A DNA stretch of 24,056 nucleotides from the IMG/VR virus record IMGVR_UViG_3300042934_000767, positions 1 through 24,056 of that record; one strand, given 5' to 3'. Each line of letters starts with the position of its first letter. Positions within the stretch are counted from its first letter, which is position 1. This document shows positions 1-24,056 of this stretch, piece by piece. The notes under the pieces were generated by a model, which was not told the DNA's origin, did not search any database, and was given only the letters and a program-made list of their open reading frames with translations. The position numbers and the translations under genes were made by a program. This DNA is from a virus.

Positions 1-540
1 CGCCGCGAGCGCGGGAGCGATGAATTCCCGGTCGATGTTGCGTCCGGCCAGCAAAGGCAGGATGCTCAGCTTCTCGAGCGCCTCGGTGGCGGAGTTCGCG
101 TGTACGGTGCAGGCGCCGGGAACGCCGGTGTTGAGCGCCAGCACCAGATCGAGCGCCTCGGCGTCGCGCACTTCGCCGACGACGAGCCGATCCGGCCGCA
201 TGCGCAGCGCCTCCTTGACGAGTCGGCGCAGTGTGATCTCGCCCGTGCCTTCGAGGCTGGGCTGGCGCCCCTGCAGCGAGACCACATCGGGGCCCACGAT
301 CGCGAGCTCGAATGTCTCCTCCACCGTGACGATGCGCTGTGATTCGGCACATGAGGCGAGCAATGCACCGAGAACCGTGGTCTTCCCTGTGTGAGTCGCT
401 CCGGAGACGATCACGCTGCGTCCTTCGTCCATCGCGACCCGCAGCGTCTCCGCCACAGTGGCGGGCATCATGCCCTGATCCGTCAACGCGTCGAGGGAAC
501 GGTACTTCGGCAGGAACTTGCGGATGTTGACGGGCAATAA
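1..540 (-). CDS. cpaF: CpaF/TadA-family secretion ATPase, C-terminal part (host gene split by prophage)
   Basis: This is the hexameric ATPase that powers Flp/Tad pilus or type II/IV-like secretion at the inner face of the membrane. The minus strand is open from 540 past the window edge. Visible motifs, in order, are an NIRKF segment, the Walker A loop GATHTGKTT (about 375-400), a VTVEET acidic box, the Walker B-like LVVGEVRDAEAL segment and the family-typical CTVHANSA histidine box. The N-terminal domain is missing: reading upstream, the frame runs directly into the integrase stop codon at 541-543. That is what integration into the gene would produce. A TTG at 537-535 could restart translation but has no clear ribosome site. 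The gene continues beyond base 1. The family call is firm; whether the fragment is expressed is unknown. Confidence 0.85.
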
Positions 541-546
541 CTAACT
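525..546. other. Probable prophage attachment site (host/phage junction)
   Basis: The reading frame changes here from host cpaF to the phage integrase. Serine-integrase phages normally carry attP next to the integrase gene, and int ends exactly here. Serine integrases leave only a very short shared core, so the crossover cannot be placed without the other junction, which is outside the window. The boundary is an inference from where CpaF homology stops. Confidence 0.5.
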
Positions 547-2013
547 ACGCAGATCCCACCGCGGAATCACGAGCGCACGCTGCGCTCCTCGCCCAGGACG
601 GATGAGCACCGCGGCAGCGACCTTGAGTAGCGCCTGACGGCGGGCATGCGTCTCGAGCGAGTGCCATGCACCCCTGAGCGTCACGGCGACTTCTCTGACG
701 TCAGCTTGGCGCTGTGCGTTGACGAGTTCGAGCGACTTCTGCCGCGAGGTCAGGCTCTCGCGCTCGGCGTCGAGTTTGCGGATCGTCGCCTGGTACGCGG
801 CTTCCGGGATCGCCTTGTCGAGCGCCTGAATCGTCAGTGTCGCCATCCGTTCGTCGATGCGCGCCACGCGACGGTCGATCGCTTCGGCGTCGTTCACGGA
901 GCGCACTCGTTTCTTGGTCGTCGCGACGCGCGCTGCGAGGAGCGCGTCCGTGTCGTCGGCGAGCGTCATCACCCAGTCGCCGACTGCGGCCTCTGCGATG
1001 TCGGCGCTGATGGTGACGGCGGCGCGGCCGAGTCCCTTGTACCGGGTGGCGGTGGTGCAGACATAGCGGTGGTGCGAGTAGTGCATGCGACCGCCGCAGT
1101 CTGCGCAGTAGATGAGGCCTGTGAGGAGGTGGCGGGCTTCGATGGTGCGGGAGGGCTCGGAGAGCTCGAGCCGACGTGCCCAGTACGCGGCCCATTCGTC
1201 AGCGCCGATGACACCCTCGTGCGCGCCCTCGTAGAACTTCCACTGTGCCTTCGGGAGTCGCTTGTTCTTCCAGTCGGGCCTGTGGACGATGAGCCCGGCA
1301 CCAAAGCCGCCGTCGAGCATCTGAAAGAGGTTCGTGTTCAGCCACGGGAGGCCGGTGGTCGTCAGCACGCCTTCCTCGTTCAGCCATCGCGTGATCCGGC
1401 CGGACCCGTCGCCCCGAATCGCCCGCCGGTAGATCTCGGCGAGGATCGGGCCGGTGACCGGGTCGGGCTCGAATCGCCCGTCGACGAGCAGGTAGCCGAA
1501 GCGCTGGTGTCCGCCGTGCGGCAGGCCGGCGCGGCGACGGCGCTCGTGAGTCTCTTTCCACTGCTCGCCGATGAGTTCGGACTGGTAGGCATTCAGCTCC
1601 CCCAGCATGCCGCGCGCGAACCTGCCCGACGCTGTCGCGGACTCGATCGGTTCCGTGGCGGAGAGGATCGCCCCACCGAGGGTGTCGACACGGTCGAGTG
1701 CGATCGCCCACCGGAGCCGCTGGCGGCCGACGCGCGAGAAGCGCCAGACGAGGATTACCTCGTACTCCCCCGCTTCCATCCGCGCTATCGATTCGTCAAG
1801 GCGCGGCCACCATGCCGACTTCCTGTCGGATCCCGACTCGTCGATGCCCTCAACCCAGTCGACGATCTCCACACCGTTGGCATCGGCGCACTGCTGAATC
1901 GCGGTTCGCTGCATCTCGGGCGAGGTCATGCCCTCGCGCTCCTTGGAGACGCGGATCATTCCGATCCCTCGGCGGCGAGGAGTCGGAGCAGCGGACCCGC
2001 GGAGCGCTCTCAT
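541..2013 (-). CDS. int: Large serine recombinase (phage integrase)
   Basis: Site-specific recombinase that joins attP and attB through a covalent serine-DNA intermediate. The product is 490 aa, usual for the large serine family. The N-terminal resolvase domain has the nucleophile in IRVS (Ser23), followed by LVWRFSRVGR and GELNAYQSELIGEQ. Next come a recombinase domain (GGHQRFGYLL to WLNEEGV), a partial zinc ribbon (CADCGGRMHYS, then YVC) and a coiled coil around residues 350-440. I chose the ATG at 2013 rather than an in-frame start nine codons upstream. It overlaps the stop of the preceding protease gene as ATGA, and a GAGG lies just before it. The gene is last in the repressor operon, and its stop codon sits at the host junction. 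Confidence 0.95.
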   Translation of the reverse strand: MRALRGSAAPTPRRRGIGMIRVSKEREGMTSPEMQRTAIQQCADANGVEIVDWVEGIDESGSDRKSAWWPRLDESIARMEAGEYEVILVWRFSRVGRQRLRWAIALDRVDTLGGAILSATEPIESATASGRFARGMLGELNAYQSELIGEQWKETHERRRRAGLPHGGHQRFGYLLVDGRFEPDPVTGPILAEIYRRAIRGDGSGRITRWLNEEGVLTTTGLPWLNTNLFQMLDGGFGAGLIVHRPDWKNKRLPKAQWKFYEGAHEGVIGADEWAAYWARRLELSEPSRTIEARHLLTGLIYCADCGGRMHYSHHRYVCTTATRYKGLGRAAVTISADIAEAAVGDWVMTLADDTDALLAARVATTKKRVRSVNDAEAIDRRVARIDERMATLTIQALDKAIPEAAYQATIRKLDAERESLTSRQKSLELVNAQRQADVREVAVTLRGAWHSLETHARRQALLKVAAAVLIRPGRGAQRALVIPRWDLRS

Positions 2014-2465
2014 ACGTGAGCCTCGACCTTGTGCGTCCACTGGCCGACACCCATCCGGGGTGCGACATAGATGGTGTCGCCGAAGCGTTGCAGGATGCGC
2101 TGGTAGGCGCGCACGATGTCATCGATGACCTCGAGGTCTTGCGCCATGAGAGCGATGTTGCCTTCGCGGAGGTGCTCGACCTCCCGGTAGTCGTCGAGGT
2201 CGATCAGGCGAAGCGCTGCCCACTCGTCGGCTCGGCGCTCCTGTTTGGCGTTCACGGGACCGAAGCGGGACGGGACGTCACCCCAGACCGCGTGGCAGAG
2301 CTCGTGCGCGAACACCGATCGCAGGAGTCGACTCGACATGCCCTCCTGCAGGCGGATCGTGTTGGTCTTGGCGTTGTAGTCGCCGTCGCGGCCCAGGTGA
2401 GTGAGGTCCGCGAAGATGACGGTCACCCCCAACATGGCGGCGATCTGGTACAGCGTGGACGTCAC
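2010..2465 (-). CDS. immA: ImmA/IrrE-family metallo-endopeptidase
   Basis: The 151-aa protein carries the zinc-protease motif HELCH (in VFAHELCHAVWGD) and a downstream ERRADEWAA helix that should supply the glutamate ligand. In the ICEBs1/phi105 type of system, ImmA cleaves the ImmR repressor to induce the element; a similar role here is inferred from position, between repressor and integrase. The start is GTG at 2465, overlapping the repressor stop as GTGA, with a GAGG ribosome site upstream. Its own stop overlaps the integrase start, so all three genes should be translated from one mRNA. The substrate would be the product of 2462-2800, but no cleavage site can be recognised. Confidence 0.88.
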   Translation of the reverse strand: MTSTLYQIAAMLGVTVIFADLTHLGRDGDYNAKTNTIRLQEGMSSRLLRSVFAHELCHAVWGDVPSRFGPVNAKQERRADEWAALRLIDLDDYREVEHLREGNIALMAQDLEVIDDIVRAYQRILQRFGDTIYVAPRMGVGQWTHKVEAHV

Positions 2466-2800
2466 TCCATGTCCTCCCCCCGGTCAATGGCCCGCGGTCG
2501 CGCAGCCAGGTCATAGTCGTCCTGAGTCTGCGGGGTGCCGGGGACATCGGACTTGATCTGGGCGCGGCGGGTGATCTCGGCGAGGTCGATGCCGGCGACG
2601 GCCTCGAGGTGGGTCGAGACGTCGATGACGAAGTCCAGGGTGACGCGGGCGGTGCGGTCCTTCCCCGCTTCCGTCAGTGCGCGGTAGAGCGTCTTGTACG
2701 GAATGCCCAGGGCCTCCGCTGCCACTTCGAGCGTGCCGTAGTGGCCGAGCAGGGCAAGTCGCAGCTGAGTGCGGATCGCGTCCGCGAGTTCATTTCCCAT
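2462..2800 (-). CDS. Phage immunity repressor, helix-turn-helix
   Basis: The 112-aa DNA-binding protein has a helix-turn-helix in residues 23-42 (LEVAAEALGIPYKTLYRAL). The divergent Cro-like protein shares GIPYK at the same place, followed by a similar RxTLD region. The two proteins therefore look like paralogues that read the same operators. The start at 2800 (ATGGGAAA) has no Shine-Dalgarno sequence, but a TATTGT -10 box lies seven bases upstream, which fits leaderless expression. A much longer minus-strand reading frame extends upstream over the early genes; I rejected it because those bases are coding on the other strand. It heads the rep-immA-int operon. The acidic C-terminus is probably flexible and might be where ImmA acts. 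Confidence 0.82.
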   Translation of the reverse strand: MGNELADAIRTQLRLALLGHYGTLEVAAEALGIPYKTLYRALTEAGKDRTARVTLDFVIDVSTHLEAVAGIDLAEITRRAQIKSDVPGTPQTQDDYDLAARPRAIDRGEDME

Positions 2801-2807
2801 AGAGGCA

Positions 2808-2830
2808 ACAATAGTGCCCGTTTTTGGGAA
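2808..2830 (-). promoter_or_regulatory. Repressor promoter with operator O1
   Basis: On the minus strand, the operator TTCCCAAAAACGGGCA (2830-2815) is followed after one base by a TATTGT -10 box (2813-2808), seven bases and then the repressor ATG. The matching promoter of the divergent gene has the same geometry. Binding here would block the -35/-10 region, so the repressor operon is probably autoregulated. Confidence 0.75.
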
Positions 2831-2868
2831 TGGGATGCATACTCTCGGCAAACATGGAGGAAACCTAC

Positions 2869-2884
2869 TACCCACTTGTGGGAA
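2869..2884. promoter_or_regulatory. Central operator O2
   Basis: TACCCACTTGTGGGAA matches the outer two operators at the conserved CCCA and TGGGAA half-sites and has the same 16-bp length. It contains the perfect inverted repeat CCCAC-TT-GTGGG (2871-2882). It lies 54 bases from O1 and 44 from O3, overlaps no -10 box, and could support cooperative binding or looping. Confidence 0.65.
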
Positions 2885-2910
2885 ACGTAGAACATCCGTT
2901 CTCAACTCGT

Positions 2911-2935
2911 AGTTCCCAAAGTTGGGAACTATCGT
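2911..2935 (+). promoter_or_regulatory. Early (cro) promoter with operator O3
   Basis: A perfect inverted repeat, AGTTCCCAA-AG-TTGGGAACT (2911-2930), forms the strongest operator in the switch. A TATCGT -10 box follows at 2930-2935, then seven bases and the ATG at 2943. No Shine-Dalgarno sequence lies between, so the first early gene is probably leaderless. Repressor bound here should shut off the whole early operon in the lysogen. Confidence 0.8.
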
Positions 2936-2942
2936 CCTTGTT

Positions 2943-3152
2943 ATGGGAAACAGCGAAACGGCGGTGAGCAACATCACCCGCCTCATGGAGAAGCAAGAAC
3001 GCTCGATTGCGTGGCTCTCGCGGTCGACCGGAATTCCGTACAAGCGCCTCCTGGCCGAGGTCAAGAACAAGACCCGGCCGATGTCGCTCGATACGGCTCT
3101 GGCCGCCGCAGCAGCTCTCGGCGCCGACCTGCCCGCATTGGTGGCGGCATGA
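2943..3152 (+). CDS. Cro-like helix-turn-helix regulator
   Basis: The 69-aa protein is the first gene of the rightward early operon, divergent from the repressor. Residues 20-40 (RSIAWLSRSTGIPYKRLLAEV) form a helix-turn-helix whose turn, GIPYK, matches the repressor. The region after it (RPMSLDTALAAAAALGADLPAL) parallels the repressor's TLDFVIDVSTHLEAVAGIDLAEI. I chose the ATG at 2943 over an upstream GTG-type start because it follows a TATCGT box by seven bases and mirrors the repressor start. The role is inferred from position and paralogy: it probably antagonises the repressor at the shared operators during lytic growth. Its stop overlaps the next small gene as ATGA. Confidence 0.8.
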   Translation: MGNSETAVSNITRLMEKQERSIAWLSRSTGIPYKRLLAEVKNKTRPMSLDTALAAAAALGADLPALVAA

Positions 3153-3235
3153 CTCGCGAGGAGTGCCTCGCCGAGCTGGCCGACTATCTCGCCGAGGTCG
3201 TGACGAACGAAGACGCCGCGCCTGCAGCCGCCTGA
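3149..3235 (+). CDS. 28-aa small protein, unknown function
   Basis: A short frame starts with an ATG overlapping the cro-like stop (ATGA), the coupling used throughout this operon. The product is MTREECLAELADYLAEVV..., an acidic amphipathic helix with an Ala-rich tail. A strong hairpin follows 11 bases after the stop. No family is recognised. The coupling and codon use make translation plausible, but its small size leaves doubt. Confidence 0.5.
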   Translation: MTREECLAELADYLAEVVTNEDAAPAAA

Positions 3236-3246
3236 CGAAACGGAAA

Positions 3247-3268
3247 CGCCCCCGCGGCAACGGGGGCG
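3247..3268 (+). terminator. GC-rich hairpin, possible terminator or attenuator
   Basis: CGCCCCCG (3247-3254) and CGGGGGCG (3261-3268) form a perfect 8-bp stem with the loop CGGCAA. No run of T follows, so it may pause transcription, protect mRNA ends or be a site of antitermination rather than a classic terminator. It separates the cro-like pair of genes from the rest of the early operon. Confidence 0.5.
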
Positions 3269-3293
3269 AATCACAAGAAAGGGAGCACCACAG

Positions 3294-3455
3294 ATGCTCA
3301 AGCACATCGTACCCACAGAACACACCGAACCGGTATCCGCTCGCACAGTCGCCGACCGGTTCCCCCCGGTCCTTGAAAACCCGACGGTCCCCGTCACTCG
3401 AAGCTCGCTGGCTCGGTTCACCGACATGGTCACCGGGAAGGGGCGTGCGTCATGA
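3294..3455 (+). CDS. 53-aa small protein, unknown function
   Basis: The ATG at 3294 follows a good ribosome site, AAAGGGAG, about eight bases upstream. The product is basic and proline/threonine-rich (MLKHIVPTEHTEPVSARTVA...), with no membrane segment. Its stop overlaps the next start as ATGA at 3452-3455, so it should be co-translated with the Tat-signal protein. No family is recognised. The ribosome site plus coupling make it a credible gene. Confidence 0.62.
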   Translation: MLKHIVPTEHTEPVSARTVADRFPPVLENPTVPVTRSSLARFTDMVTGKGRAS

Positions 3456-3904
3456 TCGCCGGAGACATCACCCGCCGGTCGCTCGTGAGGGGCGCAGCCT
3501 GGTCCGTTCCCGTGATCGCTGCCGCCATCGCGACACCGCTCGCCGCAGCATCCGAGCCCATCGTGCAGGTGAAGGACCGGCTCACGTTCAACACGGCGCG
3601 CACCTGGGATGAGAATCCGGGTGGCTACCGTCCGCGCGTCGGCGTCGTCGTCGCCGCGATGGACAAGACGGGACCCGACGCGGTCGGCCCGGTCGTCATC
3701 GTGGTCACGATCGTCGACGCCGCCGGCCGCCAGCAGTCGCAGTCGACCACGAAGGTCATTGCGTCCGCGTGGGGCGCGACCCCGGATTGGACCGTCTACT
3801 TCGAGGGTGTGGCTCGCGGCCAGTACACGGTGAGGCTCACCGCGACCGGGGCAGCCGCGAAGACCATCACGCAGCAGCTGCAGAAGCGGACGGTTCTCTC
3901 GTGA
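3452..3904 (+). CDS. Predicted Tat-exported protein, unknown function
   Basis: The 150-aa protein has an N-terminal twin-arginine signal: ITRRSLVRGAAW, then a hydrophobic stretch (SVPVIAAAIATPLAAAS) with a likely AxA-type cleavage near residue 34. The mature part is rich in beta-forming Val/Thr segments (VGVVVAAMDKTG, VVIVVTIVDAAGR, YTVRLTATG), suggesting one immunoglobulin-like sandwich. Exported proteins are unexpected inside an early phage operon. Possible roles are surface modification, superinfection exclusion or a host-interaction factor; none is shown by the sequence. It starts as ATGA with the upstream gene and ends as GTGA with the next one. The signal call is good; the function is unknown. 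Confidence 0.75.
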   Translation: MIAGDITRRSLVRGAAWSVPVIAAAIATPLAAASEPIVQVKDRLTFNTARTWDENPGGYRPRVGVVVAAMDKTGPDAVGPVVIVVTIVDAAGRQQSQSTTKVIASAWGATPDWTVYFEGVARGQYTVRLTATGAAAKTITQQLQKRTVLS

Positions 3905-4188
3905 GCGTCGACAGCATTGCCGCCGTGGCCGAAGCCGCGGGACTTGACCTGACCGCGTGGGGGCGCTGGCTTGCTCTCGCCGAGGCTCTGGCTGAGCACT
4001 CCCTCGTGGGAGACGAGAACGCCTATCCCGCATTCGAGCGGGGTGTCCTGCCGGAGGCGTACGTCGGTGCACTCGCGGAACCCTGTGCCACCTGCAAGAT
4101 TCCCGGGGCGCCGTCGCACGAGCAGTCCCCCCGCTGCCACTACAGGCCGCGCACGGTGAATCACTGCACCTGCCGGGCGTGCTTCTGA
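3901..4188 (+). CDS. Cys-rich hypothetical protein (possible zinc ribbon)
   Basis: The 95-aa product begins at GTG 3901, overlapping the previous stop as GTGA. The first 55 residues are helical (AAVAEAAGLDLTAWGRWLALAEALAEH). The C-terminal 35 residues carry CATC, CHY and HCTCRACF, enough Cys/His to bind zinc. Its TGA shares a base with the next ATG (TGATG). Small zinc-binding proteins of this sort are frequent in actinophage early operons and rarely have known functions. A longer in-frame start upstream was rejected because it lies inside the Tat-signal gene. Confidence 0.68.
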   Translation: MSVDSIAAVAEAAGLDLTAWGRWLALAEALAEHSLVGDENAYPAFERGVLPEAYVGALAEPCATCKIPGAPSHEQSPRCHYRPRTVNHCTCRACF

Positions 4189-4529
4189 TGGTGCTCCTGC
4201 GCTGGGTCGCGATCCTCTGGGCAGTCATCTGCCTCGTAGGGCTGTTCTTCGCTCCGCACGGCTGGCCGTCGACCGTCCTCGTCGGCGCGTTCATCTCCCT
4301 CTTCATCTTCATCTGCTGGACCTTCGGCGCGTTCGCCCGGTCCGATCCCAACTTCCGAAAGGACACCGGCATGGCCTCCTCACTCGACGTCGCTCGCGCC
4401 CGTCTCTCCGCCGCCCGCTCCGCAGTCATCGATGCGGAGGAAGCGCTGACCGCTGCCCTCCACCGCCGCGACCAGGCCGAAGAATCCCTGTACCGCGCCG
4501 AGGAGCAGGACCTCGGAGGTGCGGCATGA
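4188..4529 (+). CDS. Membrane protein with coiled-coil tail
   Basis: The 113-aa protein has two hydrophobic segments near the N-terminus (LLRWVAILWAVICLVGLFF and TVLVGAFISLFIFICWTFGAF). A heptad-like charged tail follows (LSAARSAVIDAEEALTAALHRRDQAEESLYRAEEQ). The start at 4188 is coupled to the previous stop (TGATG). Inside it, the in-frame ATG at 4371 is preceded by AAAGGA at ideal spacing, so a 52-aa coiled-coil protein may also be made from the same frame. The gene may be a fusion of two formerly separate genes. No family is recognised. Confidence 0.65.
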   Translation: MVLLRWVAILWAVICLVGLFFAPHGWPSTVLVGAFISLFIFICWTFGAFARSDPNFRKDTGMASSLDVARARLSAARSAVIDAEEALTAALHRRDQAEESLYRAEEQDLGGAA

Positions 4530-5407
4530 CCTTCACGGTGATCAACGACGGCACGGACCGCGCATCCTGGCTCGCGTCCAGGCAGGGCAAGACGGTCTCC
4601 GCGACCGATGTCGCTCGCCTCTCCCGGGGCGGCGCAAACACATGGGCAGCGATCCGCGCCGAGAAGGCCGGTAAGGGCCGCGACTTCACGAATGCCGCAA
4701 TGCAGCACGGCACTGATCGGGAACCTACGATTCTCCGTTTCGCGGAGAAGCAGTTCCAGGTGTCGCCGTTCGGCAAGCTGATCGCTGCCGACGATGAGCC
4801 CCGCTTCATCTGCACGCCCGACGCACTGGGTAAGGACCGTGTGGGCGAGGTGAAGACCACCGTGCACGACTGGGAGGTCATCAGCGAGGTCCCGGGCCGC
4901 TACATCGATCAGGTGCTCTGGCAGATGCGCGTCACGGGCTACCGCCTCGCAGATCTCATCTTCGAGCCGCACGAGAACGGTATCCCGCTCCACCCGTTCC
5001 CGAAGTCGTTCCCGATCGAGTGGGACCCGGCGCGCGTCGCTCACCTCGAGTCGATCGCGTACGAGTTCCTCGCGGAGGACGGCGAGCCCGACGAGGACGC
5101 CGCGATCCTCGACGCTCTGCTGACCGACGCCGCTATGCGTAAGGAGATCGCGGACGCCGCTGCGGCCTCGTACCGATCCGCGCTCGACGAGATCGAGAGC
5201 TACCTGCAGGGCAAGCCCCGTCGTTTCGACGGATCGCTCGCGTCCCTGACGCGCTCCCCGGACGGGATCACCGCGTCTGTCGACACCACTCGCCTCAAGC
5301 GCGAGCTACCCGATGTCGCGGCCCAGTACACCCGACAGTCGCCCCGCAAGGGATCACTGCGCATCAACCTCCACTCCGACAACGACGAGAAGGGGCAGGC
5401 GGCATGA
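4526..5407 (+). CDS. YqaJ/lambda-Exo-type recombination exonuclease
   Basis: The 293-aa nuclease of the PD-(D/E)XK fold probably resects double-stranded ends to give single strands for the annealing protein encoded next. Family motifs are WLASRQGKTVSATDVARL near residue 15, MQHGTDREP around residue 60, and the catalytic CTPDAL...GEVKTT (the Asp and the Glu-x-Lys) around residues 95-110. QVLWQMRVTG follows, typical of the YqaJ domain. The C-terminal 80 residues are less recognisable. It overlaps its neighbours as ATGA on both sides, so exonuclease and annealase should be made together. The family is firm; the polarity of digestion is not shown by the sequence. Confidence 0.86.
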   Translation: MTFTVINDGTDRASWLASRQGKTVSATDVARLSRGGANTWAAIRAEKAGKGRDFTNAAMQHGTDREPTILRFAEKQFQVSPFGKLIAADDEPRFICTPDALGKDRVGEVKTTVHDWEVISEVPGRYIDQVLWQMRVTGYRLADLIFEPHENGIPLHPFPKSFPIEWDPARVAHLESIAYEFLAEDGEPDEDAAILDALLTDAAMRKEIADAAAASYRSALDEIESYLQGKPRRFDGSLASLTRSPDGITASVDTTRLKRELPDVAAQYTRQSPRKGSLRINLHSDNDEKGQAA

Positions 5408-6027
5408 CCACTGCAACCATCGAACCCGGCGCCGACCGGAGCGCGCTCACCGCGCTCCGCGAACCGTTCAAGCCTGAGCAGATCGACAAGCTCCCGAAGC
5501 CCACCTCTCGCGACGCGCAGAAGGGCCGCTGCCAGGAGTGCGGCGGATACCACGGCATGCCCGCCGTACACCTCGACTACGTCGGCCACGCCCAGGTGAC
5601 CGCGCGCCTCCTCGACGTCGACCCCATGTGGTCGTGGGAGCCGATCGCACTCGGCGACAACGGCCTGCCCGTCTTCGACCAGAACGGCGGACTCTGGATC
5701 CGCCTCACCGTCGGCGGCGTCACCCGCCTCGGATATGGAGACTCCCAGGGCAAGAACGGCCCGAACGCCGTCAAGGAGGCCATCGGCGACGCCCTCCGCA
5801 ACGCCGCGATGCGATTCGGCGTCGCTCTCGATCTCTGGTCGAAGTCCGATATCCACTCCGCCGTCGAGCAATCCACCGCGCGGGAATGGGTCATCGAAGC
5901 GCAGGCCGCAGACAACGTCGAAGCGATCCGGGAGATCTGGAAGCAGGCCCGCAGCGCCGGAGCAGATGTCGAAACCCTCGACAAGATCACCGTCCTCGCA
6001 CAGGAGCGCATGGAAGACGGTGCCTGA
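5404..6027 (+). CDS. Rad52/Sak-type single-strand annealing protein
   Basis: The 207-aa protein has the Rad52-like signature: LREPFKPEQIDKLPK near the N-terminus, then VTARLLDVDPMWSWEPIA, then IRLTVGGVTRLGYGD, then NAVKEAIGDALRNAAMRFGVALDLW. It should pair complementary single strands exposed by the upstream exonuclease. Two Cys in CQECGG may form part of a metal site. The C-terminal 60 residues are helical and probably mediate partner binding, for example with the SSB encoded 5 kb downstream. It is coupled to both neighbours (ATGA before, TGATG after). An exonuclease paired with a Rad52-type rather than RecT-type protein is a known phage arrangement. Confidence 0.83.
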   Translation: MTTATIEPGADRSALTALREPFKPEQIDKLPKPTSRDAQKGRCQECGGYHGMPAVHLDYVGHAQVTARLLDVDPMWSWEPIALGDNGLPVFDQNGGLWIRLTVGGVTRLGYGDSQGKNGPNAVKEAIGDALRNAAMRFGVALDLWSKSDIHSAVEQSTAREWVIEAQAADNVEAIREIWKQARSAGADVETLDKITVLAQERMEDGA

Positions 6028-6470
6028 TGGCCGACATCACCGACGGCGCGACCGGAGAGCTGCGCCTCTCCCCCGCCGAGCTCGCTGTCCGCGAGATGCT
6101 CGCGATACCCTCCGGCCTCTACGGCTCGCCGATCAACCCGACGACCATCGACCAGATGCTCATCGACATCGCGGACCTGATCGAGCACATCGCTCAGGTG
6201 ATCGTGGTCCTGTACGAGGACCGCCACCGCGCTGAGGAGGCGTACGAGGGCCGGTTCGCCGACCTGATGGTGATGCACGCCGGAGAGGGCGCCGTGCTCG
6301 CCCGTCAGTTCGCGATGGCGAAGACGCGTGATGAGCGGCACCAGCTGAACCTCGCGAAGGAGAAGCTCCGGTACGCCGAGGAGATGCAGAAGGCGGTCCA
6401 GAACCGCAGCTTCGGGCTGATGAACATCGGCAAGCGGATCACCTCAGCTTTCGGGATGGTCCAGCGATGA
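6027..6470 (+). CDS. Hypothetical helical phage protein
   Basis: The 147-aa product starts at 6027 in a TGATG overlap and ends in an ATGA overlap with the HNH gene. It is mostly helical: IDQMLIDIADLIEHIAQVIVVLYEDRHRAEEAYEGRFADLMV, then a charged segment with KTRDERHQLNLAKEKLRYAEEM. No Cys cluster, signal peptide or catalytic motif is seen. Its place just after the exonuclease and annealase suggests a recombination or replication accessory role, but that is context only. Confidence 0.7.
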   Translation: MADITDGATGELRLSPAELAVREMLAIPSGLYGSPINPTTIDQMLIDIADLIEHIAQVIVVLYEDRHRAEEAYEGRFADLMVMHAGEGAVLARQFAMAKTRDERHQLNLAKEKLRYAEEMQKAVQNRSFGLMNIGKRITSAFGMVQR

Positions 6471-6895
6471 GCGTCGTGGAGATCCGGACGCCGGCGCGCG
6501 TCGGCAACCACCGCCGGGTGCCGTGGCACCGCATCCAGATCACTGCCGGGTGCTGGCTGTGGACCGGGCCGGTCTGGAAGGGCTACGGGAAGTCGTCCGG
6601 CACGACCGCGCACCGGCACGTCTGGCTCGCGCTCGGCCGCATCATCCCCGCAGGGCTGGAACTCGACCACCTGTGCCGGGTGCCGTTGTGCGTGAACCCG
6701 CACCACCTCGAACCCGTCACCCGGGCAGAGAACGCCCGCCGCCGCGCGCTCGCGTTGGTCACGTGCATCAACGGGCACGACTACACGCCCGAGAACACCT
6801 ACATCCGTCCCGACGGGAACCGCGACTGCCGAACCTGCATCCGCGCACGCGTCGCGAAGTACCGCCGCACCCACCAGATCGGAGCAGCAGCGTGA
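6467..6895 (+). CDS. HNH endonuclease
   Basis: The 142-aa protein matches the HNH_3-type nucleases common in actinophages. Motifs in order are CWLWTGPVWKGYG, AHRHVWLALGRIIPAGLELDHLCRVPLCVNPHHLEPVTRAENARRR (the Asp-His, Asn and His of the beta-beta-alpha-metal site), and a second Cys cluster (CINGHDY...CRTCIRARV). Such proteins are free-standing homing nucleases or nicking enzymes of replication or packaging; the role here is unknown. The stop TGA (6893-6895) is part of TGAACG, a hexamer repeated at the start of the gene at 7269. See the insertion at 6893-7275. Confidence 0.88.
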   Translation: MSVVEIRTPARVGNHRRVPWHRIQITAGCWLWTGPVWKGYGKSSGTTAHRHVWLALGRIIPAGLELDHLCRVPLCVNPHHLEPVTRAENARRRALALVTCINGHDYTPENTYIRPDGNRDCRTCIRARVAKYRRTHQIGAAA

Positions 6896-6900
6896 ACGAC

Positions 6901-7242
6901 TCAGTCGTGGTCGCCGAAGAAGATCTTTCGGAACTCAGCCACGGAGACGTCGACAGGCATCCCGAATTGCATGACGGGACCTGTCGAACCCTCTGGCCCG
7001 CGGTACTGGAACGAGTATGCGCGTACAGGCTCAGGGCCGTCTTGGTTCCAGACCGTGTCGTGTCCGTCCTCCAGGAAGCCCTCGTATCCGTCGTCGGGTG
7101 TTGTCACCGTCCATCCGATCGGACGCTCGGGGTCTCGCCGAGCCGTGAACCTCACGAGGTGATCGCCGAGACGGAACACGGCATCCCCCTCAATCGGGAG
7201 CTGACGGTACGACTCAAAGACCGGGAACTCATCTTCGCTCAT
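6901..7242 (-). CDS. Orphan hypothetical protein (moron)
   Basis: The 113-aa acidic protein is encoded opposite to the early operon. It looks like a soluble beta-rich domain (DAVFRLGDHLVRFTARRDPERPIGWTV, then GYEGFLEDGHDTVW, then AYSFQYRG). It has no Cys and no membrane segment. The start at 7242 has no ribosome site but has TAGAGT exactly six bases upstream, a leaderless-promoter layout shared with four other orphan genes in this window. A plus-strand frame (6892-7272) covers the same bases; I prefer the minus strand because of its protein-like composition and its own promoter. The function is unknown. Expression in the lysogen is likely but inferred. Confidence 0.68.
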   Translation of the reverse strand: MSEDEFPVFESYRQLPIEGDAVFRLGDHLVRFTARRDPERPIGWTVTTPDDGYEGFLEDGHDTVWNQDGPEPVRAYSFQYRGPEGSTGPVMQFGMPVDVSVAEFRKIFFGDHD

Positions 7243-7248
7243 GCCCGA

Positions 7249-7254
7249 ACTCTA
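7249..7254 (-). promoter_or_regulatory. Leaderless-type -10 box for the 6901-7242 gene
   Basis: On the minus strand CCGATAGAGT precedes the ATG, with TAGAGT ending six bases before it. The same CCGATA(G)nGT-N6-ATG pattern is found at 13258 and 13591, which argues that it is a real promoter. No clear -35 element is seen. Confidence 0.6.
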
Positions 7255-7268
7255 TCGGGGGTGACTCG

Positions 7269-8303
7269 ATGAACGGGCGCGGGTCGGTGTGCGACCGCGT
7301 AGCGTGCGACCGAGTCGTGGTCGGCCGAGGCCTGTGCCGCATGCACTACCTCCAGGAGTGGCGCGCAGGCACCGTCAGCGAGCGCGCGGGACGATCGGTC
7401 GAGAAGCGGGAGTGCCCTGCTGACAGCGCTGAGCACACGCACACCCATGACGGCTGCTGGCTGGAGCACGGGTGCCGGTGTGCGCAGTGCATCCACTCGC
7501 GGAAGATGGCGACGCAGCGCCGACGCAACCGGCTGCGCGCCTACGGGCAGACGGATCAGATCGGCGGCGACCGAGTCGACGCCGCACCGGTCCGCGCACA
7601 TATCGAGCGCCTCCTCACCGAGGGTATCGGCGGCGAACGCATCGCCGAGGCCGCGGGCGTGCCGCGCTCCGTGATTCTGGACCTCCGATACGGCCGACGC
7701 GGCAAGAGGCCAGCCTCGCAGGTCCGCGTGCTGACGACCGTTCTCCGCGCCCACGCCGAACCGCTGCTCGCGCTGACTGTCGACGATATCGAGCGTGCGA
7801 TCGTCCCCTCGCTGGGGACCGTGCGTCGTCTGCGCGCGCTCGTCGCGATCGGGTGGACGCAGACCGAGATCGCCGAACGTATGAGCATGCAGGTGACGAA
7901 CTTCACCCGCCTGATCCTCGGGTACCGCCCTCGCGTCACGGCGGCAACCGCGGAAGCCGCCGACGAGCTCTTCCGCGCGCTGTGGTCCGAACCGCGCACC
8001 GGCGGCTGGAACGACCGCGCCCGGCAGATCGCCGCCTCCCGATCGTGGGTTGGTCCGCTCGGCTGGGACGACATCGACAACGACCCGGAGCCCGCATCCA
8101 TCGACGTCAGCGAGCAGACGAAGGGCGAACGCGTCCTGGAAGACGTGGAGTGGCTGCTCGAAGCCGGCGAGCCGGTGGCACAGATCACGGCCTCGCTCGG
8201 GCGGACGGCAGGCGCGATCTCGAAGCTCGCAGAGCGTCATGGCCGCCTCGATCTTGCTCGGCCGTTCTGGACCGCGGCGAACCGAGAGCAGGGCGCAGCA
8301 TGA
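7269..8303 (+). CDS. Zinc-finger and helix-turn-helix DNA-binding protein
   Basis: The 344-aa protein begins with a Cys/His module (CDRVACDRVVVGRGLCRMHY, then CWLEHGCRCAQC). It then carries several helix-turn-helix-like units: LLTEGIGGERIAEAAGVPRSVILDLRYG, LVAIGWTQTEIAERMSMQVTNFTRLILG, and near the end LLEAGEPVAQITASLGRTAGAISKLAERHG. Repeated HTH units suggest recognition of a long or repeated DNA site. Its ATG at 7269 is unusual for the operon: the natural upstream partner is separated from it by the inserted reverse gene. It is coupled to 8300 by ATGA. It may be a transcription regulator or act at the repeats in the replication gene; neither is shown. Confidence 0.75.
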   Translation: MNGRGSVCDRVACDRVVVGRGLCRMHYLQEWRAGTVSERAGRSVEKRECPADSAEHTHTHDGCWLEHGCRCAQCIHSRKMATQRRRNRLRAYGQTDQIGGDRVDAAPVRAHIERLLTEGIGGERIAEAAGVPRSVILDLRYGRRGKRPASQVRVLTTVLRAHAEPLLALTVDDIERAIVPSLGTVRRLRALVAIGWTQTEIAERMSMQVTNFTRLILGYRPRVTAATAEAADELFRALWSEPRTGGWNDRARQIAASRSWVGPLGWDDIDNDPEPASIDVSEQTKGERVLEDVEWLLEAGEPVAQITASLGRTAGAISKLAERHGRLDLARPFWTAANREQGAA

Positions 8304-8602
8304 GCATCATCAGCGAGGCTTTCAACGCCTGGCGCGAATGCCGCGCCGAGTACGACGACACGCTCTACGCGCAGTACGAAGCTGCTGAGGCCGCAACGAA
8401 CGGCGCGATGCTGAACGCTCGCGGCCGGGAGAAGCGCATCGACCCGTTCTCGCTGTTCATGGGGAACGAACGCCGCGCGCTCGCGTACGCCTCGGAGGAG
8501 CTCATCGAGCACTGGGGGTCGCACCCGCGGATCACGTTCGCGAAGTTCGAGAAGCAGTGGCAGGCGCAGCGCGAGGCCGAGCTCATCGAGGATGCGGCAT
8601 GA
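8300..8602 (+). CDS. Hypothetical protein
   Basis: The 100-aa product is coupled on both sides by ATGA. It is helical and charged (SEAFNAWRECRAEYDDTLYAQYEAAEAATNGAML), with a central RIDPFSLFMGNERRALAYASEELIEHW. A single Cys, no signal and no metal motif are seen. No family is recognised. A longer in-frame upstream extension is antisense-like noise overlapping the HTH gene and was rejected in favour of the coupled ATG. Confidence 0.65.
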   Translation: MSIISEAFNAWRECRAEYDDTLYAQYEAAEAATNGAMLNARGREKRIDPFSLFMGNERRALAYASEELIEHWGSHPRITFAKFEKQWQAQREAELIEDAA

Positions 8603-8856
8603 GCGCCACGCTCGAGGCGAACATCGCGCGGTCGCTCGCTGCGGTCGAGGAGAAGACGTGGGAGCCGAACCGTGAGGTGACTCTCGAGCGTCTTCGCATC
8701 GTCGACATGATGCACGAGGGCTGGCCGGAGTGCCGCCTGTGCGGTCAGACGGTCAACCGCCTCGACGCATTCGGGCTCTGCTCGAAGACGTCCCTCTCGC
8801 ACCAGGAGCGCCGCGGTATTCCCATGCCGAAGAAGAAGGCGGGGAGCCGGTCGTGA
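8599..8856 (+). CDS. Small Cys-containing hypothetical protein
   Basis: The 85-aa protein starts in an ATGA overlap and ends in a GTGA overlap. It has an N-terminal helix (LEANIARSLAAVEEKTWEPN), then CRLCGQTVNRLDAFGLCSKTSLSHQERRG, a possible CxxC...C...H zinc site, and a basic PKKKAGSRS tail. It is probably a small nucleic-acid-associated protein; the function is unknown. Confidence 0.65.
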   Translation: MSATLEANIARSLAAVEEKTWEPNREVTLERLRIVDMMHEGWPECRLCGQTVNRLDAFGLCSKTSLSHQERRGIPMPKKKAGSRS

Positions 8857-8993
8857 AGAACCTGCCACCGGGCGCCGCCCCGGATACCCAGCCCCACGAG
8901 CAGCGGATGCCGTGTCGTCCGTCGTGCTGCAAGACCCCGTACATGTGCGCCCGGAACAGGGCGTGCGACTGCCACCGAGAGGAGAAGCGATGA
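8853..8993 (+). CDS. 46-aa Cys-rich peptide
   Basis: It starts at GTG 8853 (GTGA overlap) and ends in an ATGA overlap with the next gene. Six Cys in 20 residues (CRPSCCKTPYMCARNRACDC) plus a His nearby suggest a compact metal-bound or disulfide-linked fold. The coupling on both sides and the dense Cys pattern support it as real. No family is recognised. Confidence 0.58.
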   Translation: MKNLPPGAAPDTQPHEQRMPCRPSCCKTPYMCARNRACDCHREEKR

Positions 8994-9364
8994 CCACTAC
9001 AGCGGTCTTCGAGCAGATCCGCGAGCGCGACGGTGGCTTCTGCCTCCTGGTGCTCCCTGGGTGCCTCGGAGAGGGCAACGTGCCACACCATCGCGCGAAC
9101 CGCGGCTCAGGCGGCTCGAAGGTGCTCGACGATCCACGCGTGCTGGCGCTCGCGTGCTCGATCTGCAACGGGCGCGCGGAGGACGCGAGTGCCATCGTGC
9201 GCGCCGATCTCATTCGCCGTGGCCTTCGGGTCGAGAAGGCAGCGACGAACGCGCAGACGCTCCAGCGGTGCATCGACACGCCCGTGGAGTACCTCGACGG
9301 CGATCGGTTCTATCTCGTGTCCGCGACCGAGCGGCGACACATCAGCGAAGGGAGGCCGTCGTGA
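8990..9364 (+). CDS. HNH-like nuclease
   Basis: The 124-aa protein has the layout of a compact HNH fold: RERDGGFCLLVLPGC, then GNVPHHRANRGSGGSKVLDDPRVLALACSICNGRAED. The His-His pair, RGxGG, the later Asp/Asn-like positions and the second Cys pair match the beta-beta-alpha-metal arrangement, although the third catalytic residue is uncertain. It lies directly upstream of the replication initiator (GTGA overlap), where phages often encode nicking or Holliday-junction nucleases. It could alternatively be a zinc-binding protein without activity. Confidence 0.6.
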   Translation: MTTTAVFEQIRERDGGFCLLVLPGCLGEGNVPHHRANRGSGGSKVLDDPRVLALACSICNGRAEDASAIVRADLIRRGLRVEKAATNAQTLQRCIDTPVEYLDGDRFYLVSATERRHISEGRPS

Positions 9365-10074
9365 GGATCCGCAGCACCAAGCCGGAGTTCTGGCGTTCGG
9401 AGCGCGTCGCGTCTGTCGACTGGCACGCGCGGCTCGTACTCAAGGGGCTCGAGTCGTACGTCGATGACAACGGCGTCGGCAAGGACGATCTCGCTCTGAT
9501 CTGCGGCGACCTGTTCATGCGCGATCTCGCTCGCGAGCCTTCGCGAACCCTCGCGAGGGTGTCCGAAGGCATCACCGAGCTTCACGCGGCCGGATTGCTC
9601 CACCGATACGAGGGCGGCGGCACGTCACTGCTGTTCCTGTCGTTCTGGGAGTCCTTCCAGCGGGTCGACAAGCCGCAGCCGGGAAGAATGCCCAGGCCGG
9701 ACGGCACTTTCAACTACAAGGATTCGCTGATTGGTGAGTCCCTCGCGAATGTTCGCGAGGCTTCGCGAAAGGTCGCTCCTGGAACAGGGGAACAGGGGAA
9801 CAGAGGAACAGAGGAACAGGGGAACAGTGGAGCAGAGGGCGCAGCCGCGCCGCTCTCCCCCTTCTGCTCGAAACACCCCAACGGCACCGAAGATCCATGC
9901 CGAGCCTGCGGCACCGCTCGCACCGCGTACGAGCTCGCGGCGAAGACGGACCGGTCCAAGCCGACGCCGGTCCCGTTCACGGTCCTCCCGGGCACGATCT
10001 GCCTCGAGGGCATGCACAAGCTGCTCGCCGACGGCACCTGCACGATGTGCACCTACCGAGCGGAGGTCGCCTGA
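9361..10074 (+). CDS. Phage replication initiator / replisome organiser
   Basis: The 237-aa product begins MRIRSTKPEFWRSERVASVDWHARLVLKGLESYVDDNGVG, the hallmark opening of a large family of actinophage replication proteins with a winged-helix N-terminal domain. RVSEGITELHAAGLLHRYE and LLFLSFWESFQRVDKP follow. The C-terminal part has two Cys clusters (CSKHP...CRACGTARTAYEL and CTMCTYR) that may load a helicase. The start is GTG 9361, in a GTGA overlap. The gene itself carries two arrays of TCGCGA sites and a run of octamer repeats (see separate entries), as expected if the origin lies inside the initiator gene. The octamers are not a multiple of three, so any change in copy number would frameshift the C-terminus. 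Confidence 0.78.
   Translation: MRIRSTKPEFWRSERVASVDWHARLVLKGLESYVDDNGVGKDDLALICGDLFMRDLAREPSRTLARVSEGITELHAAGLLHRYEGGGTSLLFLSFWESFQRVDKPQPGRMPRPDGTFNYKDSLIGESLANVREASRKVAPGTGEQGNRGTEEQGNSGAEGAAAPLSPFCSKHPNGTEDPCRACGTARTAYELAAKTDRSKPTPVPFTVLPGTICLEGMHKLLADGTCTMCTYRAEVA
9530..9557. repeat. Iteron array A (three YTCGCGAR sites, 10-bp period)
   Basis: CTCGCGAG, TTCGCGAA and CTCGCGAG begin at 9530, 9540 and 9550. Each is a perfect 8-bp palindrome and the spacing is exactly ten bases, about one helical turn. Because ten is not a multiple of three, the repeats are not a protein repeat; they encode different residues (LAREPSRTLAR). This suggests binding sites for the initiator encoded by the same gene. 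Confidence 0.6.
9742..9769. repeat. Iteron array B (three YTCGCGAR sites, 10-bp period)
   Basis: CTCGCGAA, TTCGCGAG and TTCGCGAA begin at 9742, 9752 and 9762, again at exact ten-base spacing, with a degenerate TCGCTC at 9773. The array lies 212 bp after array A and directly before the octamer repeats. Two arrays of the same core at the same period within one gene are unlikely by chance. Confidence 0.62.
9781..9836 (+). repeat. Octamer tandem repeat (GGAACAGN x6, plus one degenerate copy)
   Basis: Six consecutive copies of GGAACAG plus one variable base run from 9781 to 9828, followed by GGAGCAGA. They encode a low-complexity GTGEQGNRGTEEQGNSG linker in the initiator. The unit is relatively A-rich against the GC-rich surroundings and adjoins iteron array B. 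It could be part of an origin, or a slippage-prone tract: gain or loss of one unit would shift the reading frame. Confidence 0.85.
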
Positions 10075-10412
10075 TGGACGGCTACCTCCCCGTGAAGGTG
10101 AACGTCCCGCTGGACGACTACCGGCGCCTGTACGCCGAGGCGCACGCCGCTGGCATCACCGTCGCCGAGCGGATCGCGCAGGCCCTCACTCCGCCGGCAC
10201 CCAAACGGCATTTCCGGATGGGCCGCCCGAGCGGATACACGACTCAGCGCGGCGAGGAGATCGCGGCCGACCGTCGGCTCGGGAAGCCGTGGGAGGAGAT
10301 CGGCCGCTCGCTCGGGATCTCGGGCCGCACGGCGGGCACGTGGCACCAGAAGTACGAGAACGAAGTCAGAGAACAGAACATGCGCGACCGCGCAGGAAGG
10401 AAGTCAGCATGA
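10074..10412 (+). CDS. Small DNA-binding protein with HTH
   Basis: The 112-aa protein starts in a TGATG overlap. The first 45 residues ([32 protein letters not shown]) resemble a ribbon-helix-helix or partner-binding strand-helix unit. Residues 60-100 form a helix-turn-helix ([35 protein letters not shown]). The tail is basic. It sits between initiator and SSB, so a role in replication control is plausible. It ends in an ATGA overlap. No specific family is recognised. Confidence 0.68.
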
Positions 10413-10696
10413 GCGCTCCCAAGATCGGCAGCTACACGCCGAAGGAACTCAAGGACACGGTGTACCTGCACCTGCGTCCGAAGGCGTCATGGAACGGAAC
10501 CCTCGAGGGGATGACTGTGATCAAGGCGGCGAAGTCCACGGACGCCGCCGTCACCCCGGGCGACTTCATCGTGAAGCTCGAGGTCACCGTACCGGCCGCG
10601 TTCTTCATCGAGGCCATGCCGTCGGCTCGAATCACGCTCGACTCGGGGCAGATCGTCCCGGTCGAGTTCGAGCAGCAGACGGAGGACGAGAACTGA
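10409..10696 (+). CDS. Hypothetical protein upstream of SSB
   Basis: The 95-aa protein is coupled to the HTH gene (ATGA) and to ssb (TGATG). The sequence alternates polar and hydrophobic residues ([27 protein letters not shown], then [27 protein letters not shown]), suggesting a small beta-barrel or sandwich. It ends in an acidic tail. Genes just before ssb often encode SSB-partner proteins, but no family is recognised here. Confidence 0.65.
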
Positions 10697-11190
10697 TGGC
10701 TGGCGAGACCGTGATCACCGTCGTCGGCAACCTGACCGCCGACCCCGAGCTGCGCTACACGCAGAACGGCCTCCCTGTCGTGAACTTCACGATCGCCTCA
10801 ACGCCGCGCATCCGCGAGCAGACCGGCGACGCAGGGAAGGACGGCGACCCACTGTTCCTCCGCGCCTCGGTCTGGCGCGAGTTCGCCGAGCATGTGGCCG
10901 GTTCGCTGACGAAGGGCATGCGCGTCATCGCGCAGGGCCGTCTGCGTCAGCGCTCGTACCAGGACCGCGAGGGCAACCAGCGCACCGCGATCGAGCTGGA
11001 GGTCGACGAGATCGGCCCCTCGCTCCGGTACGCGACCGCGCAGGTCACCCGCGCCGCGGCGTCTGGCGGGGCTCAGCGCACGAACGCGCCCCAGGCGGCA
11101 TCGGAGGAGCCGTGGCAGACGCCAGGCGCTCAGACGGCCACCGACGCGTGGGCACCGAGCGGAGGGTTCGGCGATGACACTCCATTCTGA
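10696..11190 (+). CDS. ssb: Single-stranded DNA-binding protein
   Basis: The 164-aa protein has the bacterial-type OB fold: [29 protein letters not shown], then [65 protein letters not shown] disordered Ala/Thr-rich linker follows, with the acidic tip GGFGDDTPF, close to the DDIPF tip that binds host replication proteins. It coats single strands during replication and recombination with the annealase and exonuclease encoded upstream. The start is in a TGATG overlap, and the 3' end overlaps the next gene by 17 bases. Confidence 0.95.
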
Positions 11191-11416
11191 TCGCCCGCTC
11201 GAGGCGCAGCTCGCGACCGCGCGGATCCTGCTCGCGCAGTACGCCGCGCAGATCGACGAGTACGACGGCATGAACCGGGAGCAGCGTCGCACGGAGCGCG
11301 GGAAGGATCTCTCGGCACGGATCGTCGGGCTGCGCGCTGGCCTCCGGAAGTGGATGGAACGCGCCGCCGAACTCGAAGCGGCGATCGAAACCGAGACGGA
11401 GGCGGACGGTGAGTGA
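11174..11416 (+). CDS. Small coiled-coil hypothetical protein
   Basis: The 80-aa helical protein ([25 protein letters not shown], then [29 protein letters not shown]) starts inside the last codons of ssb and overlaps the nuclease gene by eight bases. The heptad-like pattern suggests a dimeric coiled coil. No catalytic motif is seen and no family is recognised. Expression with ssb suggests a replication accessory role, by context only. Confidence 0.65.
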
Positions 11417-11855
11417 GCTCGAATCGATCCTCATCTCGGACGACGCCCCGGCGAAGGTCACCGAGCGCGACATGCTCGATCGCCTGAACCTGCGCTACGG
11501 GAAGTTCAACGGCAACGGCATCCGCTACACCCGCGCCGAGCATGTGAAGGTCGCCGCTGGATTCGCCGCGCAGAGGATCTGCGACTACATGGCGATGGAC
11601 CTGTGGACGGGATACGGCGCGCTGCGAGGACCCAAGCTGCACGGCCACGAGGTGAAGGTATCCCGGTCCGACTGGCTGACCGAGCTTCGCGACCCGGAGA
11701 AGGCCGAGGCGTTCCGCCGATACTGCGACTTCTGGTGGCTCGTCGTCAGCGATAAGGACATTGTGAAGCCCGGCGAGCTCCCGGCCGGTTGGGGCCTCAT
11801 GGTCGCCCACGGCCGGAGCGTGCGTGTCGTCATCCCCGCGTCGCCGAGCGCATGA
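11409..11855 (+). CDS. MmcB-like DNA repair nuclease
   Basis: The 148-aa protein starts at GTG 11409. It resembles the MmcB/VRR-NUC-like restriction-fold family: RICDYMAMDLW, then LHGHEVKVSRSDWLTELRDPEKAEAFRRYCDFWWLVVSDKDIVKPGELPAGWGLMV. The Asp in DLW and the Glu-x-Lys in HEVKVSRSDW form a PD-(D/E)XK-type active site. Phage copies occur near SSB and recombination genes and may act on recombination intermediates. The fold call is good; the substrate is unknown. Confidence 0.74.
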   Translation: MSELESILISDDAPAKVTERDMLDRLNLRYGKFNGNGIRYTRAEHVKVAAGFAAQRICDYMAMDLWTGYGALRGPKLHGHEVKVSRSDWLTELRDPEKAEAFRRYCDFWWLVVSDKDIVKPGELPAGWGLMVAHGRSVRVVIPASPSA

Positions 11856-11877
11856 ACCTCCCACAGATCGGAGCATC

Positions 11878-12492
11878 ATGAACACGATCCTCTGCGTCGT
11901 CGCCTGGCCCGGCGTTCCCTCGGTGGCACCGTGCAAGCAGTCCGACGTGCACCTGGACACGTGCCAGAACGACGACTGCCGCGGATGCTTCCCGCGACAG
12001 GCGGAGCGCGGGTTCCTGTGCGCGTCGCACTTCGACCGCGTCGAGCACGCGCTGATCCGGTGGGACGACTTCGAACGTCGCGCCGCACAGCTCGGGCTCT
12101 CGAAGGCCGTGCAGCGCGACAACGCGGGTGTCCGCACGACCGCCGAGGGGCACGTGAACATCACTGGCATTACCCTCGCGCTCGACGAATGCCTCCGCCT
12201 CCTCGGGCGCGGCATGGCCGCGGACATCAGCGCGTCCGGCTGGGTGCAGACCGAGGCCGGCGCCGCCGAGGCGATCCAATTCGCCGCAGCCGCCGAACGC
12301 GCCTACCGCTCCCACGAAGTCGAAGAACGCCCACACCGAATCCGCCGGGTCCGGTGCCCCGAATGCCAGCAGCAGATGATCTGGCACCCGCCCGCCTGGT
12401 TCGAAGGGCAAGTTTCCGTTTCATGCACGAATGAGGAATGCCACCACGTTCTCAACCAGGACGAATACGAACGATTGGAGCACGCATCATGA
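11878..12492 (+). CDS. Two-zinc-ribbon hypothetical protein
   Basis: The 204-aa protein has an N-terminal Cys/His cluster (CKQSDVHLDTCQNDDCRGCFPRQAERGFLCASHFDRVEHAL), a helical middle and a C-terminal ribbon (CPECQQQMIWHPP...CTNEECHHVLNQDEYERL). The ATG at 11878 follows CGGAG by six bases and was preferred over a start 54 bases upstream inside the previous gene. Similar Cys-rich proteins are frequent in actinophage early operons and have no assigned function. Coupled to the next gene by ATGA. Confidence 0.7.
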   Translation: MNTILCVVAWPGVPSVAPCKQSDVHLDTCQNDDCRGCFPRQAERGFLCASHFDRVEHALIRWDDFERRAAQLGLSKAVQRDNAGVRTTAEGHVNITGITLALDECLRLLGRGMAADISASGWVQTEAGAAEAIQFAAAAERAYRSHEVEERPHRIRRVRCPECQQQMIWHPPAWFEGQVSVSCTNEECHHVLNQDEYERLEHAS

Positions 12493-12710
12493 CCGGCAAG
12501 ATCATCTTCACCCCGAGCCCCCTCCAGCGCTGCGAAACCGCACTCGGCTGCGCCGACCGACCACCAGCGGACACCCTCAAGCCCGCCACCGTCTGGAAGT
12601 GCGACGAGTGCGGCCGGGAGTGGGTCGTCACCGAAGGCGCACAGTACAACGAGCCCTACCAGGCATGGCGCCGGCTGACAGAGTCGAACCGAGGAGGGCA
12701 GGACCGATGA
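12489..12710 (+). CDS. Small zinc-ribbon hypothetical protein
   Basis: The 73-aa protein carries CETALGC and CDECGREWVVTEG, a likely four-Cys zinc ribbon, and a Trp-rich C-terminal half (YQAWRRLTESNRGGQDR). It starts in an ATGA overlap at 12489. Its stop overlaps a further ATG at 12707, whose gene appears to have been interrupted by the reverse-strand cassette that follows. Confidence 0.68.
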   Translation: MTGKIIFTPSPLQRCETALGCADRPPADTLKPATVWKCDECGREWVVTEGAQYNEPYQAWRRLTESNRGGQDR

Positions 12711-12721
12711 ACGCGAACCTA
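12707..12721 (+). pseudogene. Severed 5' end of the 13654-13731 gene
   Basis: The ATG at 12707 overlaps the upstream stop as ATGA and reads M-N-A-N-L, then runs into the antisense of the inserted reverse gene. At 13654 the frame M-T-N-L-T-Y-R-E resumes. Both share CGAACCT in the same codon phase (12714-12720 and 13658-13664), so joining them restores a 26-aa frame. This end is probably a relic of the insertion. Confidence 0.5.
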
Positions 12722-13258
12722 CGAGAAGTCGACGGCGGCTCGCGGGTCATCCTGAACGAGTCGATCTGCCTGCGCAGGGTCCCGCATCCACAAGTTCACT
12801 CGCTCGTATATCAGCGCGCATGCTTCCATAAACCGATCGACATTCGGCGGATCGCCCAGGTCCACCTCTCGCGGGTAGACCGAACACCACCTCGAGATCG
12901 CAGCGACCGACACGTCACCGGCCGCGAATGCTCGCTCACCGATCACCGGCATCCGCTCGGTGACGATCGCAAGCTGCTGCCGCGCGTCCATGCCGACCAT
13001 TCGTGCCGAGAGCAACGCCGTCGCCAGATCATTCAACGCGTAGGCCAGGGGACTTCGAAGAGTGGTCGTGTTGATCTCGTTCGCGCGCACCAGAGCCGAG
13101 CTCGCCTCTTGCCACGACGTCAACGCGGCCTTCTGAGCATCGCGCGCTTCATCCCGGGATCGGCTAGCCTCGATCGCCTGCCACCAAGCGACAGCCGCCG
13201 CGCCTGCTGTCGCGATGAACACACCGAGGTTCACGATCAGGGCGGTCACGTCATCCAT
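12719..13258 (-). CDS. Membrane-anchored coiled-coil protein (moron)
   Basis: The 179-aa protein has an N-terminal transmembrane segment (ALIVNLGVFIATAGAAAVAWWQA). A charged coiled coil follows (SRSRDEARDAQKAALTSWQEASSALVRANE), then a helical domain with LRSPLAYALNDLATALLSARMVGMDARQQLAIVTERMPV. The ATG at 13258 has TAGGGT exactly six bases upstream and no ribosome site: a leaderless layout. The architecture, one anchor followed by a cytoplasmic helical domain, recurs in the products of 14417-15010 and 15068-15886. Superinfection exclusion or defence is a reasonable guess; nothing in the sequence proves it. Confidence 0.72.
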   Translation of the reverse strand: MDDVTALIVNLGVFIATAGAAAVAWWQAIEASRSRDEARDAQKAALTSWQEASSALVRANEINTTTLRSPLAYALNDLATALLSARMVGMDARQQLAIVTERMPVIGERAFAAGDVSVAAISRWCSVYPREVDLGDPPNVDRFMEACALIYERVNLWMRDPAQADRLVQDDPRAAVDFS

Positions 13259-13264
13259 CCCCGC

Positions 13265-13270
13265 ACCCTA
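13265..13270 (-). promoter_or_regulatory. Leaderless-type -10 box for the 12719-13258 gene
   Basis: CCGATAGGGTGCGGGG directly precedes the ATG on the minus strand; TAGGGT ends six bases before it. The same 16 bases with one change (G to T) precede the gene starting at 13591, showing a duplicated or strongly conserved promoter. Confidence 0.68.
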
Positions 13271-13288
13271 TCGGTGGAGCTGGGGCGG

Positions 13289-13591
13289 TCAGTCGACCGG
13301 CGGCATCGGTTCGAGCCCCAGCTTCTTCTCAATGCGCATGATGCGAGCCTCGAGTCGGAACAGGGACTTCATGACGAGACGGTTCACATCGCGCTGGGGA
13401 GGCTTGGTGTTGTTGTTCTCGTCCACGTGCACAAGGTACGTGGCAAGAATATCCTTCGTGACTTCCGCCTCATCGGGGACAACCTCAGCCATCTTGTCAA
13501 TGTTGCTGATCACTCGCGCTGCGATGGCCTCCAGGCGTGCCGCTTCGGTGGCGTCGTCGTCCGGCTCAGTGGTTGCGTTCAGCTCAGTCAT
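13289..13591 (-). CDS. Hypothetical acidic helical protein (moron)
   Basis: The 100-aa acidic protein has no membrane segment. Residues 15-60 form helices (ATEAARLEAIAARVISNIDKMAEVV, EAEVTKDILATYLVHV). The C-terminal half ends in a coiled-coil-like LVMKSLFRLEARIMRIEKKLGL. It lies 30 bases upstream of the membrane gene on the same strand and has its own near-identical leaderless promoter, so the two genes are transcribed as neighbours yet have independent starts. They may encode a membrane sensor and a soluble partner, which is inference only. Confidence 0.7.
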   Translation of the reverse strand: MTELNATTEPDDDATEAARLEAIAARVISNIDKMAEVVPDEAEVTKDILATYLVHVDENNNTKPPQRDVNRLVMKSLFRLEARIMRIEKKLGLEPMPPVD

Positions 13592-13597
13592 CCCAGC

Positions 13598-13603
13598 ACC
13601 CTA
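13598..13603 (-). promoter_or_regulatory. Leaderless-type -10 box for the 13289-13591 gene
   Basis: CCGATAGGGTGCTGGG precedes the ATG, with TAGGGT ending six bases upstream. It differs by a single base from the promoter at 13265-13270. Confidence 0.68.
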
Positions 13604-13653
13604 TCGGGCATCGGCGATCCCCGCTTCGTGTTGCACATTCGGGCGCCCCGCTC

Positions 13654-13731
13654 ATGACGAACCTCACCTACCGTGAAGCAGCCGCCCACATCATCGATCG
13701 CCGCAAGCAGGAAGGTGCGACGGATGGCTGA
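13654..13731 (+). CDS. 25-aa remnant or small protein upstream of the excisionase-like gene
   Basis: The short frame MTNLTYREAAAHIIDRRKQ ends inside the start region of the next gene, overlapping it by eight bases. Its ribosome site is weak, as expected if its natural start at 12707 was displaced by the inserted cassette. GAAGG near its end serves as the ribosome site of the following gene, so translation through this frame may couple the two. It is of doubtful function on its own. Confidence 0.45.
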   Translation: MTNLTYREAAAHIIDRRKQEGATDG

Positions 13732-13933
13732 GCCGAAAGAGTGGGTGACCGTGAAGGAAGCTGCCGTGCTGATCGGCCGGCACGTCTCTCAGGTGTACCG
13801 ATGGATCGACGCCGGCAGGCTTGCGTCACGGACGAACGCTGCGGGCCTGACTCAGGTGATGTCGAAAGCCGTTCTTCGCATCGAGCCGAGCGTGCGGCGA
13901 GGGCGACCGCGCGGCACTGCGCGCCGTCGGTAA
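13724..13933 (+). CDS. MerR/excisionase-like HTH protein
   Basis: The 69-aa protein has one winged-helix unit: WVTVKEAAVLIGRHVSQVYRWIDAGRLASRTNAAGLTQVMSKAVLRIE. The order (helix-turn-helix, then a wing) is that of phage excisionases and small MerR-type regulators. The tail is strongly basic (RRGRPRGTARRR). The start is ATG 13724, with GGAAGG eight bases upstream. As the only excisionase-like gene in the window, it is a candidate recombination directionality factor for the serine integrase. Such factors vary widely, however, and a transcription regulator is equally possible. Confidence 0.72.
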   Translation: MAEPKEWVTVKEAAVLIGRHVSQVYRWIDAGRLASRTNAAGLTQVMSKAVLRIEPSVRRGRPRGTARRR

Positions 13934-13940
13934 CGATGGC

Positions 13941-13946
13941 TACGCT
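13941..13946 (+). promoter_or_regulatory. Leaderless-type -10 box for the 13953 gene
   Basis: TACGCT ends exactly six bases before the ATG at 13953, the same layout as the four reverse-strand orphan promoters but on the plus strand. No ribosome site is seen between. It probably drives the two-gene unit 13953-15010. Confidence 0.55.
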
Positions 13947-13952
13947 TTGAGC

Positions 13953-14420
13953 ATGAGCGATGACGCCGGCGAGCCCCTCAAAGGCGGGACTGGGGAGGAC
14001 GGACGAGGGTTCCGAAGGATCCGAAGGTTCGGCATCAACCAACCCCCAAAACCCCTCCTCCCCCCGCCGGGCCTGGCAGAGACGTCCGCGCGGCTCATCG
14101 AATCGATGAAGCGGGTCGACGACTTCCGTCCAGCGCCGATGCCCGACCTTCTCAGCCCGGCCGTTCGCTCCGCCGACGCAGCGGAACGGACGGCACAAGT
14201 TATCGCGGAAATGCATGCTGCAACCGAGGCGATGGTGCTCCTCAATCAGCAGACTCTCAAGACGGCAGAGCAGAGCCTCGCCGCGTCGGAGTCGGCCCGC
14301 CTGGATGCTGCGCGCTCGGAGAAGTTCGCAAAAGCCATGTCATGGGCGTCCGTTGTTATTGCTGGCGCCTCCCTCGCAGCCGCTGTGGTGGCGATCGCCG
14401 TGAGCGTGAGTGGCTCATGA
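13953..14420 (+). CDS. Tail-anchored coiled-coil membrane protein
   Basis: The 155-aa protein begins with a disordered Gly/Arg/Pro-rich region (residues 1-40). A coiled coil follows (AERTAQVIAEMHAATEAMVLLNQQTLKTAEQSLAASESARLDAARSEKFAKA). A single hydrophobic C-terminal helix (MSWASVVIAGASLAAAVVAIAVSVSG) ends the protein, so most of it should be cytoplasmic and tail-anchored. I chose the ATG at 13953 over a TTG two codons earlier because it stands six bases from TACGCT. Its stop overlaps the next start as ATGA, so the tail-anchored and N-anchored proteins should be made together. Confidence 0.68.
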   Translation: MSDDAGEPLKGGTGEDGRGFRRIRRFGINQPPKPLLPPPGLAETSARLIESMKRVDDFRPAPMPDLLSPAVRSADAAERTAQVIAEMHAATEAMVLLNQQTLKTAEQSLAASESARLDAARSEKFAKAMSWASVVIAGASLAAAVVAIAVSVSGS

Positions 14421-15010
14421 GCGAGACTGCGATCGTCGCGCTGGTCGGTGTCCTCGCGACTCTCGTCAGCGGGCTGGGGGCCGCTTGGCTGACCAACCGG
14501 AGCGCTCGGAAGCGCGACCTCGACCAGCGAATCGCTACTGCGCGCTCCGAAACCCGCTCGCTACTCGTGAATACGATCGTGGCGGCGCGGGAATGGAGCG
14601 GCGACGTGATCAGCGTCTCGGCGCGACTCGCCCCAGTACCGGAAGCAAGCGCGTTCAGAGTGACCATGGACATTCTGCTCTCCGAATCCGACCTCAACAC
14701 CCACGGTCCAGCCCTCATTCTCCGACTCACCGAGGCGAAGCTCAGCATCGCGAGCGGGCCGCTCTCCGATGCGATCGATGAGATGAGTGTTGTTCGCGTG
14801 AGGTGGTGGGCGGACGTGATCACGCCCATGCTCGAAGACCTTGAGGGCCCTCGGCCAGAGTTTACGAAACGCGCGCAGATCTCGGAAGCCTACGCAGTCC
14901 GCCTCGAGCGCGCGGTCGAGAACCTGGAGCGGAGGGCAAGAGATGAGCTCGCAGAAAGTACTGCGGTGCGAGGTGCATTAATACGCGAAACCCGCAACGA
15001 TAGAACGTAG
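14417..15010 (+). CDS. N-anchored membrane protein with helical domain
   Basis: The 197-aa protein has an N-terminal transmembrane helix (TAIVALVGVLATLVSGLGAAWLT), then a basic stretch (NRSARKRDLDQRIATARSETR) and a helical cytoplasmic domain with no obvious catalytic motif. It is coupled by ATGA to the tail-anchored protein, suggesting a two-component membrane complex. Its architecture resembles that of 12719-13258. No family is recognised. It ends 57 bases before the stop of a convergent gene, with no clear terminator between them. Confidence 0.68.
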   Translation: MSETAIVALVGVLATLVSGLGAAWLTNRSARKRDLDQRIATARSETRSLLVNTIVAAREWSGDVISVSARLAPVPEASAFRVTMDILLSESDLNTHGPALILRLTEAKLSIASGPLSDAIDEMSVVRVRWWADVITPMLEDLEGPRPEFTKRAQISEAYAVRLERAVENLERRARDELAESTAVRGALIRETRNDRT

Positions 15011-15067
15011 ATGGTGGACAAGTCCGCCCAGTTCAGTTCCTGACGACTGTTGCGCAGCTCCCTAGCC

Positions 15068-15886
15068 TTAGGTGACGCTCACACCTCTGCCCTCGAGCCA
15101 TTTTGCCCGCGTTGCGTCCCAGGGGGGCTCAGGCAAGTCGCGCAAAGGCTCTAAGGGCGAGATGCCCAACCCGTTTCGATAGTCCCAATAGGCGTCTGGG
15201 TTTCCCTGCGCTTGGTTGAGTTTCTCGGCGACATGCGGTTGTGCCGATTCAGGATCGAGACCCCAACGACGGATGTTCGAAAGCAATCGTCGGCGCCGAA
15301 TCTCCGGCACCAACCTCAGTGCGGGGCTCGTCGCATACCCCAGTGGGCCGTTCTGAATATGGCGATCTGGCATATAGATGGCGTCGGGTAGCAACTCAAA
15401 GAGGTTCTGGATCTCTAACTCGGTGAGCTCAAGCAGCTCTTGTGCTCCGGGCACAAGGCTCTGTTGAAGCAGAGCCCGCGCTTCATCCGCAAGGGTTGGG
15501 GCGTGCCTGGCGGCGCCGACCTTCTCAATGTCTGAGTGCGTCCAGTGCCTAGATTTCACAGCATTGACCCACCGTGTCAGAGCGCGAGCTTCCTCAATGG
15601 CCATCGACTGCAAACGCTCTCTCGAATCGCGTTCGGCTCGAGCCGTCTCCGATAGCTGCCGCTGATCTTCAACCGCCCGGCTGAGGAGAGTAGCCCGATG
15701 CGACACCCACACAGCGACGGCCGTCGCGACGAGCGTGCCGGTCCCGATCACGGCAGGAATCCAGATCTCGGCGAACCACTCAAACGTGTCATGCTCTCGC
15801 GATCCCGCGAGCGGAACCCCGTTTATGGCAACGAACGGGAACCCGAGGTTCCATAGAACCCCCAAGGCCCGGTACATGACGATCAT
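15068..15886 (-). CDS. Membrane-anchored hypothetical protein (moron)
   Basis: The 272-aa protein has a weakly hydrophobic N-terminal segment (VLWNLGFPFVAI) and a clear membrane helix (IWIPAVIGTGTLVATAVAVWVSH). A coiled coil (AVEDQRQLSETARAERDSRERLQSMAIEEARAL) precedes a long helical domain with LLQQSLVPGAQELLELTELEIQNLFELLPDAIY. I chose ATG 15886. Earlier GTG codons lie inside a transcription-terminator hairpin and are unlikely starts. No ribosome site or TANNNT-N6-ATG box is obvious, so the start is uncertain. Codon use looks less GC-biased than in the phage core, suggesting transfer. No family is recognised; it resembles the other anchor-plus-coil proteins here. Confidence 0.65.
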   Translation of the reverse strand: MIVMYRALGVLWNLGFPFVAINGVPLAGSREHDTFEWFAEIWIPAVIGTGTLVATAVAVWVSHRATLLSRAVEDQRQLSETARAERDSRERLQSMAIEEARALTRWVNAVKSRHWTHSDIEKVGAARHAPTLADEARALLQQSLVPGAQELLELTELEIQNLFELLPDAIYMPDRHIQNGPLGYATSPALRLVPEIRRRRLLSNIRRWGLDPESAQPHVAEKLNQAQGNPDAYWDYRNGLGISPLEPLRDLPEPPWDATRAKWLEGRGVSVT

Positions 15887-15902
15887 CCCCACAGCATCCC
15901 AG

Positions 15903-15942
15903 AACGAAGCCCCGGCCGTCACAGACGACACGGGGCTTCGTT
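15903..15942 (-). terminator. Strong hairpin terminator
   Basis: AACGAAGCCCCG (15903-15914) and CGGGGCTTCGTT (15931-15942) form a perfect 12-bp stem, with CGTC/GACG pairing inside the 16-base loop. It starts eight bases after the stop of the reverse gene 15950-16123, the expected place for that gene's terminator, and may work in both directions. It insulates the accessory region from the head operon. Confidence 0.75.
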
Positions 15943-15949
15943 GTAGGCA

Positions 15950-16123
15950 CTACTTCCCGACGTACACGCCGCCTGGCTGCTGCCCCCCGATCGCCGCCCG
16001 GAACGCATAGGACGCATCCCGTAGCATCGCCGCACCGTGCGTACCACCGATCTCTACTGCACTCTTCGACAGCGCGGCCACGCCGTCGAAAATCGCCTTC
16101 TGAGCGTCATCCGAACTTGCCAT
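15950..16123 (-). CDS. 57-aa small helical protein
   Basis: The ATG at 16123 is preceded on the minus strand by GAGAGGAG, a very strong ribosome site at proper spacing. The product starts MASSDDAQKAIFDGVAALSKSA and ends AAIGGQQPGGVYVGK. It is helical, with a Gly-rich tail and no membrane segment. A strong terminator follows directly. It is transcribed away from the terminase genes as its own unit, so it has an independent promoter in 16124-16272 that I could not identify. The function is unknown. Confidence 0.72.
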   Translation of the reverse strand: MASSDDAQKAIFDGVAALSKSAVEIGGTHGAAMLRDASYAFRAAIGGQQPGGVYVGK

Positions 16124-16272
16124 TACATGCTCCTCTCTGAGCCCGAACCCAGCGCACGGGTACCGGTCAGCCTACGAGCACCCACCGACACACCGGCCCA
16201 GTAGCCGCACGTGACCGCGTCCAGGTGACGCATCCCGCACAGGGCAAGAGGCCCGAGTCGAGGTGAACTGCC
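16124..16272. other. Divergent intergenic region before the head operon
   Basis: These 149 bases separate a leftward small gene from the rightward terminase operon and should hold both promoters. No convincing -35/-10 pair, repeat or hairpin is seen. GAGGTGA just before 16273 is the terminase ribosome site. If packaging starts at a cos or pac site near the terminase genes, this is a likely place, but nothing in the sequence marks it. Confidence 0.4.
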
Positions 16273-16776
16273 ATGGCGCGAGCAACGTTCGATCCCAAAC
16301 GCGCTCAGGAGCTCGCTGACCAGGGGCTGTCCTGTCGTGCGATCGCGAAGGAGATGGGGTTCGCCCCGTCGACCGTTTCGCGTTGGGCTGAGGGTGCCGG
16401 TGTGAAGTTCGACCGTGCACAGACCGCCGCCGCCGTTCAGGCGCACACGGTCGACCTCGCTGCGGGGCGTCTCCGTCTGGCAGAGAAGATGCTTGCGGCG
16501 TCCGAGGCCATGCTCGATGACATCGACGGCGAGTACCTCGTGTACAACTTCGGTGGCAAGGACAACGACTACAACGAGCACCTGCTCGATGCGGCCCCTG
16601 TCGAGGTGAAGCGGAACATCATCACGACGGCGGGGATCACGTTCGACAAGCTGACCCGCATTGTGGAGAAGTCGGACACGGGCCTCGAGCAGGCTGTCGG
16701 TGTTCTCGACACGCTCGCCGAGGGATTCCGGGCAGCAGCGGACATATACCGAGGCGAGACACCGAATGAGGCTTGA
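16273..16776 (+). CDS. terS: Terminase small subunit
   Basis: The 167-aa protein has an N-terminal helix-turn-helix (RAQELADQGLSCRAIAKEMGFAPSTVSRWAEGAGVKF), as in small terminases that bind the packaging site. A helical oligomerisation region follows (LAAGRLRLAEKMLAASEAMLDDIDG), then VKRNIITTAGITFDKLTRIVEKS. The ATG at 16273 follows GAGGTGA. The 3' end overlaps the large subunit by 11 bases, so the two are co-translated. The HTH plus its place before the large terminase make the call secure. Confidence 0.85.
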   Translation: MARATFDPKRAQELADQGLSCRAIAKEMGFAPSTVSRWAEGAGVKFDRAQTAAAVQAHTVDLAAGRLRLAEKMLAASEAMLDDIDGEYLVYNFGGKDNDYNEHLLDAAPVEVKRNIITTAGITFDKLTRIVEKSDTGLEQAVGVLDTLAEGFRAAADIYRGETPNEA

Positions 16777-18082
16777 CGAGATCGAGCGGTCCGCGTCCCG
16801 CGCGCAGATCCTGTCCCTCGTCGACGCGATGCGCTTCAAGCTGGCGCTGTGGTTCGGCGCCGTGTCGTCCGGGAAGACCGTCATCAGCCTGTGGGCGTTC
16901 CTGCTCGCTGTTCGCATGGCACCTCGCACGGGGATCATCGTGATCGTTGGGCGCACGATGACGACCGTCTACCAGAACGTGTTCGTGCTGTTCCAGAACA
17001 CCGCGATCTTCGGCACCGTGATCTCCTCGCAGATCCACTACACGCCCGGCGCATCGTCGGCTCTCATCCTCGGCCGCGAGGTCATGGTCATCGGCGCGCA
17101 CAACAAGGAAGCCGTCGGTCGCATCCAGGGCTCGACAGTGGCGCTCGCGTACGTCGATGAAGCTGCACTGCTGCCCGAGGCGTTCTGGAACATGCTCGTC
17201 TCCCGTCTCCGCGTCGAGGGTGCCCGTCTCCTCGCGACGATGAACCCGGCATCCCGGAACCACTGGATCCGCAAGAACTGGATCGTTCCCGGCGCCGCGA
17301 AGAACCTCGTCTCGTTCCACTTCACGATGAAGGACAACCCGAACCTGCCGGCCGACTACATCGCCGACATGGAACGGTCCTTCTCCGGAGTGTTCTACGA
17401 CCGGATGATCCGTGGAGAGTGGACGAACGCCGAGGGCGCTGTCTACCCGATGTGGGACCCGGACCGTCACGTCATCCGCTTCGACGACATGCCTCGCCTC
17501 CGCGATGTCATGGGCATCGGTATGGACTACGGCACGACGAACACCACCGCAGCGCTCATGCTCGGCGTGACCGACGAGACGAAGGTCGACAAGCACGGTC
17601 GCACCGTCCCGCACTCGCGCCTCGTGATGATGGACGAGTGGCGGTACAACCCGAAGGACCACGGCGACCAGCGACTCACAGACGCCGCCCTGTCGCAACG
17701 GTTCCGGGCATGGCTCCCTGAGGACCACACGCCGTACCCGCTGACCATCGCCCCACGGTTCCTCATGCTCGACCCTGCCGCCGCGTCCATGCACATGCAG
17801 ATGCAGCAGGACCTCCGCGGCACCGGCCTCTCCCCCTGGCCCGCCGTCAACGACGTGCTCCCCGGGATCAAGACCGTCGCGAACCTCCTCGACAACGGCG
17901 ACATGATCGTCACCGACCGGTGCTCCGGCTGGATCGAGGAAGTCACCGAATACCGGTGGGATGCGAAAGCGACCGATGCCGGCGAGGACGTCGTGGTCAA
18001 GGAGAACGACCACTCCCTCGACGGCGGCCGGTACATCACCCACTCGACCGAGAACTACTGGCGGCCACAGCTCGCCGCCTGA
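16766..18082 (+). CDS. terL: Terminase large subunit
   Basis: The 438-aa packaging motor and headful/cos nuclease is of the PBSX type. The Walker A motif FGAVSSGKT lies near residues 30-38, Walker B LAYVDEAALLPE near 127-138, and the coupling motif LLATMNPAS follows. The RNase-H-like nuclease starts at GIGMDYGTT (around residue 252), with a later MLDPAA and a C-terminal DGGRYITHSTENYW. It uses ATP to pump DNA into the prohead through the portal encoded next. The length is typical. I chose the ATG at 16766, inside the small-subunit gene, over longer frames that would run across it. Confidence 0.95.
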   Translation: MRLDEIERSASRAQILSLVDAMRFKLALWFGAVSSGKTVISLWAFLLAVRMAPRTGIIVIVGRTMTTVYQNVFVLFQNTAIFGTVISSQIHYTPGASSALILGREVMVIGAHNKEAVGRIQGSTVALAYVDEAALLPEAFWNMLVSRLRVEGARLLATMNPASRNHWIRKNWIVPGAAKNLVSFHFTMKDNPNLPADYIADMERSFSGVFYDRMIRGEWTNAEGAVYPMWDPDRHVIRFDDMPRLRDVMGIGMDYGTTNTTAALMLGVTDETKVDKHGRTVPHSRLVMMDEWRYNPKDHGDQRLTDAALSQRFRAWLPEDHTPYPLTIAPRFLMLDPAAASMHMQMQQDLRGTGLSPWPAVNDVLPGIKTVANLLDNGDMIVTDRCSGWIEEVTEYRWDAKATDAGEDVVVKENDHSLDGGRYITHSTENYWRPQLAA

Positions 18083-18101
18083 CGCACCCGGAAGGGGAGC
18101 C

Positions 18102-19679
18102 ATGCCGATCCCCGAACCGAACACCCCGTGGCTGCCTGCCCCGTGGGACTACGCGTACAAGTCGTTCGCTGAAAATGACGCCTGGTACACGGGCGACACC
18201 GCTGCTCTCGCGAAGATGTACGGCAACACGGAGAAGACCCGGTCGACGCACGTCCGCAACGGTCAGCCGATGCAGGGCGGCCTCGTCGGTGCCGCGTCCC
18301 GCATGTTCTGGGGTCGCCCGGTTCCGACTGGTGAGAACCGTGCGCGCCTGCACGTGCCCGCCCCGGCAGACCTCGCCACGCTCGCCTCGGATCTCGTGTT
18401 CGCTGAGCCACCCGAGGTGCGCCTCGAGTCCCCGAACGAGACCCGGCTGCGAGCCGACGGGAAGGCGCAGACGCGCCTTGACCTGATCGCGAACGGTGAC
18501 GAAGCGCACGCGACGTTCAACCAGATGGGCGAGCTCAAGTCCGCCCTCGGTGCTGTCGCGCTCGTGACCCGCTGGGACACCGAAGTCGCCGATCATGTGT
18601 GGCTGGAGCCTTCCGCTGCCGACGTCATCATCCCGACGTTCCGCATGGGCCGTCTCGTCGAGTGCACGATGTGGTCCGAGTACGTGAAGGGCTCGGTCTA
18701 CTACCGGCACCTCGAACACCACGCCGTCGGCATGATCGAGCACGCCCTGTTCGCGGGCTCCGCCGACAACCTTGGCCGCCGGGTGCCGCTCGCCGAGATT
18801 CCCGAGACGGAGACCTACGCCGCGATCGTCAACCAGGATTCGCGGATCCTCACCGGCATCGACCGCCTGACCGCTGTGTACAACAAGAACATGCCGACCT
18901 CGGCATGGCGGAAGAAGGGCGTTCTCGCTTCCACGGGCCGCTCTGACTTCGCGCAGCTGCATGGCCTGTTCGACTGGCTCGATGAGACGTTCTCCTCGTG
19001 GATGCGTGACCTGCGCCTCGGCGCCGGCAAGATCCTCGTCCCCGAGGCGGCCCTCGACGTGGGGCTCATCGGACAGGGTGCTTCCTTCGACTCTGGCCGA
19101 GAGATCTTCGCTGGCCTGAACATGCCTGGCAAGCCGGGCGAGATGGCGTTCGACAAGGTGCAGTTCGACATCCGCGTCGAAGAGCACGAGAATACGGCGT
19201 TCGGCATCTACCGGGAGATTCTCCGCAAGGCCGGGTTCTCCCAGTCCGCGTGGGGCGACTACGACACAACGTCGCAGATGACCGCGAAGGAAGTCACCGA
19301 CCGCGACAAGGCGTCAGAGCGCACCCGGGACAAGAAGATCCTGCAGGAGCGTGTCGCAATCGGCCGTGCCGCCTCGGTGGCGCTCGAGATCGACGGCCTC
19401 GTGTTCCCCGGGAAGGGCGGCGGCCGGTACGACCAGCCGACAGTGATCTTCCCCGACGTCTCGCAGGAAGACCCGGAGAAGCTCGCCCGCACCCTCACGC
19501 TCCTCGACACCGCCGCGGCGATCTCGCTCGAGCAGAAGGTCCGCCGCGCGAACCCCGACTGGGAAGACGACCAGATCCTCACCGAGGTGAAGACGATCCG
19601 GGCCGAGCGTGGCAACGCGCCCGACCCGGCCACCTTCGACGGCACCGACCCCGACGAGGAGGACCTCGATGAGGTGTGA
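18102..19679 (+). CDS. Portal protein
   Basis: The 525-aa protein forms the dodecameric ring at the capsid vertex through which DNA passes. Its position after the large terminase, size and acidic C-terminus (DGTDPDEEDLDEV) fit the SPP1-gp6-like portals. Recognisable segments are FAENDAWYTGDTAALAKMYG near the start, a stem-like ALGAVALVTRWDTEV, and FGIYREILRKAGFSQSAWGDYDTTSQMTAKEVTDRDKASERTRDKK, a common portal signature. The ATG at 18102 follows a strong GGAAGGGGAG ribosome site. Confidence 0.92.
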   Translation: MPIPEPNTPWLPAPWDYAYKSFAENDAWYTGDTAALAKMYGNTEKTRSTHVRNGQPMQGGLVGAASRMFWGRPVPTGENRARLHVPAPADLATLASDLVFAEPPEVRLESPNETRLRADGKAQTRLDLIANGDEAHATFNQMGELKSALGAVALVTRWDTEVADHVWLEPSAADVIIPTFRMGRLVECTMWSEYVKGSVYYRHLEHHAVGMIEHALFAGSADNLGRRVPLAEIPETETYAAIVNQDSRILTGIDRLTAVYNKNMPTSAWRKKGVLASTGRSDFAQLHGLFDWLDETFSSWMRDLRLGAGKILVPEAALDVGLIGQGASFDSGREIFAGLNMPGKPGEMAFDKVQFDIRVEEHENTAFGIYREILRKAGFSQSAWGDYDTTSQMTAKEVTDRDKASERTRDKKILQERVAIGRAASVALEIDGLVFPGKGGGRYDQPTVIFPDVSQEDPEKLARTLTLLDTAAAISLEQKVRRANPDWEDDQILTEVKTIRAERGNAPDPATFDGTDPDEEDLDEV

Positions 19680-19878
19680 CTCCCAGGACTGTGTCGCGGA
19701 CGCTGTGACTGTGCTCCGGTTCCGCGACATGCCGGGCCATGTTCACGTCTGCAGTCCGCATGAGGCCGTCGACCGCGAATGGGCCGACGTGATCGCCAGT
19801 GCTCCGATGCCCTGCCCCGCCGGGTGCGCAGAGGCGGCGCTCCCGCAGTATCGAGCCACGCCGCCTCTCCTGATCTGA
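19669..19878 (+). CDS. Small Cys/His-rich protein
   Basis: The 69-aa protein overlaps the end of the portal gene by 11 bases, using a GAGGAGG ribosome site within the portal's last codons. It has MRCDSQDCVADAV, then HVHVCSPHEAVD, then CPAGC, a Cys/His set that can bind zinc. Similar small zinc-finger genes lie between portal and MuF in other actinophages; their function is unknown. Confidence 0.68.
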   Translation: MRCDSQDCVADAVTVLRFRDMPGHVHVCSPHEAVDREWADVIASAPMPCPAGCAEAALPQYRATPPLLI

Positions 19879-19890
19879 TCGGAGCACGCT

Positions 19891-21558
19891 GTGGCCGCGT
19901 ATGTGCCGGACGTCGAGGGTATCCCCGCTGATGAGCTGATCGAGCTCCTCGGTTGGGAGCTTGCGGAACGGTTCACGGACGCCGAGAACGTGATGCTCGC
20001 TGAGGTCGCACGTCGTGCACGCCGCATCATCATGCTGGAGGCTGACGCCCAGGCTGCGGACGCGGTCGCGCAGATGCGGATCTCGCAGGAGCTGTCGATG
20101 GAGCGGGCGCGTGCGTACCGCGACCTGCAGGGCCTCGCCCGCCAGGTGGTCCGCGACCTCCGCGAGCAGGACCTCGCCGAGCGGCTGATCGACATCGCCG
20201 CGAAAGAGGGCGAGGCCGCAGCCGCAGCCCGTCTGCAACTCGCGCGCCGTATCCCCGGCCGTGTGTTCCCTGGCTCGTCCGTGCAGGCCGTTGGCGCGCT
20301 CACCCTCGACCTGTCGTCCCGGCTGGAAGCGCTCGAGCAGCGCATCCTCCGCTTCCCCCAGGACGTCTACCAGCAGGTCATCTCCGAGACTGCGCCCCGC
20401 GTGCTGCTCGGCGCCGAGAACTACGTCCTCAACCAGCGTCAGGCCGTGCAGCGGTTCCTCGACCGTGGCGTGACGGCCTTCGTCGACCGGTCTGACCGAC
20501 GGTGGACGATCGGCGCGTACGCCGAGATGGCGGGTCGCACTGCAACCGCCCGGGCCTGGAACGATGCCGGCGTGTGGCGGATGCAGCAGTCCGGCCTCAA
20601 CCTCGTCACCGTGCAGGGTGGTTTCGACGCCTGCCGGAAGTGCGCGCCGTGGATCGGGAAGATCCTCTCCACGGACGGCAGCACCGGCACCGTCGTCCTC
20701 CCCCACGCGACGCAGGACCGCGAGGTCACGATCACCATTCACGGCACCGTCGAGGAAGCGCGCGCCGCTGGCTGGGGTCACCCGAACTGCCGCGACCGCC
20801 TCACCGCTTACCTCCCCGGACTGTCCGTCCCGCAGGCGGACTTCGAGTACAACGAGGCCGCTGAGAAGGAACGCGAACGGCACCGGGAGCTCGAGCGGGA
20901 CGTGCGTGCTGCGAAGCGCCGAGAGGCGACCGCGATGGACGGCCTGGAGCGCCGGAAGGCGAGCCGCGACGTCGCCGACGCTCAGGCCGAATTGCGCGCG
21001 TTCACCCACGAGACCGGCCGCAAACGCCAGTCGTACCGTGAGCAACTGCACTTCGCTGACGGCAACGGCGGGATCGGTCCGGCCCGTCGCCCCGCTGCCA
21101 CAGCCCCGTCGCGGCGCCCTGCTCACGAGATTCGCGCTCAGCCTCTCCGGCCGGTCGCCCCGACTCGTCGAGGCCGTCAGGTCGTCCCCGAGGGCCTCAC
21201 CCTCGAAGCCCACGAACTCGCTTCTGGCGCTCGCCTTGAAGCCGTCGGCCTCCCCGTGCGCTGGCGTCCGATCGACAACACCCACGGCCGGAAGAACCCG
21301 GACGCGACGATCGGCGACAACCCCGCGCTGTGGGACTTCAAGAGCCCGCAGGGTACCGGCGCGAGCACAATCTCAAACCAGCTCGCACGGGCGAAGAAGC
21401 AGGGCGTCAACCGGGTCGTGATCGACATGGCCCGCACCACGCTCGATGAGCGGGCGGCACTGGCGGAACTCCGCCGGCGCATGTCCGGGTCCGACTGGCT
21501 CAGCGACCTCATCTTCATCGACCGGTCCGGGGTGGTGACCTGGCTGTCGCGGACATAG
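19891..21558 (+). CDS. MuF-like minor capsid protein with C-terminal CdiA-type nuclease domain
   Basis: The 555-aa protein starts at GTG 19891 with GGAG upstream. Residues 1-315 are a minor-head (MuF) module: long helices, then GGFDACRKCAPWIGKI and AAGWGHPNCRDRLTAYLPG, the family Cys/His core. A charged coiled coil and a Pro/Arg-rich linker (about 315-430) lead to a separate C-terminal domain of about 100 residues: NPDATIGDNPALWDFKSPQGTGASTISNQLARAKKQGVNRVVIDMART. Its PD...(D)xK pattern and SxxGxGxxTISNQ segment match CdiA-type C-terminal RNase toxins. Fused to MuF, it could be carried in the virion and injected. The MuF call is secure, the toxin call good. No standard immunity gene follows on the same strand. 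Confidence 0.85.
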   Translation: MAAYVPDVEGIPADELIELLGWELAERFTDAENVMLAEVARRARRIIMLEADAQAADAVAQMRISQELSMERARAYRDLQGLARQVVRDLREQDLAERLIDIAAKEGEAAAAARLQLARRIPGRVFPGSSVQAVGALTLDLSSRLEALEQRILRFPQDVYQQVISETAPRVLLGAENYVLNQRQAVQRFLDRGVTAFVDRSDRRWTIGAYAEMAGRTATARAWNDAGVWRMQQSGLNLVTVQGGFDACRKCAPWIGKILSTDGSTGTVVLPHATQDREVTITIHGTVEEARAAGWGHPNCRDRLTAYLPGLSVPQADFEYNEAAEKERERHRELERDVRAAKRREATAMDGLERRKASRDVADAQAELRAFTHETGRKRQSYREQLHFADGNGGIGPARRPAATAPSRRPAHEIRAQPLRPVAPTRRGRQVVPEGLTLEAHELASGARLEAVGLPVRWRPIDNTHGRKNPDATIGDNPALWDFKSPQGTGASTISNQLARAKKQGVNRVVIDMARTTLDERAALAELRRRMSGSDWLSDLIFIDRSGVVTWLSRT

Positions 21559-21563
21559 AAGAA

Positions 21564-21598
21564 CGCGGCTCAGCTGTTCGTGGGAACTGCCTGCCGCG
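21564..21598 (+). terminator. Imperfect hairpin after the MuF gene
   Basis: CGCGG...CCGCG encloses CAG/CTG and GTTC/GAAC pairs around a GTGG loop, 12 pairs in all with small internal loops, starting five bases after the MuF stop. Few T residues follow. It may weaken transcription into the region of the reverse gene, or simply stabilise the mRNA. The 191 bases from 21559 to 21749 hold no gene that I can see. Confidence 0.35.
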
Positions 21599-21749
21599 CT
21601 CGTCCATCATTCTACCCGCTCACGAGGGCGGAGTACAGACCATCCCGGCAGGGGTCAACACGGCATGCGGTCGTCATCCGCGCTCCCCGTGAAGGCTGCT
21701 CACGACTGCGTCTTACCTTTCGGCGCTAGGTAGACCTGCCCCGCCGGGA

Positions 21750-22265
21750 TCACTCATCCTCAGGCTTGGTGGGCCTGGATGCCTCAGAGAACCAGTTCGC
21801 GAGCAACAGGTCTACCTCTTTCTGCATCTCTCTGGAGCGTTCCCGAGCTCGTTTCGCACTCCGTGTCGCGGTCAACTGGGCAGCCGCGACGCCGACTGCC
21901 GTGATCAGAGCCGCAACCGCGGCGCCCGTCGCGGCATCTACCACTATCGGGGCAAGGGCAGCCCCCCATAGCCAGAGGGCGATGACCAACCCCGCCACGG
22001 CGACGATGACGACCAGCGAGATCCAAATCACGCGACGCCGCCGTGGCGCAGTCGCGATGTGGGCCGCGGCTCTCACGAGTAAGCCGTTCCGTGCGTCCGC
22101 GAAGACCTCTGCTGCAGGAGCGCTTTCGCCGACCTGGGCGAGGACTTCATTCATCGCCTTGAGCTGTCGGAGTTCGGCGCTCTCTCCACGGCTATTCCAG
22201 ATGGCGACACCGATCGTGGCTACTGCCGCGATACCGGCCGCATACAGCAGCACCCACTGTTCCAT
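21750..22265 (-). CDS. Multi-pass membrane protein (moron in the head operon)
   Basis: The 171-aa protein is encoded against the head operon, between MuF and scaffold. It has an N-terminal hydrophobic helix (WVLLYAAGIAAVATIGVAIW), a soluble stretch (ELRQLKAMNEVLAQVGESAPAAEVFADARNGL) and two further helices (VIWISLVVIVAVAGLVIALWLWGAALAPIVV and AATGAAVAALITAVGVAAAQL). A basic coiled coil ends the protein. ATG 22265 was chosen because TACGAT lies exactly six bases upstream, the leaderless layout of the other orphan genes. Its position after a toxin-bearing gene would suit an immunity protein, but a membrane location is unusual for protection against a cytoplasmic RNase. Function unknown. Confidence 0.7.
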   Translation of the reverse strand: MEQWVLLYAAGIAAVATIGVAIWNSRGESAELRQLKAMNEVLAQVGESAPAAEVFADARNGLLVRAAAHIATAPRRRRVIWISLVVIVAVAGLVIALWLWGAALAPIVVDAATGAAVAALITAVGVAAAQLTATRSAKRARERSREMQKEVDLLLANWFSEASRPTKPEDE

Positions 22266-22271
22266 TCGGCG

Positions 22272-22277
22272 ATCGTA
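22272..22277 (-). promoter_or_regulatory. Leaderless-type -10 box for the 21750-22265 gene
   Basis: TACGAT on the minus strand ends six bases before the ATG at 22265 and is preceded by GCGA, like the CCGA before the related boxes. It would allow expression in the lysogen while the head operon is silent. Confidence 0.58.
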
Positions 22278-22381
22278 TCGCCCCCGCAAGCTCCGTGCCG
22301 TCGTTGGCCCTGCACTGCGACGGCACGGTCTGACTCCTCACGCGCAGGGCGTCGAGGTCACCGATGAGCAGGAGGCTCACC

Positions 22382-23062
22382 ATGGCAACACCCACGAAGT
22401 ACCGCCACCCAGTCGCGATCAACCGCGACGGCATGGCACAGATCGGCCCGACGGCCTTCCAGCTGCGCGGCATCCGCTTCGCTGAGGGTGAGGGCGGCGG
22501 CGCACCGGCTACTCCCGCGGCGCCTGCAGCACCGGCACCTGCCGTGCCCGCTCCGGCGGCACCAGCAGCGCCGGCCGCGCCTGCGCCGGCCGCTCCGACT
22601 CCGGCACCCGCGGCTCCTGCGCCTGCTCCGGCCACGCCCATCAACTACCAGGGCAGCCCCGACGAGTATGTTCGTGAGCTTCGCGGCGAGGCCCGCACGC
22701 ACCGCGAGGCGCGCGAGGCGGCAGAGAAGCTCGCCACCGAGCGCGAGCAGGCGCTCACCACCACGGCCGCCGAACGCGACCAGCTTCGCCGTGAGAACAC
22801 GGTCATCCTCCGCGCCAGCGAGCTCGGAGCGAAGGCCGCGGCCCTCCTGGACTCGAAGGAGTTCACCACAGCTTTCGCCGCTGTCGACCTGGCCGACCCG
22901 GCCGCCGTCGACAAGGCGATCACCGACGCGCTCGAGAGGAACTCGGCGTTCAAGGCAGGACCCATCCTCCCCGGCACAAGCGGTGGCGGGCATCAGGGCG
23001 GATCCGGCACCACACCACCCCCGACCCTGGATAGCGCCATCGCGGCGCGGATGCAGGGCTAA
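22382..23062 (+). CDS. Capsid scaffold protein
   Basis: The 226-aa protein lies directly before the major capsid gene, the standard position for the scaffold that shapes the prohead. After a short N-terminal part comes a long Pro/Ala low-complexity stretch (about residues 40-85). A coiled coil follows (EYVRELRGEARTHREAREAAEKLATEREQALTTTAAERDQLRRENTVILRA), then a small C-terminal region (TLDSAIAARMQG) like the capsid-binding ends of other scaffolds. The ATG at 22382 follows AGGAGG at good spacing. The Pro/Ala tract looks prone to length variation. Confidence 0.87.
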   Translation: MATPTKYRHPVAINRDGMAQIGPTAFQLRGIRFAEGEGGGAPATPAAPAAPAPAVPAPAAPAAPAAPAPAAPTPAPAAPAPAPATPINYQGSPDEYVRELRGEARTHREAREAAEKLATEREQALTTTAAERDQLRRENTVILRASELGAKAAALLDSKEFTTAFAAVDLADPAAVDKAITDALERNSAFKAGPILPGTSGGGHQGGSGTTPPPTLDSAIAARMQG

Positions 23063-23084
23063 CTCCCCGGAAGGGAGATGAATC

Positions 23085-24056
23085 ATGCCCGTTACCCTCG
23101 CTGAGAGTAAGAAGAACGCCACCGAAGACCTGGATGTCGCGGCGATCGACGAGTTCCGCAAGGAGACCGCGATCTTCGACAGCCTCGTCTTCGAGGACGT
23201 CGTCAACCCGGCCGGCGGCGGCGCGACTCTCGACTACGGCTACCGCCGCGTCGAGACGCAGCGCGGCGCCGCGTTCCGTGCCTACAACACGGAGTACACG
23301 CCCGAGCACGTCACGACCACGAAGCACTCGGTCACTCTGGCTCCCCTCGGTGGCTCGTTCGAGGTCGACCGTGTCCTCGCCAAGATCGGTCCCGCCGCAT
23401 CGGGCAGCATCGCGCTGAACATGCAGCAGACGGTCAAGGCGACGGTCACGAAGTTCCAGGACGCTGTGATCAACGGTGACATCGCCACCGACGCTAACGG
23501 CTTCGACGGACTCGACAAGGCGCTCACCGGCACCACCACCGAGGTGGGCGTCGGCGCTGTCATCGACTGGCGCGACTTCGACACGAACCCTCGTGCCGAG
23601 CACAAAGCGCTCGACGCGATCGACGACTTCCTGTCCCACCTGGACGGGGCACCGTCGGTCATCCTCGGCAACGCCCGCGCGCTCGCTCGCGTTCGTGCCG
23701 CGGCGCGTCGCGCTGGCATGTACACCCGCAACCCGGTCGAGGGCCTGTTCGCAGACCTCGAGCAGAAAATCCCGGTCACGCGCGAGATGTACGGGAACGT
23801 CGCGTTCCTCGACCCGGGCGCAAAGGCCGGATCGAACAGCCCGATCATCCCGATCGTCACGCGCACGGTCGCAACGGTGTCCACAACGGGCCTCACCGAC
23901 CTGTACGCGTACCGCGTCGGGATCGACGGCTTCCACGGCGTCTCCACCGTCGGCGGCCAGGTCATCCAGACGTGGCTGCCGGACTTCTCCACGGCCGGCG
24001 CCGTGAAGAAGGGCGAGGTCGAGATGGGCCCCGTCGCGGTGGCGCTCAAGAAGACC
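23085..24056 (+). CDS. Major capsid protein (HK97 fold), 3' end outside window
   Basis: The frame is open from ATG 23085 to the last base, 324 codons, with GGAAGGGAG as ribosome site. The N-terminus (MPVTLAESKKNATEDLDVAAIDEF) is followed by strand-rich segments typical of HK97-type coat proteins: VVNPAGGGATLDYGYRRVE, HSVTLAPLGGSFEVDRVLAKIG, then LNMQQTVKATVTKFQDAVINGD. SVILGNARALARVRAAARRAGMY follows, and a C-terminal LYAYRVGIDGFHGVSTVGGQVIQTWLPDFS. It forms the icosahedral shell around the scaffold. Judging from the family-typical closing segment (VAVALKKT), only a few codons are missing. No other good candidate exists for this role. Confidence 0.92.
   Translation, partial: MPVTLAESKKNATEDLDVAAIDEFRKETAIFDSLVFEDVVNPAGGGATLDYGYRRVETQRGAAFRAYNTEYTPEHVTTTKHSVTLAPLGGSFEVDRVLAKIGPAASGSIALNMQQTVKATVTKFQDAVINGDIATDANGFDGLDKALTGTTTEVGVGAVIDWRDFDTNPRAEHKALDAIDDFLSHLDGAPSVILGNARALARVRAAARRAGMYTRNPVEGLFADLEQKIPVTREMYGNVAFLDPGAKAGSNSPIIPIVTRTVATVSTTGLTDLYAYRVGIDGFHGVSTVGGQVIQTWLPDFSTAGAVKKGEVEMGPVAVALKKT

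Follow-up and report, generated by a model that had tools for sequence, protein, structure and literature searches.

Helically phased TCGCGA arrays and a GGAACAGR repeat inside a phage replication initiator gene as a probable replication origin

Two arrays of palindromic TCGCGA sites lie inside the coding sequence of a phage replication initiator gene and are followed by a tandem repeat of the unit GGAACAGR. The arrays are phased at the helical repeat, are conserved as DNA, and are unique to the initiator gene in the full-length records tested. Their sequence features point to initiator-binding iterons of a phage replication origin embedded in the initiator gene, a reading to which we assign a probability of about 85%, and the combined layout of arrays and repeat, shared by hundreds of phages, very probably marks where these phages begin DNA copying. 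The DNA analysed is positions 1-24,056 of IMG/VR record IMGVR_UViG_3300042934_000767, and this whole 24,056-bp stretch is referred to as the window; feature coordinates are listed in Table 1.

Table 1. Features of the initiator region, in window coordinates.
Feature	Coordinates	Strand	Description
Replication initiator gene (supported assignment)	9361-10074	+	237 aa, GTG start; PHROG 2149
Putative iteron array 1	9530-9557		YTCGCGAR at 9530, 9540, 9550; codons 57-66
Putative iteron array 2	9742-9769		YTCGCGAR at 9742, 9752, 9762; codons 128-137 (linker)
Degenerate fourth copy of array 2	9773-9778		TCGCTC, in the 10-bp register
Tandem 8-bp repeat	9781-9836	+	Unit GGAACAG six times without change, eighth base variable (9781-9828)
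Single-stranded DNA-binding protein gene	10696-11190	+	PF00436, E 6.8e-27; PHROG 44; downstream, replication module

The initiator gene and its surroundings

The preliminary description of this DNA named the gene as a replication initiator, and that assignment is supported by a match of residues 1-188 to the PHROG 2149 profile 'replication initiation protein' (E 3.6e-67), by a winged-helix model of the N-terminal domain, and by an enterobacterial relative that lies upstream of 'replication protein P'. The protein consists of the winged-helix domain (about residues 1-100), a linker, and a short Cys-rich C-terminal part. An AlphaFold2 model is confident over the winged helix of residues ~1-100 (mean pLDDT about 97 over residues 20-90) and places the helix of residues 60-76 in the recognition position; beyond residue ~100 it is mostly disordered, and the region encoded by the tandem repeat is disordered with low pLDDT. 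The C-terminal part (window 9862-10074) contains paired Cys/His motifs (PFCSKHPNG..CRAC and ICLEGMH..CTMC), and their sequence suggests zinc binding, in replacement of the DnaT domain of relatives.

The neighbourhood encodes a serine integrase, YqaJ, a single-strand annealing protein and SSB, then terminase and portal, and by its gene content is the replication and recombination module of a temperate phage, whose prophage integrates given the serine integrase. Profile searches with the ORF next to the initiator gene gave no match to lambda-P or to any PHROG. Two HNH-endonuclease-like ORFs (6467-6892 and 8993-9361) are close to the initiator gene, with matches to PHROG 826 / Pfam HNH_3 and to PHROG 740. 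Homologues of the initiator gene are variously annotated as helicase, HTH protein, RepA-like initiator, primosomal protein I or hypothetical protein.

Arrays and repeat within the gene

All six YTCGCGAR sites of the preliminary description are present, and their TCGCGA cores stand three to an array at 10-bp steps (9531-9556 and 9743-9768). Array 1 is situated mostly over the N-terminal half of the predicted recognition helix, which is thus partly encoded by its own presumed binding sites. Where the window has the degenerate fourth copy, TCGCGC is the commonest sequence among homologues. Chance alone gives many single TCGCGA sites in DNA of 67% GC (34 in the window, about 27 expected), so the signal is in the phasing and not in the number of sites; there are zero 10-bp-step triplets elsewhere in the 24,056-bp record. 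The initiator gene has 6 sites forming 4 adjacent pairs at 10 or 11 bp, and 5,000 synonymous shuffles with the protein held fixed gave a mean of 0.77 sites and 0.03 pairs, with a maximum of 2 pairs and not one reproduction of the observed arrays (0/5,000). The earlier assertion that the pattern is not imposed by the protein is borne out by these shuffles, as well as by the use of all three codon phases across the family (see below).

The extent originally given to the feature, 9530-9769, takes in both arrays and is too short, since the degenerate fourth copy and then the GGAACAGR repeat follow array 2. The repeat went unmentioned in the preliminary description, and it is the most DNA-conserved part of the gene. 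It begins directly after array 2, occupies linker codons, is purine-rich on the coding strand, and is extended to 9836 by a degenerate seventh unit, GGAGCAGA. Among 171 interior units from homologues found by protein search, bases 1-7 are variant at only 6 of 1,197 positions, each time in the third place of a codon. The eighth base may be G or A whichever codon position it occupies, even where the amino acid changes, and this pattern of a base that varies in all phases beside seven that hardly vary indicates that the constraint acts mainly at the DNA level.

The tract is 85% purine and, in absolute terms, GC-rich and not AT-rich. Its duplex stability is at a local minimum, ranking in the lowest 4% when compared with 40-bp windows within 1 kb (median over 110 relatives), and the tract thus shows the trait of lambda-type origins of having an easily melted, strand-asymmetric tract beside the iterons. 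On these sequence properties it is a candidate unwinding or helicase-loading tract.

Distribution across the initiator family

Homologues were found by tblastn in 371 phage records, the majority from phages of Mycobacterium and Gordonia, and by protein search at 79 viral-contig loci. The preliminary description had counted homologues lacking the phased sites, with the origin mapped elsewhere, as evidence against its reading; instead, two TCGCGA arrays recur in the same places, the first at about +160-210 and the second at about +360-410 relative to the start codon, in nearly all homologues with at least ~40-45% protein identity. In 15 full-length phage records, Brujita included, TCGCGA triplets occur at one place each, and so does the repeat. 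The direct homologues are the actinobacteriophage proteins called 'replication initiation protein' or 'RepA-like replication initiator', such as Brujita gp63 and Gordonia phage Lamberg gp62 (73-78% identity in the N-terminal two thirds). Their genes have the same arrays and repeat where checked (locus L017 is the Brujita locus), although the cis elements are without annotation in those records.

The exact 10-bp spacing first described holds in the window and gives way in the family to steps of either 10 or 11 bp. In 73 non-redundant genes the distance to the next TCGCGA is 10 bp in 95 cases and 11 bp in 141 (236 in total); other distances are 21-22 bp (26 cases, with one site skipped), 32 bp (4 cases) and 12 bp (once), and distances of 6-9 bp are absent. 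With sites distributed over the three codon phases as 176/143/101, this spacing places the arrays on a helical grid and not on a codon grid. Synonymous conservation among homologues, which the preliminary description proposed as a check, is raised over both arrays: where residues agree between loci collected by protein search alone, codon identity rises from a background of 0.55 to 0.68 over array 1, 0.72 over array 2 and 0.91 over the repeat, values that were reached by 504, 76 and 0 of 20,000 background resamplings for array 1, array 2 and the repeat respectively. An alternative definition of the site, as the inverted repeat between neighbouring palindromes (CGA-N4/5-TCG), was tried and not adopted, as the half-sites past the array ends are indecisive.

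Diverged members carry other motifs in place of TCGCGA, at the same places and on the same grid: CCGGAA (L032), TCAGTG (L059, L065, L067), TCGGCG/CGCCGA (L195, L249) and TGCGCC (L297). Some diverged members are without a clear phased hexamer. Array 1 coincides with the recognition helix in the actinobacterial branch only and is elsewhere in the gene in other branches, and the notion that it always lies on that helix is therefore rejected.

In close family members a short tandem repeat on the coding strand nearly always comes directly after the arrays. Across 197 non-redundant family genes there is a clear tandem repeat by our criterion in 148 and no clear one in 49; the unit contains GGA on the coding strand in 138 of the 148, and its period is mostly 8 or 7.

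The association also emerges from DNA-only scans of sequence collections; these scans overlap, may miss near relatives of the window, and have figures that refer to the matches listed. Three TCGCGA sites at 10/11-bp steps were found in viral contigs at 103 loci, among the matches listed, and 85 of these are in ORFs with the family domain, as against none of the 21 loci with control triplets at 8/9-bp steps. Three units of GGAACAGR occur in at least 119 viral-contig stretches. Membership of the surrounding ORFs was judged by an HMM that leaves out the repeat region, and at 114 of the 118 places examined, among the matches listed, the ORF has the family's N-terminal domain; one of the other four (L115) starts inside array 2 and is, from its sequence, probably a truncated member. 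The reversed GGAACAG repeat pattern occurs in only 7 viral contigs.

New members found with the phased TCGCGA scan belong to phages of other host groups (GC 0.37-0.71) and have two TCGCGA arrays followed by different repeats, e.g. GGATCAA, GGGATCA, GGACCAA and GGAAG. This led to the prediction that a 7-bp repeat, GGATCAR, also marks such genes, and in a fresh DNA-only scan 72 of 87 GGATCAR places, among the matches listed, are in the family. A phased TCGCGA triplet is also present at L403 within an ORF of different appearance (begins MAKQGLSYYQAETDRF, GC 0.48), which may represent another phage initiator family on the same grid.

In bacterial genomes 40 of 114 GGAACAG places, among the matches listed, are in the initiator family, nearly all of those in Actinobacteria; many others are minisatellites, and the idea of GGAACAG as a general bacterial origin mark finds no support. 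Minisatellites of GGAACAGR unrelated to the initiator gene occur in Viridilinea contigs (L208, L217, L246 and others), Hormoscilla and Saprospiraceae. A 24-kb contig filed under the betaproteobacterium Rugamonas rubra (L271) has an actinobacterial-type gene with TCGCGA arrays and the GGAACAG repeat, reflecting either contamination or transfer.

A model of the origin, related systems and alternatives

We propose that the N-terminal winged-helix domain binds the palindromes, whose 2-fold symmetry suggests a dimeric initiator. With copies 10-11 bp apart, bound initiators would be on one face of the DNA and could form a packed filament, and a loop or bridge may bring together the two arrays, which lie about 180 bp from each other. 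Such a filament or bridge would strain the adjoining GGAACAGR tract, whose duplex is weaker than the DNA around it and whose strands differ strongly in purine and pyrimidine content, and the tract would open to provide an entry point for the replicative helicase. Its 8-bp period (7 bp elsewhere) is off the helical repeat, which fits single-strand reading better than double-strand sites, and its unit is far more constant than the palindromes, which fits a factor that reads single-stranded DNA; the reader could be a conserved host or initiator surface. Recruitment of the helicase machinery would fall to the C-terminal part, as indicated by its DnaT-like nature in several relatives and the P neighbour.

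Repeats of the GGANCA type take the 8-bp form GGAACAGR in actinobacterial phages and the 7-bp forms GGATCAR or GGACCAA elsewhere. More tentatively, and with a good deal less confidence than we place in the iterons, these repeats may constitute a class of origin element not described before, in which a conserved replication factor reads a single-strand track in steps of 7-8 nt.

By analogy, the best reading of how the layout works is a lambda-like origin, with palindromic iterons and then a purine-skewed unwinding or loading tract. In the lambda origin, four 19-bp iterons form a single cluster, and the tract is AT-rich. In both systems the initiator gene contains repeats, and behind them lies a tract that is strand-asymmetric and less stable, and the comparison with lambda drawn in the preliminary description is strengthened by the conservation of the arrays across homologues. 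Unlike lambda, there are here two arrays of 6-8 bp palindromes on a 10.5-bp helical grid, one of them inside the codons of the DNA-binding domain, plus a G/A-rich tandem repeat of 7-8 bp. The Pfam lambda-O profile does not match the initiator at E up to 5. A further likeness to lambda comes from the enterobacterial relative (L436, in a Klebsiella phage and E. coli prophages), which has TACCGT/TACGGT sites at 11-bp steps and then GGGATCA repeats, encodes a DnaT domain (PF17948, E 3.4e-15), and in E. coli genomes is directly upstream of 'replication protein P' (lambda-P).

The RepA_N initiator of pSK41 likewise has a winged-helix N-terminal domain and repeated sites inside its gene, where four Rep boxes located centrally within rep are bound by that domain (PMC5703833). 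The best VIA-align rows for the initiator model are the staphylococcal RepA N-domains 4pql, 4pt7 and 5kbj (Z 7.1 to 6.2). The top row, 4pql (Z 7.1, 85 residues, rmsd 2.9), is a middling match with a score near those of unrelated winged helices; that a family is missing from this list does not count against it. The systems differ in that pSK41 has four Rep boxes in the linker as against two arrays here, with no GGANCA repeat reported there, and the Pfam RepA_N profile does not match the initiator at E up to 5. Foldseek gave no match to the initiator model at E below 0.001, and a family-profile sequence search of solved structures gave none. The RepA proteins of the mycobacteriophages Miko, Rachaly and Jeeves have the same database product name, and their origin was inferred to be within or next to repA, with no repeats reported there (PMC7157519). 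Miko RepA, studied experimentally (Wetzel 2020), has no match to the family HMM (hmmsearch --max, E up to 100), and membership of the same family is rejected; Miko repA contains neither TCGCGA nor GAACAG.

Several other explanations merit consideration. One keeps the arrays as iterons and takes the GGAACAGR tract to be only a flexible linker (EQGNRGTG) and a recombination seam before an exchangeable C-terminal domain. The C-terminal parts do differ widely past the repeat (protein lengths 191-353 aa), and the linker encoded there is disordered with low pLDDT; however, selection on the DNA exceeds selection on the peptide, and in other host groups units of other periods (7, 8) and other peptides serve at the same place, so that we consider this account unlikely. 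It is hardly credible that the protein sequence (SR/AR/RE motifs, the EQGNRGTG linker) or GC-rich codon usage produces the patterns as a side effect. TCGCGA is indeed frequent at 67% GC, and GGAACAG minisatellites exist in unrelated bacteria such as Viridilinea, but the shuffles with protein fixed and the use of all codon phases refute this for the arrays, and in the repeat it is the eighth base that varies, even when the amino acid changes, whereas synonymous bases elsewhere in the unit hardly do.

The arrays might alternatively be operators through which the initiator or another regulator represses its own gene, with replication starting elsewhere. Palindromic sites suit dimeric repressors, and the top winged-helix matches in Foldseek are Fur/ArsR-type regulators and TubR. 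The sites are nevertheless 170-410 bp inside the gene and not at its promoter, no second set is found near another promoter in the full-length records, and operators do not need the GGAACAGR tract to which the two arrays, at near-constant separation, are coupled; we regard this as quite improbable, while autoregulation could be an added role of the arrays. A partition site made of the arrays or the 8-bp repeat recalls RedRock, whose parS sites repeat an 8-bp motif eight times in direct orientation (PMC7157519), and the centromere binders TubR and AspA are among the fold matches. But the window encodes a serine integrase and the prophage integrates, and the elements track the initiator family across many hosts although parS needs no initiator, leaving partition with very little probability.

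A literature search, with subscription journals mostly outside it, gave no description of the arrays or the GGAACAG element, and no mapped origin was found in the literature for any phage of this initiator family, which has members in sequenced phages of mycobacteria and Gordonia, numbering in the hundreds, and in further host groups. If the arrays are the initiator-binding iterons of an origin, the layout gives a precise origin location for each phage, visible by eye and to a simple DNA pattern, and corrects the scattered gene names of helicase, HTH protein, primosomal protein and hypothetical protein. Practical uses would include origin cassettes for actinobacterial vectors and the marking of replication modules in metagenomic contigs. 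The arrays also offer a clean case of a cis element overwriting coding sequence, partly that of predicted recognition-helix codons, and the natural palindrome swaps (TCGCGA, CCGGAA, TCAGTG, TCGGCG, TGCGCC) are material for studying how initiator specificity changes. Should GGANCA-type repeats prove to be a distinct origin element, it would be transferable among phages from different host groups and would stay near constant while iterons and initiator specificity change around it.
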